64,000 nt of DNA from Spirochaetales bacterium. GTDB lineage: Bacteria; Spirochaetota; Spirochaetia; Treponematales; Treponemataceae. Below the pieces are notes generated by a model that was not told the origin of the DNA, did not search any database, and saw only the letters and a list, made by a program, of their open reading frames with translations. Where the stretch lies: positions 124,001-188,000 of the forward strand of contig JAQXNX010000033.1 of assembly GCA_029098225.1 (NCBI GenBank), given 5' to 3'. Shown here one piece after another: positions 1 through 64,000 of this stretch. Numbering within the stretch: the stretch's first letter is position 1; every line of letters starts with the position of its first letter. The translations under genes were made by a program, and so were the position numbers.

Positions 1-253
1 AAAGTTTATTAAACTCTTCCAGATATTTTTTAAATGTAACTCCAGTATAAGAATCCTGAAGCATATCAGTTCTATGACTGAGAAGTTTTAAAGTTGCAGA
101 AATATCTGTACCTGTTTTTCCAAGTTCAATTTCTGCATACTGCAATACTTTACCAGAAGATTTTTCTGAGCCGGATTTTTTTGAACAACTGGTAACCATC
201 ATCAAGCTTGCTGCAGCAGTAACCACAGCGGCAATTTTAAGTAACTTTTTCAT
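1..253 (-). CDS. Sugar ABC transporter substrate-binding lipoprotein (C-terminus cut by window edge)
   Basis: Only the first 84 codons are in the window. The product begins with a lipoprotein signal peptide: K-rich start, hydrophobic residues 7-20, lipobox VTSC with the acylated Cys at 23. A short Ser/Lys linker follows, then a segment (TLKLLSHRTD, later FKKYLEEFN) that resembles the mature N-terminus of family 1 extracellular solute-binding proteins of carbohydrate ABC importers. It would be anchored to a membrane and deliver a sugar to a permease pair probably encoded beyond the left edge. The ATG at 253 is preceded by a strong AGGAGG about 7 nt upstream. Family assignment rests on a short fragment; the lipoprotein nature is much surer than the substrate class. 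Confidence 0.7.
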   Translation of the reverse strand, partial: MKKLLKIAAVVTAAASLMMVTSCSKKSGSEKSSGKVLQYAEIELGKTGTDISATLKLLSHRTDMLQDSYTGVTFKKYLEEFNKL

Positions 254-268
254 TAAAATGTCCTCCTA

Positions 269-358
269 ACTTAATCTTTTAAGTAATTTTAGTTTAACAT
301 TAACTTAAAAAAAAGCAAGTTTAAATTTATTTTAATCAAAAAGTTAATCGTTTAACTT
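269..358 (-). promoter_or_regulatory. Promoter with three related dyad sites upstream of the sugar-binding lipoprotein
   Basis: On the minus strand a -35-like TTGCTT and a -10-like TAAACT (291-296) are 16 bp apart. Three dyads built on the same half-site surround them: ACTTAA/TTAAGT at 269-284, AAGTTAA/TTAAACT at 291-306 (overlapping the -10) and a perfect AAGTTAA/TTAACTT with a 4-bp centre at 341-358. The arrangement fits a sugar-responsive repressor, but the regulator is not in the window. The rest of 254-486 is A/T-rich with a terminator and no gene. Confidence 0.45.
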
Positions 359-420
359 AAAAAAAAAGTAAAAAAAAAGAGCTATCCCACAGAATAACTC
401 CCTATTAGAATAAAAAAATC

Positions 421-449
421 AAAAAAAAATCCCGCATTACAGCGGGATT
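421..449 (-). terminator. Rho-independent terminator after rpsO
   Basis: An 8-bp stem AATCCCGC/GCGGGATT (428-435 with 442-449) has a 6-nt loop and, read on the minus strand, is followed by a run of about nine T. It lies 38 bp after the rpsO stop codon. Confidence 0.85.
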
Positions 450-486
450 GTAAAAACCGGCAAGTGCAATTTGCCTGATTTGTAGC

Positions 487-756
487 CTACTTTCTGAGAC
501 CAAGCTCTTTAATGAATGCGCGGTATCCTTCAAGATCTGTGCGTTCATAGTAACGGAGCATCTTTCTTCTCTGACCAACTACCTTCAAAAGTGCACGTTT
601 TGCTGTTGCATCTTTTGGGAAAGCGTTTACATGGTCTGTAAGCTGCTGAACACGCTGTGTCATCAAAGCAATCTGAACTTTTACGTTTCCTGTGTCATTT
701 TCTTTAGCACCGTATTTTTTTACAGTTGCTGAAGTTGTTTCTTTTGCAAGTGCCAT
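487..756 (-). CDS. rpsO: 30S ribosomal protein S15
   Basis: Primary 16S rRNA-binding protein of the small-subunit platform. The 89-residue product matches the usual S15 length and keeps family signatures: TGNVKVQIALMTQRVQQLTDHV in pieces around residues 22-43, QRRKMLRYYERTD around 63-75, and the LGLRK end. An in-frame upstream extension exists to 840, but the family starts at MALAKE, which is preceded by AAGGGG about 8 nt upstream, so 756 is chosen. It follows rpmE on the same strand with a roughly 145-nt leader. In many bacteria S15 represses its own translation through such a leader; here a GCTTTC/GAAAGC hairpin lies in it. In other spirochaetes rpsO usually ends the nusA-infB-rbfA-truB-ribF cluster. 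Confidence 0.95.
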   Translation of the reverse strand: MALAKETTSATVKKYGAKENDTGNVKVQIALMTQRVQQLTDHVNAFPKDATAKRALLKVVGQRRKMLRYYERTDLEGYRAFIKELGLRK

Positions 757-862
757 ACTGGAACCCCTTAAAAAAAAATTATTTCTGCATACGCGAATCT
801 TTTGATGGTCGGCTTTCGGGTTGCGGAAAGCAAATCTCAAAAAATCCGTATCAACAGATTTT

Positions 863-890
863 AAAGTCTGATTTTTTAAGCAGACTTTTT
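863..890 (-). terminator. Possible terminator or leader hairpin between rpmE and rpsO
   Basis: Stem AAAGTCTG/CAGACTTT (863-870 with 881-888) with a 10-nt loop lies directly after the rpmE stop. On the minus strand its T-run is short and broken, so termination would be weak. It may instead protect the rpmE 3' end or form part of the rpsO leader. Confidence 0.4.
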
Positions 891-900
891 ATTACAAAAT

Positions 901-1110
901 TTATTTATCGCCTTTAATGCCGTAGCGTTTGTTGAAGCGATCAATACGACCGGCAGTATCAACAAGTTTCTGCTTTCCTGTATAGAATGGATGGCAGGCA
1001 GAACAAATTTCAACGTGAATGTTTTCTACAGTTGAACGAGTTTCAATTACATTACCACATACACATGTGATTTTTGTAAGTTTGTAATTTGGGTGAATTC
1101 CCTTTTTCAT
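901..1110 (-). CDS. rpmE: 50S ribosomal protein L31, zinc-binding type
   Basis: Small ribosomal protein at the central protuberance, bridging the subunits. The 69-residue product has the typical MKKGIHPNY start and [14 protein letters not shown] block. Cysteines at 16, 18, 36 and 39 make the zinc-binding ('C+') form, which can act as a zinc reserve when a Cys-less paralogue replaces it. ATG 1110 has TAGGAG about 8 nt upstream. It sits between rbfA and rpsO, a place usually held by truB and ribF, so the canonical cluster is rearranged here. Confidence 0.95.
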
Positions 1111-1275
1111 GTTTTACTCCTATACTCTTGCCCGATATTACGCCCGGCTGCCCCTAGCCTGCAATAAATGCATCTATCATTCCGCTACCGTCAACTAAAA
1201 TAAAAATAATATCACAAGATAAAATGATTAAATATTATATAAAAAAATCAAGCAGTTCGTCAATGGACTAATAAA

Positions 1276-1350
1276 TATGGCGGGGAAAACTTCATCCCGC
1301 CCTTATAGATAATCCGTTAAAAAACGGGCTACGGCAGCGGGCCGTTTTAC
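1276..1350 (-). terminator. Terminator region of the rimP-nusA-infB-rbfA operon
   Basis: Just after rbfA, the minus strand carries AAAACGG/CCGTTTT arms (1342-1348 with 1321-1327) followed by TTTTTT. A second GC-rich inverted repeat, GGCGGG/CCCGCC (1279-1284 with 1296-1301), follows without a clear T-run. The first is a reasonable intrinsic terminator despite a large, G/C-rich loop. The rest of 1111-1374 is the upstream region of rpmE. Confidence 0.55.
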
Positions 1351-1374
1351 GGAGAAACCTAAAACCCTGTTTTT

Positions 1375-1737
1375 CTACTCTGCTTCATTTCCTTTTTCAA
1401 GCTCGTTAAGCTTCTGGACCATTTCAAAGCCTTCTTTCATTCCTGCATCAACTAAAAACTGAAGTTTAGGAAACTGACGGATCCGCATTTTTTTTGCTAT
1501 TTCGCGCTGAATAAAACCAGCGGCAGCATTCAATCCATCAACTCCTTTTTTTAATTGATTATCAGGTAAAAAAGTAGAAACATAAACTTTTGCATATCCA
1601 AGATCAGAAGTAACTTCAACCCGGTTTATACTAAGAAAAGTAGAAACACGGGGATCTTTTACATCGCCATGGAGAATAAGCTTAGAAATTTCATCTCGCA
1701 GCTGATCATTAAGACGCTGCAATCTGTACTGTCCCAT
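1375..1737 (-). CDS. rbfA: 30S ribosome-binding factor A
   Basis: Late 30S assembly factor with a KH-like fold that binds helix 1 of 16S rRNA and helps cold adaptation. The 120-residue product has the family shape: an N-terminal RLQRLNDQLRDEISKLI helix, DPRV at about 28-31, a LGYAKVYVS strand near 46-54, and a conserved LQFLVDAGMKEGF-like end near 92-104. ATG 1737 lies 2 bp after the infB stop; GGAGG inside the infB 3' end serves as a rather distant SD, suggesting translational coupling. The downstream partner truB usual in this cluster is missing. Confidence 0.93.
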   Translation of the reverse strand: MGQYRLQRLNDQLRDEISKLILHGDVKDPRVSTFLSINRVEVTSDLGYAKVYVSTFLPDNQLKKGVDGLNAAAGFIQREIAKKMRIRQFPKLQFLVDAGMKEGFEMVQKLNELEKGNEAE

Positions 1738-1739
1738 GT

Positions 1740-4436
1740 TTAGTTCGAACCTCCGTCTTCACTTGAACCAGTAACATTTCTCTTTTCAATTTCGGCCTGT
1801 TCCTCTGCAAGAGTTTTTCCAAGCTTTTTAGCAACTTCAACAATTTCAAAGATTTCAAGACGGTCGCCAACCTGAATGTCCTGCCAGTTTTCAAGACCAA
1901 TACCACATTCATAGCCGGTAGATACTTCTTTAACATCATCCTTAAAGCGCTTCAAAGAAGAAATCTTTCCTGTAAAGAGTACTATACCTTCGCGAACAAG
2001 GTTTACACTTGAAGTGCGGCGAACAATACCTTCAGATACAGAACATCCAGCAATAACACCAACCTTTGGAACCTTGAATGTATCGCGTACTTCAACCATA
2101 CCAATAACTTCTTCTTTTGTATCCGGCTGAAGCATACCTTCCATAGCTGCCTGAATTTCTTCTACACACTTATAGATGATATTATACTTACGGATTTCTA
2201 CCTGCTCCTGTTCGGCAAGAGTTTTTGCCTTTGGTGTAGGACGAACATTAAATCCAATAATAATTGCATTTGAATCTGCAGCAGCAAGTGTAACGTCGGA
2301 TTCGTTAATAGCACCCGCACTTGAATGAATAACTGAAAGGCGGATTTCTCGTGTAGAAAGTTTTTCCAGAGAAGACTTAAGGGCTTCTGCAGAACCCTGA
2401 AGGTCTGCCTTAATAATAACCTTAAGTTCACGAACTTCGCTGTTTTCAATATCTTTATAAAGTGTATCAAGAGTTGTTTTACGAACAGCCTTAGCAGCTT
2501 CAAAGCGTTTAAGTTCCTGACGCTTGCTGGAAATTGCACGAGCATCTTTTTCGCTTTCTGTAACCTGGAACGGATCACCAGCATTAGGCATTTCTTCCAT
2601 ACCAAGTACTTCTACAGGAGTAGATGGACCTGCTTCCTGAATGCGGTTTCCGCGATCATCGAACATAGCGCGTACACGGCCGGAATAAATTCCAGCTACA
2701 AAAGGATCTCCCTGGCACAAAGTTCCTCTCTGAACAATTACAGTAGAAACTACACCACGTCCCTGATCAACGCGAGATTCAAGAATCTTACCTTCGGCAC
2801 GACAGTGATCATTTGCCTTAAGCTCAAGCATTTCTGCCTGAAGAAGGATTGCATCAAGCAAGTCATCAATACCTTCTTTCTTAAGAGCAGAAATGTGAAC
2901 ATACTGTGTATCTCCACCCCACTCTTCCGGAGTAAGTCCTTTTTCGGAAAGCTGAGTTTTTACTCTATCCGGATTTGCTTCCGGCTTATCAACCTTATTG
3001 ACTGCAACAATAATAGGAACCTTTGCATCTTTAGCATGAGCAATAGCTTCCAGAGTCTGAGGCATAACACCATCATCCGCTGCAACAACAAGAACTACAA
3101 TATCTGTAACCTGAGCACCTCGTGCACGCATCATTGTAAATGCTTCGTGACCCGGAGTATCAAGGAATGTAATTGAACCTTTTGGAGTTCTTACAGAATA
3201 AGCACCAATAGACTGTGTAATTCCACCAGCTTCGCCTTCTGCAACATGTGAATGACGGATAGCATCAAGTGTTTTTGTTTTACCATGGTCTACATGTCCC
3301 ATTACGGTTACAATTGGAGGTCGTGGAGAAAGTTCAATTCCATCATCCTTTTCACTTTCAATAACTGTTTCATCATAAAGGCTTACAAGATGAACTTCAC
3401 AACCATATTCGCTTGCAAGAAGAGTTGCAGTATCAGAATCGATAGACTGTGTAATTGTAACCATCATACCCATTCCCATGAGCTTTGCGATTACTTCACT
3501 AGCCTTAAGATTCATTTTGCGTGCAAGATCAGAAACAGAAATTGTTTCCATAATATCAATTGATTTTGGAACTACAGTTGCAGGAGTATCTGACTTCTTC
3601 TTTGTTTCAAAGAACTTATCATCATACTGCTCTTCGTCTTTTCTATTATATATCTGTTTCTTGCCTTTAAATGCTTTTTTTGTAGACTGTCTGCTTGTAT
3701 CCATTGGAGGAACAGCACCAGCACCGCCCATTGGTGAACGAGAGCCTCTAAAGCCTCCCTGTCCCTGACCGCGGTTAAATCCACCCTGAGAACCTTTATT
3801 GAATCCTCCGCCCTGACCGTTTCCGCGATTCTGCCAGCCGCCCTGAGAATTCTGTCCGTTACGTTCTCTATTCTGATAGCTTTGGCGAGCCTGTGCTCCA
3901 CTAAAACCACCATTGGATGCATTTCCCTGATTACGATTAAAGCCTCCCTGAGCTTTGTTTGGGCCGCCCTGACCGTTTCCGCGACTCTGATAACCGTTCT
4001 GACCGTTTCCTTTCTGGTAGGAATTTCCCTGATGATTAAAGCCGTTACCCTGTCCACCACGATTAAAATTATTGCGTGGTTTATCAGCAAGATTTCCAGC
4101 TTTTGAGTTTGGTCTTGCAGATGTGTAATCAAAACTCTTTGGCTTATTGTCAATTTTCTGAGCTGTCTTTGGAGCTTCCTCTGCTGCCGCAGGAACCTTA
4201 TCTTTAGGAGTTTCTGCAGTAGTCTGAGCAGCAGCCTTCTGTTCACCAGTGGCTTCTGCTTTCTTAATTACAACATGAGACTTTGCTGGAGCATTATTTG
4301 AAGGAGCTGCACCTGCTGTGCTAGCCTTCTTTTTAACGACAACAACTTTCTTTTTTTCACCAGATGAAGCAGGTGCGGAATCCTGCTGTTTCTTGTGAAC
4401 CACAAATTCGGGCTTTTTTTCTAATTCATCAGCCAT
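1740..4436 (-). CDS. infB: Translation initiation factor IF-2 with an Asn/Gly/Arg-rich N-terminal extension
   Basis: GTPase that brings fMet-tRNA to the 30S subunit and promotes subunit joining. The 898-residue product has a long variable N-terminus, an IF2-N helical module near 290-345 (ETISVSDLARKM), the G domain from about 375 (GHVDHGKT, DTPGHEAF, NKVDKPEA), then domains II, III and IV. The N-terminal part is unusual: a Lys/Ala/Glu stretch to about 90, then roughly residues 95-245 made almost only of Asn, Gly, Gln, Arg and Ser with repeated GGFN and RGNGQGG units. Other IF-2 N-termini are charged and variable but seldom RGG-like. ATG 4436 has AAGG about 8 nt upstream. Operon with nusA (33-bp gap) and rbfA. 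Confidence 0.97.
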   Translation of the reverse strand: MADELEKKPEFVVHKKQQDSAPASSGEKKKVVVVKKKASTAGAAPSNNAPAKSHVVIKKAEATGEQKAAAQTTAETPKDKVPAAAEEAPKTAQKIDNKPKSFDYTSARPNSKAGNLADKPRNNFNRGGQGNGFNHQGNSYQKGNGQNGYQSRGNGQGGPNKAQGGFNRNQGNASNGGFSGAQARQSYQNRERNGQNSQGGWQNRGNGQGGGFNKGSQGGFNRGQGQGGFRGSRSPMGGAGAVPPMDTSRQSTKKAFKGKKQIYNRKDEEQYDDKFFETKKKSDTPATVVPKSIDIMETISVSDLARKMNLKASEVIAKLMGMGMMVTITQSIDSDTATLLASEYGCEVHLVSLYDETVIESEKDDGIELSPRPPIVTVMGHVDHGKTKTLDAIRHSHVAEGEAGGITQSIGAYSVRTPKGSITFLDTPGHEAFTMMRARGAQVTDIVVLVVAADDGVMPQTLEAIAHAKDAKVPIIVAVNKVDKPEANPDRVKTQLSEKGLTPEEWGGDTQYVHISALKKEGIDDLLDAILLQAEMLELKANDHCRAEGKILESRVDQGRGVVSTVIVQRGTLCQGDPFVAGIYSGRVRAMFDDRGNRIQEAGPSTPVEVLGMEEMPNAGDPFQVTESEKDARAISSKRQELKRFEAAKAVRKTTLDTLYKDIENSEVRELKVIIKADLQGSAEALKSSLEKLSTREIRLSVIHSSAGAINESDVTLAAADSNAIIIGFNVRPTPKAKTLAEQEQVEIRKYNIIYKCVEEIQAAMEGMLQPDTKEEVIGMVEVRDTFKVPKVGVIAGCSVSEGIVRRTSSVNLVREGIVLFTGKISSLKRFKDDVKEVSTGYECGIGLENWQDIQVGDRLEIFEIVEVAKKLGKTLAEEQAEIEKRNVTGSSEDGGSN

Positions 4437-4469
4437 ATATAACCTTATACCTTCCTATTTACCACTCAA

Positions 4470-5942
4470 CTATTCTTCATCTGAAAATTCAATTTCAATG
4501 CCACAGTTAGGACACTTTGTCATTCCAAATGTAATTTTAGCACCACATTCAGGACAGAAATATTCTTCTTCAGCTTCTTCTTCCTCTGTGGACTCTTCTG
4601 TCTGAGAAGCTTCTGCAGCTTCTTCATTTTCTTCTTCAACGAATTCTACATTTTCAGAAATTAAATCAGAAACCTTTTCAAGATCATCAGCAGAAACACC
4701 TTCAATATGAATTGTATCAGCATCAAATGCATCTACAAAATCCTGAATCTGATCAAAGCCATTTTCTTTAAGTAAAGCCGCAACTCTTTCATCAACTCCA
4801 GGAAGTTCTGATACAGTAGCAATTTCGTCATAAACGTTCTCATCATTAAAGAGATTTCTTGCATTCTGAACCGTATTAACATTAGAGAAGTCAATATTCT
4901 GAGCCTGTTCAACTGTCTTAACATCAATATTCCAGTCACAAAGACGATTTGCAAGTCGAACATTCTGTCCCTGACGACCGATTGCGAGTGAGAACTGACT
5001 CTCTTCTACAATTGCAAGAGCTTCACGTTTCTCTGCATCCATAATTACAACTCTTTCAACTTCTGCAGGAGAAAGTGCATTTTTTATAAATACAGCTGGA
5101 TCCGGATTCCACTCAAGAACATCAATTTTTTCATTAAGAAGTTCACGAATTACATTCTGAATGCGGACACCCTTTATACCAACACAGGCTCCAACAGGAT
5201 CTACTTCTTCGCGTTTTGAATAAACAGCAATCTTTGTTCTATAACCTGCATCGCGGACAATCTTATGAATTTCTACAGTTCCATCAGCAATTTCAGGAAC
5301 TTCTTTTTCAAGAATTGAACTTACAAGTTTTGGATCGCTTCTAGAAAGAATTAACTGAATTCCAGAATTTGTTGGTTTTACATCTACGATTAAAGCTTTA
5401 ATTCTATCGTTCTTTTCATAGTATTCAAGTTTAGACTGATACTTTACAGGAAGAATACCTTCAACCTTTCCTGCATTTCCCAAATCTACATAAATTGTTC
5501 CATTGCGTTCACGCTGATGATAACCGATGATAATTTCACCAATCTTGTCTTTATATTCATTCATCAAAGAATTTTTATAAGTTTCATTCAAGCCCTGATG
5601 AGCTGTCTGTTTTCCAGTTGAAACTGCAGAGCGGTCAAAAGTTTTTGGATCTTCGAGAATATCGATTTCATCTCCTTCTTCAACTTCATCACCGGCAAGT
5701 TTTCTAGCTTCCTCTAATTCAATTTCTTTTACAGGATCCCAAACTCCATCAAGAACAACTTTTCTGGAATAAATTGCAACATCAGATAAATCATCATTAA
5801 ATTTTACAATTGCATTTTCATCAGTTCCATAAGTTCTCTTATAAGCAGCCTTCAAAGCCTTTTCAATTGTTTGCTTTACAGAATCCTCAGAGTAACCTTT
5901 TTCAGCAATAAGTAGTCGGATTGCCTCTGCCATTTCAGACAT
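4470..5942 (-). CDS. nusA: Transcription termination/antitermination factor NusA with a C-terminal zinc ribbon
   Basis: Binds RNA polymerase and nascent RNA, promotes pausing and intrinsic termination, and takes part in antitermination. Domains in order: N-terminal RNAP-binding domain (to about 130), S1 domain (about 135-200), two KH domains (about 205-340, with GACVGIKGVRIQ and AIGRQGQNVRLA), a helix-hairpin-helix region, an acidic Glu-rich linker (about 430-460), and at the very end CPEC...CPNC (Cys 463, 466, 477, 480), a likely zinc ribbon that classical NusA lacks. Two ATGs compete; 5942 is chosen because AAGGGGG is 7-8 nt upstream of it, too close to the ATG at 5948. Operon rimP-nusA-infB-rbfA. 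Confidence 0.95.
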   Translation of the reverse strand: MSEMAEAIRLLIAEKGYSEDSVKQTIEKALKAAYKRTYGTDENAIVKFNDDLSDVAIYSRKVVLDGVWDPVKEIELEEARKLAGDEVEEGDEIDILEDPKTFDRSAVSTGKQTAHQGLNETYKNSLMNEYKDKIGEIIIGYHQRERNGTIYVDLGNAGKVEGILPVKYQSKLEYYEKNDRIKALIVDVKPTNSGIQLILSRSDPKLVSSILEKEVPEIADGTVEIHKIVRDAGYRTKIAVYSKREEVDPVGACVGIKGVRIQNVIRELLNEKIDVLEWNPDPAVFIKNALSPAEVERVVIMDAEKREALAIVEESQFSLAIGRQGQNVRLANRLCDWNIDVKTVEQAQNIDFSNVNTVQNARNLFNDENVYDEIATVSELPGVDERVAALLKENGFDQIQDFVDAFDADTIHIEGVSADDLEKVSDLISENVEFVEEENEEAAEASQTEESTEEEEAEEEYFCPECGAKITFGMTKCPNCGIEIEFSDEE

Positions 5943-5956
5943 TTTCATGCCCCCTT

Positions 5957-6418
5957 TTATTCATAAATAAATTTTGCTTTCGCTATATTTTCATAAGAAA
6001 CAGAAAGTTTTTCACCACCTTCTTTTTCCAATATTACTGATTTATCATCTGCACTAAGAATTTTTCCATTTACCCAGTCTGTTACAGTTTTATCCCACAC
6101 TCTGACATTACGACCAGTAAATACAGAAAATTCAGCTGCATTTTTAATATTGTGCTCAATTCCAGGACTTGTTAATTCCATCATTGTATCTTCAGTTCCC
6201 AAAAGTGCTTCCAGTTTTGTAAGAAGAACTCTGTGAACTTTTGCACAGTCATTTACACCAATGTTAACTCCAGGTTCCTTAGAAGCAATCATTGCAGAAA
6301 TTTTTGTAGTAGTTTTTGCAGGAACAATCTTTAATTCAACAAGGACATATCCCATTCCTTCAACTAAAGCGGCACATTCCTTATAATATTTAACATCCTT
6401 ATAAGCTGTATATTCCAT
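5957..6418 (-). CDS. rimP: Ribosome maturation factor RimP
   Basis: 30S assembly factor acting on the S12 region. The 153-residue product has the usual RimP length and two-domain layout: an N-terminal alpha/beta domain (about 10-85, with GVNDCAKVHR and MMELTSPGIEH in the expected places) and a C-terminal SH3-like barrel (about 90-150, with FTGRNVRVW and YENIAKAKFIYE). It is the first gene of the nusA operon, 14 bp before the nusA start chosen here. GAAGG lies about 6 nt upstream of ATG 6418. Expression probably depends on the terminator-like hairpin in its leader, listed separately. Confidence 0.9.
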   Translation of the reverse strand: MEYTAYKDVKYYKECAALVEGMGYVLVELKIVPAKTTTKISAMIASKEPGVNIGVNDCAKVHRVLLTKLEALLGTEDTMMELTSPGIEHNIKNAAEFSVFTGRNVRVWDKTVTDWVNGKILSADDKSVILEKEGGEKLSVSYENIAKAKFIYE

Positions 6419-6445
6419 CTGTTACCTTCAAAAATTTAAATTTAC

Positions 6446-6479
6446 AAAAAAAAGACCCGTGAGAAGTCACGAGTCTTTT
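6446..6479 (-). promoter_or_regulatory. Terminator-like hairpin in the rimP-nusA leader (candidate attenuator)
   Basis: Arms 450-462 and 467-479 of the 6 kb block (6450-6462 with 6467-6479) form 12 of 13 pairs with a 4-nt loop. On the minus strand the hairpin runs into eight consecutive T (6446-6453). It lies between the predicted start of transcription (about 6500) and the rimP ATG (6418), so it would stop transcription before the operon unless read through. Confidence 0.7.
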
Positions 6480-6506
6480 AATAAATTCTATTAAAATGAC
6501 ATTAAA

Positions 6507-6535
6507 AATATACTAATTAGAAGAAAAAAAGTCAA
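6507..6535 (-). promoter_or_regulatory. Promoter of the rimP-nusA-infB-rbfA operon
   Basis: Minus-strand TTGACT (6530-6535), a 17-bp spacer and TATATT (6507-6512) make a near-consensus sigma-70 promoter. Predicted transcription start is about 6500, about 80 nt before rimP. Confidence 0.75.
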
Positions 6536-6633
6536 TATTAGCAAATAGTTCCTGAAAAAACATAATAAAAATGATTTTAATTTTTTTCCGGGATTTCGTG
6601 ATTTTTCCTCTATTTTTTTATTATTTTTTTTAA

Positions 6634-6646
6634 TATACTGAATTAT
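6634..6646 (+). promoter_or_regulatory. -10 box adjoining the start of the SH3 protein gene
   Basis: TATACT (6634-6639) ends 7 nt before ATG 6647. No SD is present, and the upstream DNA is a T-rich tract without a good -35. Transcription would begin at or next to the start codon. Confidence 0.4.
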
Positions 6647-8026
6647 ATGAAAAAGTTTTCTTCTGTTCTTATTTCGTTTTTAATTTTCAGTTTTTATTGT
6701 TTTTCAGGTACAATGCCTTATGATTATTCATATACAATTGATAAAGATTATGATTATTTTAATATTGATCAGGTTTTTGTCTTAAGCAAAAAAGGGATGG
6801 ATGTAAAAGAAAAACCAGATGAAAATTCAAGAACGCTTGTTCATTTACCGCCGGCAACTCAAGTCAGAGTTGTAGCAATCAGCGGGCCAAAAAGCAACAA
6901 TAAAAGTGAATTTTACGATGATTATTATCTCGATTGGGCTGCAATTTTTCTACCAGATAATCTGAGATATAACGGAAATCAGATTGGCTGGATTAATAAT
7001 CCGGATGATTTATGGTGGGATCCCTATTCAGACTTTATAGATCGTGAAACTATCTGGCAAACAGAGGACTGGACAAAAAAAGATCTGACCGGATTTCTTT
7101 TAAATCACGTATGGGAAATGACTTCTTACATAGACGGCCGCAGCACTCAAAAAAAAGCAATTGTCGTTTTTGAAAAAGATCAGGCAAAAGGATTATTATT
7201 TTCGTCTGATTCAGAAGCCCCCGAAGAAACACTTATAGCTAAATATAAAGTTTTAAGCGGAAATCAAATTGAAATTAAAGAAGACACAAGTTTCTTTCAT
7301 AAAGGCATAAAAAATATTAAATCTGTTAATGAAACATTTTTTGAGATTTATGATAACAGATATGAATCCTGCTCTTTTAGAGCAATTAATCCGGGAACAA
7401 TTCTTGAAGAAAGTTTTTATGAAAACTACAGCAAAAAATATCATCAGCAAATAGAAAATTATATAATAAAAGAATCACGAAAATTCTTCAGGATTTATTC
7501 AAAAGACTGGTATTGTAATAATGATATTTCTGATTATCTTCTTAGTTCATACTACAACGATTACGAATATAATTATGAAACTGGCGATACAATGCAAAAT
7601 CCTTATAATTTAAAAACTCTTGCCATTGCATACGGAGTCTGGCTTGACAGCACCGTAAAAGTATTTGTAGATTACTGGGCTCGTTACATAAAAAAATATG
7701 AACAGGAAGTTCTTCCAAAAGGAATTTATACTTATCGTGGAATTTGTAAACCTTACAAACATTTATATAAAGAAGTAACTTACAAAGCCGATTCAAATTT
7801 AAATTTGCGTGAATCAGAAAACAGGAAAAGTCAGGTCATTACAATAATGAACGAAAATACAAAAGTTACAATAGTTGACTTTGGTCAGCCTGAAGTTATT
7901 GACGGAATTTTATCGACATGGGTAAAAGTAAAAATTGTTGAAAATACTATAGACCGCAATAACAACACCCTGTCAGAAGGCACAGAAGGCTGGTGCTTTG
8001 GCGGTTATCTTATGGAAGATAAATAA
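6647..8026 (+). CDS. Secreted SH3-domain protein of unknown function
   Basis: The 459-residue product has an N-terminal signal sequence (hydrophobic 5-18; a loose lipobox around SFYC, Cys 18, or cleavage after FSG at 21). Residues about 42-118 look like a bacterial SH3 domain (KKGMDVKEKPDENSRTL, then a W-rich GWINNPDDLWW end), and about 377-459 form a second one (YKADSNLNLRESENRKSQVI ... GTEGWCFGGYL). The middle part is Asp/Tyr-rich and unrecognised. Such domains often bind peptidoglycan or act as extracellular adaptors in spirochaetes. It is monocistronic and divergent from rimP, with no SD, so it may be translated from a leaderless transcript. Periplasmic or outer-surface location is inferred. 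Confidence 0.75.
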   Translation: MKKFSSVLISFLIFSFYCFSGTMPYDYSYTIDKDYDYFNIDQVFVLSKKGMDVKEKPDENSRTLVHLPPATQVRVVAISGPKSNNKSEFYDDYYLDWAAIFLPDNLRYNGNQIGWINNPDDLWWDPYSDFIDRETIWQTEDWTKKDLTGFLLNHVWEMTSYIDGRSTQKKAIVVFEKDQAKGLLFSSDSEAPEETLIAKYKVLSGNQIEIKEDTSFFHKGIKNIKSVNETFFEIYDNRYESCSFRAINPGTILEESFYENYSKKYHQQIENYIIKESRKFFRIYSKDWYCNNDISDYLLSSYYNDYEYNYETGDTMQNPYNLKTLAIAYGVWLDSTVKVFVDYWARYIKKYEQEVLPKGIYTYRGICKPYKHLYKEVTYKADSNLNLRESENRKSQVITIMNENTKVTIVDFGQPEVIDGILSTWVKVKIVENTIDRNNNTLSEGTEGWCFGGYLMEDK

Positions 8027-8104
8027 ACGGCGGCTACAGCTCGCTGTTGCATGCGCAAAAAAAACGGATAAAACTCGCACGGCTGCCCGGTAGTTTGTGC
8101 CTAT

Positions 8105-8141
8105 AAAAAAGGACATCTCCTAATGGAAGTGCCCTTTTTTT
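8105..8141 (+). terminator. Terminator after the SH3 protein gene
   Basis: AAAAAAGG...CCTTTTTT arms (8105-8120 with 8125-8140) pair at 13 or 14 of 16 positions and end in T7 on the plus strand. The A-rich 5' arm makes it potentially bidirectional. The DNA between the SH3 stop codon and this hairpin (8027-8104) shows no gene. Confidence 0.65.
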
Positions 8142-8156
8142 ATTTACAGTATATCA

Positions 8157-8198
8157 CTAGAATGAACCAGCAACAGCAACTGCACAGGCAACGGTACA
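8157..8198 (-). pseudogene. Relic of the 3' end of a second GGGtGRT gene
   Basis: Read on the minus strand, these 42 bases are 13 codons plus TAG encoding CTVACAVAVAGSF, exactly the last 13 residues of the intact GGGtGRT gene (8349-8390). The two copies differ only at synonymous places: GCA/GCT, Ser AGT/TCA (three bases) and TAA/TAG. No further upstream coding sequence remains; the relic stops at the hairpin repeat starting at 8198. This suggests a diverged homologous gene was replaced or deleted. Confidence 0.75.
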
Positions 8199-8260
8199 TG
8201 CCTAAAATAGCAAATGCGTTAAAAAAAACAGTCCCACAGGACTGTTTTTTAGCATTTACT
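8198..8260 (+). repeat. Dispersed hairpin repeat, copy A (bidirectional terminator)
   Basis: About 63 bp matching 11065-11127 in inverted orientation. Its core is a 12-bp stem AAAAAACAGTCC/GGACTGTTTTTT (8223-8234 with 8239-8250), flanked by AAATGC and GCATTT arms. Relative to copy B the closing A-T pair is G-C, a compensatory change. On the plus strand it could encode a peptide beginning MPKIANALKK, as could copy B, but this is probably incidental. It lies between convergent transcription units. Confidence 0.7.
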
Positions 8261-8262
8261 TA

Positions 8263-8340
8263 CTAAATGGCTCGCCCGATTTATCGGGCGCCTAAGGTTG
8301 TACCGTTGCTTTAGAGACTTCGAAAAACAACGATACAACT
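8263..8340 (-). other. Structured 3' region of the GGGtGRT operon
   Basis: Two hairpins follow the stop codon on the minus strand: GTTGTATCGTTG with CAACGGTACAAC (8328-8339 with 8298-8309, 11 of 12 pairs) and GCCCGAT/ATCGGGC near 8274-8289. The inner segment at 8296-8309 is also a perfect 14-bp complement of coding DNA at 8380-8393, so two foldings exclude each other. No strong T-run follows until the repeat at 8198-8260. Confidence 0.5.
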
Positions 8341-8348
8341 ATAATTGC

Positions 8349-9386
8349 TTAGAAACTACCAGCAACTGCAACTGCACAGGCAACGGTACAACCGACCATA
8401 GGATTGTTACCCATTCCCATGAATCCCATCATCTCAACGTGAGCTGGTACTGATGACGAACCTGCGAACTGTGCATCTGAGTGCATACGTCCGAGAGTAT
8501 CAGTAAAGCCGTAAGAAGCTGGACCTGCAGCCATGTTATCAGGATGGAGTGTACGACCTGTACCACCACCAGAAGCTACAGAGAAGTATTTCTTACCAGC
8601 AAGGAGACGCTCCTTCTTGTAAGTACCTGCAACAGGGTGCTGGAAACGTGTTGGGTTTGTTGAGTTACCAGTGATAGAAACATCAACATCCTCGTGCCAC
8701 ATAATTGCAACACCTTCGCGTACATCGTCAGCACCGTAGCACTTTACGATAAGGCGGTCTGGGTTAGATCCGTATGGAACTTCCTTTACAACCTTAAGAG
8801 CCTTGTCTGTACCTTCGCCGTTGAAATAGTCGAATTCAGTCTGAACGTATGTGAAGCCGTTGATACGAGAAATAATCTGAGCAGCGTCTTTTCCAAGACC
8901 GTTCAAGATAACGCGGAGCTTGTTCTTGCGAACCTTGTTAGCGTTAGCAGCAATCTTAATAGCACCTTCAGCAGCAGCGAAAGATTCGTGTCCTGCCAGG
9001 AATGCAAAGCACTGTGTTTCTTCAGAAAGAAGACGTGCACCGAGGTTTCCGTGTCCTAGCCCTACTTTACGGTCATCAGCTACAGAACCTGGCAAACAGA
9101 ATGCCTGGAGTCCCTTACCGATGTTGCTAGCCGCTGTAGAACCAGTTTTGTCTCCTGTCTTTTCTGCTTCTTTGATTGCGATTGCAGATCCGAGTACGTA
9201 TGCCCATTTAGCATCCTCGAAACAAATCTGCTGTGTAGACTGACAGATTTCGTATGGATCGAAACCACGAGCCTTACAAAGATCGCGTGCTTCGTTCAAA
9301 CCAGCCTCACCTTCTTTAAAACCATATTCTTTAAGAGCCTTATTCACCTGAGGAATGCGGCCTTCAAAATCTTCAAATAATGCCAT
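8349..9386 (-). CDS. GGGtGRT family protein of unknown function
   Basis: The 345-residue product contains the eponymous motif GGGTGRT at 273-279, within ASGGGTGRTLHPDN. It is Cys-rich (37, 48, 55, 97, 126, 216, 333, 337), has no signal peptide and is probably cytosolic. Families of this name occur mainly in anaerobes, as I recall, next to a NifU-like protein, as here (21-bp gap). The pairing suggests a role tied to Fe-S clusters or redox chemistry, but the reaction is unknown. AGGAGG lies about 9 nt before ATG 9386. Codon use is more GC-rich than in nearby genes, which may reflect high expression. A partial second copy of its 3' end lies downstream. Confidence 0.8.
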   Translation of the reverse strand: MALFEDFEGRIPQVNKALKEYGFKEGEAGLNEARDLCKARGFDPYEICQSTQQICFEDAKWAYVLGSAIAIKEAEKTGDKTGSTAASNIGKGLQAFCLPGSVADDRKVGLGHGNLGARLLSEETQCFAFLAGHESFAAAEGAIKIAANANKVRKNKLRVILNGLGKDAAQIISRINGFTYVQTEFDYFNGEGTDKALKVVKEVPYGSNPDRLIVKCYGADDVREGVAIMWHEDVDVSITGNSTNPTRFQHPVAGTYKKERLLAGKKYFSVASGGGTGRTLHPDNMAAGPASYGFTDTLGRMHSDAQFAGSSSVPAHVEMMGFMGMGNNPMVGCTVACAVAVAGSF

Positions 9387-9407
9387 AATTCAATTTCCTC
9401 CTGCGAC

Positions 9408-10109
9408 TTACTCTTTTCTTGGGTCGATAAGTTTTACCATACCCTGATCTGCAGTTACACGACCATAGTGTGTACGTGCACCTTCGATAGCTTCCTGTGC
9501 AGGTTTTCCTGCTTTGAGGGCATCCATTAACTTACCAAAGTTGATACAGTTATAACCGATGATCTGGTTGTCTTTATCAACTGCACAAGTTTCTACATAA
9601 CCTTCAGTCATTTCGAGATAGCGAGGACCTGTTTTGCGTGTTGCAAACATAGTTCCTACCTGAGAGCGGAGGTTCTTTCCAAGGTCTTCAAGAGAAGCAC
9701 CAACTTTAAGTCCGTCTTTAGAATAAGCTGACTGTGTACGTCCGTAAACAATCTGCATAAAGAGTTCGCGCATAGCTGTGTTGATAGCATCGCAAACCAA
9801 GTCTGTGTTAAGAGCTTCAAGCAAAGTTTTTCCGATAAGGATTTCAGAAGCCATAGCAGCTGAGTGAGTCATACCAGAACAACCGATAGTCTCAACCAAA
9901 GCTTCTTCAATAATACCGTCTTTTACGTTCAAAGAGAGTTTACAAGCTCCCTGCTGAGGTGCACACCAACCGATACCGTGTGTGAATCCAGAAACGTCTT
10001 CAATTTTTTTAACCTTTACCCATTCTCCTTCTTCAGGAATTGGGGCTGGTCCATGATATGCGCCTTTTGCCAAAGGACACATATGCTCCACTTCTGCAGT
10101 GTATGTCAT
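9408..10109 (-). CDS. NifU-like iron-sulfur scaffold family protein partnered with GGGtGRT
   Basis: The 233-residue product resembles the NifU/IscU N-terminal scaffold fold. It has GIGWCAPQQGAC (Cys 49 and 56) and ETIGCSGMTHSAAMASE (Cys 77), the latter resembling the GCG(S/A)xxASSS segment of IscU, followed by an EILIGKTLLEAL helix. A further Cys lies at 11 and more near the C-terminus. It differs from housekeeping IscU by its long C-terminal part and inserted residues, so it is probably a specialised scaffold or carrier for the GGGtGRT protein rather than the general Fe-S scaffold. TAGGAG lies about 8 nt before ATG 10109. First gene of the two-gene operon. Confidence 0.75.
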   Translation of the reverse strand: MTYTAEVEHMCPLAKGAYHGPAPIPEEGEWVKVKKIEDVSGFTHGIGWCAPQQGACKLSLNVKDGIIEEALVETIGCSGMTHSAAMASEILIGKTLLEALNTDLVCDAINTAMRELFMQIVYGRTQSAYSKDGLKVGASLEDLGKNLRSQVGTMFATRKTGPRYLEMTEGYVETCAVDKDNQIIGYNCINFGKLMDALKAGKPAQEAIEGARTHYGRVTADQGMVKLIDPRKE

Positions 10110-10141
10110 GTTTTGCTCCTATATAAACAAATATATAGAAT

Positions 10142-10170
10142 AAAATATCATTTTTCAGAGAGTATTACAA
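10142..10170 (-). promoter_or_regulatory. Promoter of the NifU-like/GGGtGRT operon
   Basis: Minus-strand TTGTAA (10165-10170), 17-bp spacer, TATTTT (10142-10147). Predicted start is about 10135, giving a 25-nt leader with a normal SD. Confidence 0.6.
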
Positions 10171-10191
10171 TCCCATTTTTTTTATGTGAAT

Positions 10192-10220
10192 TTGACCAAA
10201 AAAAGTATTATCAATAGAAT
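10192..10220 (+). promoter_or_regulatory. Promoter abutting the histidine phosphatase start codon
   Basis: TTGACC (10192-10197), a 17-bp spacer and TAGAAT (10215-10220) are near consensus. The ATG at 10229 begins only 8 nt after the -10 and has no SD, implying a leaderless or almost leaderless mRNA. Confidence 0.65.
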
Positions 10221-10228
10221 ACGAGATA

Positions 10229-10825
10229 ATGGAACTTTATATATTACGTCATGGTACTACAGACTGGAACAAACAGAAGAGATTCCAGGGATCACAGGAT
10301 ATAAATCTGAATGAAGAAGGAAGACAACTCGCAATTAAAGTTGGCAAAAGATTTAAAAACGAAAATATTAGCTTTGACTGCATTTATTCTTCTCCTTTGA
10401 AACGTGCCTATGAAACTGCATGCCTTATCAGGGGCGATAATAATTATCCTGTAATAAAAAATCCGCTGCTTAGGGAAATCAGTTTTGGCTGTCAGGAAGG
10501 AATGCCTTATGACGAATGGATGAATACAGAAGACCATCGCAAGTATTTCTTTACAAATCCTATAGAATATATACCTCCTGAGGGTGGAGAAACTTTAAGT
10601 TCCGTATGCAAACGTACAAAAGAATTTGTGCAGACAATAATTGAACCAATTCAAAAAAGCAAACCTGATTCCAGAATTATGATTGTTGCACATGGCGCTT
10701 TACTTGCCGGAATGATGTGCTATCTTGATAATCACGGAATCGAAACTTTCTGGGGAAGCGGTTTAAAAGGAAACTGCGAAGAAACAATTTATAATTATGA
10801 CGGGCAAAAATGGGAAAAAAAATAA
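10229..10825 (+). CDS. Histidine phosphatase family protein (phosphoglycerate mutase-like)
   Basis: Cytosolic phosphatase or mutase of the branch-1 histidine phosphatase superfamily. The 198-residue product has the catalytic LRHGTTDWN (Arg7, phospho-acceptor His8), the YSSPLKRAYETA block (Arg59), Glu83 in LREISFGCQEG, and the second catalytic His155 in IVAHGALL. This set is shared by cofactor-dependent phosphoglycerate mutases, CobC-like phosphatases and broad-specificity sugar phosphatases; the short length and missing mutase insertions favour a phosphatase. The substrate cannot be read from sequence. Monocistronic, divergent from the NifU-like operon and convergent with argG. Confidence 0.88.
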   Translation: MELYILRHGTTDWNKQKRFQGSQDINLNEEGRQLAIKVGKRFKNENISFDCIYSSPLKRAYETACLIRGDNNYPVIKNPLLREISFGCQEGMPYDEWMNTEDHRKYFFTNPIEYIPPEGGETLSSVCKRTKEFVQTIIEPIQKSKPDSRIMIVAHGALLAGMMCYLDNHGIETFWGSGLKGNCEETIYNYDGQKWEKK

Positions 10826-11064
10826 CAGATTTATTTTTGGCTGCTCGCATAGTCTCGCAGCTTGAGCCATTCTTCCGATGAACCTAAATGTGTAAGGCCG
10901 CTGGCGGCCGGTGTTCTATAGCAGGGCGTTAAAAAAATTGCACCGCAATTTTTAGCCCTACTACTATCCCGCTGTCGCAGCCCTGTTTTTAACGGTTCCT
11001 CGATTTTAGGCTGCTCGCGGTTCCTCGATTGTAGCGCTCGATAAATCTCGCGAGCTATTTTTAA
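10826..11064 (+). other. Gene-free, hairpin- and repeat-rich spacer between the phosphatase gene and argG
   Basis: No convincing gene. It contains GGCCGC/GCGGCC (around 10895-10909), a larger hairpin AGGGC...AAAAATTGC/GCAATTTTT...GCCCT (10923-10957), a 13-bp direct repeat CGGTTCCTCGATT at 10993-11005 and 11018-11030 inside an imperfect tandem of about 24 bp, and GCTCG/CGAGC at 11036-11055. A 98-codon minus-strand reading frame crosses it but has no family resemblance and overlaps the repeat copy B. It looks like an insertion-prone intergenic region. Confidence 0.6.
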
Positions 11065-11127
11065 GGTAAATGCTAAAAGACAGTCCCGATGGACTGTCTT
11101 TTTTAACGCATTTGCTATATTTGGCAT
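11065..11127 (-). repeat. Dispersed hairpin repeat, copy B (bidirectional terminator)
   Basis: Inverted copy of 8198-8260. Core stem GACAGTCC/GGACTGTC with flanking A- and T-runs. The change from A-T to G-C at the outer pair relative to copy A keeps the stem intact. It sits between convergent genes and reaches the last base of argG, forming TAATG with its stop codon. Confidence 0.7.
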
Positions 11128-12392
11128 TACTCAGTTGGTCTTTTTTTCAGGTTCTTGCTTTCTGCAATTGCCTGACCTTCGCCAACACTCTGCTCCATCA
11201 TAGCGCGAACCTTGAGTGGAAGTCCTGCAAGTGTAATGAAGCCCTGAGCATCCTTGTGGTTGTAAAGTTCACCAGTTGTGAATGAAGCAATTGATTCGTT
11301 GTAGAGGCTGTACTTTGAACCAGAACCTGCACCACGGATTGCGCCCTTCACTACCTTTACCTTTGCCCAGCCTGTTACAGTTTCTTCTGCCTTGTCCATA
11401 AAGGCCATGCAGGAATCCATAAGAGTTGTGAACCATTTTCCTTCGTAGATAAGCTCTGCCATGCGGAGGCTTACCTGCTGTTTGTAGTGGTAAGTTTCAC
11501 GGTCGAGACAGATGTGATCCATCATTCTGTGAGCGAAGTAAAGAATTGCTCCACCCGGTGTTTCGTAAACACCACGGCTCTTCATACCAACAAAGCGGTT
11601 TTCGCAGATATCTACAAGACCAACACCGTTGCGTCCGCCGATTACGTTGAGCTCGTTAAGAAGGTCAAGAGAGTTCATCTTCTTGCCGTTGAGTCCAACA
11701 GGAATACCCTTTTCAAAGTCGATTGTTACATATTCACCGTCGTTTGGAGCTTCCTCCGGAACTGTTGTATTTTTAAGCATGTGCTTGTAATTTGGCTCGT
11801 TTTCTGTCTTCTCGAGCTCGAGACCTTCATGGCTGAGATGCCAGATGTTCTCGTCGCGTGAGTAAGACTGATCTTTTTTCATTGGAACTTCGAGGCCGCG
11901 GTCTTCAAGATATTTGATTTCTGCTTCGCGGCTGTCCATATTCCATTTGTCATCGCGCCATGCAGCGATTACCTTGATATCTGGAGCAAAAGCCTTGATT
12001 GCAAACTCAAAGCGAACCTGGTCATTTCCCTTACCTGTTGCACCGTGACAGATTGCAACTGCCTTTTCCTGACGTGCATATTCTACAAGGATTTTTCCGA
12101 TAAGAGGACGTGCAGTAGAAGTACCGAGAAGATATTCATCCTCGTAAACTGCATTTGCCTTGAGTGCCGGCCAGATGTATTCTTCAATATATTCCTGACG
12201 TGCATCTACAACGTAACATGCGCTTGCACCTGTTTTGAGGGCGCGGGATTTGATTGCTTCCCAATCATCTCCCTGTCCTACGTCGATACAAACTGCGATT
12301 ACATCGTAGTCATAGTTTTCTTTGAGCCATGGAATGATTACTGTTGTATCAAGTCCACCTGAATAAGCAAGAACTACCTTATCTTTTGCCAT
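11127..12392 (-). CDS. argG: Argininosuccinate synthase
   Basis: Joins citrulline and aspartate with ATP to give argininosuccinate, the penultimate step of arginine synthesis. The 421-residue product has the N-type ATP pyrophosphatase P-loop VVLAYSGGLDTTV (about 6-18), DVGQGDD near 38-44, GATGKGNDQVRFE near 115-127 and GRNGVGLVDICENRFVGMKSRG near 253-274, all diagnostic. GAGAGG lies about 7 nt before ATG 12392. It stands alone; no other arg gene is in the window. Candidate ArgR sites overlap its promoter. Higher use of GC-ending codons than neighbours suggests high expression. Confidence 0.97.
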   Translation of the reverse strand: MAKDKVVLAYSGGLDTTVIIPWLKENYDYDVIAVCIDVGQGDDWEAIKSRALKTGASACYVVDARQEYIEEYIWPALKANAVYEDEYLLGTSTARPLIGKILVEYARQEKAVAICHGATGKGNDQVRFEFAIKAFAPDIKVIAAWRDDKWNMDSREAEIKYLEDRGLEVPMKKDQSYSRDENIWHLSHEGLELEKTENEPNYKHMLKNTTVPEEAPNDGEYVTIDFEKGIPVGLNGKKMNSLDLLNELNVIGGRNGVGLVDICENRFVGMKSRGVYETPGGAILYFAHRMMDHICLDRETYHYKQQVSLRMAELIYEGKWFTTLMDSCMAFMDKAEETVTGWAKVKVVKGAIRGAGSGSKYSLYNESIASFTTGELYNHKDAQGFITLAGLPLKVRAMMEQSVGEGQAIAESKNLKKRPTE

Positions 12393-12469
12393 ATATAACC
12401 TCTCTTGGTGGTTTCGTATTTCGACAAGCTCAATAAGCGTGTGATTTGCTTACTCAACCACCATATTTT

Positions 12470-12515
12470 TGCATAAATATACAAAAAATATACAATTTTA
12501 TGCAAAAATATGCAA
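12470..12515 (-). promoter_or_regulatory. argG promoter overlapped by ARG-box-like palindromes
   Basis: Minus-strand TTGCAT (12510-12515), 17-bp spacer and TATATT (12487-12492) form a promoter. Two 14-bp imperfect palindromes, TGCATAAATATACA (12470-12483) and TGCAAAAATATGCA (12501-12514), plus a third inexact one at 12489-12504, cover it. Their AT-rich centre and TGnAT/ATnCA-like ends resemble ArgR/AhrC operators, fitting arginine repression. Confidence 0.6.
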
Positions 12516-12540
12516 GAGATTATATAAAATTAACTGTAAA

Positions 12541-12750
12541 CCTGGCTCCCAGTCGTGATACACAGGCATGTATGCAAACAATCTTTTGATTATTAAGTCA
12601 GTTAATTTGGCGCGAAGGAGTGAGACACAGGGCAAAAAGACTTTTTTTGGGGATGCCGCGTGAGCGGCATTAATATGGTTTCCATACCCCAAAAAACGTC
12701 TAGCGGATTATTCCGCGTTTTTGACCTGTGGATCACGACTGGAAGCCAAG
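12541..12750. repeat. Structured intergenic element with long terminal inverted repeats (MITE-like or RNA)
   Basis: The 26-bp ends at 12541-12566 and 12725-12750 are near-perfect inverted repeats. Inside, CACAGGGCAAAAA (12626-12638) pairs with TTTTTGACCTGTG (12718-12730). Within that, 12639-12652 pairs with 12687-12700 (13 of 14) and encloses two hairpins: ATGCCGC-GTGA-GCGGCAT (12653-12670) and TATGG-TTT-CCATA (12674-12686). A separate hairpin GCGGA/TCCGC lies at 12703-12716. No plausible coding region. It fills the spacer between the unknown gene at 12766 and the argG promoter. Confidence 0.65.
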
Positions 12751-12765
12751 ATATCTGGATTTATT

Positions 12766-13350
12766 TTACAGTTCATCGATTTTTTGCATAAAATTATCTT
12801 CAGTGATTTGTATATTTATGCTGTTGGCCGGCAGGGTCAGGGTGAAGGTGCCGTCTTCATTGGGATTTATTGTGAAGGCTTGTTTGAGGTGTGAACTGGC
12901 ATAGGCTTTAATAAACTCCAGGGCAAGCTTCTGGCGGCGGTGAGATCGGGATTTGTTTTCAAGGGAAGTTTCGAGTTCTTTTAAGTAATCCGGCAGTCGG
13001 CTAAGGAACTCATCTATTTCTGGAAGCGGGTTATAGGGAAATTTTGCGTCGCAGAGCTTTACATAGTCTCCTGATTTTTTTTGCAAAAGACTTCCTTTTA
13101 TAGAAGACTGAATGAAAAGGCGGAGTTTTATATTAGATGTAAGAGCAATTTCCAGAGTACAGTAAGATTCAAAATATTCAACATTTATTTTTGCTTCTGG
13201 ATGAGAAGCCGAAAATTCGTCAAATGCTGAATGACAATTTTCCAAACACAAAGGTTCTGCATCTGTGCGGACCATATTTTTATGCTGCAGGTGAACAAAA
13301 TGTTCTTTCCAGAAATCTGCTTCATTATCAATATATTTTTGTGCGGACAT
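12766..13350 (-). CDS. Uncharacterised protein at the end of the guaB-moxR-VWA operon
   Basis: I do not recognise this 194-residue product. It has no signal peptide or membrane segment, so it should be cytosolic. The first half carries scattered acidic and aromatic residues; residues about 120-150 are rich in Lys/Arg/Glu and probably helical (LKELETSLENKSRSHRRQKLALEFIKAYA), and the C-terminus looks like a small beta-rich domain (TFTLTLPANSINIQI). An in-frame ATG at 13362 overlaps the SD of the preceding gene end; 13350 is preferred because GGAG is 7 nt upstream. It starts 15 bp after the VWA gene, so it may assist the MoxR/VWA pair. Confidence 0.6.
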   Translation of the reverse strand: MSAQKYIDNEADFWKEHFVHLQHKNMVRTDAEPLCLENCHSAFDEFSASHPEAKINVEYFESYCTLEIALTSNIKLRLFIQSSIKGSLLQKKSGDYVKLCDAKFPYNPLPEIDEFLSRLPDYLKELETSLENKSRSHRRQKLALEFIKAYASSHLKQAFTINPNEDGTFTLTLPANSINIQITEDNFMQKIDEL

Positions 13351-13365
13351 TTTAATCTCCATCTC

Positions 13366-14682
13366 CTAGGAAAGTTTGCATGGCAAAAATGTTGCAAAGC
13401 TGCCACAAAGGCTTTCTATCCACCAGCGTGATTTTTCATAAGCAAGTCTGTTATCTAAAATCCAAAGGATTGAAGCAGAACCTGCTCCTCTGCCGGAACC
13501 AGAAATTCCAATTTTTGGAACTTCACCTTCACCATCCGTAAATATTATCATACCGGAATAGCGATTTTTATTTTCCATATAAAAATCAATCGGCGGCTGA
13601 AAATTTGTTCCTCCACGACCTGTAATTTCTTTTAAATTAAAATTTTTAGAAAATTTAACAGGCGATGTATTTTTAAGATTCACATCAAAAAAAATCAAAT
13701 CAATATTTTCGATAATCTTTAAATAGAAAAAATTATTAATTGCATGATAAAATCTATTAAAACTTTCATCTGTAATTGAACCACTCACATCCACTGCAAT
13801 AAGAATATCAGCTTTTCGTTCATAGCGGCTTCCCATAGCTGCAAAGCCATAACGCCGGCTTGGTTTCATACGAGTAAGATGTCTGCTGGCGCTTACAATA
13901 TTCTGACGAAACTTTGTAAGTGCACGCCTGTAATCAAAAGAAAAATCTACATTATCAGAAAGTTCACGCTGAAGATTGCCACCAGTTTCTCCCCAGCCTT
14001 CTTCAATTTCTGCCTTCTTTATTTTTTCATTAATCTCATTCTGAGCGTTTTCATCTTCCTGCCAGAGCTCAGAGCTTTCTGTAACAGCAGACAAATCATA
14101 ATCAGAAAGAGCACCTTCTCCACTTGCCTCTCCGCCTCCTGCAGAAGTTTCACGAATTAAAAAGACAAGCTTTTTATACCACTGCTCAAAAGTAAGATCA
14201 TCTACAGTTTTTAAAAGTCCTGTTCCACGATCAACCTGAAGATTTCTCTGAAAAAATTTTAATTCTTCGGTTCCGGCCCATTTTTTTCCAAGCGGATAAT
14301 CCAGTGTAGAAAATCGCCACGCCTGACTTTTTAAATACACAATTCCTGCAGTTTCAATTCCACTTTGCGGTGTAAAATATTTTGAAATAATTACGTCACT
14401 TGCAAGCTGAAGCGCTGTTGGATTTGCATTATGAGGCTGGCGGGCATACGGATGCTTTAATAAAATTCTGTATGCTTCAGTTTTCAAAAAATCAGTAAGT
14501 TCATTTTCGGAAAGCTGATTTGTGATAACTTCAGAAAACTCAATACAATGATGACCGGTTCGTAAGGGAACAGACAAAGATTCATTATTTACAAAATGAT
14601 GATTCGTTACCACCGAAAATAAAAGCGGCTCTGTTATAAACCATTTTTTTATTATGTCATTCAGCCGTTTTTCACAATTCAT
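13366..14682 (-). CDS. VWA-domain protein, DUF2201-like partner of MoxR ATPase
   Basis: The 438-residue product has two parts. The N-terminal part (to about 270) resembles the putative metallopeptidase-like domain of DUF2201/COG3864 proteins, but the metal site looks degenerate: around Glu69 and His77 (TEAYRILLKHPYA) no HExxH is present. The C-terminal part (about 290-438) is a von Willebrand A-like domain with a MIDAS motif DVSGS (Asp298, Ser300, Ser302) and GRGGTNFQPP near 349-358 giving the second MIDAS segment. Proteins of this kind are cytosolic partners of MoxR AAA+ ATPases, likely chaperone-like complexes for metal insertion or protein remodelling. Its gene follows moxR by 20 bp. The client is unknown. 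Confidence 0.8.
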   Translation of the reverse strand: MNCEKRLNDIIKKWFITEPLLFSVVTNHHFVNNESLSVPLRTGHHCIEFSEVITNQLSENELTDFLKTEAYRILLKHPYARQPHNANPTALQLASDVIISKYFTPQSGIETAGIVYLKSQAWRFSTLDYPLGKKWAGTEELKFFQRNLQVDRGTGLLKTVDDLTFEQWYKKLVFLIRETSAGGGEASGEGALSDYDLSAVTESSELWQEDENAQNEINEKIKKAEIEEGWGETGGNLQRELSDNVDFSFDYRRALTKFRQNIVSASRHLTRMKPSRRYGFAAMGSRYERKADILIAVDVSGSITDESFNRFYHAINNFFYLKIIENIDLIFFDVNLKNTSPVKFSKNFNLKEITGRGGTNFQPPIDFYMENKNRYSGMIIFTDGEGEVPKIGISGSGRGAGSASILWILDNRLAYEKSRWWIESLCGSFATFLPCKLS

Positions 14683-14702
14683 AAATTACGTCCGAAATCT
14701 TA

Positions 14703-15785
14703 TTAAAGTTCAGAACTTAAATCAAGAAGTCTTGTGTAAAGAGGAGCTGCTTTTTCTACAATAAAATTTAACGCATGAGGAAATTTTTGTGCAGAAACGA
14801 GGCTTGCAAAATGTGCCTGAAGTTCTTTTTTATTATTTGCTGCAAACCAGTCAAAATACGAAATAAGATTTTCTGATACAACCTCAGCAGCATCTGTTGA
14901 AAGCGCAGCAATCATTGGTGAAGTTTTTTCAAGCCAGCGGAAAACAGCTTCATTAAGCTGCGTCAATTCTGTAAAATTTAGATTATCAAGCATTTTTTTA
15001 TTTTCAGAAAAATTACCGTGAGCCAAAAGACTTTCTACGGACGGCAGGTGATGCAAATTTACAAATTCAAAAAAAGCTGCAGCAGCACGATTTCCAACAA
15101 TTCCAGAAATCATTGGCTGAACCATAGCATTAAGTTCTTCAAAATTCTGAATTATTTTTGACGCACGTTCCCAGCTTCGACGATCTGGAGTTCGTTCAAG
15201 ATTTTCGGCTGTAAAATTTTCATCGCCATCTAAATATTCAGAATTTTCATCTATAAAAGAAATAATTCTTTCATCAAGACCTTCAGTACGTGCCCATTTT
15301 ATCCAGTCTTCAACACTTGGAGCAAATTCATAAATATTAAACCGGCTTACAAGCGCTGGATCAAGGTCAGTCAACTGATATTCGCTTCCGCCATTTACCG
15401 CACTTATAATTCTACTGCCAGCCGGCAAACTCTTTCCCGCTAATTTGCGATTAAGAGTTAAATCCATTACAGTCTGAAGAACTTCCGGGCGGGCTCTGTT
15501 TAATTCATCAAGAAAAAGAACAACAGGCTTACCGTCTGTAGGAAACCAATATGGAAGCATGAACTCTGTACGTCCAGTTTTTTCATCAAGATGAGGAAGG
15601 CCGATTAAATCGCCTGGATCACTCATCTGCCCAAGAAAAAGTGTTACGACATTTTCTCCACGGCTTCCAAAAAAGTCTTCAAGAATTCTTGATTTACCAA
15701 TTCCGTGCCGTCCGACAAGCATGATATTTTGTTCAGACGGCGTATTTTCCAGAATAAATGCTAACTGAGTAGAATCTATTTTCAT
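14703..15785 (-). CDS. MoxR-type AAA+ ATPase
   Basis: ATP-driven remodeller that usually works with a VWA protein. The 360-residue product has Walker A GRHGIGKS at 25-32, Walker B VLFLDEL at 89-95, the MoxR-typical DPGDLIGLPHLDE region (57-68), sensor-like SAVNGG near 129-134 and an arginine-bearing DPALVSRFN near 140-148. A helical C-terminal domain follows. ATG 15785 shares one base with the guaB stop (TAATG), so translation is coupled. The VWA gene lies next. Chemistry is assured at family level; the process served is not. Confidence 0.85.
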   Translation of the reverse strand: MKIDSTQLAFILENTPSEQNIMLVGRHGIGKSRILEDFFGSRGENVVTLFLGQMSDPGDLIGLPHLDEKTGRTEFMLPYWFPTDGKPVVLFLDELNRARPEVLQTVMDLTLNRKLAGKSLPAGSRIISAVNGGSEYQLTDLDPALVSRFNIYEFAPSVEDWIKWARTEGLDERIISFIDENSEYLDGDENFTAENLERTPDRRSWERASKIIQNFEELNAMVQPMISGIVGNRAAAAFFEFVNLHHLPSVESLLAHGNFSENKKMLDNLNFTELTQLNEAVFRWLEKTSPMIAALSTDAAEVVSENLISYFDWFAANNKKELQAHFASLVSAQKFPHALNFIVEKAAPLYTRLLDLSSEL

Positions 15786-17290
15786 TAGTTTGCTTTAACT
15801 GTATTTTTTACAATAACATCATGAGCGCCACCTTCTCGTAATGAAGCAGCACTAACAAGAGTTATTTTTGCATTTTTCTGTAAATCAGGAATATTTGTAA
15901 CACCGCAGTTACACATAGCATGAATTACTTTGCTTGTTGTAAGGGTTACGTTATCGTGAAGACTTCCGGCATAAGGAACATATGAATCTACACCTTCTTC
16001 AAATGCCATTCCTTTTTTACCGCCCAAATCATAGCGCTGCCAGTTACGGGCACGGTTACTTCCTTCACCCCAATATTCCTTTACATAATTTCCATTTACG
16101 ATAAGCTTGTTTGTAGGAGATTCATCAAAGCGGGCAAAATAACGTCCGAGCATTACAAAATCTGCACCCATTGCAAGAGCAAGTGTAACGTGATGATCAT
16201 AAACTATTCCGCCATCAGAACAGATTGGAATATAAATACCAGTTTTTTCATAATAAGCATCGCGTGCCTTGGCAACTTCAATTGTTGCAGTAGCCTGACC
16301 ACGACCAATACCCTTCTGTTCACGTGTAATACAAATTGAACCGCCGCCAATACCAATTTTAACAAAGTCTGCACCGGCATCTGCAAGGAAATTAAAGCCG
16401 TCTGCATCTACAACGTTTCCGGCACCAATTTTTGCATTCGGCCACTTTCCGTGAATGTCCTGCAAGGCTCTTCTCTGCCATTCTGTAAAGCCTTCAGAAG
16501 AATCCAAAGTCATTACATCAACACCGGCTTTAAGAAGGGCTGGAACACGATCCATATAATCGCGGGTATTTATTCCGGCACCAACGATATATCTTTTCTG
16601 AGAATCAAGAAGTTCAAGAGGATGTTCTTCATGACTTGCTGCATCCTTTCTGAAAACAAAGCTCAAAAGCTTTCCGTTTTTATCTACAACCGGAAGCTGA
16701 TTTACCTTTTTTTGCCAGATTATATCGTTTGCTTCTTCAAGTGTAATTCCTTCCTGAGCCATTACAAGTGAACTCAAAGGAGTCATAAAATCTTTTACTT
16801 TTGCATCTGGGCCACAGTGAGAAATTCTAAAATCACGGTCTGTAATAATTCCAACAAGCTTTCCGTTTTCTGTTCCATCTTCTGTTACAGCAACTGTTGA
16901 ATGACCAGTTTTTTCAATTGCAGCTACAAGTTCAGAAATTGTCTGATCTGGACGAATATTTGTATCAGAAGAAACAAAACCAGCCTTATAGGCCTTAACA
17001 CGGGCAACCATTGCTGCCTGATCTTCTATAGTCTGTGAACCGTAAATAAATGAAATTCCGCCTTCTTTTGCAAGAGCAACTGCTAATTTATCATCCGAAA
17101 CAGACTGCATAACAGCAGAAGTCATTGGAATATTCATTGTAAGGGGACTTTTTTCGCCTTTTTTCTTATTATACCGCACAACAGGAGTTTGCAGCGAAAC
17201 GTTGGCTGGGATACAATCTGGGCCTGTGTAACCAGGAACGAGCAGATATTCATCAAATGTGTGGGAAGGTTCTTCAAAAAAATACGCCAT
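15785..17290 (-). CDS. guaB: IMP dehydrogenase (Tritrichomonas-like type)
   Basis: Oxidises IMP to XMP with NAD, the committed step to GMP. The 501-residue product is a TIM barrel with a CBS pair inserted at about 105-220. The catalytic loop [13 protein letters not shown] has Cys320, and the flap carries the Arg419-Tyr420 dyad in [12 protein letters not shown]. From memory the sequence is strikingly similar to IMPDH of Tritrichomonas foetus, including [18 protein letters not shown] and FARFDESP-like blocks, and less like ordinary bacterial enzymes, which use GPGSICTTR. SD TAGGAG lies 7-8 nt before ATG 17290. Leads the guaB-moxR-VWA operon; a CCGC/GCGG hairpin lies in its leader (17310-17321). 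Confidence 0.95.
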
Positions 17291-17355
17291 AAATAACTCC
17301 TATTAATTACCGCTTATGCGGAAAAATAAAAAAGAAAGTATAAATATGACATCGT

Positions 17356-17407
17356 ATTATATAACGTTTAAAAACTTTTTGCAATATAAGGTAAAAAAGA
17401 TTATAAT
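17356..17407. promoter_or_regulatory. Back-to-back promoters of guaB and the SpoIIE-type gene sharing one -35 box
   Basis: TTGCAA at 17379-17384 is its own reverse complement. Plus strand: TTGCAA, 17 bp, TATAAT (17402-17407), then ATG at 17417. Minus strand: the same TTGCAA, 17 bp, TATAAT (17356-17361), leading to guaB. Both promoters have ideal spacing and -10 boxes, so two polymerases cannot occupy them at once. Confidence 0.75.
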
Positions 17408-17416
17408 AGTAGCGCT

Positions 17417-19525
17417 ATGAATTATATAAAAAAATCATCTCTTTTAATTCTTATTTTTGTATGTCTCACTTCTTTTTTATCTGCTAAAGAAAAAGCATTC
17501 AGATATTATTTATCAGATTATGTAGAATATCTTGAAACGCCTGCAGAATATAATATAGAAAATATAAAAAATCATAAAAATGATTTTAAACCGTTAGATA
17601 AGTCTCAATTCAAAAAACTGAATAATCTTATCAGAAAAGATGGTGATTTTTTATGGCTCAGGAATCGTTTTTATCTTCCTGAAAAATTAAAAGGCCAGAA
17701 TCTGGGTGTATTCATTGCACAATTAAACGCCGCTGATGCTTTTTATATAAACGACACTCTTTTACGAAGATATGGTTCTTTTCCGCCAAATCAGATTTCT
17801 GCAGGCTTTGCTTCTCAAAATTTTATGATTCCACAGATTTTATTAAATCAGGAAGGAACCAATGAAATTTTAATCCAAATATATCCGGGTTCAATTGTTT
17901 CGCTTTCTGATTATTTTTTTATAGGCGAACAAACTGATGTACTCGAGCTTGCCGAAATTAAAACATTTTTTAATTCAAGAATTCTCCTTATTTGCTCTGG
18001 AATAATGCTTGTTCTTTTTATTATTTTCTTTTTACTTTTTGTATTGCTGAGAAAATATAAAGAATCTGTTCAGTTTATGTCTTTTTCAATGCTCCTGTTT
18101 TACAGCATTCACTTCCTGGTACCTTTTTTTATTACAGAAATTCCATGGATTAAGCCAGCCTTTATTTCATATTTTACAATCATAAAATTTTTCTTTGGAG
18201 TTGGAACTTTTACAACAATCTACTTTGCTAATTCATTTATAATTCATTACATAGGAATAAGAGATTCTAAAAAAATCATTATTATAAGATTATTATTATG
18301 GATTATTCCTACAATTGCTATTTTATTCTTTAATAATCTTAATGCACTGGTAAAATCAGCGCCGTTCTTTACAGCCTTTTTATTAACTCAGTTTTTCTTC
18401 AGTCTTCCGCGCCTTTTTAAATCTTTCTTTGATAAATCAAAGCGAAAAGATGCAATTACGCTCTTGCTGGGTTTTCTTCCAGTAGATATTGGCGTAATAA
18501 TTGATACAATTGTAAAGGTAATCTTAAAGATAGATCATATGCCGTATTTTACAATTTACGGCTGGCTCATAACAGGAAATATTTTCCTTGTATTCCTTTT
18601 ACTGCGCTTTGGAAAAATGTATATAAACAATATTGAATTAAAAGAGCAGTTATCTTCCTTTAACACACATCTTGAAGATGTTGTTGCTATAAGAACAAAA
18701 GAAGTTACCGAGGCAAATTTTATTCTTTCGCGTGGTCTGGAAACTGTTTCTCATGTTCAGAAAAACTTTCTTCCTCCAAAAAGCAAAACTCTTAAAGGCT
18801 GGGAAATTGCCGTAAGCTACAGGGCTCTGGATCATGAAGTTTCAGGCGATCTTTATGATTATTATTACAATAAATCAACCTTATATGGACTTGGACTTTT
18901 TGATGTTTCGGGCCATGGAATTCCTGCCGGACTTATGACAATTCTCGCAAAAGGAATTATTTCTCAGCACTTCCTTGCCGGAATTGCAGATAAGGAATCT
19001 ACATCAGAAATTTTAAAAGAAATTAATAAGTCATATATTAAGGAAAAAGTAAATGTAGAAAATTACATTACAGGTCTGCTTTTCCATTTCAGCGAATTCA
19101 ATAAAAATGATATCTGCAGTCTGGAAGTTGCAAACGCAGGTCATCCCTACCCGTTTATTTACTCTAAGCAGGAAGATAAAATTATTGAATTAAAATACGA
19201 AAATAGCGATGAACAGTACGGAATTATAGGAATTGAAGATCTTGAAGTTTCATTCCCGCCGGTTTCCTGCAGACTTGCAGTTGACGATATTCTTGTCTGC
19301 TATACAGATGGAATTACAGAATCGGTTAATCAGAAAGGCGAATATTTTGGCAAAGAACGCCTGATGAATATTATAAAAGAGAATAAAGACTTTTCTGCTG
19401 AAGAAATAAAAGACAGGGTCATAGCTAAATATACTTCGTTTATGGATCAGTCACCAATTACAGATGATATAAGTCTTATTATATTAAAGAGAACTGCATC
19501 TGAAGACTATATAGAAGAAATTTAA
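17417..19525 (+). CDS. Membrane sensor phosphatase: 7TMR-DISM receptor with SpoIIE/PP2C domain
   Basis: The 702-residue product has a signal peptide (about 1-23), an extracytoplasmic sensor domain (about 24-180) similar to 7TMR-DISM extracellular modules, about seven membrane helices between 185 and 400, a short coiled coil (about 405-440), and a C-terminal SpoIIE-type PP2C phosphatase. Phosphatase motifs are VSGDLYDYY, LFDVSGHGIPAGLMT, NAGHPYPF, YTDGITE and ITDDISLI, supplying the metal-binding Asp residues. Such proteins turn an outside signal into dephosphorylation of an anti-anti-sigma factor or similar target; no such partner is nearby. Start is 9 nt after the -10 with no SD. Its stop overlaps the convergent gene's stop by 4 bp. 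Confidence 0.85.
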   Translation: MNYIKKSSLLILIFVCLTSFLSAKEKAFRYYLSDYVEYLETPAEYNIENIKNHKNDFKPLDKSQFKKLNNLIRKDGDFLWLRNRFYLPEKLKGQNLGVFIAQLNAADAFYINDTLLRRYGSFPPNQISAGFASQNFMIPQILLNQEGTNEILIQIYPGSIVSLSDYFFIGEQTDVLELAEIKTFFNSRILLICSGIMLVLFIIFFLLFVLLRKYKESVQFMSFSMLLFYSIHFLVPFFITEIPWIKPAFISYFTIIKFFFGVGTFTTIYFANSFIIHYIGIRDSKKIIIIRLLLWIIPTIAILFFNNLNALVKSAPFFTAFLLTQFFFSLPRLFKSFFDKSKRKDAITLLLGFLPVDIGVIIDTIVKVILKIDHMPYFTIYGWLITGNIFLVFLLLRFGKMYINNIELKEQLSSFNTHLEDVVAIRTKEVTEANFILSRGLETVSHVQKNFLPPKSKTLKGWEIAVSYRALDHEVSGDLYDYYYNKSTLYGLGLFDVSGHGIPAGLMTILAKGIISQHFLAGIADKESTSEILKEINKSYIKEKVNVENYITGLLFHFSEFNKNDICSLEVANAGHPYPFIYSKQEDKIIELKYENSDEQYGIIGIEDLEVSFPPVSCRLAVDDILVCYTDGITESVNQKGEYFGKERLMNIIKENKDFSAEEIKDRVIAKYTSFMDQSPITDDISLIILKRTASEDYIEEI

Positions 19526-21495
19526 TTATTCTCTTCATTTCCGCCCACATCTACACGATATCGGCCTTCCATCGGAACATTTGACGGATAATAATATGTT
19601 CTTGTAGAAGTTGTTTCTTCTGCTGCAGAAGATTCAGAATCTTCCGGAGAATTTTCAACTCCATTTTCTGAACCTGTTTCTGCAGCCGGTTTTTCTGAAG
19701 CTGGAGTTACAGCTGGAGTTACCGGAGAAGCAGTAGCTGCAGCCGGAGCTGCAGTTGCAGGAACAGCACTTACAGGTCTTTCCTTTTCAATTTCAAGACG
19801 GATTGTTTCTAATTGCTTTTTGTGACGTGATTTAAGCAGCAAAGTCTTTGTTGAAGCTTTATAAACATAACCAGAAGAATTATAAGTTTCAAAACGAGGA
19901 TCAGTTCTAAACTGCATGTCATAAATAAAGATTTTTGCGAATTTTGGAACACCCTTAATAATTACGTAATGAGTCCACTCAAGCGGGAAGTCAATTGTAA
20001 AGATTAATTCTGAATTATCTGAAGATAGTGTGTAAGTTATATCTTTTGCACAAGTCCATGCCCAAACTTTATTACCCAAAACAGTTCCAATCTTTTTAAA
20101 TCCTGGATAATAAGGACTATCATAAGCAATAACTGAATAAAGATTTGCAGAAGTTCTTATATCAAAAGTAGAATCAGAAAGATAAGAATTAACCATTACA
20201 TATCCGGCTTTTTCCAGAACATCATTATTTGAAGCTCTTCCGTAACGAAGCACAGCCATTCCGGTTTCTACACCCTGAATTACAGACAGGAAGGTGTCGT
20301 TTTCAGAAATTGTAAGAACGCCATTTTCGTAAATACAACAGTCCGTTATTTTTTGTATACAGTCTTCAAGGACAGGCTCAAGATGTCTTGCATAACCGGA
20401 ATCAAGAGAAAGCAAATCTACATAAACCTCAAGAATTCCCGTAACCTGAGCAAGAGAAAGCGTAGAAACATCTGTTGCAGCAGCAAAATCAAGAAGCTTA
20501 ATTACAGACTGCGGTGTAGAATGTATATACATGAATGGAGCTATATTGCGGATCATAAAGATATCAAGCGATGAAGAAAGCATACTTGAAGTAAGCTTCT
20601 TTTCATATTCTGCAACAGCTGCATCAAGTGTATCGTTCATTTCTTCAAGAGTATTTAAGAAAGGAGCAGTAAAATAGGTTCTCTGTTTTCCTTTCTTAAA
20701 TGACTGAGGAATAGCTTCCAGAGCCTTTGTATAATCACCGTTTTCTGCCATAGCTGCAACATAAGCTGCAATAACCTGTTCCGAAGAACTTTCCTGAGAA
20801 GTCGGATTATAACTGCTGATAATATTATTTTTAAACTTCTGTACATTTGAAGCAAAAACCGCTGAATCAGCACCAGGAAGATCAACAAGAATATCAAGAG
20901 AAAATTTCTGAGATTCTGTATACATTCCATATCTTGCAATAGACATTGAATGCTCAAAGGCAAGCAAATTATTTTGAGTTGAAGAAGCAGTAACTTCCCA
21001 TAAGCTCTTTTTACCTTCAAGAACAATCTGATTATCAGATTCCTTTTGAATTTTTATATTTGTAGAAAAATTATAAGGAATAACAAGATGCGAGATTGAA
21101 GAAGGAAAATTCGGCTGAAGCAAAAGCTGGGCATTTGAATCTTCAGAAGATAAGGCAACATTTAATATAACGTCTTCTGAAAAATACAGAGAATATGAAA
21201 GATTATCCGTTTTTTTATAGTTTTTAAGAGTTAAAGGAATTTCTACGTTATCTTTATTTGCCTTTACAGGATTCTGATCATCAAAATAAATATTTATTCC
21301 GTTAAAAGACATTCGCAGGAAATTTGATATAGAAAGAACTTCTGATTCCTCATTTTTTAAAAATGTAAGCTGAAGATTACCTAATTTTTCTATTATATTT
21401 GAGTCTGTTCTAAATTGAAGAACAAAAATGCCGATTATTATAACAACATCAACTAATAAAAGTACCGATGCTTTTCTAAGTGCCCTGATTTTCAT
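19522..21495 (-). CDS. Membrane-anchored protein of unknown function
   Basis: I do not recognise this 657-residue product. It has a positively charged start, one membrane helix (about 9-27, no lipobox) and a large exported part. Residues about 28-230 look beta-rich; about 235-470 look helical and TPR-like (AAYVAAMAENGDYTKALEAIP); about 480-580 is again beta-rich. The tail from about 585 to 640 is an Ala/Pro/Glu/Ser linker with AAPAA and TPA repeats, ending in a short charged segment. This suggests a periplasmic scaffold or envelope component. The promoter gives a start codon 9 nt after the -10 with no SD. Convergent with the SpoIIE gene, leaving no room for a separate terminator. Confidence 0.65.
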   Translation of the reverse strand: MKIRALRKASVLLLVDVVIIIGIFVLQFRTDSNIIEKLGNLQLTFLKNEESEVLSISNFLRMSFNGINIYFDDQNPVKANKDNVEIPLTLKNYKKTDNLSYSLYFSEDVILNVALSSEDSNAQLLLQPNFPSSISHLVIPYNFSTNIKIQKESDNQIVLEGKKSLWEVTASSTQNNLLAFEHSMSIARYGMYTESQKFSLDILVDLPGADSAVFASNVQKFKNNIISSYNPTSQESSSEQVIAAYVAAMAENGDYTKALEAIPQSFKKGKQRTYFTAPFLNTLEEMNDTLDAAVAEYEKKLTSSMLSSSLDIFMIRNIAPFMYIHSTPQSVIKLLDFAAATDVSTLSLAQVTGILEVYVDLLSLDSGYARHLEPVLEDCIQKITDCCIYENGVLTISENDTFLSVIQGVETGMAVLRYGRASNNDVLEKAGYVMVNSYLSDSTFDIRTSANLYSVIAYDSPYYPGFKKIGTVLGNKVWAWTCAKDITYTLSSDNSELIFTIDFPLEWTHYVIIKGVPKFAKIFIYDMQFRTDPRFETYNSSGYVYKASTKTLLLKSRHKKQLETIRLEIEKERPVSAVPATAAPAAATASPVTPAVTPASEKPAAETGSENGVENSPEDSESSAAEETTSTRTYYYPSNVPMEGRYRVDVGGNEENN

Positions 21496-21504
21496 TATAA
21501 TGCT

Positions 21505-21549
21505 AGTTTAGTAAATGATTCGGTAAATTTCAACTATAGTAATACTATA
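21505..21549 (-). promoter_or_regulatory. Divergent control region with a leaderless-type promoter and a 15-bp palindrome
   Basis: Minus strand: TTGAAA (21528-21533), 17 bp, TAAACT (21505-21510), then 9 nt to ATG 21495. Next to it, TATAGTA-A-TACTATA (21535-21549) is a perfect dyad just before the SD of the TPR gene and could be an operator or part of its -10 region. Confidence 0.5.
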
Positions 21550-21564
21550 TAAAGGTGGGATAAA

Positions 21565-23034
21565 ATGATTACAAAGCGATTTTTTTCAAAAACCTCAAAG
21601 CTGATTACCTTCTGTTCTGTTATATTATTTATTTTTTCCATTAATTCCTGCGGAACAACAGAAGAAATTGCTAAAGCAGATGAACCGGAAATTGTAGAAA
21701 AGCCCGTTATAAAAGAAGAAAAAAAAGTTGAACAAAAGAAGGACAAGCCTGAAGTACAGGAAAGTCCTGACGTAATTTTTGTACGTGAACTTCAGGCTTT
21801 TCTTGAAAAAAATGATATAAAAGGAGCTATAAGCCATTTTGACAATCTTCCAGAAGAACTTAAAGACGACACTGAATTAAAAATGCTTTTGGGTGCTCTT
21901 CTTTATTCAGACATGCAGTATGACGAAGCTATAAAAATAGCAAATGAAGTTTTAGCTTCAAATAATAAAAATATGGAAGCTCTTGAACTATTATCTATGT
22001 GTAACAGAGCAAAAGGCGACAAAAAAGCATATCAGACATCTTTAAATCAGATTTTAGCAGCTGATCCAAATAATTCTTCTGCGAATATTCAAAAAGCACA
22101 GGATTATGCCTTAACAAAAAAATACAAGCTTGCTAAAGACTGCTATGCAAAAGCTTTAAAAGGTGATCCTTCTAATATAGATGCAATGCTTGGTTATGCG
22201 CAGATGGCTTATTACACTGACGATTTAAAAGCCTCGCAAAACTATTTTGAAAAAGTTCTGAAAATAGAGGAAGACAACGCACAGGCTTATGCATATCTCG
22301 GAAAACTGGCTTACGATGACGGAAATTATCTTCGCGCTTATAAATATGTAGAAACAGCTCTGGAATATGATTCGAATAATTACGATTATCTTTTAGACAA
22401 AGGAACTTATTTGAGATACCTTGGAAAATTTGATGAAGCTCATAAGGCCTGGACTAAAGCGGCAGAAGTAAATCCATCTTATTTTCTTGCCTATGCTTAT
22501 CTTGCGGGAAGTTATGATGATCTTGAAAAATGGGATCTCGCATTGGAAAATTACTTAAAGGTTATAGAAACAAATCCAAATTATTTTTATGCTTATGAAG
22601 AAACAGCTATTTTAGCTTATCGTGAAAAAGATTATAAAAATGCTATAAAGTATTTTCAGAAGGCAGCAGAATATTCAGATAATTATTCTTACACACTTAT
22701 GACTGCTGCCTGCTATTTTAAATTGAATGATTCGCTTACTGCTAAAAAAATTCTTCAGGCAAAATTAAAAAAACTTACACCAAATACAACAGAATATGAT
22801 CTTGTAAGATTCTATAATGACAATTACAGCCGTAATGCAGAAGTTACCCTTAAGCAGAAAATTCAAAAAGAAACTAATAGCAATAATCGCGGCAAAATGT
22901 TATTCTACATAGGATTATACTACGAATTGAATAAAGCAGATGATGTTGCAAAAGAATATTATGCAGATGTCACAAGCATGCAGGCACCAATGTTCTTTGA
23001 ATACAGAATTGCCGAATGGGGATTACAGCAATGA
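21565..23034 (+). CDS. TPR-repeat lipoprotein
   Basis: The 489-residue product has a lipoprotein signal with lipobox SINSC (Cys29), a charged Lys/Glu/Pro linker (about 33-66), then helical repeats to the end. At least eight 34-residue TPR units can be seen, for example around 110-143, 178-211, 212-245, 280-313 and 314-347, with the typical A(x)AY-x-G-x-L/Y and (D/N)P spacing. TPR lipoproteins act as periplasmic scaffolds in envelope assembly or secretion. AAGGTGGG lies 7 nt before ATG 21565. The stop overlaps the start of the TraB-like gene by 4 bp, so the two probably act together. Confidence 0.8.
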   Translation: MITKRFFSKTSKLITFCSVILFIFSINSCGTTEEIAKADEPEIVEKPVIKEEKKVEQKKDKPEVQESPDVIFVRELQAFLEKNDIKGAISHFDNLPEELKDDTELKMLLGALLYSDMQYDEAIKIANEVLASNNKNMEALELLSMCNRAKGDKKAYQTSLNQILAADPNNSSANIQKAQDYALTKKYKLAKDCYAKALKGDPSNIDAMLGYAQMAYYTDDLKASQNYFEKVLKIEEDNAQAYAYLGKLAYDDGNYLRAYKYVETALEYDSNNYDYLLDKGTYLRYLGKFDEAHKAWTKAAEVNPSYFLAYAYLAGSYDDLEKWDLALENYLKVIETNPNYFYAYEETAILAYREKDYKNAIKYFQKAAEYSDNYSYTLMTAACYFKLNDSLTAKKILQAKLKKLTPNTTEYDLVRFYNDNYSRNAEVTLKQKIQKETNSNNRGKMLFYIGLYYELNKADDVAKEYYADVTSMQAPMFFEYRIAEWGLQQ

Positions 23035-24221
23035 GTCAGACTCAAAAAATTTTACAGCTTAACGGAAGAAAAATTACATTAATTGGAACAGCTCATGTTT
23101 CAAAAGAAAGTATAGAAGAAGTAAAACAGACAATAAACGAATTAAACCCGGACTGCGTAGCAATTGAACTTGATTCTCAACGCGCAGATTCTATTAAGAA
23201 TGCAGATAAATATAAAAACCTTGATATCATTAAAATTCTCAAAAAGAATGAAGGCTTTTTAATGATTGCAAATTTAATTCTGGCTTCATTTCAACGCAGA
23301 ATGGGAGCAAATGTTGGAGTAAAGCCGGGCGATGAAATGCTTGCTGCATTATCTGTTGCAGAAGAAAAATCAATCAGGACTTCTCTTGTAGACCGCCCGA
23401 TTCAGATAACCTTAAAGAGAGCCTGGGCAAAAAATTCTTTCTTTGGAAAATGCAAGCTTCTTGGAACTCTTCTTTCCAGCGCATTTTCAAAAGAAGAAAT
23501 TGAAAGCGAACAAATTGAAAATTTAAAAAATACCAGCGAAATGGACAATATGATGAAGGAATTGTCCGATTATATGCCGGTTATAAAAGAAGTATTAATA
23601 GATGAAAGAGATAAATATCTTGCCAGCAAAATATTTGAATCTGAAGGAAACAATATTGTAGCAGTTCTTGGGGCAGGACATTTGCCAGGTGTAGAAGCAC
23701 ACTTAAATAAAATTGCCAGAGCAGAAGAAACAAGTAATGTAAGTGAAATATCAGAAATTCCACCAAAATCTTTCTTCTCTAAAATAATTAAATTTATTAT
23801 CCCTGCAATTATTATTGCTCTTATTGCAGCAGGCTTTATTTATGGTGGATTTCAGGCAGGAAAAGAAGCTCTTTCTATCTGGTTCCTTTATAATGGAATT
23901 CCTTCTGCCCTGCTTACTATTCTTGCACTCGCCCATCCTGTTACAATCCTTACAGCCCTTGTTACCGCTCCGTTTACATCTTTATGTCCGTTTATTGGAG
24001 TTGGTTTTGTTGCAGGAATTGTTCAGGCCCTTTTATGCAAACCAAAAGTATGCGATATGGAAACACTTCAAGACGATGTTTCTTCTTTCAAAGGCTGGTA
24101 TAAAAATAGAATTTTAAGAATTCTTTTAGTATTTATACTTTCTTCTTTAGGAAGCACTATAGGAACCTTTGCAGGTGGCGCAGAAATAATTCAGAATCTG
24201 GCAGAAAAATTTATTAAATAG
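23031..24221 (+). CDS. TraB/PrgY-family membrane protein
   Basis: The 396-residue product has the TraB N-terminal domain (about 10-225) with GTAHVSKES (His near 21), VAIELDSQR (Glu and Arg) and GAGHLPGVEAHL, the conserved motifs related to the TIKI/EreA-like metal site. About four membrane helices follow (about 250-390). PrgY of Enterococcus limits pheromone activity, and eukaryotic TIKI is a metalloprotease; the bacterial role is otherwise unclear, possibly peptide degradation or binding. A start 15 bp upstream is possible, but ATG 23031 overlaps the preceding stop as ATGA, the usual coupled arrangement. Confidence 0.85.
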   Translation: MSQTQKILQLNGRKITLIGTAHVSKESIEEVKQTINELNPDCVAIELDSQRADSIKNADKYKNLDIIKILKKNEGFLMIANLILASFQRRMGANVGVKPGDEMLAALSVAEEKSIRTSLVDRPIQITLKRAWAKNSFFGKCKLLGTLLSSAFSKEEIESEQIENLKNTSEMDNMMKELSDYMPVIKEVLIDERDKYLASKIFESEGNNIVAVLGAGHLPGVEAHLNKIARAEETSNVSEISEIPPKSFFSKIIKFIIPAIIIALIAAGFIYGGFQAGKEALSIWFLYNGIPSALLTILALAHPVTILTALVTAPFTSLCPFIGVGFVAGIVQALLCKPKVCDMETLQDDVSSFKGWYKNRILRILLVFILSSLGSTIGTFAGGAEIIQNLAEKFIK

Positions 24222-24368
24222 CTTTACTTTATGTAAAATTTTTGAGCTGCATTATTTTTTTAATAATTTGTTATTAAAAAATAAATACTTGTTATTCATA
24301 TATCTTTTTTCAGGTTTTTATTGTTTAATTAATATAAAAGATTTAAGAAAAACAATAGAGAGGAATCT

Positions 24369-25799
24369 GTGAAAAAAATATTAATTATAACAGCATGCTT
24401 TTTATTTTCATTTTCAATACTGCATGGCCAGGAATTAATTCCTACTCAAGAACTTCTATTATCATATCTTGAAAATGATATAGAGCTTCAAAAGCTCACC
24501 TTGAGCGCACAAAAAGCACAGCTTTCAGAAGAATCTGTAAAAATAGATAATGGTTTTGATATTTCTCTTTCTTCGGGAACAGTTACAATAAAAACAGATA
24601 AAACAGGAACAAAAATTTCTGCCAGACCAAAAGCCGAAATTGATGTTATTCCTGCAGGAAATCTTGTCTTAAAAGGAGAAACTAATCTTACTCAAAGTTC
24701 AACTGAAAAAACTTCAAGCGAAACAAAACTTTCTGACACTACAATTTCTGCAAGCATAGATATTATTTCTGATAAAAACTCTTCAAGAAAAGTTTCATTA
24801 ATGAAGGCTGAACGCTCCAGGATAGAAGCAGAACGCGCAGTCAAGACTCGAGCTATTGCTGCAGAAAAAGAATTTTACACAGAATTAAAAAATCTTTTAA
24901 ATTCAATCAATTCAATTATAAAAAGTCAGTCTTCTCTATATTCAGACACAATAAATTTTGAACAGACAAAGGCAAAAGGTTATTCTACATCTTCTTCTAC
25001 CTATAGACTTGCTCAGATGAAGGTAGTCTCAGACACTCATTCAGTAAACAGCGGAATAAAAGATTTTATTAACGATTATATAGTTTTTTATAAAAAGTGC
25101 GGCTACGATATACAAATATCTGAAGAAATAGACTTTATGACTTTAGTTCCATCAGATATTCAGGATGCTGCCCCCCTTAATGCAGAAACTTTTAATAAAG
25201 AAGATTATACAAAGCTTGAAAGTGCAAACTGGAATCATACGATCAATTCTATAGAACGAAAAGCAAAAAGGAATTTTTCGCTTTCTGCAAACGGAGGCTA
25301 CACAATAGATAATTCTACAACAAAATCAGATACAGTAAATGCCGGACTTTCCAGCACCTATCGTGGACTTACGCTTGGTGCCGGAGTTGAACTTCCTGTA
25401 GGAGTAAAAGACTCTAATCCTGTTTTTTCGGTAAGTGCCTCCATTTCTTTGAACAGCTTTAGAAAAGCTTCTATCACCACAAAAACAAATGAACTTACAG
25501 AAGAACAGGAACTGTTAGATATTCAGTCAGCAGAAACCTCTTATATTACATATCTTATTACCGCTAAACAAAATCTTGAACAGCTTTTATGGGAACAGAA
25601 CACTACACAGGAAAGTTATGAGATGTATGAAGAGTTAGAAAAAGATCTTGCTGCCTGGTACAAAAATGGAGTTATAAGTGAAAGTGAATATCTTTCTGCA
25701 AAGACAAATTACAATCAGTACAAAGTTCAGACAATAATAAATAAAATAAATCTTTTGATTTATAATGATGAAGTTAAGTCGAACTTCGTGCAGAAATAA
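24369..25799 (+). CDS. TolC-family outer-membrane efflux protein
   Basis: Outer-membrane channel of a tripartite exporter. The 476-residue product has a signal peptide (about 1-20, cut near LHGQ) and the TolC pattern: long helical stretches (about 40-60, 140-215, 365-475) around two beta-rich segments (about 60-140 and 300-350). Sequence similarity to classical TolC is low, as usual in spirochaetes, and the downstream MFP, ATPase and permease genes give the main support. It starts with GTG at 24369, preceded by AGAGAGGA about 5 nt upstream. The spacer before it (24222-24368) holds a weak hairpin TTTAC/GTAAA with T5 after the TraB gene and no clear promoter. Confidence 0.75.
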   Translation: MKKILIITACFLFSFSILHGQELIPTQELLLSYLENDIELQKLTLSAQKAQLSEESVKIDNGFDISLSSGTVTIKTDKTGTKISARPKAEIDVIPAGNLVLKGETNLTQSSTEKTSSETKLSDTTISASIDIISDKNSSRKVSLMKAERSRIEAERAVKTRAIAAEKEFYTELKNLLNSINSIIKSQSSLYSDTINFEQTKAKGYSTSSSTYRLAQMKVVSDTHSVNSGIKDFINDYIVFYKKCGYDIQISEEIDFMTLVPSDIQDAAPLNAETFNKEDYTKLESANWNHTINSIERKAKRNFSLSANGGYTIDNSTTKSDTVNAGLSSTYRGLTLGAGVELPVGVKDSNPVFSVSASISLNSFRKASITTKTNELTEEQELLDIQSAETSYITYLITAKQNLEQLLWEQNTTQESYEMYEELEKDLAAWYKNGVISESEYLSAKTNYNQYKVQTIINKINLLIYNDEVKSNFVQK

Positions 25800-25803
25800 A
25801 TGA

Positions 25804-25954
25804 GCATCCGTGCGCGACCGCTAACGCGGTGTTTTTGGAGGAGTTTGAAAAAAGTACTTCCCTGTACTTTTTTCAACTGCACTTTTGCCGTTGGCAAAAC
25901 TGCTTATTTCGCGCATCCATGCGCGACCGCTAACGCGGAGTTTTTGGAGGAATT
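25804..25954 (+). repeat. Insertion-like cassette with 42-bp direct repeats and two hairpins inside the exporter operon
   Basis: A 42-bp unit (25804-25845) recurs at 25913-25954 with three mismatches; each contains GCGCGACCGCTAACGCGG and TTTTTGGAGG. Between them lie a perfect 13-bp stem TTGAAAAAAGTAC/GTACTTTTTTCAA (25845-25876), which resembles a terminator, and a second stem around TTTTGCC/GGCAAAA (25879-25903). The second repeat copy supplies the SD of the next gene. A TTG-started reading frame of 37 codons (25845-25958) with its own SD from the first copy ends over the next ATG; whether it is translated is unknown. Confidence 0.7.
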
Positions 25955-27016
25955 ATGAAATTAAAAATGAAACTATCTAAAAAAACAAAAATTATATTTT
26001 TTACTATAATTGGAATTCTTTTAATACTACTTATATTGTTCATTATAAGAACTGTACTTTCAAATAAGAAAAAAGGCGGTGCTGTTTTTTATACTGCCAA
26101 TGTAGAAACTTATGAGAACGTAATAGAAATTTCCGGAACAGTTTCGGCAGCACAGGAACAGACGCTGCAGGCCCTTAGTGCAGGAACTGTTACTGCAGTT
26201 TACGTAAAAGCCGGTGATCATGTAAAAGCTGGAGATGTCCTTATTCAACTGGATGATTCTGAACAGCTTTATCAGCTGGAAAAACAGGATTACGAAATGC
26301 AGACAAAAAAAGTTTCTGGTTCTGCACGCGAATTAAAATTAATGGAAACTCAGCTTCATGCGCTTCAACAGAAAGTTAACGACCGAAAGGTAGTTGCAAC
26401 CTTTGATGGTGTAATTGCAGATTTTAAAGTTGCAGTTGGTGATTCTCTCGAAGCAAAAGATAAAGTCGGTACAATTGTAAATGTAGATTATCTTACAACC
26501 GAAGTAGAAATTACAGAAACTGATGTTTCAAAATTAAAAGTTGGACAAACAGTTCTGTTCACCTTCTCTGCTTATAGTAAAGAAACTGTAAAAGGATATG
26601 TAACAAGCTGGCCGGCAATTGGAGAAATTACTTCGCGCGGAGCAACAATTGTAAAAGCAAAAATTCGAATAGATGAATATCCGGAAGGAATTTTGCCAAA
26701 TTATTCTTTTACAGGAAAAATTGAAATTAGCCCTACAGAAGAATATGTTGTTGTAGAACGTTATGCAATCGGTTACGAAGATAAAGAAGCCTATGTTGTT
26801 CTTGCAAAAACCGGTGAAAAAATTAACGTAAAGGTTCAGCCATACGGAAGCGATTATGTAAAAGTTACAGAAGGCTTGAAGGGTGGCGAGGTATTAGTTC
26901 AACAGTCTACGCCAAAAGTTTCCGGTTTTAATAGAAACAGGAACAACAGAAATAGTGGCGGAGGAGGCTTCCCAGGTGGCGGCGGAGGAGGCTTCTCAGG
27001 TGGAGGGGCCAGATAA
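25955..27016 (+). CDS. Periplasmic adaptor (membrane-fusion) subunit of a MacAB-like exporter
   Basis: Links the inner-membrane ABC transporter to the TolC-like channel. The 353-residue product has one membrane helix (about 10-32), a barrel-sandwich/lipoyl domain (about 50-165: GTVSAAQEQTLQAL ... GDHVKAGDVLIQLDDSE), a short helical hairpin (about 95-130) and beta-barrel domains to about 320. The short hairpin is typical of compact MacA relatives. The last 25 residues are an odd Asn/Arg/Gly tail with FPGGGG and FSGGG. GGAGG lies 6 nt before ATG 25955, inside the repeat. The ATPase gene begins with a one-base overlap. Confidence 0.88.
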   Translation: MKLKMKLSKKTKIIFFTIIGILLILLILFIIRTVLSNKKKGGAVFYTANVETYENVIEISGTVSAAQEQTLQALSAGTVTAVYVKAGDHVKAGDVLIQLDDSEQLYQLEKQDYEMQTKKVSGSARELKLMETQLHALQQKVNDRKVVATFDGVIADFKVAVGDSLEAKDKVGTIVNVDYLTTEVEITETDVSKLKVGQTVLFTFSAYSKETVKGYVTSWPAIGEITSRGATIVKAKIRIDEYPEGILPNYSFTGKIEISPTEEYVVVERYAIGYEDKEAYVVLAKTGEKINVKVQPYGSDYVKVTEGLKGGEVLVQQSTPKVSGFNRNRNNRNSGGGGFPGGGGGGFSGGGAR

Positions 27017-27708
27017 TGAATATGGACGAAAGTAACACTGTCGTTCATCTTGATAATGTTGTAAAAACTTATATTATGGGCGACAACGAAGTTCGTGCCT
27101 TGCGGGGTGTAAGCTTTGAAATTAAACAGGGTGAATTTGTTGCAATTATGGGACCATCCGGCTCAGGCAAATCTACCTGCATGAATATGATAGGTTGTCT
27201 TGATCGCCCGACTTCTGGAATTGTTAAAATAAACGGCCGCGAAACTGCAAAAATGAGTGAAAAGGAACTGGCTGTTTTAAGAAATAAAACAATTGGTTTT
27301 GTTTTTCAGCAGTATCATTTAATTTCTTCAATGAACGTAATTGAAAATGTAATGCTGCCATTAAAATATCAGCGGCTGGAAAAAAGTGAGAGACACCGCA
27401 GGGCAGAAATTGCATTAAAAGCTGTAGGACTGGAAGAAAGAATGCATCACAAGCCTCATGAACTTTCTGGAGGACAAAAGCAGAGAGTCGCAATTGCACG
27501 CGCTATGGTTACAGAGCCAAAAATTCTGCTCGCTGATGAACCGACAGGTGCACTCGATTCAGAAACAGGACATCAGGTTATGGATATGTTCCGTCAAATC
27601 AACAAAGATAATGGAACGACTGTAATTATTGTAACACACGATCCAAGAATTGGTGAATCTACAAAAAGATGCATAAAAATTCTGGATGGTAAACTTCAGG
27701 AAAACTAA
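27016..27708 (+). CDS. MacB/LolD-type ABC transporter ATP-binding protein
   Basis: ATPase that powers the MacB-like permease encoded next. The 230-residue product has Walker [10 protein letters not shown] (about 42-50), Q-loop FVFQQYHL (about 95-102), signature [14 protein letters not shown] (about 150-163), Walker [13 protein letters not shown] (about 171-182) and the switch His in [13 protein letters not shown] is characteristic of the type VII (mechanotransmission) class. It overlaps the MFP stop by one base and is followed by the permease after one base, so all four genes from 24369 form an exporter operon for a peptide, drug or lipoprotein cargo that cannot be told from sequence. Confidence 0.95.
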
Positions 27709-27709
27709 T

Positions 27710-28897
27710 ATGCTGGAAGATTTTATTAACGCTTTTAAGAATTTTAAGAGTAATAAAACAAGAACTTTTCTTTCTCTTCTTGGTGTAATTATTGGTGTTA
27801 CTTCGGTAATTGTAATTACGAGCATGGGACAAAGTTCAACGAAAAAAATAGAAAATACCTTTGGAAGTTCCGGTCTTGATGTAGTAAGCGTAAGTCAGGG
27901 ATTTATGCGTCGAAGAAGAGATTCTGTTACACTTTCATTTGATGAAACCTTCAGGGAAAATCTTTTTGCAAATGTAAAGGATATAAAAAAGGTCTGGTAT
28001 AAAAATAGTTTAAATGGAACATTAACTTATGGAGAAACTTCGTCAAGCGTAAATATAACTGCCGTAGAAACAGGCTATCTCGAAATGTATAATCTTATAC
28101 TCGAAGCCGGAAGTTTTTTTAATGTAACAGATAATCAGGAAGGAACTCAAAAAATAATTTTGAATCATGATACTGCAGAAAGCTTTTTCCCGGACGGAGA
28201 TGCAGTCGGTAAAAAAATTAAAGTTATTTCCAGCAATATAACATTCAGTTTTGAAGTTATAGGAGTCCTGGCAGAACAGACTACAGGTATGGAAAATGGT
28301 TCAGCATTTGTTCCGCGCGGATTTTATGCAAAAAAGATAAGTCCAAATCCGACTGCAGCTAATGTAATGGTTCAGGCAACTGCTGCAGAAAAAGCTACAA
28401 GCCTGGTAACTTCAATTAAAGAATATTGCACAAGCCTTACTGGAACAGAATATTCTGTAAATGTTACAAGTATGCAGAGCATGCTTGAACAGATGAGTAA
28501 AATTACAAGCACTATCAGTCTTCTTTTGAGCGCAATTGCAGCAATTTCTCTTCTTGTAGGAGGAATTGGAATTATGAACATAATGATTGTAACTGTCACA
28601 GAACGCAAACAGGAAATAGGAATAAGAAAAGCACTCGGTGCAAGTCCAAAAGACATAAGGCAGCAGTTTCTGGTAGAGTCAGCAAGCATTACACTTTTGG
28701 GCGGAATTATGGGAATTATTCTTGGAATAATAATAAGCCTTGCAGTTGAATACATTCAATCACAGGCACTTACAATAAACACAAAGGCCTGCATAATATC
28801 TTTTGTTTTCTCTGTTTTTGTAGGAATTTTCTTTGGGCTGAATCCTGCAATAAGAGCTGCAAAGCTGGATCCCGTAATTGCACTAAGCGGCGAATAA
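27710..28897 (+). CDS. MacB-like ABC transporter permease (FtsX/MacB type)
   Basis: Inner-membrane subunit of the tripartite exporter. The 395-residue product has one N-terminal membrane helix (about 18-40, RTFLSLLGVIIGVTSVI), a periplasmic MacB-type domain (about 41-265), and three C-terminal helices (about 270-390) of the FtsX domain with ERKQEIGIRKALGAS, the typical coupling region. Four helices in all fit the type VII class, which extrudes periplasmic substrates. ATG 27710, one base after the ATPase stop, is preferred to the in-frame ATG at 27686, which would extend into that gene. A convergent terminator with clpB follows. Confidence 0.93.
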   Translation: MLEDFINAFKNFKSNKTRTFLSLLGVIIGVTSVIVITSMGQSSTKKIENTFGSSGLDVVSVSQGFMRRRRDSVTLSFDETFRENLFANVKDIKKVWYKNSLNGTLTYGETSSSVNITAVETGYLEMYNLILEAGSFFNVTDNQEGTQKIILNHDTAESFFPDGDAVGKKIKVISSNITFSFEVIGVLAEQTTGMENGSAFVPRGFYAKKISPNPTAANVMVQATAAEKATSLVTSIKEYCTSLTGTEYSVNVTSMQSMLEQMSKITSTISLLLSAIAAISLLVGGIGIMNIMIVTVTERKQEIGIRKALGASPKDIRQQFLVESASITLLGGIMGIILGIIISLAVEYIQSQALTINTKACIISFVFSVFVGIFFGLNPAIRAAKLDPVIALSGE

Positions 28898-28910
28898 TTA
28901 ATTATAACTG

Positions 28911-28972
28911 ATTATACATAGAGCTGGCATAAAAGGAATATAAATCCGTAAAATGACAGCCCCATGTATAAT
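28911..28972. terminator. Shared terminator hairpin between exporter operon and clpB
   Basis: Arms ATTATACAT (28911-28919) and ATGTATAAT (28964-28972), with GCTG/CAGC inside (28923-28926 with 28957-28960), enclose about 30 nt. It lies between convergent stops and is followed by a T-rich stretch on the plus strand. Confidence 0.5.
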
Positions 28973-28973
28973 T

Positions 28974-31559
28974 TTATTTTTCAAAAATCAGTTTTCCATT
29001 TTCGGAACGAATTTTTACTGTTTCTCCATCCAGAATATTACCAGCTAAAAGTTCCTTTGCCAGCGTGTTTTCAACATAATTCTGAATGGCACGCTTTACC
29101 GGTCTTGCACCCATTGTCGGGTCATAACCTTTTTCACTAAGGAAATCAAGAGCAGAAGCATCAAAGTCCAGTTTAATTTTTCGTTCTTCGAGTCGGCTCT
29201 GAACACGCTCCAGCTGAAGCTTAACAATAGAATTAATACAATCTTTTGTAAGCTGTCTGAACATAACAATCTCATCAATTCGATTAAGGAATTCCGGTCT
29301 GAATGTTTTTCTTAATAGTACATCGAGTTCTGTTTTTATAGAATCAAGTTTATCCTGTGATTCAGCTTCCAGAATTAAATCGCTTCCAAGATTGCTGGTC
29401 ATTATTATAATTGTGTTTTTAAAATCTACTACTCTTCCCTGACCATCAGTTAATCGGCCATCATCCAGAACCTGAAGAAGCACATTAAATACATCGGGAT
29501 GAGCTTTTTCAACTTCATCAAACAGAATTACACTATAAGGACGTCGACGAACAGCTTCGGTAAGCTGACCACCTTCATCGTAACCAACGTATCCCGGAGG
29601 TGCACCTATAAGACGAGTAACAGAAAATTTTTCCATATATTCGCTCATATCTATTCGGGTTAATGCCTTTTCATCATTGAACAGAAAATCTGCAAGTGTT
29701 TTTGCAAGTTCAGTTTTACCAACACCTGTTGGACCAATAAACATAAAACTACCGAGCGGTCGGTTAGGATCATTAAGTCCACTGCGGTTTCGACGGATTG
29801 CATCACTTACTACAGTAACTGCTTCATCTTGACCAATAACACGTTTATGAAGAACATTTTCAAGTTCAATGTATTTCTGTTTTTCGCCCTTCATCATTTT
29901 TGCAACAGGAATTCCTGTCCAGCTGGAAACAACCTTTGCAATATCTTCTTCTGTTACAGATTGGCGCAGCAAAGAATTTCTTCCATCTTCCTTACGTTTT
30001 TCATCTGCTTCCAGAGCCGAAGTAAGTTCTTTCTGCAAAGAAGGAATTATTGAGTATTTAATTTCTGCTGCTTTTTCAAGATTACCTTCACGAGTAAATT
30101 TTTCTTCTTCAAAACGAGCCTGTTCAAGCTGCTCTTTTAACTTTCGTGATTTATCAATCTGTTCTTTTTCATTCTGCCACTGAAGCTTCATTGCATCACG
30201 ACGGTTAGAAATTTCTGAAAGCTCATTTTCAAGTTTTAAAAGACGCTCTTTGCTGGAAGGATCATCTTCCTTACTCAAAGACTGTTTTTCAATCTGAAGC
30301 TGAAGAATTTTTCGTTCAACCTGATCAAGCTCTGTTGGCTGACTTTCAATTTCCATTTTTAAGCGGCTGGCTGCTTCATCAACAAGATCAATTGCCTTGT
30401 CCGGCATAAAACGGTTTGTAATATATCTGTTGGAAAGTGTTGCAGCGCTAACAAGAGCTTCATCTTCAATTCTGACTCCATGATGAATTTCATATTTATC
30501 GCGAAGTCCTCGCAAAATCGCAATTGTATCTTCTACTGAAGGTTCAGCACAATAAACCTGCTGAAATCGTCTTTCAAGTGCAGCATCTTTTTCTATATAT
30601 TTTCTATATTCATCAAGAGTTGTTGCGCCAATTGCTCTGAGTTCTCCACGCGCAAGTGCCGGCTTTAACAAATTACTTGCATCCATTGAACCTTCACTTG
30701 CACCGGCTCCAACAAGAGTATGAAGCTCATCAATAAAAAGAATTATCTGCCCTTCACTCTTGGAAACTTCATTTATTAATGCCTTTAATCGTTCCTCAAA
30801 TTCACCACGGAATTTAGCACCGGCAACAAGACTTCCTAAATCCAGAGCAAGAACTCTTTTATTTTTAAGGCTTTCAGGAACATCTCCCGAAGCAATTCGA
30901 CGGGCAAGACCTTCTACAATGGCTGTTTTACCAACTCCCGGTTCTCCAATAATTACCGGATTATTTTTTGTTCGGCGGCACAGAACCTGCATAACTCGTC
31001 TTATTTCTTCATCGCGTCCAATAACAGGATCAATTTTATCCTGTCGTGCTGCAGCAGTTAAATCACGGCAGTATTTTTCAAGAGTACGGGATTTTGCTTC
31101 CGGATCGTTTGAATCTACAGTCTGATTTCCTCGAACTGACTTTAAAGCTTCCAGAACAGCTTTGTGATTTATTCCGCAGGATTTAAGCATGTCGCCGGTT
31201 TTATCACCACACTCTGTAATTGCAAGAAAAATATGCTCAGTAGAAAGGAACTGATCGTGCATTGCAGACATTTCATTTTCTGCTTTTGCAAGAACTTTCT
31301 GCATTGAAGAAGAGAGATAAACCTGAGCGGCTCCACTAACTTTTGGATTTGAGTTAATTAAATCTTTTGTTTTATTAATCAGCTCTGAAGTCGAAATTCC
31401 AATTCGTTCTACGACAGGAGGAATAAGACCATCCTGCTGTTCAAGAAGAGCAAGAAGAACATGTTCAGTGCCTATTTCTGAATTGTCGTTTTTATTAGCA
31501 ATTGAAGAGGCTTCCTGTAATGCTTCCTGACTTTTAATTGTATAGCTTTCATAATTCAT
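28974..31559 (-). CDS. clpB: ClpB disaggregase (Hsp100)
   Basis: Hexameric AAA+ chaperone that resolves aggregates with DnaK. The 861-residue product has the N-domain (about 1-145), NBD1 with GEPGVGKT, the coiled-coil middle domain (about 400-520), and NBD2 with GPTGVGKT and Walker [15 protein letters not shown]. The middle domain and lack of a ClpP-binding loop mark it as ClpB rather than ClpA/C. An in-frame ATG at 31574 overlaps the SD; 31559 is chosen because GAGGTGG is 5 nt upstream. No CIRCE element is visible; the promoter listed separately looks like an ordinary sigma-70 type. Confidence 0.97.
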
Positions 31560-31579
31560 TTTACCACCTCTCATATTTT

Positions 31580-31608
31580 AAGATAGTAAAATTTTTGTCA
31601 TTCGGCAA
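31580..31608 (-). promoter_or_regulatory. clpB promoter
   Basis: TTGCCG (31603-31608), 17-bp spacer and TATCTT (31580-31585) on the minus strand, ending about 20 bp before the clpB start. Only 67 bp separate clpB from the preceding gene. Confidence 0.5.
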
Positions 31609-31626
31609 ATTTACATTATATTTTTT

Positions 31627-32802
31627 TTAAAATTCACCCTGCTCAGTGTGACCGAATTCGCAGACTACCTTGGTAAGGTTAGCGTGTTCAATCTGTTCAA
31701 GATTGCTGCCATTTCTTTTGTATAATTTTATTTCACCTGTTCCAGTTGCGCCCTGAAGCATATTTAATACAAGACGGCTTTCGTCTGGTAGTTCTATTTT
31801 GCGGTTGAAGATTTCTTTAATGCGGCAAAAAACATCAATATCTATAATCCATTTTTTACTGCTCAGGCTAACTGACCAGTGAAGAAGATTTTCTTCCGGA
31901 TTATCGTTTTCGGGCATCTGAACACAATCCCATACACAGGAGAATTGCCTTTTTGAACTATCAGTTTCGAATACAATTAAATTATCTTCAAACTTTCCTG
32001 CAAAAGCAACTCTATTTTCAAAAATTCCCTGAACAGCAAATGCAGAATCAAATAAAGTTTTTCCTGTAATTACACTTGTAAGGTTTTCTGCAGAAATATG
32101 GAACCAAGGTTCAACAAGAGATTTTCCAAAATAACGTTCTGAATAACCAAAACTCTTTTTAGGATTAATTATATATTCATCACCGTCATAAACGATTTTA
32201 CCTGAATAGTCAGTTTTTAATCCGTATGGAAACCAGCGGAAATTCTTTGTATTTTCACCTTCTCCAACTTCGCTGTTTGTTTCGTAAGTAATATCCCAGG
32301 AAACATTGCCTGAATCACAGAAATATTCAGGATGCTTTTCACATTCTGTTTTTGAAAGGCTTATATTTCCAGAAATTTTATTTTCTGTAAATATAGTACT
32401 TTCAGTCTGAATTTCAAAGGGGTGATTTTTAAAGGTTATTTGCTTTATAGGAGTGTAGCAGCAGATTTGTTTTGGGACAATTCCAAGCATTCCGCAACGG
32501 ATTACACAATATGAAGGCAGATTTTTTTCTTCAATCTGTAAGTTAGAAGCCGAATCAGTTCCTGCAAGGGCATATTGAAGGTCTTCGGCAGAAATTTTTA
32601 CCTTTGTTTTAAAGCTTAATATGGTTTCAGACGGGGATAAAAAAGGATTTAACATTTCAAACTCAATAAAAAACATCTGTTCTGAGCCTGAAACGGAATT
32701 AATTCCGTTAAAAAAGAAACGCCAGATATTAATTCCTAGTTTATTTTTTTTTCCGCTAAATCCTGCGTTAAAATCTTTAATTTTCTTCGTCTTTGCTGCC
32801 AT
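31627..32802 (-). CDS. Uncharacterised protein, possibly tocopherol-cyclase/lipocalin-like
   Basis: The 391-residue product has no signal peptide or membrane helix. It is rich in beta-forming residues and Trp/Phe/Tyr, with GINIWRFFFNGINSVSG near 23-39, FRWFPYGLKTDYSGKI near 188-203 and an end of short strands. The pattern recalls the tocopherol-cyclase-like/AttH double-lipocalin folds found as uncharacterised genes in treponemes, but I cannot name key residues, so the similarity is weak. AAAGG lies about 12 nt before ATG 32802. It follows a small unknown gene and precedes clpB on the same strand. Confidence 0.55.
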   Translation of the reverse strand: MAAKTKKIKDFNAGFSGKKNKLGINIWRFFFNGINSVSGSEQMFFIEFEMLNPFLSPSETILSFKTKVKISAEDLQYALAGTDSASNLQIEEKNLPSYCVIRCGMLGIVPKQICCYTPIKQITFKNHPFEIQTESTIFTENKISGNISLSKTECEKHPEYFCDSGNVSWDITYETNSEVGEGENTKNFRWFPYGLKTDYSGKIVYDGDEYIINPKKSFGYSERYFGKSLVEPWFHISAENLTSVITGKTLFDSAFAVQGIFENRVAFAGKFEDNLIVFETDSSKRQFSCVWDCVQMPENDNPEENLLHWSVSLSSKKWIIDIDVFCRIKEIFNRKIELPDESRLVLNMLQGATGTGEIKLYKRNGSNLEQIEHANLTKVVCEFGHTEQGEF

Positions 32803-32876
32803 AAAACAATATACCTTTACACGTATATTATCGGCATAAAAATCAAAAACATAAGAAGAAGAGTTTTATAGATTGA

Positions 32877-33095
32877 TTATTGAAAGATTTTACCAATCGC
32901 TTTGTTAAGTTCTTTCTGTTCCTGAGGGAAGTTATCGTTCAAGAATTCAAAACAGGTAACAGCCGCTCTCTGCGCGTGTTCATACCAGATTTCATAAAGC
33001 TCAGGCTTTAAATCAGGCCCCGGAAAAGGTGCTCCCTGAACATCAGAAACTAAATCACGCAACATTTTTACACATTGCAATGTTTTTTTATCCAT
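32877..33095 (-). CDS. Small conserved-looking protein of unknown function
   Basis: A 72-residue product with no signal peptide, predicted to be helical, with a Pro-rich loop in the first third (GAPFPGPDLKPE) and a conserved-looking EIWYEHAQRAAVTCFEFLNDNFP segment. I do not recognise the family. The good SD TGGAG 8 nt before ATG 33095 and normal codon use support a real gene. It lies 26 bp after the M16C protease gene, so it is probably in the same operon. Confidence 0.6.
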   Translation of the reverse strand: MDKKTLQCVKMLRDLVSDVQGAPFPGPDLKPELYEIWYEHAQRAAVTCFEFLNDNFPQEQKELNKAIGKIFQ

Positions 33096-33121
33096 GACTT
33101 TTCTCCAAAAGATTATATTAA

Positions 33122-36100
33122 TTATAACGGAATATTTATTTTATTTCCACTACATTTTTTTGATTTATCCACAAATATTGCCCCATTATACAGTTCTTCG
33201 GACCATTTATAGAATCTTTGAGCCGCATTATGAACATCTTCCGGTAAAACTTCGAGAACATTATTAATTCTTATTGTTTTAAATTCAGAAGGATTTGCAT
33301 ACAAGAAATTCTCAAAACTTGAATTTGCCCTTCCAATCGGACTTCTTGGCACAATTGCATCTCCGTAGCAGGCAACAACTGTCTGTTCAACCTCTTCTTT
33401 TGAAAATTCTTTTTCTGCAATTTCCTTTATACAGCTTTTAAATACTTCAAGAGATTTTTCTGGCGTTGGATCCCTGTAAGAAGAGAAAAATGAAGCTTTA
33501 TGAATATTATCTATCCACATCATAGCTCCATAAGCTCCGCCCATCGTCCTGATTTTATCCCACAATGAATGATTTCCCAGCCATGAAGCTAATACATTTT
33601 CGCCTGCAGCTTCTTTAGAAAGATAAGAAGAAGACTTTGTACAGCTTGCTGCATAGCCGGTCTGAGAATGAACTTTTAATATCTGAACCTCATTATTTTC
33701 TGCAGCTTCTGAATTAATTATATATGGCCTGATATCAGCAACAGAAAATGGAACGGCAGGCTTTAATGCTTTAAAATCAGAGGCTTTTACAAAATCAGAA
33801 ATCAGCGGATTTATTTTTTCAAATGAATCTTTATCTGCAGTTATGTGCACGACAGCCCCGCTTTCCATACAGCATTTATATATATCCTTAAATAACTGCA
33901 ATGTTTTTTTTGCGCCGTTTTTCATGTATTCAGAAATTGTTTTAAACTGACTTACGCCCCAGAGAATTTCGCCCAAAGCATAATCTTTATCAAACAAACA
34001 AGAAGTTCTCTTTAAAATATAATTTCTTCCGTCTGCTACAAAAGATGCCTTTTTATCTGCAACAAATTCTGCAAGAAGATTATCAAAACGTTTTTCATCA
34101 AGAAAATCCATTTTTGTAATAATTTCGCTTAAAAGCTCAAAGGTTTCTTTTGCTTTATAGGTTAATGCCTTGCAGCTTACACCAATCCACTGGCGGTTCA
34201 TAAATTTTTTATCTTCGTATTTTTTTATAAGTTCAAGCGACTGAGGTGAATCGCAAAAAGCCCCGCACAAAGCCCTTCCCCAAACATCGCCCATCACGCA
34301 GGAACTTTCTGTAATGCAGTCATTCCAGGGTTTAGAATTCCAGCCGATATTTGTAAGAATATTTGTAAGAAAAGGAATATGCCTCATTTTTTCTACGCCA
34401 ATCGTATCAAACGGGAAAAGAACATCCACATAAAAAATTCCATTTGTATCTTCTTCACTTAAGAACAATGGAATCTTTGCTGAATTATTTCCTTCAACTT
34501 CAGAAATTTCCAGCTTTGGAATATCAAGATTTCTATCCAGTTCAGAAAGCTTTGTTTTTGGAATACAGGCTGTATCTTCCGGAGTTTCTATAGACTGCTG
34601 ATAAGCATGAAGGCTTTCCAATTCCTTTTTTAATTTTTCTTTATCAAGATTTAAAGACAGCTTTTTTATGAGTTTTCTTTCTGAATCCTCACGTTCTTTA
34701 AAAAATTTATCAGAAGGTTCAACAACAAGTTTTACAACGACATTATTATCCAGAAAATATTTTTTTATCAGATTTCTTGTAAAATCCTTGTCATTTTTAA
34801 TTTTTTCCTTCAGTTTTTCAAAAGTAGAAATTGGTGATAATTGAGTTGAACAAGCGTTTCCATAATTCCAGCCTTTTAAAACCTTATCCATAAGAACAAG
34901 AGAATACGGGCCAAAATATCGGGTAACTTCGCGCAAAGAAAAATCAATTCCCATAACGGCAGAATCAATATCATTCTGGGAAATTCCTTCCTCATAAATT
35001 TCTATAAGCGATTTCTGAACTAAATCATAAACCTTCTGTTCATTTTTCTTTTTTACGCCTGAAAGACCATAAGTAAAAAATTCTTCCTGGAACTGTCCAA
35101 AATTACTCCAGATTGGAGAAAGGTCATCTCCAAGCTTTGAATTCATTAATCGGAAGCTTAATGGTGAACTGTCATTTCCACATAAAACTTCGGAAAGGTA
35201 ATATTTTTCCATATCGTAAGTACCGGAATACCAGTTCATTGTTACAACTTCGCCGGTGCTTCCCGTTTTTGGAGCAATGCAGCGAACTTCTGTAGATTTC
35301 TGAATTAGATTTAATTTCTGCAATTCTTTAATTTCTGTTTTGACAATCGGCAATGCAGAATTATATTTTTCAATATCTTTTGTGCAGTTATATTTTTTTT
35401 CTAATCTGCTAATAAATCTTTCATTTAAAAAGTCAAGCTGCTCGCAGGTAGGAATATTTCCATAAAGATATAAAAGACAGTTATCTGGATTATAAAATTT
35501 CTGATGGAATTCAAGAAACTCTTCATAAGTTAATTCCGGAATATTTAAAGGATCGCCGCCGGAATCAAAAGAAGCAAAACAGTCCGGGTACATTGTTCTT
35601 ATCTGGGCATCTACTGCTATATCCTTAAAGCTTGAATAGTTGCCCTTCATCTCGTTGTAAACGACTCCCTGAATACTTAAATTTCCATTTTCATCCAGCT
35701 CAAGTCTATGTCCTTCCTGAATAAAGGTCGTATAATCAAGCTTTGGGAAAAATACTGCATCGGCATAAACATCCATCATATTAAAATAATCTGCACGAAT
35801 AACCGAAGCTCCAGGATAAACAGTTTTATCCGGGTAAGTAAGCGCATTTAAAAAAGTATTTAAGCTTGTTCCTGCAAGAGTTGTAAAAGGTTCTTTAAGC
35901 GGATATTTTTCTGAGCCGCACAAGGTTGAATGTTCCATAATGTGAGCGCAGCCTTTTGAATCATTCGCAAAAGTTCTGAAGGCAAAGGCAAATAAATTTT
36001 CTTTGTCTTCTTTTAAAATATGATATATTTCAAGACCTGTTTTTTTATGTCGCAAAAAAACAGCCTGAGTTTTATAATCAGCAAGTTCGTCTATCCCCAG

Positions 36101-36157
36101 AAGAATAAACCCGTTATATTCTTTTCCAATATTATTTTTATCAGTTACGTCAAACAT
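33122..36157 (-). CDS. M16C (presequence protease/PreP-like) zinc metalloprotease
   Basis: Large single-chain insulinase-family protease that degrades peptides in a closing chamber. The 1011-residue product has the inverted zinc motif HIMEH (His72, Glu75, His76) within CAHIMEHSTLCGSEKYP, the usual M16C block, with the distal Glu expected around 150 (YNEMKGNYSS). The length fits PreP/Cym1. There is no signal peptide, so it should be cytosolic and recycle peptides. Its start is 4 bp after the fliG-like stop (GAGTGA serves as SD), suggesting cotranscription though the functions look unrelated. Confidence 0.92.
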   Translation of the reverse strand: MFDVTDKNNIGKEYNGFILLGIDELADYKTQAVFLRHKKTGLEIYHILKEDKENLFAFAFRTFANDSKGCAHIMEHSTLCGSEKYPLKEPFTTLAGTSLNTFLNALTYPDKTVYPGASVIRADYFNMMDVYADAVFFPKLDYTTFIQEGHRLELDENGNLSIQGVVYNEMKGNYSSFKDIAVDAQIRTMYPDCFASFDSGGDPLNIPELTYEEFLEFHQKFYNPDNCLLYLYGNIPTCEQLDFLNERFISRLEKKYNCTKDIEKYNSALPIVKTEIKELQKLNLIQKSTEVRCIAPKTGSTGEVVTMNWYSGTYDMEKYYLSEVLCGNDSSPLSFRLMNSKLGDDLSPIWSNFGQFQEEFFTYGLSGVKKKNEQKVYDLVQKSLIEIYEEGISQNDIDSAVMGIDFSLREVTRYFGPYSLVLMDKVLKGWNYGNACSTQLSPISTFEKLKEKIKNDKDFTRNLIKKYFLDNNVVVKLVVEPSDKFFKEREDSERKLIKKLSLNLDKEKLKKELESLHAYQQSIETPEDTACIPKTKLSELDRNLDIPKLEISEVEGNNSAKIPLFLSEEDTNGIFYVDVLFPFDTIGVEKMRHIPFLTNILTNIGWNSKPWNDCITESSCVMGDVWGRALCGAFCDSPQSLELIKKYEDKKFMNRQWIGVSCKALTYKAKETFELLSEIITKMDFLDEKRFDNLLAEFVADKKASFVADGRNYILKRTSCLFDKDYALGEILWGVSQFKTISEYMKNGAKKTLQLFKDIYKCCMESGAVVHITADKDSFEKINPLISDFVKASDFKALKPAVPFSVADIRPYIINSEAAENNEVQILKVHSQTGYAASCTKSSSYLSKEAAGENVLASWLGNHSLWDKIRTMGGAYGAMMWIDNIHKASFFSSYRDPTPEKSLEVFKSCIKEIAEKEFSKEEVEQTVVACYGDAIVPRSPIGRANSSFENFLYANPSEFKTIRINNVLEVLPEDVHNAAQRFYKWSEELYNGAIFVDKSKKCSGNKINIPL

Positions 36158-36161
36158 TTTA

Positions 36162-37298
36162 TCACTCTACAAAGTCATCATCATTTCTATCTTTAATAAT
36201 CAGTTGTCCCGTTTCAAAGCCTGTTCTGAGTTTTGCAAGGAATTCATTCGTAATTCTATCACACTCACTTTTTCTCATAGGCTTTAATATTTCTTCCTGT
36301 TCCCGAACTTCCATACGACGGCCGGAAGAAATACAGAAAAGAATTTTCTCTCTAAAGTCCTGGCTTTTTCCACACAGAAGATATGCAATTTCAACCTCGG
36401 ACATATTATGTAAAACTTCCTGAATAAAACGGTCATCAGCATTAATTACGTCTTCATCGGTAAATAAGCGTGAACGCAAATCTTTTCCTAAATCCGGATC
36501 ATCAACAGAAAGTGTTTCAAGGATATCTTTTTCAGAAGCAAAATCCATGCGTTTTAAAATCTGAGCAAGAGCATTTCTTCCATCTATAGAATCGGTATTT
36601 TCTACAGTAAGATTTTTTTCCTTTTCCATCATAGCCTGATTAACTCGTCTTAAAACTTCAGGCGAAATTGCTTCCATTTTAGCAAGGCGAACAACAAGCT
36701 CTTTTTTTTCATTTTCTTTCATCATGTTAATTACGCTCGCGGCTTTTTTAGGAGGAAGCTTAGAAATTACAAGCGACTGAATGCCAATATTTTCATCACT
36801 TAATAATTGATAAATTCTTTCTTTATCTAAATCGAATAAATATTCAAAAGGAGTTTCTGTTTGAGCCGGGATAGATTTTGAAAGAAGCTGTTCTGCACGT
36901 TCTTTTCCATAAGCTTTTGTTAATATCTCTCGCGCTGTTTGAGCACCACCCTGAGATTTTGCCCGATTTGCACGTTCATTAAATTCTTCAAGAATGACAG
37001 TGGCTTCTTCGTCACTTACTGTTCTAATAGAAGCAATTTCCGGGATAATTTTTTCTATCTGATTTTCTGGAAGATGCTGAAGTATTTTAGCCGCTTCATC
37101 TTCTCCAATTATCAAAAGAAATTTTGCAACCTTTCTGTAAACAGAATCTTTTCCGTCACTATTCTGTGGTTCTACAGGAACTTTTAAAAGTCCGCCTGTT
37201 TTTAAATAATCTGTTGTAGCCTTTAATCTGGCATCAGTTTCGCTATCTGATTTTTGATTTTTTAAATATGCTGCAACCTGAAAATTCTTGTTACTCAT
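36162..37298 (-). CDS. FliG-family flagellar motor switch paralogue (FliG1-like)
   Basis: FliG forms part of the rotor C-ring and meets the stator. The 378-residue product aligns in layout with FliG: N-terminal domain with KFLLIIGEDEAAKILQHLPENQIEKI (about 57-82), middle domain with LPPKKAASVINMM, and a C-terminal domain ending in charged helices (DDRFIQEVLHNMSEVEIAYLLCGKSQDFREKI). The EHPQ motif of canonical FliG is replaced by DENIGIQS. Spirochaetes commonly have two fliG genes; this one stands outside any flagellar cluster, like the fliG1 of treponemes and Borrelia, which in Borrelia acts at one cell pole. No SD; the -10 is 6 nt from the start. Confidence 0.8.
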   Translation of the reverse strand: MSNKNFQVAAYLKNQKSDSETDARLKATTDYLKTGGLLKVPVEPQNSDGKDSVYRKVAKFLLIIGEDEAAKILQHLPENQIEKIIPEIASIRTVSDEEATVILEEFNERANRAKSQGGAQTAREILTKAYGKERAEQLLSKSIPAQTETPFEYLFDLDKERIYQLLSDENIGIQSLVISKLPPKKAASVINMMKENEKKELVVRLAKMEAISPEVLRRVNQAMMEKEKNLTVENTDSIDGRNALAQILKRMDFASEKDILETLSVDDPDLGKDLRSRLFTDEDVINADDRFIQEVLHNMSEVEIAYLLCGKSQDFREKILFCISSGRRMEVREQEEILKPMRKSECDRITNEFLAKLRTGFETGQLIIKDRNDDDFVE

Positions 37299-37304
37299 TT
37301 TTTC

Positions 37305-37333
37305 ATTGTATCATAAAATTGTTTACAAAACAA
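37305..37333 (-). promoter_or_regulatory. Promoter of the fliG-like gene within the sbcC end
   Basis: TTGTTT (37328-37333), 17-bp spacer, TACAAT (37305-37310), then 6 nt to ATG 37298. The -35 overlaps the last codons of sbcC. An inverted repeat AAAATTGTT/AACAATTTT in the same stretch could end sbcC transcription. Confidence 0.45.
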
Positions 37334-40064
37334 TTTTTACATAACTTCCTTTATCCAATTCTTTTTTTACGACAATCTGCCGGTCAATTTTTTCCTTTAA
37401 AAAATCTACGTGAGAAATAATTCCCACAAGACGATTTTCTTCACTTACAAGAACAAGAGCATTATATGCTTTTTGAATTGTATCTGAATCAAGAGTTCCA
37501 AAACCTTCATCTATAAACATCGTATCTATTTTAATACCGCCTGCGGTACAGGCAATTTCATCAGAAAGTCCCAGCGCAAGAGACAAAGAGGCTTCAAAAG
37601 ATTCTCCACCCGAAAGTGTCTTAACACTTCTTTCAGATCCGCTGTAATGATCTATAACATTCAATTCCAGACCGCTGATAATTCTTGCATCATCACTACT
37701 CTTTTTTCTAACGAGCTCATATTGGCCACCAGACATAATTAAAAACCTTTTATTTGCATGAGCAATTATGCGGTCAAAATATGTCATCTGAACATAGGTT
37801 TCAAGCATAATTCTGTCTTTTCCCTGCCCTATTTTTCCATTTGCAGTTGCAGATAACTTTTGAATCATTGAATATTCACTTTCAAGTTTATAAAGCTTTT
37901 GCGAATTTTCACGTAAATTTTTAAGGACAGAAGTATTTGTTTCTATTTGATGATATAATTGAGTTAGAGTTTCCTGCAAAGCTTTTTCATCTTCTTCAAT
38001 TTCCTGTGACTGCTTTATAATTTCTTCTGTATCAAAATCAAAATGCTTTTCCAGACGCTTTTGAATTTCTTTAAGCGAAGTTTGTTTCTGAACTAATTCT
38101 TCCTTACAGGTTAAATATTCCTCACTGCATTTTTTAAGAGCGGAATTAAATTCATTAATTTCTGAATCAAGTTTTTGTATAAATTCTTCTGCCTCTTTCT
38201 TTGAAGAAAATTCAAGCTCTTTTTTTAATTCATTTAAATTTCTTTCATTATTCAAAGCTTCCGATTCGTTTTTAATTATTTCTTCTTTTTTGTCATCGCG
38301 CTGATTCTTTAAATCTTCCGCAAGAGCTTTATATTTTGGAAGCTGACTTTCTAATTCAGAATAGCTTTCAACCTTTGTGTTATTTTCAACTAACTGATTA
38401 TCGCATTTTAAAATATCATTCTGCACGTCTTCAAGATATTCCAAAATATTTTTTTCATTTTCTTCAATTTTTACATCAGCTCTTTTTTCAAGAATCTGTA
38501 TTTTTACGTTTTCTATTTTCGTTAATAATACAGCACAAGCCTGACTTTTTTCTTTTGCCAGATTAGAAGCTGATTCCGAATCTTTTTTTAAAGCTTCAAG
38601 TTCATTTTGCGAAAGAACATTTTCTGATTTTGCAACAGGACATGGATGAGTTAATGAACCGCATACCGGGCATGGAGAATTTTCTTTTAAAGTTGAAGCA
38701 AGAATTCCCGCCTGAGCATTTAAAAAGTTATTATATGCATCCAGATATTCTTTCTGAAGTTTTTCACTTTCTGCAATTTGTTCTTTTAATTCATTTTGTG
38801 TTTTTAACAGCTCATCATCTAAAAAAATTTTATGATTTTCTAAATCAATTATTTCCTGAATATTTTTTTCTTTAGATATTAACTTTTCTTTTTCTGATTT
38901 TAAAAGCAAGGAAATTTCTTTAGCTGAAGATAATTCTTTTATAAGCTTTTCTGTTTCAGTAATTAATTTTTCTCCATTAGAAATCCGCTCATTTAATTTT
39001 TCAAACTCAACATTCAGTTCCTTGTTTTTTTTCAAAAGCAATTCATTTGTATTTAACAGAAGCTCGTAATTTTCGTAATTCTTTAAGGAATCTTTAAGTA
39101 AAGTTAATCTTTTTTCTTTTTGCGAAAAAGCTTCTTTTTGATTTTCTAATTCATTTTTATTTTTCAACAGTTCTGAATTCTTTTGTTCAAGAATACCTAC
39201 AAGCTGCAGAATTTCTTTTTGTTCATACTCAGCAGATTTATAATCTTCTATACCAGAAATTTTTACAGCATAATCTTCAAGCTTCTTTTTTAATTTTTCA
39301 TGTTCCTTTTCTTTTTTTGATTTTTCTTCTTCATTCTCTAAAATTATTTGATTCAAGAATTCAATTTTCTCTTCCCAGAAAAAATCCTTTTCTTTTAATT
39401 CTAAAAATTCCTGTGAGTCTGAAATTGCAGATGAAAAAAAAGTTGTTAAAGAATTTCTCAAAACAACACATTGACTTTTTAAATCATTTTCCTTTGCAGA
39501 AAGATTTTTCTGTAATTGCTGGTACTTGTCTGTTTTAAAAATCTTTCTGAATATTTCCTGACGATTGGCTGTATCACTTGTAAGAAGTTTTTGAAAATCC
39601 CCCTGAGCAATCATTGCAATCTGCATAAACTGATTTCTATCAAGTCCAAGCAGTTCAGTTATATAATTTGTTACAGTCTGGGTTTTTGTAATTACCTTTC
39701 CATCAGGACAATACAAAACTGCATCTGCATCCTGCGAAACTAATCCGTCTCCCCTTTTTGCCTTTCTTAAATAAGACGGATTTCTGTTTACCTTGTAAAT
39801 TTTATCTCTGAATAAAAATTCAAGCTCAACATAAGTAGGAGTATTTTCATCTGCAAAAGTTGAACGCAGCATTGAAGACTGACGGAAGGAGCCGCTCGGT
39901 TCTCCATATAATGCAAAAGTAATTGCATCAAAAATTGTTGTTTTTCCAGAGCCGGTATCGCCGGTAATTAAATATAGTCCGGAGTTTCCGAATTTAGTAA
40001 AATCTATTTCTACGGCTTTGCAATACGTTCCAAAACCTTCAATTGAAATTTTTAACGGCCGCAT
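37323..40064 (-). CDS. sbcC: SbcC nuclease ATPase subunit (Rad50-like)
   Basis: Partner of SbcD in a complex that opens hairpins and processes double-strand ends. The 913-residue product has Walker A GDTGSGKTT near residue 38, two long coiled-coil arms rich in Glu/Lys (about 180-440 and 500-720) separated by the zinc hook SPCPVCGS near 465-472, and the C-terminal ABC half with signature LSGGESFEASL and Walker B MFIDEGFGTLD. Length and layout are typical. The gene starts one base after the sbcD stop, and the sbcD-sbcC order is canonical. Confidence 0.95.
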   Translation of the reverse strand: MRPLKISIEGFGTYCKAVEIDFTKFGNSGLYLITGDTGSGKTTIFDAITFALYGEPSGSFRQSSMLRSTFADENTPTYVELEFLFRDKIYKVNRNPSYLRKAKRGDGLVSQDADAVLYCPDGKVITKTQTVTNYITELLGLDRNQFMQIAMIAQGDFQKLLTSDTANRQEIFRKIFKTDKYQQLQKNLSAKENDLKSQCVVLRNSLTTFFSSAISDSQEFLELKEKDFFWEEKIEFLNQIILENEEEKSKKEKEHEKLKKKLEDYAVKISGIEDYKSAEYEQKEILQLVGILEQKNSELLKNKNELENQKEAFSQKEKRLTLLKDSLKNYENYELLLNTNELLLKKNKELNVEFEKLNERISNGEKLITETEKLIKELSSAKEISLLLKSEKEKLISKEKNIQEIIDLENHKIFLDDELLKTQNELKEQIAESEKLQKEYLDAYNNFLNAQAGILASTLKENSPCPVCGSLTHPCPVAKSENVLSQNELEALKKDSESASNLAKEKSQACAVLLTKIENVKIQILEKRADVKIEENEKNILEYLEDVQNDILKCDNQLVENNTKVESYSELESQLPKYKALAEDLKNQRDDKKEEIIKNESEALNNERNLNELKKELEFSSKKEAEEFIQKLDSEINEFNSALKKCSEEYLTCKEELVQKQTSLKEIQKRLEKHFDFDTEEIIKQSQEIEEDEKALQETLTQLYHQIETNTSVLKNLRENSQKLYKLESEYSMIQKLSATANGKIGQGKDRIMLETYVQMTYFDRIIAHANKRFLIMSGGQYELVRKKSSDDARIISGLELNVIDHYSGSERSVKTLSGGESFEASLSLALGLSDEIACTAGGIKIDTMFIDEGFGTLDSDTIQKAYNALVLVSEENRLVGIISHVDFLKEKIDRQIVVKKELDKGSYVKIVL

Positions 40065-40065
40065 T

Positions 40066-41193
40066 TTACTTCTCCCAAATTTCTTCGATTTGTGAAATCA
40101 AAAATTTTCTTGATTCTTCATCAAGCTTTGAATTGTTCTGTAATTCATAAAAATTTTCAAACAAAGCAAGTGGAGAAGCTGTTTCTACTATATTTTCTGA
40201 AATATTTTTATAAGACTGAGTTCTTAAATTATCATAATCAATTTTCATAAGATTTTTGTAAACAGTTCGCAATTTTGAAAAAACTTCCGGAATATCTTCT
40301 TCATCAGTTAATGTAATATGAACATAATCTTCTGTATTTGTATTCTCATAATTTTTCTTGAGCATAATCTGATCATAAGTTCCTTTAATTTCCCTCATAT
40401 CGTGAAGAGGTTTTAACGGAATGCATTCATAAGAAAAATTTTCCTTTTCCTTTAATTCAATAAACAAAACACTTTTTTTGTGCTTACATTCCGAAAAAGA
40501 ATATTTTAAAGGAGTTCCGCTGTATCTTATATTTTCTCTGATTATTTTCTGCGGTCCATGAATATGTCCAAGCGCTGTATAATCAAAATCAAAAAAAAGT
40601 TCTGCACTTACGTTATCCATCCCGCCTACAGATTTTTCTTCTGAATCACAGGTCTGCGCACCAGTAACAAACTGATGAGCAACAAGAACATTCCTTTCTT
40701 TTTTATTAAGGTTTAAATTTTTTAAAGCCGCTTTTACAGCATCATTATAATCTTCGATTCTTTCTTCAGGAAAAAACTGACGAACGGTAGTTGGTTTTAT
40801 AAACGGCAATAAGTAAAAATTCACCGCGCCAAAGTCATCATTCAAAGTTATTTTTTTAACAGTGCCATCATAAGCAGGCGAAACAAAAACCTGGCTTGAT
40901 TCCATAAGACTTGAACCAAAAGCAAGGCGCTCAGGACTATCGTGATTTCCACTTATAATAAATACAGGAAGTTTTCTATTTGAAAGTTGAATTAAAAAAT
41001 AATCAAGAAGCTCTACAGCTTCTACAGGTGGAACAGATTTATCATAAACATCGCCGGCAATAATCATGCAGTCAGGCTTCTTTTCGTCAATTATTTCTAA
41101 AATTTGATTTATGATATATTTCTGATCTTCACACATAGAAAATTCGTTAACACGTTTTCCTAAATGCAAATCCGCAAGATGAATTATTTTCAT
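40066..41193 (-). CDS. sbcD: SbcD nuclease subunit (Mre11-like)
   Basis: Manganese-dependent calcineurin-type phosphoesterase: 3'-5' exonuclease and hairpin endonuclease with SbcC. The 375-residue product has the metal-binding blocks in order: HLADLHLG (about 5-12), AGDVYD (about 46-51), GNHDSP (about 82-87), a VAHQF His and GHIHGP near 188-193. The C-terminal capping region (about 250-375) binds SbcC. The start has no strong SD; TATATT lies close upstream, so transcription may start near the ATG. DNA repair and hairpin cutting are relevant in a genome with so many intergenic hairpins, but that link is only a thought. Confidence 0.95.
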   Translation of the reverse strand: MKIIHLADLHLGKRVNEFSMCEDQKYIINQILEIIDEKKPDCMIIAGDVYDKSVPPVEAVELLDYFLIQLSNRKLPVFIISGNHDSPERLAFGSSLMESSQVFVSPAYDGTVKKITLNDDFGAVNFYLLPFIKPTTVRQFFPEERIEDYNDAVKAALKNLNLNKKERNVLVAHQFVTGAQTCDSEEKSVGGMDNVSAELFFDFDYTALGHIHGPQKIIRENIRYSGTPLKYSFSECKHKKSVLFIELKEKENFSYECIPLKPLHDMREIKGTYDQIMLKKNYENTNTEDYVHITLTDEEDIPEVFSKLRTVYKNLMKIDYDNLRTQSYKNISENIVETASPLALFENFYELQNNSKLDEESRKFLISQIEEIWEK

Positions 41194-41225
41194 ATATAAA
41201 ATATATCACAAATATATGTTTTTTC

Positions 41226-43001
41226 CTATCTTTTGATTTTTACCATGTCTGCATATTTTCCGCCAAGTTTAATAAGCTCTTCATGATTTCCACTTTCAAC
41301 TATCTGACCATGATCAACATAGAAAATTATGTCTGCATTGCGAATTGTTGAAAGCCGATGAGCAATTATAAAACTTGTTCTTCCCTTTAAAAGCTCACCA
41401 AGACCTTTTTGCAAAGCTTTTTCTGTATGAGTATCTACAGAAGAAGTTGCTTCATCCAGAATTAAAATTCTTGGATCACTTAAAAGAACTCTTGCAAAAC
41501 TTAAAAGCTGCTTTTGTCCCTGGCTCAAGCCGCCTCCGTTTGCAGAAAGTTTTGTATTGTAGCCTTCCGGGAACGCAGAAATAAATTCATGAGCCTGAAC
41601 TGTTTTTGCAGCCTTTATACAGTCTTCATCACTTGCTTCAAGATTTCCGTAGCGAATATTTTCCATAATTGTTCCGCTGAATAAAAAAGAATCCTGAAGC
41701 ATTACGCCAACCTGTTTTCTTATAGATTTTATTTTAAGGCTTTGAATATCAAGACCATCTATCAAAATTTTTCCATTATCAGGATTATAAAATCTTGTCA
41801 AAAGATTAACTATTGTAGTTTTTCCGGCTCCTGTAGGACCAACAATTGCAACAGTCATTCCGGGTGTAATTACAAAGTTTACGTCTTTTAAGACAGGAGT
41901 ATCTTTTTCATAAGAAAAATTTACATGATCAAAGGTAACATGCCCGCGGATTGGCGGAAGTTCAACTGCATTTTCGCAATCGGTAATATCTTCTTTTTCA
42001 TCAAGAAGTTCAAAAATGCGTTCAACATAAGCACCTGTTGTAACCATTGAATTATAAAAATTTCCAAGACTCTGAATAGGAAACCAGAAACGCCAGATAT
42101 AGCCTGCAAAAGCAACAAGAGTTCCGATTGTAACAGCGTGACCTGTTTCTTTTCCAAGCCAGGCAATTCCTGCTAAATAAACAAGAGCAACTCCCAATGT
42201 AGAAAGATTATCTACAACCGGCCAGATAATATTATTAATGTTTACGGCCTTAATCCAAACCTTTTTACACTTGCGGCATAAATCGTTGAATATTCCCTGA
42301 TTCACGTCTTCGCGTGCAAAGCTTTGTGTTATTTTCATTCCGTTAAGACTTTCAGAAATATACGCTGTTAAATTTGAACGCTTATAACTTTCCTGCTTCC
42401 AGGCCTCATGCTGCTTTTTCTTCATTGAAAAAAGAATTATAAAAAGTACAGGAAGAACAGCCATACAGACAAGCGTAAGCTTTACATCTATAACAAGCAT
42501 AAAAATGATAATTACAATAAGAGTAAATAAATCTGAAAAAAGCTGAATAATTCCATTAGAAAGTAAATCTGAAAGTGAGTTTACATAATTAACAACACGA
42601 ATTAAAATTTTTCCATGCGGCCGGCTGTCAAAATATGTAAAAGGAAGACTTTGCAATTTTGTAAAAACATCCTTGCGGATATTTACAATTATTTTTTGAG
42701 CAACTCTTGTCATTATCTTTAATTTTTCTGCAAGTAAAACTCTTACCACAAGAGTAGAAACTAACATAATCGAAGAAAGAATAATGAGCATTCTGTAATC
42801 TTTATTTGGAATAGCTGTATCTATTGCCATGCGGATAAGATATGGGCTGGTTAATGAAATTCCCGAAGAAAGCAGCATTAATACGCAGGAAAATACCATC
42901 CATCCGGAAAAAGGTTTTATCCACTTAAGCAATCTTAAAATTATGTGAGCATTAAATTTCTGCTCAATTTCTTCATCAGCATCAAATTTATTTCTTGCCA
43001 T
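41226..43001 (-). CDS. Heterodimeric ABC exporter half, subunit with degenerate signature
   Basis: The 591-residue product has six membrane helices (about 30-330) fused to an ABC domain. The ATPase motifs are Walker A GPTGAGKTT (about 386), signature LSQGQKQLL (about 491; Gln replaces the third-position Gly of LSGGQ) and Walker B ILDEATSSVD (about 514), with the catalytic Glu kept. That combination is typical of the B-type half in heterodimers such as LmrD, BmrD or TM288, with the partner lacking the Glu. It is encoded 14 bp after its partner. Cargo is unknown: drugs, peptides or lipids. Confidence 0.92.
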   Translation of the reverse strand: MARNKFDADEEIEQKFNAHIILRLLKWIKPFSGWMVFSCVLMLLSSGISLTSPYLIRMAIDTAIPNKDYRMLIILSSIMLVSTLVVRVLLAEKLKIMTRVAQKIIVNIRKDVFTKLQSLPFTYFDSRPHGKILIRVVNYVNSLSDLLSNGIIQLFSDLFTLIVIIIFMLVIDVKLTLVCMAVLPVLFIILFSMKKKQHEAWKQESYKRSNLTAYISESLNGMKITQSFAREDVNQGIFNDLCRKCKKVWIKAVNINNIIWPVVDNLSTLGVALVYLAGIAWLGKETGHAVTIGTLVAFAGYIWRFWFPIQSLGNFYNSMVTTGAYVERIFELLDEKEDITDCENAVELPPIRGHVTFDHVNFSYEKDTPVLKDVNFVITPGMTVAIVGPTGAGKTTIVNLLTRFYNPDNGKILIDGLDIQSLKIKSIRKQVGVMLQDSFLFSGTIMENIRYGNLEASDEDCIKAAKTVQAHEFISAFPEGYNTKLSANGGGLSQGQKQLLSFARVLLSDPRILILDEATSSVDTHTEKALQKGLGELLKGRTSFIIAHRLSTIRNADIIFYVDHGQIVESGNHEELIKLGGKYADMVKIKR

Positions 43002-43015
43002 AATAAACCTCTCAA

Positions 43016-44752
43016 TCAGACACAGTTCTGCTCTTCCCAGACCTGTTTATAATATCCATCCTGCGCAATAAGCTCGTTATGAGTTCCATATTGTGTAACA
43101 GATCCGTTTTCCAGAACAATAATAATATCTGCATCTTCAAAAGAAGAAACCCTATGACTTATTATAAAAGTTGTATGTCCTTTACTCTGAAGCTTTATGC
43201 TTTCACGAATTTTCTTTTCAGTATCGTTATCAACTGCACTGGTTGTATCATCAAGAATCATAATTTTTGGATTTGCAAGGAAAAGCCTGGCAAGAGCGAT
43301 TCTCTGTTTTTGGCCGCCGCTTAATCCAACTCCCCTTTCGCCGACAATTGTGTCATAGCCGTCTGTAACATCACCAATAAATTCTTTGACTCTTGCAAGC
43401 TCACTGGCTTTTTCAACTTCAGAAAAATCAGCTTCAATATCTGCAAAAGCAATATTTCCTTCTATTGTGTCACTGAACAAAAAGGCTTCCTGCATTGTAA
43501 TTCCAACATTTCTTCTTAAATACTGAAGGTCATAGTCTTTTACATTAATTCCATCAATCAGAATTTCTCCGGAAGAAACATCATAATAACGGCATAAAAG
43601 ATTAGCCAGCGTTGATTTTCCCGAACCCGTTGGACCAAGGATTCCAACTGTTTTTCCGCTTTCAATTTCAAAATTTACATTTCTTAAAACAGGAACTTCG
43701 TTATAAGAAAAACTTACATTCTTAAACTGAACATTTCCCGAAATACTTTCTTCCTTTTTTACAGGAGTTTTTTCTGTTGTATTTTTGATTTTTGATTCAG
43801 CACACCACAATTCATATAAACGGTCTTTTGAAGCAGCAAAATTCTGAGTATTATCTACAAGAATTCCAAACATATTAATTGGCTGAGTAAAGGCCCACAT
43901 TAATCCGTTAAAAGTAACCAGCTGTCCGATTGTCATCTGATTATTAATTACAAGATATCCGCCAAACAAAATCAAAATTACCGGAAGTATTCCACATAAA
44001 GCTTCAATCCACGGAGTATATTTTACGCGTACATCTGCATTCTTAACAGAGACATCCTGATATTTTTCATTTTCAACATCGAATTTACTTATTTCGTATT
44101 TTTCCCTTACAAAAGCCTTTACTACACGGTTTCCTTCAATATTTTCTCCAACCCGCGTATTTAAAACAGCAAACTGATCCCTAACAGCCATATGCGCAGG
44201 TTTAATTTTTATTTTAAATTTATTAATCAATAATAAAACCGGTGGCGCAATAACCATAAATGCCAGAGTAAGCTTCCAATTAATAGAAGAAAGTGTGATT
44301 ATTGAAAAAATATATATCAAAGAATTTTCGAGTATCTGATACAAAACCCAGGCAACAAAATGTCTTACCTTATCAAGATCAGAAGTTAATAAAGTCATTA
44401 CATTTCCTGTATGAGAAGAATCGTACCAGGAAAAATCTAATGTCTGAATATGTGCATACAAATCCTGACGCATTTTTAAAATTACATTTTGTGAGCAATG
44501 TTCAAAAATAACCTGATAGGTATAACGCAGAATAGATTTTCCTACAGTTGTACAAATCATTATTAAAATAAGCTTAAGCAGAATTGAATGCTGGCCGCCC
44601 TGAATAACCTTATCAACAATATTTCCTGTAATTAAAGGATTTATCATATTTAAAGCGGCAACAATAACACTTAAAGAAAGACCAATAAGCATTAAAAATC
44701 TATAGCGCCTTACATATGTCCATATCCAGTAAAAAGCAGTATTTTTTTTCAT
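43016..44752 (-). CDS. Heterodimeric ABC exporter half, subunit with Asp in place of catalytic Glu
   Basis: The 578-residue product has six membrane helices and an ABC domain. Walker A GPTGSGKST (about 372) and signature LSGGQKQRI (about 475) are canonical, but Walker B is ILDDTTSAVD (about 499), with Asp where the catalytic Glu should be. With the neighbour's LSQGQ this gives one working and one degenerate site, as in TM287/288 and LmrCD. The start is set at ATG 44752, with GGAG 5-6 nt upstream, rather than an in-frame ATG at 44806 in the divergent spacer. The AraC-type gene starts 117 bp away, divergent, and may regulate it. Confidence 0.92.
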   Translation of the reverse strand: MKKNTAFYWIWTYVRRYRFLMLIGLSLSVIVAALNMINPLITGNIVDKVIQGGQHSILLKLILIMICTTVGKSILRYTYQVIFEHCSQNVILKMRQDLYAHIQTLDFSWYDSSHTGNVMTLLTSDLDKVRHFVAWVLYQILENSLIYIFSIITLSSINWKLTLAFMVIAPPVLLLINKFKIKIKPAHMAVRDQFAVLNTRVGENIEGNRVVKAFVREKYEISKFDVENEKYQDVSVKNADVRVKYTPWIEALCGILPVILILFGGYLVINNQMTIGQLVTFNGLMWAFTQPINMFGILVDNTQNFAASKDRLYELWCAESKIKNTTEKTPVKKEESISGNVQFKNVSFSYNEVPVLRNVNFEIESGKTVGILGPTGSGKSTLANLLCRYYDVSSGEILIDGINVKDYDLQYLRRNVGITMQEAFLFSDTIEGNIAFADIEADFSEVEKASELARVKEFIGDVTDGYDTIVGERGVGLSGGQKQRIALARLFLANPKIMILDDTTSAVDNDTEKKIRESIKLQSKGHTTFIISHRVSSFEDADIIIVLENGSVTQYGTHNELIAQDGYYKQVWEEQNCV

Positions 44753-44869
44753 AAATACTCCATCATCATAAATCAAATGAATTATAATGTATTTTAACTC
44801 TAGCATTTGTATTGATTTGATGATATAAAGAAATAGAAGAATAATTGTACAAATCTCTATGAGGTGCCT
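44753..44869. promoter_or_regulatory. Divergent control region of the ABC exporter and AraC-type gene
   Basis: Two related sites lie in opposite orientation: ATCATCATAAATCAAAT (44762-44778) and ATTGATTTGATGAT (44811-44824). TATAAT on the minus strand (within 44781-44789) and TATAAA on the plus strand (near 44824) are probable -10 boxes, both lacking good -35 hexamers, as expected of activated promoters. Confidence 0.45.
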
Positions 44870-45742
44870 ATGGACAATTTATTTGAATATAGCGACAGTT
44901 TAAATGCTCCTTTTCAGGCTTTTTCGGGTGACTGGAAATTTGTTAAGCCACACTGGCATTATTTTACCGAAATGGTTTATCTGGTTAGCGGAATACTTTA
45001 TGCAGAGGTTGAAGGGAAAAAATTCACAATGAGTCCCGGAGACATGATTATTTTTCATCCCAAGCAGGTACATGCATTTTTAGACTATCCAAACGATAAT
45101 AATAACCCAGATAAGCCGTTTTTCTACGTTATTAAGTTTGATGATATGATTCTTTCAAATACAACACCGGGTTCTCCAAAGCTTCCGCGCCTTTTAGACG
45201 CAGTAACGAGAGATAACGATGCAACAAATTTAATTACCGCAGAAGAATTAAGGTTTAATCCTGTTAAATTATTTTTTGAAAACTGCATCTGGGAAACCAA
45301 ACATAAAGCCTTTGGTTATGATATAAAAGTTGCTTCAACAATCAGTCTGATTATTACAGAACTTGTACGAATATGGATGAGGCATGGCTTTAACTTTTCT
45401 ACAAAAACAACATTTGATCAGTTTTCTTCAAAGGATTTTTCTGTTCTTGAATATATTGATAAGCATTCTGCAGAAAATATAAGCATAGAAAAACTCGCTT
45501 CTCAATGCGGAATGTGCTATTCAAATTTTGCAAAACAGTTTAAAGCACAATTTGGAAAAACCTGCAAGGAATACATTGAATTTGTAAGGGTATGTAAGGC
45601 TGATACTCTTCTATTATATACAGACAAAACTTTGGATTATATCAGTCAGGAAACAGGCTTTACAGATGCAAGCCACTTTATCAGAACCTATAAAAAGATA
45701 AAAGGAACAACTCCAAAACAAAGAAGAAATTCGCGGATTTAA
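44870..45742 (+). CDS. AraC-family transcriptional regulator with cupin sensor
   Basis: The 290-residue product has an N-terminal cupin-type sensor domain (about 15-90: KPHWHYFTEMVYLVSG ... GDMIIFHPKQVHAFL) and two C-terminal helix-turn-helix units (about 190-288: NISIEKLASQCGMCYSNFAKQFKAQFGKT and LDYISQETGFTDASHFIRTYKKIKGTTP). This is the usual AraC/XylS layout with sugar or small-molecule sensing. It is divergent from the exporter genes and probably controls them. GTG at 44864 is in frame, but ATG 44870, with GAGGTG a few nt upstream, is preferred. A strong terminator follows. Confidence 0.9.
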   Translation: MDNLFEYSDSLNAPFQAFSGDWKFVKPHWHYFTEMVYLVSGILYAEVEGKKFTMSPGDMIIFHPKQVHAFLDYPNDNNNPDKPFFYVIKFDDMILSNTTPGSPKLPRLLDAVTRDNDATNLITAEELRFNPVKLFFENCIWETKHKAFGYDIKVASTISLIITELVRIWMRHGFNFSTKTTFDQFSSKDFSVLEYIDKHSAENISIEKLASQCGMCYSNFAKQFKAQFGKTCKEYIEFVRVCKADTLLLYTDKTLDYISQETGFTDASHFIRTYKKIKGTTPKQRRNSRI

Positions 45743-45775
45743 TACAGCCAGCAAAGCCACATTTTATAATACCGC

Positions 45776-45815
45776 GCAAAAAAAAAGTGCACCTTTAATT
45801 AAGTGCACTTTTTTC
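45776..45815. terminator. Bidirectional terminator between AraC-type gene and rpsU
   Basis: A 12-bp perfect stem AAAAAAGTGCAC/GTGCACTTTTTT (45781-45792 with 45803-45814) with a 10-nt loop has A- and T-runs on both sides, so it can end both convergent units. Confidence 0.85.
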
Positions 45816-45839
45816 ATTTTTAATTCTCTTTATAGAAAA

Positions 45840-46046
45840 TTAGAAATCTTTGTGTTCAGACTTACGTCTCTTGTTCAAAAGCTTACGCTCCAAAGTTGTT
45901 TTCTTCTGGTGAAGAATGGCAGAAGGCTTTTCAAAATATTCACGCTTTTTGTATTCGCGGATAATACCTTCTTTTTCAACCATACGCTTAAAACGTTTGA
46001 TTGCTTTTTCCAGGTTCTCTGACTCTTCAACGCTAATAGTTGCCAT
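45840..46046 (-). CDS. rpsU: 30S ribosomal protein S21
   Basis: Small basic 30S protein near the mRNA exit/anti-SD region. The 68-residue product has the family pattern: [38 protein letters not shown] and a Lys/Arg-rich end. AAGGAGGTG lies 7 nt before ATG 46046, a perfect SD. Monocistronic with its own promoter (46124-46152). Leader hairpins at 46086-46124 may tune its expression. Confidence 0.95.
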
Positions 46047-46105
46047 TAATTTTCACCTCCTTTTTCCGGCGATTCCGTCTATAAACACAAACAAAAGTTT
46101 GTTAT

Positions 46106-46152
46106 TTTCTAAAATGTTTAGAAAGTTTAATGATTTTTAGGGATTTAATCAA
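46106..46152 (-). promoter_or_regulatory. rpsU promoter with a start-site palindrome
   Basis: Minus-strand TTGATT (46147-46152), 17-bp spacer, TAAACT (46124-46129). A 19-bp palindrome TTTCTAAA-ATG-TTTAGAAA (46106-46124) lies at the predicted start, followed by an ACAAAC/GTTTGT hairpin. Either may be an operator or a leader structure. Confidence 0.55.
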
Positions 46153-46200
46153 GTAACTGAGTCATTAATTGACAAGTATTTTTGGTGCGGCGACAATTTA

Positions 46201-49200
46201 TTACGACTCCCATGAACCGCCATTTGTACCTACAGGATTTCCTTGCCAGATTTTGAACGTAAGATCGGAAAAATCAATATGCGCTCTTCCGGTATTAGTA
46301 TTTGCCGAAATCTTATTCAAATCAACATTAGATTGGAAACTAGTCCTAGTTCTTCCAACATGCAGGAACATCTGAGTAAATGATCCACAATTACCAAGTC
46401 TAAGCTTGGTCATGTTGCTTGGGAAATAGACATCCAATGTTTTGTTAGCATAGGTTGTCGTACTCATAAAACTTGTATCAAAAACAATATCTGTTGAATC
46501 CTTAAATTCAAAAGCACGTAAACTATTGCAACCACTAAAAGCATTACTCCAACTTGCAGTAGAAATTTGAGAATTATTTCCATAAACCTGAATTGTCTGC
46601 AAATTAGTACAATTTTTAAAGGTATTTGATCCGACAATAAACGTTGATTGGTTATATACAAATTCCATAAGCTTTGAACATCCGTTAAAGGCGTTTTCTG
46701 CATTTAATGAACCGTTTATTGTCGCTTTGGAAATGTCTATTCTTACACCATCAGAATTGTAAGTAGTATTCTTTATCGCATTTGCTATTGCTGCAAGTCC
46801 ATCACTATCTATAGTACCATAAATTTCGATCAAATGCTGATAGTCGTCGTCTGGAATTGAGTTCAGAGTATTCAGAAGGTTTTCTACCATTGCATGTTCA
46901 CCGTATTGAAGTTTTCCAGAAGTATCAATGTAGTAACCATATTCAGGTGTAGTAAATTTACAGCACTCAGATGAAACCTTAGATCCGCTTAACACAGTCG
47001 GAGTCGATGCTGTACCTACATTTGAATACGAACTTGGTGTTATATAAACAGGATTAGAAGTATGATTTGAAAGAACTGCTGTTGTCTTTACTGATCTTCC
47101 ACTTGAAAGATAAACATCATTATAGTTTTGAGAACCACCATAAGGAATAAATGCGCTGTCTTTCATTTCAAATGTACCGGAACTACTCAGATAAATGGCA
47201 CCTCCTCCACTAGAGGCCGTATTTTTATTAGTTGATGCTGTATTTGCAGGTGTAGTTCCTCCAATTGTACCATTGCTCATAACAAAGCTGCCGTGAACCA
47301 TTATAGCACCGCCATATTGCGTTGACACATTCTTGCTAATTGTGGCATTTTGGTTTATTGTAAGAGTACAAGAGTACGGTATATATACAGCACCGCCATC
47401 TTTAGCCTTATTTAACTCCATTTTAATTTCTCCACAGATTACCTGTGTAGTTCCTCCAGCATAAATGCCTCCACCGCCAGTACCAGTACTTGTATCACAG
47501 TAATTATACGATATAATTCCACTCCTAATTTTTAAATTAGTTCCTGCAAAATAAATTCCACCACCAGTTGTTGTAGCATAATTGCGTCGTATTCCATAGG
47601 CTTGCGCAAAATCTTGAGTAGAAGAGTCTGATGCTGCAGAATAACCTAGCCAGACAGAAGAGCCAGTATCTGCATAAATACCACCACCTTTTGCAGCTTT
47701 ATTTGAATGTTGACTATCACCTGAACCGGCAGTGCCATTGGTATCTCCTCCAATCATTGTGTATCCCGACATGCATAAATTTGCGTACTTCAAATATACC
47801 CCGCCACCATTTGATGTTGCTATATTTGCATCAACATTTGTTTTAGCAGAACCTTTCATAATAAGGTTTGCCACAGAAGTAGATGTACCAGCAAAATATA
47901 TTCCACCACCATTTGAGGTTGCTGTGTTTCCAGTCACAGTCACAGAATTGGTTAAAGTTAGACTAGCTCCCGCTGCAGAAACATAAATTCCACCTCCGTT
48001 TGTATTGTAACCGCCTGATATCGTAAGATTCTGAAGAGTAACCGGAACATTCGAAGAGATTTTTAAAACAGATCCCAGCTTAGATGCGCCAAAGCCTCCT
48101 TTTAAAGCTGCGCTTGTATTTATTCCTTTTATCCAGACACCAGATGCCTTGTTTGTTGTTATGCTGCTTCCAATTTCATGTCCGCCGCTTATTTCTCCAA
48201 CAACAATAATTTCCCGGCCTACATTTACAGTGACCCCACCTGATGTAGATGTTTTAGTATCTTTAGGCCCACCCCAGCATTGTGCAACTGCATCAGTAAT
48301 TGTAGAATACGGCTTTGCCTTTGTTCCAAGTCCGCCGTTAGCTGGAGTTGCACCTTTACCATAAGTGACACTGTTTATAGTTGTTGTTGAACCTGTTGGA
48401 GCAACATAAATATCTGCATCAATTTTTCCGGCATGAGTGGAACTTGTTGAACTGGAGATAATACTCCATTCAGTGTCGGTCATTTTAAAGCAGGAGTATT
48501 TACCTGCTGTTCCTGTAAGAATCTGTTTTCCTCGAATCCATGAAGTTGGCGTAAGTGCAATATTTGAAGCGCTTAAATTTGCTCCGGCAGATATCATCTT
48601 TAGCGCAGGAGTTGCCGCGCTAGAATCATAGTAAACTGCAATATCGTTAGATTTTGCTGAGCCACCATAAGGAATTGAAATCGTATTATTTAATGTAACA
48701 GAACCTTTATTATAAATTGCTCCTCCCGCATTACTTGAAGAATTATAATAATTTGTTTTACCTATTTCGCCACCAGTCATCGACAAGGATCCTGCATTAT
48801 AAATTCCGCCACCTTGATATGCTGAGTTGCTGTAAACACTTCCTCCAGACATATTTACTGTTCCAACGTTGTAAACTCCGGCACCATTTATATTGCCACT
48901 GTAAGCAGTATTACTATAAATTGCAGAATCAGTTTTTATATTAAGAGTTGCGCCGCTTGCGACATAAACACCTGCTCCAGTTCCTCCAGATGTTGCTTTA
49001 TTGCTGTAAACTTTGGCGTTTGAGTCAAGATTTACGACAGTGCCACTTCCACTGGTAATGTTAATTCCACCACCGGCAGATGCTTTTCCGTTTGTAATTT
49101 GTAATTGCTGGATTGTAAATGTCTTTGCCACACTTATCGTAAGAGCCGAACCATTTGCGTTGCCGTTTATAGTGGCATTTGTATTATAGCCTGCAAGAGT

Positions 49201-52200
49201 AACTGAGCTAACACCATTTGTAACGCTTGAAATTGTCTGGGTACCGGTCAAAGTTCCTGCGATTGTAATTTTTCCGCCTGCCTCTGACAGATCGCTGGCT
49301 TGAGCTGCCGCGGCGATTGAAGCATAAGGACTTGTCTTGGTTCCATTTGCACCTGTAGTCAAGCCTTTATTAAATCCGGTCGGTCTTGTATTACCACTGT
49401 CTGAAGCATCTACTACATAAATCGGCGAAGTAATATAAACATATTTATTGCCTGAAACCGTTTTATCTTTTCTTTCCCAGCCGTCATTGTCGGCAGAAAG
49501 CTTGAATTTTGATTTCAGAGTGTCGTTAATCGTGACTGACGATGCTACACTTAAAATATCTGTTCCTCGCTTATAATTTGCAGGTGTGACTGTCGCAACA
49601 TTTGTTTCATTCAGCGAGTCGGAAACATAAATTGTATTACCAGAAGGAAGATAAACATCATTATTTGAAGAAACGCATGCATTAGTTTTTACAGCAAAAG
49701 AGGTCCATGCATAAATACCACTTCCTCTTGAGCTAACTGTATTTCCAGAAATTGTTCCTCCGCTTATTGTTGTCCAGGCACCGTTTGTATTAAAAATTCC
49801 TCCGCCATATTTTGCAGAATTTGACTGTATGTAAAGAGAAGTACCGCCCAATTCAGAATCAGTATCTGCACCTGCATATATTCCTCCGCCCATAGCATTA
49901 GTTGCAGAATTATTCTTTATATTACCGCCGGAAATTGAAGCTTCACTTGCAAAATATATTCCACCTCCTCCGCTAGGATTGTTTAAATTATTAAATGTTC
50001 CGGTAACCTTGTTATACAGAACGTTTCCGCCGCTCATTGAGAATGTTCCGTCTATAGCAGAATAAATTCCACCTCCGGCATTGGTAGCGGAGTTTGCATA
50101 TTCAGAAGATGAACCTCCAATAGTTCCGCCGGAGAATATCAAAGAAGCCTTTTCGTCGCTAAAAACACCGCCGCCACTTGCCGCTGTATTTTTACATATC
50201 TGCCCGCCTGTTATTTTTAATACAGGCGTATAAGAAGATTGTGGTTTTACTACATAAATACCACCGCCATTGGCACTTGCATTATTTCCCGTAACTACTG
50301 TTCCGGAAGCAATTGTTACATCAGCCTGAGCATTTGTAATATTAATTCCGCCGCCGTTACCTGTCTTCTTTCCGCCTGTAATCGTAAGATCCTGTATTGT
50401 AACTGGAACAGCAGAGTCAATATTAAGTGCTGAACCTGTTGTTGACTGAGTTGTAACGCCTGCAAAAGAAGCTGCAGATTGTGTCTGTCCGTCTGGAATA
50501 TATCCTTTTATAACAAGAGAAGGAGCTTCAGAAGTTGTAAAGTCTGAAGGAATTGTCTGAGAGCCTGTTACTTTTCCATCAATTAAAATTGTATAAGGGT
50601 CTGTTCCGCCTGCAAAAATATCTGAAGAGAGTGCTGCTTCCAGCGATGCAAACGGTCTTTTTTTTGTTCCCGATGCATCTGTTGTTACCGCTGAAGAACA
50701 GATTTTTCTTGTATCATCTGAGCCAGAACTGGCAACATAAATAGGAGAATCTATCATTACATAATGATTTGAAGCATCCGTTACATTATTCTTTTCCCAG
50801 CCCTCATCATCAAAACTGAACGCAAATTTTGATTTATTTGAATTTAACAGAGATTCAGTTGACGCTGTAAGGAATTTTGTTTTTCGCTTCCAGTTCGGCA
50901 AAGTGATTGTTGCATTTTTTTCAGTTTCTGCAACTCCTGCTGGAAGACTTAAATTGTTTTCAACAGTGATTATAGTTTCATCGCTAAGATAAACGTCATT
51001 CTTGCACGCACCAAGGTTTCCATCTTTATCACCAAACGGAATATAAATATTTCCGCTCATTTTGAACGTTCCGCTGCCATAATAAATACCACCACCATCT
51101 ACGGTTGCCGTATTTCCTATAATTTTTCCGCCACTTAAAGATGCAATTTCTGATGAACCTGTAATATGAACGCCACCGCCTCTGTTGGCATTATTATAAC
51201 AAATCTCCCCGCCCGTAATTTCGATGTTTGCATCGAATGAATAAATTCCACCGCCAGTTACAGTACCGTTAGGACTCGATGAAATTGCACGGTTATACGA
51301 TACTTTTCCAGTTCGCATTTTTAATACAGAATTCTGATTATTTTTAATTCCGCCGCCGCCAGATGAACTGTTTCTGCAAACACCGCCAGTCCATTCTGCA
51401 GGAATCAGCGCAGTACCATTTTTTCCGCTGTAACCAAGATAAACAGAACCATCGTTATAAATTCCACCGCCACTAAAAGAATAATTTGCACATTCAGTAG
51501 AAGAACTTCCCGTCGCAGGTACTTCAGTTTTATCTCCTATATAACTGGTTCCGTACATAAAAAGACTTGCACCGCTTTCTATATAAGCACCGCCTCCACG
51601 ACCTTGTGAAGCAATAAAATTTCCTGATATTGATGTTCCATTGGCAAGTAAAACAGATGAACCGCTTTTTACATAAAGTCCCCCGCCATTATAAAAACTA
51701 TCAGAATGAGTTCCACCGCCATTTGTAATAAGCAAGTCTTTCACCGTTACAGGAACTGCAGTTTCAACTGTAAGTACCGTACCTGTTCCGCCGGCATTAA
51801 GACTATCCTTTGGAGTTCCGTCAGTATTAAGGCCATTTGCACCACGGATTGTTAAAGCCGGACAGTTTGCAGCTATTAAGGCTGTACCAATATTTTGATT
51901 TCCAGAGATTTTTCCATCAATAAGAATTTCGGCTTCTTCACCACCGCTCAGTTCTACAATAGCATGTTCAAGAGTTTTAAAAGGCGAATCTTTTGTTCCA
52001 TGAATACCATCTGCATCATTTCCATCAGCTGTACAGCTTATACGGTTTTCTGCTCCAATTCCCGATACATAAATCGGAGCACATAGAATTCCTCTTTCTG
52101 TATATGCATTTGATTTTTTTACACTGAAGTCAGTGTCTGTAATTTTAAACCGATTAACCAATTCATCAGTTATTTCAGTAGCATAGGTAGCATCAACTCC

Positions 52201-54126
52201 CAAAACCTGAGTTCCACGGTACCAGTTTGGAGGAAGAATTGTTCCAACTACAGTATCTGTTGAAGTAAGATCACCTGCAATTACTATCTTTTTATTGCTT
52301 GCAAGAGCAATATCATTTTTTCCTTCTGTCTGCACACCTGCAACACCATAAGGAACACTTGAATTTCCAGAAATTGAAAAATCAGCCTTAGTATAAATAC
52401 CACCGCCAGATGAGTCCGCAGAAGTTACCTGATTTTGTGAAATAACACCGCCGGAAAAGCTAAAGCTTCCGGAAGCAACGTAAACTCCACCGCCTAAATG
52501 GCCAGCAGCATTGCTGTCTATATTTGCACCTGCAATATTAAGTGTTGCTCCATCTTCTATAGAAACTCCACCACCGCGCGCTACAGCTCCGTTATGTGTA
52601 ACAGTTGCACCAGCTTCAAGAGTTACAGTTCCACCTTTACTCCAGATTCCGCCACCGCCAACTTCTGTATCACCGGAATCGCTTGCACTTGAATAGTTTC
52701 CGCTTACAACCGCGCCGTTTTTTACGGTAAGAGTACCGCCGTTATTATAAATTCCTCCGCCAGATTCCGCATAATTTGCCGCAGCATTAATTGAAGTTAC
52801 TGCCGCACTTTTTTCTGCACCAATCAAAGTTCCGGTATCAAGCGTTACATTTGTACCGGAAGCCATGTAAATTCCGCCGCCCTTAGAGCCGGAGGCAGAA
52901 AGGTGACCGCCCGTAACCTGAATATTTCTGAGAGTTACCTGCTTGGTTGTTGAAATATTTAAAACACTTCCATTTCCGCCCGATAAAACTCCGGGATTAT
53001 TGGCACTCATTCCGCAAATTGTGAGTGTTTTTACTTTTGAGTTAAGGGCAGATCCAAGTTCAGTAATTCCTGCTACAGTGCCGTCAACCCAGATTGTATA
53101 ATCATTTGCTTCGAGTCCGTTTGCACTGATAATACTTACAGCCTTTGCAAGTGTACTGCAGGGATAAAATCTTGAACCGTGTTCTTCGTTTGCAGTTGCA
53201 TTTGAAGAAACATAAATTTGAGTTCGGGAAGCATTTGTCAGACGTTCCTGGGTAAGCTCAAATGCTCCAGAGCTGTTTATATATTCATCTGTATTTTTTT
53301 CCCATTTTTGTGTAGAAAAGCCTTTAATTACAAAAATATTTTCTGCAACATCAGGATATAAAGGAACCTGAGAAGAATCTAAAAACTTCAGATAAATTTC
53401 ATAAAGTCCTGCAGGAACATTTACACTGGCAGGGAATGTTACCGTTGAACCAGACTTTTCAATCATAGAAAATTCTGTCGGCCAGTCTGCAGAATTTGAA
53501 CTTGTACAGACAGTCTGTACATATTGAACGCTGGCCGGAACTGTCATAGAAAGAGAAATATGTCCGTTTCCGCTTTGACTTGTATCAGGACGAAGAACAA
53601 AATTGTGCGATAAAACAGGCTCATCTGTTGAAAGTCTTACAGGAAAAGAATCAACAAGTAATTGCGTATCGGTTCCTGTTTCTTGTATTCCAACAGTAAT
53701 CGTCCAGTTTATGTCCTGAGCAAGATTCATTGCAAAAATATATTTGGATGTTGATCCAACCTGAGTAATATCTGAACCTGCTACTACGACATCAGTCTGG
53801 CCGGAAGCAGTGGCCTTTGCAAAAAATGTAATTCCACTGCCCGAAATTTCCGGAAAAGCAGTTCGCGCATTGGAATTATCACCACTATTTTCATCAACAA
53901 TAATAGAAGGAAACGCACCTTGCAGAGAAAAAGTTCCTGTAAAGTTTGAAGTTGTTTGAGTCGAAGAAGGAGCCGAAGAAGAAGATTCGCTCTGTCCGGA
54001 AGAAGATTCCTCTACAGATTCCGGACTGAAAAGATTTGTACAGGTAAGAAAAAGCATTGAAAAAAGAATCAAAAAAAGAATGAAAGGAGATTTTTTTAAT
54101 TTTTTAGTTCGTAAAATATTTTTCAT
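46201..54126 (-). CDS. Giant Pmp-like/beta-helix lipoprotein with BspA-type leucine-rich tail
   Basis: The 2641-residue product has a lipoprotein signal (lipobox FLTC, Cys29) and a Ser-rich linker. An N-terminal beta domain (to about 290) is followed by five similar modules starting near residues 302, 684, 1129, 1567 and 1905, each opening with IYV, a [GT]x[KR]xxP[FY]x[ST] block and a predicted beta-strand, then right-handed beta-helix coils with over 30 GG(G/A)(I/V)Y turns and NTA/SGN segments, like the repeats of chlamydial polymorphic membrane proteins. The end (about 2411-2641) has BspA-type leucine-rich repeats (AFNGCSKL, TFKNCTNLQTI). A surface adhesin is likely; no autotransporter barrel is present. 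ATG 54126 has AAGGAGG 5 nt upstream, so the ATG at 54153 is not used. Confidence 0.85.
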   Translation of the reverse strand: MKNILRTKKLKKSPFILFLILFSMLFLTCTNLFSPESVEESSSGQSESSSSAPSSTQTTSNFTGTFSLQGAFPSIIVDENSGDNSNARTAFPEISGSGITFFAKATASGQTDVVVAGSDITQVGSTSKYIFAMNLAQDINWTITVGIQETGTDTQLLVDSFPVRLSTDEPVLSHNFVLRPDTSQSGNGHISLSMTVPASVQYVQTVCTSSNSADWPTEFSMIEKSGSTVTFPASVNVPAGLYEIYLKFLDSSQVPLYPDVAENIFVIKGFSTQKWEKNTDEYINSSGAFELTQERLTNASRTQIYVSSNATANEEHGSRFYPCSTLAKAVSIISANGLEANDYTIWVDGTVAGITELGSALNSKVKTLTICGMSANNPGVLSGGNGSVLNISTTKQVTLRNIQVTGGHLSASGSKGGGIYMASGTNVTLDTGTLIGAEKSAAVTSINAAANYAESGGGIYNNGGTLTVKNGAVVSGNYSSASDSGDTEVGGGGIWSKGGTVTLEAGATVTHNGAVARGGGVSIEDGATLNIAGANIDSNAAGHLGGGVYVASGSFSFSGGVISQNQVTSADSSGGGIYTKADFSISGNSSVPYGVAGVQTEGKNDIALASNKKIVIAGDLTSTDTVVGTILPPNWYRGTQVLGVDATYATEITDELVNRFKITDTDFSVKKSNAYTERGILCAPIYVSGIGAENRISCTADGNDADGIHGTKDSPFKTLEHAIVELSGGEEAEILIDGKISGNQNIGTALIAANCPALTIRGANGLNTDGTPKDSLNAGGTGTVLTVETAVPVTVKDLLITNGGGTHSDSFYNGGGLYVKSGSSVLLANGTSISGNFIASQGRGGGAYIESGASLFMYGTSYIGDKTEVPATGSSSTECANYSFSGGGIYNDGSVYLGYSGKNGTALIPAEWTGGVCRNSSSGGGGIKNNQNSVLKMRTGKVSYNRAISSSPNGTVTGGGIYSFDANIEITGGEICYNNANRGGGVHITGSSEIASLSGGKIIGNTATVDGGGIYYGSGTFKMSGNIYIPFGDKDGNLGACKNDVYLSDETIITVENNLSLPAGVAETEKNATITLPNWKRKTKFLTASTESLLNSNKSKFAFSFDDEGWEKNNVTDASNHYVMIDSPIYVASSGSDDTRKICSSAVTTDASGTKKRPFASLEAALSSDIFAGGTDPYTILIDGKVTGSQTIPSDFTTSEAPSLVIKGYIPDGQTQSAASFAGVTTQSTTGSALNIDSAVPVTIQDLTITGGKKTGNGGGINITNAQADVTIASGTVVTGNNASANGGGIYVVKPQSSYTPVLKITGGQICKNTAASGGGVFSDEKASLIFSGGTIGGSSSEYANSATNAGGGIYSAIDGTFSMSGGNVLYNKVTGTFNNLNNPSGGGGIYFASEASISGGNIKNNSATNAMGGGIYAGADTDSELGGTSLYIQSNSAKYGGGIFNTNGAWTTISGGTISGNTVSSRGSGIYAWTSFAVKTNACVSSNNDVYLPSGNTIYVSDSLNETNVATVTPANYKRGTDILSVASSVTINDTLKSKFKLSADNDGWERKDKTVSGNKYVYITSPIYVVDASDSGNTRPTGFNKGLTTGANGTKTSPYASIAAAAQASDLSEAGGKITIAGTLTGTQTISSVTNGVSSVTLAGYNTNATINGNANGSALTISVAKTFTIQQLQITNGKASAGGGINITSGSGTVVNLDSNAKVYSNKATSGGTGAGVYVASGATLNIKTDSAIYSNTAYSGNINGAGVYNVGTVNMSGGSVYSNSAYQGGGIYNAGSLSMTGGEIGKTNYYNSSSNAGGAIYNKGSVTLNNTISIPYGGSAKSNDIAVYYDSSAATPALKMISAGANLSASNIALTPTSWIRGKQILTGTAGKYSCFKMTDTEWSIISSSTSSTHAGKIDADIYVAPTGSTTTINSVTYGKGATPANGGLGTKAKPYSTITDAVAQCWGGPKDTKTSTSGGVTVNVGREIIVVGEISGGHEIGSSITTNKASGVWIKGINTSAALKGGFGASKLGSVLKISSNVPVTLQNLTISGGYNTNGGGIYVSAAGASLTLTNSVTVTGNTATSNGGGIYFAGTSTSVANLIMKGSAKTNVDANIATSNGGGVYLKYANLCMSGYTMIGGDTNGTAGSGDSQHSNKAAKGGGIYADTGSSVWLGYSAASDSSTQDFAQAYGIRRNYATTTGGGIYFAGTNLKIRSGIISYNYCDTSTGTGGGGIYAGGTTQVICGEIKMELNKAKDGGAVYIPYSCTLTINQNATISKNVSTQYGGAIMVHGSFVMSNGTIGGTTPANTASTNKNTASSGGGAIYLSSSGTFEMKDSAFIPYGGSQNYNDVYLSSGRSVKTTAVLSNHTSNPVYITPSSYSNVGTASTPTVLSGSKVSSECCKFTTPEYGYYIDTSGKLQYGEHAMVENLLNTLNSIPDDDYQHLIEIYGTIDSDGLAAIANAIKNTTYNSDGVRIDISKATINGSLNAENAFNGCSKLMEFVYNQSTFIVGSNTFKNCTNLQTIQVYGNNSQISTASWSNAFSGCNSLRAFEFKDSTDIVFDTSFMSTTTYANKTLDVYFPSNMTKLRLGNCGSFTQMFLHVGRTRTSFQSNVDLNKISANTNTGRAHIDFSDLTFKIWQGNPVGTNGGSWES

Positions 54127-54136
54127 CTCATCCTCC

Positions 54137-56758
54137 TTAGTTAGAAACACCATAAATTATAAAGTCTTTTGAATGCGGAACTCCCATATAAGTAGCCGTC
54201 ACATGCAATACATAAGTTTCTGGATATGGAAGAGCCGAAGGAATTGTAATTACGTTATTAGTTACAGACGGTGCATAGCTTCCTGTAAGTTCACCACCGC
54301 ACAGGAGTGTTGCAGACCATGTAATTTGTGATTCATCACCGTCGTCGTCATAATATCTTTCGCCGTTTGTATTATTCTGCAGGGTTCTGGTTGCTGCATT
54401 GTATGTAAATGTATGTGTAGTTCCACCCATCTCAAGCGTTACTACCGGAGTTATTGTAAAATCTTTTGCCTGACCGACTGTAAATCTGTAGTTTCCGTCT
54501 GCATCTGCAGTTGCCATAGTAAAATTAAAGTTAAAGTCAAATGTGTTATAAATTTCGGCTCCTGATTTTGCGAAGGCTGCGTCTGTACCCTCTTTTACTA
54601 CGGCAAATGTATCTCCCTTAAATACTTTTCCAGGCAATTCTGTATTCGTTGATCCGTAACCGAAACCAGAAGTAAATATAACTGGAGTTCCAATTTCCGG
54701 CTCGGTAAGTCCCGTAAAGTTCTTAGAAACTCTGATTAAACTTCCTGTTACTGCACCTGTAATATTAAGTGGAGAATCCTTTGAAATATAGAAGTTTGCA
54801 GGATCACCATCTGAATTATAGTTTCTGTCTACTGTGTTTCTTCCAGAAATATTTACAGTTCCGTCTGTATAGAAAATTCCTGCCCCTGAACCATTTGTTG
54901 TTAAAGTATTTTCTTTTACAGTTACACCGTTTAAATTCAATATTCCTGAAGCAAGCTTAATTCCGGCACCAGATTCAGCATAGTTTCCTGTTACAGTAAC
55001 TCCATTAAGGTTCAAGGTTCCGCCGTTCATATAAATACCGCCGGCATCAGTATTGTTACCGCCTGTAATAGTTACGTTATTAATTGTCAATTCAACATTA
55101 TTCTGAGTTCTGATAACATAACCTGAATTTCCAGAAGAACGGCCTGCATTAATTGTGTATCCGTTTCCTTCAATTTTATACTTAATTGTTGAATCAGAAA
55201 CTCCGGAAGAAGGCTTTTTGAAACTTGCAAATGCATTATCTGTTGTAGAATCAAAAACATCAGTTGAAATTGGACTTATACTGCTCTGGAGTTTTATTGT
55301 ATAAGTTGCACCAGGTACATAATCATTTTGGGCATCAGAAATCATTTCGCTTACACATTTCTGCAGAGAATTATAAGGATTATAAAGAGAACCGTTGCCA
55401 AGAGCCGAGCCCGAAGCATTTACGTAATAATTCAGGCTTCTGTGAACTGTAAACGGATTAGATGAAGACGAACCAAAGCCCGTATTATTTCCGCTGTCTA
55501 CATAACCAGAGTAACATGCGTAAGCTTCTACATAGAACTGACCTTTTTCTACCGAAACAGAAACCGGTGCTGTTCCGCTTCCGGTTGCAACAGGCAGTGT
55601 TGTTCCAACTTTGAAAATATTATAAATAATTGTAGGCGCGCCAGGTGCATCTTCGGCAGGAACCTGAACTGTTGCCTGACCTGTAGGATCTGTATCATCC
55701 ATTAATGTACGGTAAGCAGTGCGATCGTGATTAATTGTAAATGTAAAGAGTCCTGTGTCATCCTCTACAGAATTAGTACTTGAATTGCTAACACTCAGCG
55801 TTACAGGACTTAACTGAGGATTTGTATTTGAAATATAAATTGTATTACTGAATCCATAATCATCAGTTAAACGGAGGCTGCTGGAAACAGTTGCATTTTC
55901 CGGAGCGGCAGGATCCAGACCTGTTAAATAGTAAAGAGTTACATAACCCGCAGGAGCAGTCCCCTGAAACACTGCAGCAGAGGTATCTACGTTTAAAAGT
56001 CCAGATATGGAAGTAACAAGATTTGGAGTTCCACCGTCGCTTTTTGTTATGCCAGAAAGGCCGGTAGAAGAAAATTCAAGGTAATAAAGATCATTTCCTA
56101 TATAAATGCGTTTTGTATCTTTTTCGTGAACAGAACCATAAAGATTCGGCACATAAAAACATATTACATACTGAGTATTATCCCGCTGATACATTGCCCC
56201 TCGAATTCTTGGAGGAATGGTATTAACCATTACAGATATATGGAAAGATTCAAACTCTCGTTGTGATATAGATTCTTTTATAGTTATTGTACCGGAAAGA
56301 TCCTTTACAATAGAAGTTGGATTTCCTGAAGAATCTGTATAAAATGCATCGCCGTTATCAATTGCATATAAGAATTCTTTACTGAAAACAACTGTCGCAT
56401 TTTCTCTTGAACTTGACTGAATAAAATAAACTGCATTCGAAAATTCAGCGGCTTTTGCGGCTACAAGCGAATTATCAAAATCATAAGAAAAATCCAGAAT
56501 GTAATGCTGTGGATTACGAAGAACAAGTGAAATTGTTTTATTTTCGTTACTTTCTACACAATCGATTCCGATACTTCCGCTGCCAATGGAACGGTCGATT
56601 ACGCTTTCCACAATTGCGGCTGTATTTGTGTAGTATTCAAAAAATTCATGAACAGGATCATTCCATGTAGCCTGTTCACAGCCTGTAAAGAGAAGAAAAA
56701 TCATAAAAATTATAAGTGCGACGATTCCTGATTTCTTACAACGTAACAATCTTGTCAT
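54137..56758 (-). CDS. Large beta-helix lipoprotein, operon partner of the Pmp-like protein
   Basis: The 873-residue product has lipobox LFTGC (Cys27). Residues about 28-400 look like several beta-sandwich domains (Ig/FN3-like and CHB_HEX-like) in unclear order. A NYYVNASGSALGNGSLYNPYNSLQKC block (near 415-440) mirrors the module openings of the larger neighbour and is followed by a right-handed beta-helix (about 480-610: ITGGNNTDAGGIYMNGGTLNLNGVTVTGN). A final beta domain ends at about 873. The start is unsure: ATG 56758 lacks an SD, while an in-frame GTG at 56782 lies 6 nt after a -10 and could be used leaderless. Ten bp separate its stop from the next gene start. Probably surface exposed. 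Confidence 0.8.
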   Translation of the reverse strand: MTRLLRCKKSGIVALIIFMIFLLFTGCEQATWNDPVHEFFEYYTNTAAIVESVIDRSIGSGSIGIDCVESNENKTISLVLRNPQHYILDFSYDFDNSLVAAKAAEFSNAVYFIQSSSRENATVVFSKEFLYAIDNGDAFYTDSSGNPTSIVKDLSGTITIKESISQREFESFHISVMVNTIPPRIRGAMYQRDNTQYVICFYVPNLYGSVHEKDTKRIYIGNDLYYLEFSSTGLSGITKSDGGTPNLVTSISGLLNVDTSAAVFQGTAPAGYVTLYYLTGLDPAAPENATVSSSLRLTDDYGFSNTIYISNTNPQLSPVTLSVSNSSTNSVEDDTGLFTFTINHDRTAYRTLMDDTDPTGQATVQVPAEDAPGAPTIIYNIFKVGTTLPVATGSGTAPVSVSVEKGQFYVEAYACYSGYVDSGNNTGFGSSSSNPFTVHRSLNYYVNASGSALGNGSLYNPYNSLQKCVSEMISDAQNDYVPGATYTIKLQSSISPISTDVFDSTTDNAFASFKKPSSGVSDSTIKYKIEGNGYTINAGRSSGNSGYVIRTQNNVELTINNVTITGGNNTDAGGIYMNGGTLNLNGVTVTGNYAESGAGIKLASGILNLNGVTVKENTLTTNGSGAGIFYTDGTVNISGRNTVDRNYNSDGDPANFYISKDSPLNITGAVTGSLIRVSKNFTGLTEPEIGTPVIFTSGFGYGSTNTELPGKVFKGDTFAVVKEGTDAAFAKSGAEIYNTFDFNFNFTMATADADGNYRFTVGQAKDFTITPVVTLEMGGTTHTFTYNAATRTLQNNTNGERYYDDDGDESQITWSATLLCGGELTGSYAPSVTNNVITIPSALPYPETYVLHVTATYMGVPHSKDFIIYGVSN

Positions 56759-56788
56759 CACATAATTGTTATAAAATTTCACCGTAGT

Positions 56789-56817
56789 ATTATAATGCAA
56801 ACTATAAAAATTAGCAA
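56789..56817 (-). promoter_or_regulatory. Promoter of the beta-helix lipoprotein operon
   Basis: TTGCTA (56812-56817), 17-bp spacer, TATAAT (56789-56794) on the minus strand. The predicted start is about 56782, at an in-frame GTG and 24 nt before the ATG at 56758. The remaining spacer to purL (56818-57075) shows no gene, purine riboswitch or terminator that I can recognise. Confidence 0.65.
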
Positions 56818-57063
56818 ATTCTTGATTTTTTTAAGGCAGAACTGCTGCGAAAACTGTTATAGCCGGCAGAATTTAAGGAATATATGCTAAAATAAGATTC
56901 CAAATAAGAAATGTGTACATTCCGCGGCCTGTATAAATACCCCTGCATATAGAAAGAAAAATAGAAAATCCTTCAGTTTAAAATAAAAATGTGGAAAATA
57001 TGTCGAAATTGTGTTATTTCATCCTTTTTATTAACACCTATTTTCTATCTGTTAAATATTTGA

Positions 57064-57069
57064 TATAAT
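57064..57069 (+). promoter_or_regulatory. -10 box directly before purL
   Basis: TATAAT (57064-57069) ends 6 nt before ATG 57076; no SD and only a weak -35 (TTTTCT at 57041-57046). Transcription would start at the ATG. Confidence 0.5.
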
Positions 57070-57075
57070 CGCTCT

Positions 57076-60000
57076 ATGTATCGTTTATATGTAGAGCGAC
57101 GCCCTGGTTTTGAAAACGAGGCTCGCCGTTATCTTTCTGAAATCAATGGATTTTTGGGAATTGCCGGAGTAAAGGCAGTTCGTTATTTCAACCGCTACGA
57201 CATTGAAAATGTGAGCGAAGAAGTTGCAAAAATTGCCGCAACCCGCATTTTCTCTGAGCCACAGAGCGATTTCGTTTTTACAGAAAAATTGCCTGAACAC
57301 TCTGGCCGCGAAATCATCTGGGAATTCCTTCCGGGCCAGTACGACCAGCGTGCCGACTCTGCTGAGCAGTGTCTTTCACTTTTACGCGCAGGTCTTTCAG
57401 GTGTGAAAACTCTTACGAGCGCACCTCTAGTTCGTTGTGCAAAAATCGTTGTTCTTGAAGGCGATGTAAGCGACGAAGAAATCAAAAAGATTCAGAACTA
57501 TCTTATTAACCCTGTAGATTCACGTCTTACCGACGATACAAAACCTGAAACCTTAAAGATGCATGTTGAAGAGCCTGCAGACATTCCTGTTGTAGAAGGC
57601 TTTATCAAGATGAATGACGAAGAGATTGAAGCATATCGCAACAAGATGGGCCTTGCTATGGACCATGCAGATATCGTATTCCTTCAGAATTATTTTAAGG
57701 GCGAAGGCCGCGACCCAGTTGAGACAGAAATCCGCGTTCTCGACACTTACTGGTCTGACCACTGCCGTCACACAACCTTCCTTACAGAACTTAAGGATAT
57801 CAAAATTGAAGACGGTCCTTATGCACCTCTCTTCAAAAAATCCCTTGAAAATTACCAGGCTATGCGTACAGAAATGTATGCCGGCCGCACAGATAAGCCA
57901 GTCTGCCTTATGGATATGGCTGTAATCGGAATGAAGTATCTTAAAAAGCACGGAAAGCTTGAAGATATGGAAGTTTCTGAAGAAAATAATGCCTGCTCAG
58001 TTTATATAGACGTACATTACACCGCAGATGAAAATGGTAAGCCACTTGCTGCCGACGACCCTCGCGCAACAGAACGCTGGCTTATGATGTTCAAAAACGA
58101 AACACATAACCACCCTACAGAAATTGAGCCATTCGGTGGTGCCGCAACCTGTCTTGGTGGTGCTATTCGCGACCCATTGTCTGGACGTTCCTGGGTATAT
58201 CAGTCAATGCGTATTACAGGTGCTGCAGACCCGACTGTTCCTCTCAGTGCAACTATGAAGGGTAAGCTCCCTCAGATTAAACTCTGCCGCGAGGCTGCTC
58301 AGGGCTTCAGTTCGTACGGTAACCAGATTGGTCTTACAACTGGTCAGGTAGAAGAAATCTACCACCCTGGCTATGCCGCAAAACGTATGGAGCTTGGTGC
58401 CGTTATCGCTGCCGCTCCTGTAGATACTGTTATCCGCGAACGTCCTGAACCGGGCGACATCATCATTCTTCTTGGTGGTGGTACAGGCCGCGACGGTATT
58501 GGTGGCGCAACAGGTTCTTCAAAAGTTCACACTGTAAAATCTGTTACAACTGCTGCTGCCGAAGTTCAGAAGGGTAATGCCGTAGAAGAGCGCAAGATTC
58601 AGCGCCTCTTCCGCAATAAAGAAGTAAGCCTTATGATTCGCCGCTGTAACGACTTTGGTGCCGGTGGTGTTTCTGTTGCTGTCGGCGAGCTTGCTCCCGG
58701 CCTTGATATCAATCTTGATGCAGTACCAAAGAAGTACGAAGGTCTTAACGGAACTGAGCTTGCAATTTCTGAAAGCCAGGAACGTATGGCTGTTGTAGTT
58801 CGCAAGGCCGACGTAGACCGCTTTATTGAAGAAGCTAAGAAAGAAAACTTAAACGCTGTTGTTGTTGCAACAGTTACAGATACAAACCGCCTCGTTATGA
58901 AATGGCGCGGTAAAACAATCGTAGACATTGGCCGCGAGTTCCTCGATGCCGCTGGTGCTCATCACGAAGCAACTGCTCTTATTGAACAGCCAGCAGAGCC
59001 TGCCAAGTCTCCACTTTGCAATCCTCTCGAGTCTGCCGCAGCAGAACTCAACAAACCAGTTAAGTGCGAAGGCTGCGTAAAGAATCATCTTACAGATGCA
59101 TGGCTTGCAAACATCAATGACCTTGCATGCTGTTCTCAGCGCGGGCTTGGCGAACGCTTCGATGGCTCAATCGGTTCAAGCACAGTTCTCTTCCCATACG
59201 GAGGAAAATATCAGAATACACCGGAAGCAGGTATGTCTGCAAAGATTCCTGTAATGACACCGCGCGAAACATCAACTGCCAGCCTCATGGCTTACGGCTT
59301 TGACCCACGTGTAGGTAACTGGTCTCCATGGCACGGAGCAAAAACTGCAGTTCTCAGCTCACTTGCAAAAATCACCTGTATTGGTGGTAAGGCCCGTACA
59401 TCACGCCTCAGCTTCCAGGAATTCTTTGGCCGTGCAGTAAACGAAAAACGCTGGGGTTATCCTGCAGCAGCTCTGCTCGGTTCTATTGATGCACAGGTTG
59501 AATCTGGTTGTGCTTCAATTGGTGGTAAGGACTCAATGTCTGGTACCTTTGAAGATATCAACGTTCCACATACACTGGTAAGTTTTGCCGTAACTCACGA
59601 TGAAGCTCCAAATGTTTTGAGCGGTTCTTTCAAGGTGAGCGGAAATAATATCTATATGGTAAAGGTTCCTTACTCAGACCTTCTTGAACCGGATTACGAA
59701 ACCTTCCTTAAGAACTCTGATGTTCTTTATGAATTGAATAAGAATAAACGCATTTCTGCAATGTACCCTGTAGGACCTGGTGGAATTGCAGAAGCAGTTA
59801 CAAAGATGGCAATGGGTAATATGGTTGGTGCAAACATTGACGCACCTGCAAACCTTAAAGACCTCTTCCTTCCAACTTACGGTAACATAATCGTAGAAGT
59901 TCCATCTGCTCATGTACCAGAATTTGAAAAGGCAGCCTTTGTTCCAGGAACTCTCGTACAGCTTGGTATGACAACAGACAAGCCTGCAATTGTAATCAAG

Positions 60001-61056
60001 AATGCCGTTCTCGGTGGAGTTACAAATTCTGAAGTTGAAATCAGCCTTTATGACTGTGTAAATAAATGGGAAGACAAACTCAAGGAAGTATTCCCTCGCG
60101 TTAGTGGAGCAGAGGTTCAGCCAAAGCTTCCAGACTGGGCAACAGACATCCACAAGTCTCTCAGCGACATCCGCAAGGCACCGGCTTTTGTTCAGCCGAC
60201 AAGCCGTCCAAAGGTATTGCTCCCGGTATTCCCAGGCACTAACTGTGAAATCGATATGGCCCGTGCCTTCAATCTGGCCGGCGCAGATACAAAGATTGTA
60301 GTTCTTCAGAACCGCACTCAGGCTCAGCTTACAGAATCTCTCGACCGCCTCGCCAGTGAAATGCGCGACGCACAGATTCTCGCCCTCAGTGGTGGTTTCT
60401 CATCAGGTGATGAACCAGATGGTTCTGCAAAGTTTATTGCAAACGTACTCAAGGCCGGAAACATCAGCGAAGAAGTTATGAATCTTCTTAAAAAACGCAA
60501 TGGCCTTGTACTTGGAATCTGTAACGGTTTCCAGGCCCTTGTTAAGACTGGCCTTGCAGTATACGGTGAAATCCGCGATATGACTCCAGATATGCCAACT
60601 TTGACCTACAACAGAATCAACCGCCATATCAGCCGCATCGTTCGCACACGCATCGTTTCTGCAACAAGCCCTTGGGCTATGCATCCAAGCGTAATCGACC
60701 AGCGTAATCACCTTATTGCAATCAGCCATGGTGAAGGCCGCTTTGTTTGTGACGAAGCTACAGCAAAACGCCTCTTCGAAAACGGACAGGTATTTACTCA
60801 GTACGTAGACGAGTTCGGTCGTCCTGCAATCACAGAACCAGATAACCCTAACGGATCTGCATTCGCAATTGAAGGTATCACATCTCCAGACGGACACGTA
60901 CTTGGTAAGATGGGACACTCAGAGCGCGGAGTAGGTTTAGACCGCAACGGTGCTTCACTTGATCTCTTCAAGAACGTAGGAGGAAATCCTCTTACAAACG
61001 AAAGCGAAACGACCTGCGAAAACCTCTTTGCAGCCGGAGTTGCATACTTTAAATAA
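57076..61056 (+). CDS. purL: Phosphoribosylformylglycinamidine synthase, single chain
   Basis: Converts FGAR to FGAM with ATP and glutamine in purine synthesis. The 1326-residue product contains all parts in one chain: N-terminal PurS-like domain (about 1-140), linker and two synthetase halves (about 180-1010; SDHCRHTTF, NETHNHPTEIEPFGGAATCLGG, GGKDSMSG), and a C-terminal class I glutaminase with VLPVFPGTNCEIDM, the nucleophile Cys in VLGICNGFQAL, and SHGEGRF. Sequence style fits the clostridial/spirochaetal single-chain clade rather than the E. coli type. Codons end in C/G more often than in neighbours (Cgc, gcc), suggesting high expression. Possibly leaderless. First gene of an operon with 61069. 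Confidence 0.96.
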   Translation: MYRLYVERRPGFENEARRYLSEINGFLGIAGVKAVRYFNRYDIENVSEEVAKIAATRIFSEPQSDFVFTEKLPEHSGREIIWEFLPGQYDQRADSAEQCLSLLRAGLSGVKTLTSAPLVRCAKIVVLEGDVSDEEIKKIQNYLINPVDSRLTDDTKPETLKMHVEEPADIPVVEGFIKMNDEEIEAYRNKMGLAMDHADIVFLQNYFKGEGRDPVETEIRVLDTYWSDHCRHTTFLTELKDIKIEDGPYAPLFKKSLENYQAMRTEMYAGRTDKPVCLMDMAVIGMKYLKKHGKLEDMEVSEENNACSVYIDVHYTADENGKPLAADDPRATERWLMMFKNETHNHPTEIEPFGGAATCLGGAIRDPLSGRSWVYQSMRITGAADPTVPLSATMKGKLPQIKLCREAAQGFSSYGNQIGLTTGQVEEIYHPGYAAKRMELGAVIAAAPVDTVIRERPEPGDIIILLGGGTGRDGIGGATGSSKVHTVKSVTTAAAEVQKGNAVEERKIQRLFRNKEVSLMIRRCNDFGAGGVSVAVGELAPGLDINLDAVPKKYEGLNGTELAISESQERMAVVVRKADVDRFIEEAKKENLNAVVVATVTDTNRLVMKWRGKTIVDIGREFLDAAGAHHEATALIEQPAEPAKSPLCNPLESAAAELNKPVKCEGCVKNHLTDAWLANINDLACCSQRGLGERFDGSIGSSTVLFPYGGKYQNTPEAGMSAKIPVMTPRETSTASLMAYGFDPRVGNWSPWHGAKTAVLSSLAKITCIGGKARTSRLSFQEFFGRAVNEKRWGYPAAALLGSIDAQVESGCASIGGKDSMSGTFEDINVPHTLVSFAVTHDEAPNVLSGSFKVSGNNIYMVKVPYSDLLEPDYETFLKNSDVLYELNKNKRISAMYPVGPGGIAEAVTKMAMGNMVGANIDAPANLKDLFLPTYGNIIVEVPSAHVPEFEKAAFVPGTLVQLGMTTDKPAIVIKNAVLGGVTNSEVEISLYDCVNKWEDKLKEVFPRVSGAEVQPKLPDWATDIHKSLSDIRKAPAFVQPTSRPKVLLPVFPGTNCEIDMARAFNLAGADTKIVVLQNRTQAQLTESLDRLASEMRDAQILALSGGFSSGDEPDGSAKFIANVLKAGNISEEVMNLLKKRNGLVLGICNGFQALVKTGLAVYGEIRDMTPDMPTLTYNRINRHISRIVRTRIVSATSPWAMHPSVIDQRNHLIAISHGEGRFVCDEATAKRLFENGQVFTQYVDEFGRPAITEPDNPNGSAFAIEGITSPDGHVLGKMGHSERGVGLDRNGASLDLFKNVGGNPLTNESETTCENLFAAGVAYFK

Positions 61057-61068
61057 AAGGAAATTAAA

Positions 61069-62061
61069 ATGAAAAAAAATCTGATTAAATTTTTTATAAC
61101 TCTATTGATTATTCCTGCTATGTTTACAGCCTGTTCCAAGGCAAAAATCATCACAGATGATTTTGATGAAGCAAAAAAATTAGCAGCAAATTCAAATAAA
61201 GATATTCTTGTTATAGTAACGACCGATGGAGATGACTTAACTTCTTCAGAATTTATTTCTAAGGTTCTCAACAATTCTTCATTCAATTCTGCTGTCAAAG
61301 ATAAATATATTGTTGCTCATCTGGACTTTTCTTCTTCAACTTATAAAAAAACAGTGTCCACAGAAGATTCTTCAGAAAAAGAAAGACAGGAAGCTAATAT
61401 ATATTCAGAAAAAGTTTACCGAAATTCAATTTTTGCAAATGCATTAAACGTAGAGGCTACACCGGCTGCTTACCTTGTGACAAAAGATCCATACGTTATT
61501 TCAACTGTAAATTTTGATTCAATGACTCCGGATTATAACGATTTTATTTCAGCACTTGCAGAAGCATCTAATCAGGTGGGCTTCTATCACGAGCAGCTTG
61601 ATATAATAAATAAAGGAACAATTTCAGAAAAAATAGCTGCAATTGATGAACTTATAAATATTACTGAAGTAGTACATTTACCTTTTCTTGCTGATAAAGT
61701 AGAAAGCTTAATTCAAATGGATACTCAAAACGAATCCGGTTTGCTTTATAAGTATTTAGTTTTACATGCAAAAATTAAAGCAACAGATGCCATGTCTTCC
61801 AGAGATTATGAAGCAGCTGCAGGAATATTTGAAAATCTTGCACAAAACAAGGATCTTCCTTTAGAAGAAAAACAGGATGCTTATTACAATGCAGCTTATG
61901 TTTTAACCTTTGCTTCTAATCCGGACTTTAACAGAATTGTTTCTTTCTTAACTGCAGCAATTGAAGTAAATCCGGAAGGAACAGCAACTGAAAATTTAAT
62001 AGAAATCCGCGACAGTCTGTTAAATTCTATGGAACAGGCTGCAAACGCAAAAAATAATTAA
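61069..62061 (+). CDS. Thioredoxin-like lipoprotein of unknown function
   Basis: The 330-residue product has lipobox FTAC (Cys22). Residues about 30-170 resemble a thioredoxin fold (FDEAKKLAANSNKDILVIVTTDGDD, then VEATPAAYLVTKDPYVI, where ATPA mirrors the cis-Pro loop), but the CxxC pair is missing (DGDD is in its place), so it is not a redox enzyme. Residues about 175-320 are helical with TPR-like pairs. Such proteins resemble DUF255/thioredoxin_7-like periplasmic modules. It lies 12 bp after purL with AAAGGA before the ATG, and 8 bp before the CorC-type gene. Confidence 0.7.
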   Translation: MKKNLIKFFITLLIIPAMFTACSKAKIITDDFDEAKKLAANSNKDILVIVTTDGDDLTSSEFISKVLNNSSFNSAVKDKYIVAHLDFSSSTYKKTVSTEDSSEKERQEANIYSEKVYRNSIFANALNVEATPAAYLVTKDPYVISTVNFDSMTPDYNDFISALAEASNQVGFYHEQLDIINKGTISEKIAAIDELINITEVVHLPFLADKVESLIQMDTQNESGLLYKYLVLHAKIKATDAMSSRDYEAAAGIFENLAQNKDLPLEEKQDAYYNAAYVLTFASNPDFNRIVSFLTAAIEVNPEGTATENLIEIRDSLLNSMEQAANAKNN

Positions 62062-62069
62062 GGAGCGTT

Positions 62070-63350
62070 ATGGATTCCATATCCGCAGGGACGATAATTC
62101 TTCTTATTGTTCTCGTAGTGCTTTCCATGTTGTTTTCAATTTCTGAAAGTTCATTCTTAGGAATGAACAAGCTCAGACTACGTCTTTTAAGAAAGAAAAA
62201 AAACAGGAAAGCACTTATAGCAGGAAAGCTGTTAGATCATAAAGAACATTTAATCAACACGCTTCTTGTTTCCAATGATATTGTAAACATTTTATTATCT
62301 TCAATAATTGCAGCAATTGCACTTGACGCTTTTGGCGAAAAAGGAGTTGGAATAGCAACGTTAGTTGCAACTATCATACTTCTTATATTTGGAGAAATTA
62401 CGCCAAAAACAATTTCTACAATATGCCCGGATAAAATTGCCTATACACTCTCCCCTATTATCAGAATCATTTACATATTAATGACTCCTGTTGTTGCTGT
62501 CGTGACTTTTATAGCAAGATGTGTTCTTTTAATTTTTGGAATTCACACAAAAGAAAAAAAAGCTTCTTATACAGAAGAAGAAATTAAAACTTTTTTTGAT
62601 ATGAGCGAAGAAAGCGGAATTATTCAGGAAAATGAAAACAGAATGATGTCTCAAGTTTTTAAATTTTCTGATTTACAGGCAGAAGAAATTATGGTTCCGC
62701 GAACAAAAATCCGTTCACTCACAGATAAGGCTACCTATCGCGATGTAATTGAGCTTTCTGAGCAGTTAGGCTTTACAAGATTTCCGATTTACAGAAAATC
62801 AATAGACGATATAATTGGTGTAATTTATTTAAAAGATTTGCTTGCCTACAAAGATAATCCCGGAGAATTTGAAATTACAAAAGTAATGCGACCTCCTCTT
62901 TTTGTACTTGGAACAATGCAGATTACAAGCGTTCAGGAGCTGCTTTTTGAAAATCATCAGTCTATGGCAATTGTTGTAGATGAATATTCAGGAACAGACG
63001 GAGTAATAACAGAAAAAGATATTTCAAAAGAAATATTCTCTTTACCAGGCGAAAATACTTTACGCGGTAAAGTTTTTGATTTTGAAAACATTTCGGACAA
63101 AACAGATTTTGAAATAGATGGTTCTGTACTTATCAAAGATTTAAAGAAAGCTATAAAAATCAATATTGATTCTTCTATTAGTGAAACAGTTGCAGGCTGG
63201 TTTACAGAACAGATTAACCGGCTTGCCGAAAAAGATGATTTTATTGAATTTGAAGGCTGGAAATTTACAGTAACAAAAATGCAGTCACGCAGAATTGAAC
63301 TTCTTCGAATACAATTAATAGAAGCTTCGAAGGAGGAAAATAAATTATGA
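62070..63350 (+). CDS. CorC/HlyC-family membrane protein (CNNM domain, CBS pair)
   Basis: The 426-residue product has a DUF21/CNNM membrane domain with about four helices (about 1-145, with SISESSFLGMNKLRLR and FGEITPKTI), a CBS pair (about 205-325: EEIMVPRTKI ... FPIYRKSIDDIIGVIYLKDLL), and a C-terminal CorC_HlyC domain (about 340-420). Members handle divalent ions, notably Mg/Co efflux. It was once called hemolysin, a name without support. SD AAGGAG lies 5 nt before ATG 62070. The stop overlaps the start of the next gene, a relative, by 4 bp, suggesting a heteromer. Confidence 0.92.
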   Translation: MDSISAGTIILLIVLVVLSMLFSISESSFLGMNKLRLRLLRKKKNRKALIAGKLLDHKEHLINTLLVSNDIVNILLSSIIAAIALDAFGEKGVGIATLVATIILLIFGEITPKTISTICPDKIAYTLSPIIRIIYILMTPVVAVVTFIARCVLLIFGIHTKEKKASYTEEEIKTFFDMSEESGIIQENENRMMSQVFKFSDLQAEEIMVPRTKIRSLTDKATYRDVIELSEQLGFTRFPIYRKSIDDIIGVIYLKDLLAYKDNPGEFEITKVMRPPLFVLGTMQITSVQELLFENHQSMAIVVDEYSGTDGVITEKDISKEIFSLPGENTLRGKVFDFENISDKTDFEIDGSVLIKDLKKAIKINIDSSISETVAGWFTEQINRLAEKDDFIEFEGWKFTVTKMQSRRIELLRIQLIEASKEENKL

Positions 63351-64000
63351 TTTATAATATTATTTCTGTAGCATCAATATTTATTCTCATAGCCTGCGTA
63401 GGATTCTTTACATCTTCAGAAACAGCATATCTTTCTCTTCCAAAAATTAAATTACGCAGCATGATTGAAGAAGGAAAAAAACATGCTAAATTAATTGCAA
63501 AATTAAAAGATGATATGTCTAAGCTTTTGACAACTGTGTTAATCGGAACTAACTTCTTAAATTCATTATGCGCTTCAATTGCAACTGCTTTTGCACTTAG
63601 AATTCTGGGACAAAAAGGAACAGCAATTGCTCCATTTATTACAGCCTTTTTTATAACAACCTTTGCTCAGATTATTCCAAAAACTTTTGCCTCCTTTTTT
63701 CCGCAAAAGGTTGCACAGTTTTCTTCGGTTCCACTTTTTGTGCTGGAAAAAATATTTTTCCCGATTGTCTGGATTTTTTCTCACCTTTCGAATCTTGCCG
63801 TTTCCTTATTTAAAAAAATATTTAAACCAAAACCTTCAGGAATTACGCATGAAGAATTAGAGACATTAATTGACGTTGGAAAATCTGAAGGAACAATTGA
63901 GAAAGACGAAAGTGAACTTTTAAATAAAATAATTAAATTTAACAATTTAGTTGTTACAGATATTATGAAGCACAGATCTTCTGTAAGTATGATAAATTCT
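63347..64000 (+). CDS. Second CorC/HlyC-family membrane protein (cut by window edge)
   Basis: Only 218 codons are present. The N-terminal CNNM membrane domain is seen (SSETAYLSLPKIKLRSM near 24-40, helices about 3-25, 60-85, 90-115, 125-150), then the start of the CBS pair (about 195 onward: ITDIMKHRSS-like segment). It resembles its neighbour but clearly differs, so the pair is an old duplication. GAAGGAGG lies 10 nt before ATG 63347, which overlaps the upstream stop (ATGA). Confidence 0.88.
   Translation, partial: MIYNIISVASIFILIACVGFFTSSETAYLSLPKIKLRSMIEEGKKHAKLIAKLKDDMSKLLTTVLIGTNFLNSLCASIATAFALRILGQKGTAIAPFITAFFITTFAQIIPKTFASFFPQKVAQFSSVPLFVLEKIFFPIVWIFSHLSNLAVSLFKKIFKPKPSGITHEELETLIDVGKSEGTIEKDESELLNKIIKFNNLVVTDIMKHRSSVSMINS

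Follow-up and report, generated by a model that had tools for sequence, protein, structure and literature searches.

A stretch of 64,000 nucleotides from a Spirochaetales bacterium of the Treponemataceae (the window; C33:124001–188000 in contig numbering) carries, beside argG, one copy of a conserved folded core of 143 nt (12607–12749, + strand), recognised by covariance-model match, alignment, covariation and strand bias. The core belongs to a clade-restricted, previously uncatalogued, Treponemataceae-specific family, which is MITE-like in its spread and a constrained structured element afterwards. The copies that move are ISAs1-type MITEs; the window copy is a flipped, end-less member of the family with a putative function.

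The fold of the window copy is real and far beyond chance. Over 12541–12750, its folding energy gives z scores of −7.92 (+ strand) and −9.88 (− strand) relative to dinucleotide shuffles, with none of 200 shuffles as low. A sequence-only reading had described 26-bp outer arms, a second CACAGG arm, a three-way junction, a hairpin with a GTGA loop (12654–12669) and a separate hairpin (12703–12716), and all of these features are present; the left outer arm (12541–12566, CCTGGCTCCCAGTCGTGATACACAGG) matches the reverse complement of 12725–12750 at 23 of 26 positions. The lack of coding potential that it reported also holds, the ORF list containing no convincing frame within 12541–12750. The 26-bp outer stem exists as sequence, but it is not the unit that it was taken for: it is private to the window copy, being absent from the orthologous copies of three other genomes (G092, G076, and G457), and the conserved unit is 12607–12749. 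Since comparative data place the conserved unit there, the base stem that phylogeny supports is formed with the second left arm (12616–12631 with 12725–12740). The proposed switching between two CACAGG arms was abandoned; the extra arm is found only in the window copy, and the competing arms arose through local inversion in a single genome and do not represent a conserved bistable fold. No Rfam 15 family was found for 12541–12750, with nothing at gathering score and nothing meaningful at E up to 10, and a described RNA family is thereby rejected; a search of open papers on Treponema MITEs and repeats likewise returned nothing on the 143-nt core family, in agreement with the earlier statement that no described element matches.

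The covariance-model match for the window core (C33:136607–136749 of the window's genome, G000; 162.7 bits) lies on the written (+) strand, which is the R strand of the family, and all parts of the core given here are on that strand. The left side of the base stem (12607–12611) pairs with 12745–12749, and its sequence differs among copies with full compensation (GGC/GCC, TGC/GCA, GAC/GTC, and others). The left motif GCGAAGGAG (12612–12620) is near-invariant in sets of 26 and 124 cores and, together with GACTGG[G/A]AG on the right, makes up internal loops that contain a tandem G·A mismatch. The left side of the lower stem (12616–12631, pairing with 12725–12740) is copy-specific in sequence and always complementary to its partner; the left side of the upper stem (12638–12652) pairs with 12687–12701, with one conserved T·C mismatch. 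Between and beyond the arms of the upper stem lie the hairpin TGCCGC-GTGA-GCGGCA with a GNRA/GNNA loop (12654–12669; fold, strand bias, and covariation), the single-strand or weak-hairpin motif ATAGTTTC, which reads ATATGGTTTCCA in the window copy (12672–12683; core alignments), and the side hairpin GCGGATTATTCCGC of the three-way junction (12703–12716; covariation). The right motif CGACTGG[G/A]AGC closes the core together with the right side of the base stem (12736–12749; core alignments and covariation). A pseudoknot between ATAGTTTC and the loop of the side hairpin, an idea drawn from one sequence, receives no support from mutual information. The downstream neighbour is argG (11127–12392, − strand), with a conserved promoter/leader between it and the element, and the upstream neighbour is a gene of unassigned function (12766–13362, − strand), which ends in a stop codon 16 nt away from the core.

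The core is conserved by pairing, not by the sequence of its stems. On a plain MAFFT alignment 97.8% of cells are paired, and the covariation score is 0.387 against 0.124 in shuffles; slid-partner controls (0.04–0.08) destroy the signal. Double changes are seen at 29 of 47 pairs, compared with 16.3 in shuffles (0 of 500 as good), and at 39 of 47 when a larger set was fitted to the model, counts that overstate the number of events because the copies are not independent. In mutual information across 124 cores, the helix pairs rank first. Stems may change completely; what is kept is GCGAAGGAG, [C/T]GACTGGGAGC, ATAGTTTC, and the GCGC side hairpin. The upper stem (helix 6; 14 pairs) is 99.2% paired with 3 G-U cells of ~960, thus almost purely Watson–Crick covariation, and so few G-U cells are very low for an RNA. 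Wobbles and mismatches counted on the R strand are strongly asymmetric (G-U 77 versus A-C 20; G·A 109 versus T·C 8), a bias that identifies the + strand of the window as the folded strand, which the GNRA/GNNA loop favours as well.

Searches by blastn with the stretch at 12541–12750 returned more copies, both within its own genome and across dozens of genomes of the same genus. A covariance model (R1) built from 26 copies found 14 in the window's genome (excluding a fifteenth row, which is an antisense match), 40 in G145, 28 in G044, 22 in G004, and 12–14 in each of three further genomes. By the same model, whose E-values are rough and whose targets include many MAGs, 27 of 393 genomes of the phylum carry the core; these belong to three genera of a single family, with 1 to 40 copies per bearing genome (gut and rumen Treponema). 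A pattern scan covered 84,980 species genomes, and all matches listed are records of Treponema, Spirochaetaceae, Spirochaetales, or Spirochaetia, and T. bryantii, Treponema sp. JC4, and Treponema sp. C6A8 are among them. Scans of viral contigs, phages, and plasmids with the pattern came back empty, which ruled out phage or plasmid cargo. About 20 of the 28 copies in G044 are bunched within ~100 kb spanning a contig junction (L103–L107), and these clustered copies bear long outer repeats (AAGGTCCGCGTGGGAAGACGC); integron-like arrays were considered for them and discarded, the two clusters examined sitting among ordinary genes (pyrE, rsmI). The earlier reading had left the choice between a mobile MITE and a structured RNA, and both checks that it proposed gave positive results; the family combines dispersed copies, some with TIRs and target duplications, with massive covariation, and each half of that alternative is thus borne out in part.

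In some genomes the core lies inside MITEs with ISAs1-type ends (CAGGGC....GCATTATAAA), and target duplications of 8–10 bp flank TIR copies in G145, G010, and the window's genome. The TIR of the G145/G130-type copies (CAGGGCAAACGCATTATAAA) matches the IS ends (CAGGGCAAACGCATGTAAAA) around an ISAs1 transposase, which in G145 scores 349.7 bits against NCBIfam NF033564 (cut-off 70; ISAs1-type DDE) and of which that genome has 24 matches. The transposase is absent from 13 of the 14 element-bearing genomes searched, including the window's genome; the window copy has no ISAs1-type TIR ends and, with no ISAs1 partner in its own genome, is a MITE relic at best. Derivatives of 149 bp and ~100 bp that lack most of the core keep their TIRs and TSDs, and since these still moved, the core is not needed for ISAs1 transposition. 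Most genomes have lost the ISAs1-type ends and carry the core in intergenic gaps; such ends recur across the core tree, a distribution that fits an ancestral MITE with decaying ends. A second end type (CGGAAATCARTTTT) is present in the window's genome, with one TSD of 9–11 bp. A second MITE (GGATGTCCAATAAGT..ACTTATTGGACATCC) is nested in the core at six loci of G145 (L149–L152, L157, and L158), and the resulting six 335-bp copies then spread as one unit.

The history of the window copy can be read at the argG locus, which is empty in G104 and G015 and carries a core co-directional with argG in G092, G076, and G457; the window core has the opposite orientation. It is identical to the G092 argG-locus core, inverted, at 142 of 143 positions (99.3%; next copy, 90.8%), and the neighbouring upstream gene is ~75% identical between the same two genomes. 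The segment at 12541–12566 (+ strand), read as the reverse complement, agrees with the right arm of the G092 ortholog at 24 of 26 positions, and by this comparison of sequences it is an orphan right arm, left over on the argG side when the core inverted in place. A second in-place flip (L139) is well supported by reciprocal best matches and a third (L140) is probable; the case for a fourth (L178) is weak because it is matched best by another copy. A copy in G166 has collapsed into a perfect palindrome. Template switching between inverted-repeat arms homogenises the arms and inverts spacers (PMC8604942) and yields Watson–Crick-only compensations (PMC8794818); perfect stems can be kept in part by template switching without selection.

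Other repeats were seen at this locus and elsewhere in the window. The argG loci of G003, G151, and G168 have a different repeat at the same site (L211, L208, and L224, respectively), with TTAAGTCG ends and a terminator-like hairpin (GCTCCTTTG..CAAAGGGGC). The argG leader (12436–12525) contains TTGCATATTTTTGCATAAAATTGTATATTTT, a sequence that many species conserve and that resembles a promoter overlapped by tandem ARG-box-like palindromes. A 94-nt inverted pair (84%; 8198–8291 and 11034–11127) with a AAAAAACAGTCC..GGACTGTTTTTT hairpin occupies two intergenic gaps of the window and has relatives in G147 (L019) and G151 (L208), forming another dispersed terminator-like repeat family; two 42-nt copies (93%; 25804–25845 and 25913–25954), 109 bp apart, have a GACCGCTAACGCGG hairpin.

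Cores that have lost their TIRs appear to be retained. Three sets of TIR-less orthologous cores are identical at 140/140, 142/142, and 142/143 positions, with flanking genes at 74–90%, and the first two are shared between species that lack both ISAs1 and Y1 transposases. Identical TIR-less orthologs without a transposase, taken together with the core-deleted MITEs that moved, point to a constraint that has nothing to do with mobility by ISAs1. Recent exchange between sister species could also account for the cores that are 100% identical, as identity falls off gradually to either side of them. TIR-less cores often lie a few bases past stop codons: among 94 such copies a sense stop is found within 60 nt in 41, an antisense stop in 38, and both (convergent) in 20, and none of 14 TIR copies lies between convergent stops. 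Of 95 TIR-less copies, 69 have AAA/TTT flanks on both sides. A hairpin set between A- and T-runs where convergent genes end is arranged like a two-way terminator, and such a terminator would tolerate being flipped and would disfavour G-U, since a G-U pair becomes A·C on the other strand.

We favour, at about even chances, the explanation that a DNA-dynamic, MITE-borne structured element was exapted as a bidirectional 3′-end/terminator element. ISAs1-type transposition would have seeded the family; template switching from arm to arm during replication would then flip the core and repair the arms, and the host would keep the core because its hairpin between A/T tracts could serve as a two-way transcription end (terminator or 3′-end stabiliser). 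A protein or a tertiary contact may read the fold as well, as the conservation of the loop motifs suggests. The base stem of the core is short and interrupted by loops, and a terminator scan showed no clean T-run at the core end of the window copy. Counting against this explanation, the window copy lies between two co-directional, not convergent, genes; the terminator scan scores inner hairpins only; and the upkeep of stems without selection and the possible recent exchange, both described above, weigh on the same side. It also counts against this explanation that no transposase was matched to the CGGAAATCARTTTT ends or to the long outer repeat of G044. Recurrent ORF clusters near the copies proved to be generic ABC proteins, argG-locus orthologs, and translations of other repeats, and a dedicated adjacent gene was rejected.

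Two other explanations are each clearly less probable than exaptation. The family may be purely selfish, with no host role and a fold that is a palindromic by-product kept by template switching and recent spread. The copies with TSDs are real and have a cognate ISAs1 transposase in G145, in-place inversion and the perfect palindrome of G166 show active template switching, and the upper stem is nearly without G-U pairs; however, template switching would erase the loop and mismatch motifs, yet these hardly vary across 124 cores, TIR-less copies remain whole and identical in species without the transposase, and the movement of core-less derivatives means that ISAs1 transposition does not preserve the core. 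With a similarly modest probability, the core would be an undescribed functional fold that a dedicated Treponema protein reads, in RNA or single-stranded DNA form, with the transposon ends as disposable vehicles; if so, what replicates would be the structured module, and the MITEs would do no more than carry it.

It is less probable again that the core is a structured RNA of the R strand (a protein-binding 3′-UTR element, a processing signal, or an unknown ribozyme) hitch-hiking on MITEs. The R-strand bias in wobble pairs and G·A mismatches, the GNRA/GNNA loops, and the conserved internal-loop motifs with tandem G·A would suit such an RNA, but orientation to genes is nearly even and flips between sister species, no promoter is common to the flanks, as a free-standing RNA gene would need, upper-stem G-U pairs are far rarer than is expected of RNA, and Rfam holds no relative. 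The version with a fixed sense orientation in 3′-UTRs, which G004 alone had suggested, is rejected by the 41/38 split and the flips. Integron attC sites and IS200/REP hairpins are structure-recognised recombination sites of a comparable kind. It is improbable that the R strand is folded by an invertase or single-strand recombinase which also flips the core and spreads TIR-less copies: the two to four loci with in-place inversion, the one strand favoured for folding, the clustered copies of G044, and a fixed structure with free stem sequence are in its favour, but Y1 transposases are absent above cut-off from all 14 bearers searched and present in some element-free genomes, among the genes next to the copies no recurrent family resembling a recombinase could be recognised, and template switching explains the inversion without an enzyme.

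Among known systems, ISAs1-type MITEs and the small mobile repeats ERIC, Correia/NEMIS, RUP, and BOX (reviewed in PMC10969869) are likewise short, non-coding, intergenic, and mobilised in trans, with transcripts predicted to fold and with TIRs and target duplications in some copies. Unlike these, the Treponema core is complex, evolves by compensation, has conserved loop motifs, outlasts the loss of TIRs and transposase, flips in place, and occurs within at least two kinds of outer end. Dispersed terminator-like repeats share its resemblance to an intrinsic terminator, but the Treponema hairpin is ~143 nt with a three-way junction, and its role in termination is putative. REPs and REPINs with RAYT (PMC3116915) are also extragenic hairpin repeats with compensatory changes, a strand-specific fold, and within-genome spread; the Treponema core is several times longer and branched, its mobile copies use DDE-type ISAs1 ends, and a REP/RAYT system is rejected, no Y1/RAYT transposase being found above cut-off in the 14 bearers. 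Structured RNAs in Rfam share the strong covariation, GNRA-type loop, and internal-loop motifs, but the Treponema core is almost without upper-stem G-U and has no fixed orientation to genes. The conserved ends of the core are TTGGC/GCCAA, not the RYYYAAC/GTTRRRY boxes of integron attC.

With dozens of copies per genome and orthologs between sister species, the family is a natural experiment on the evolution of palindromic DNA, in which stems are rewritten blockwise, orientation is flipped, Watson–Crick pairing is kept almost without G-U intermediates, and loop motifs are frozen. It is also a warning that, where template switching is active, covariation alone is no proof of an RNA gene. For gut and rumen Treponema, it is a candidate case of transposon debris that has become a shared gene-end signal.
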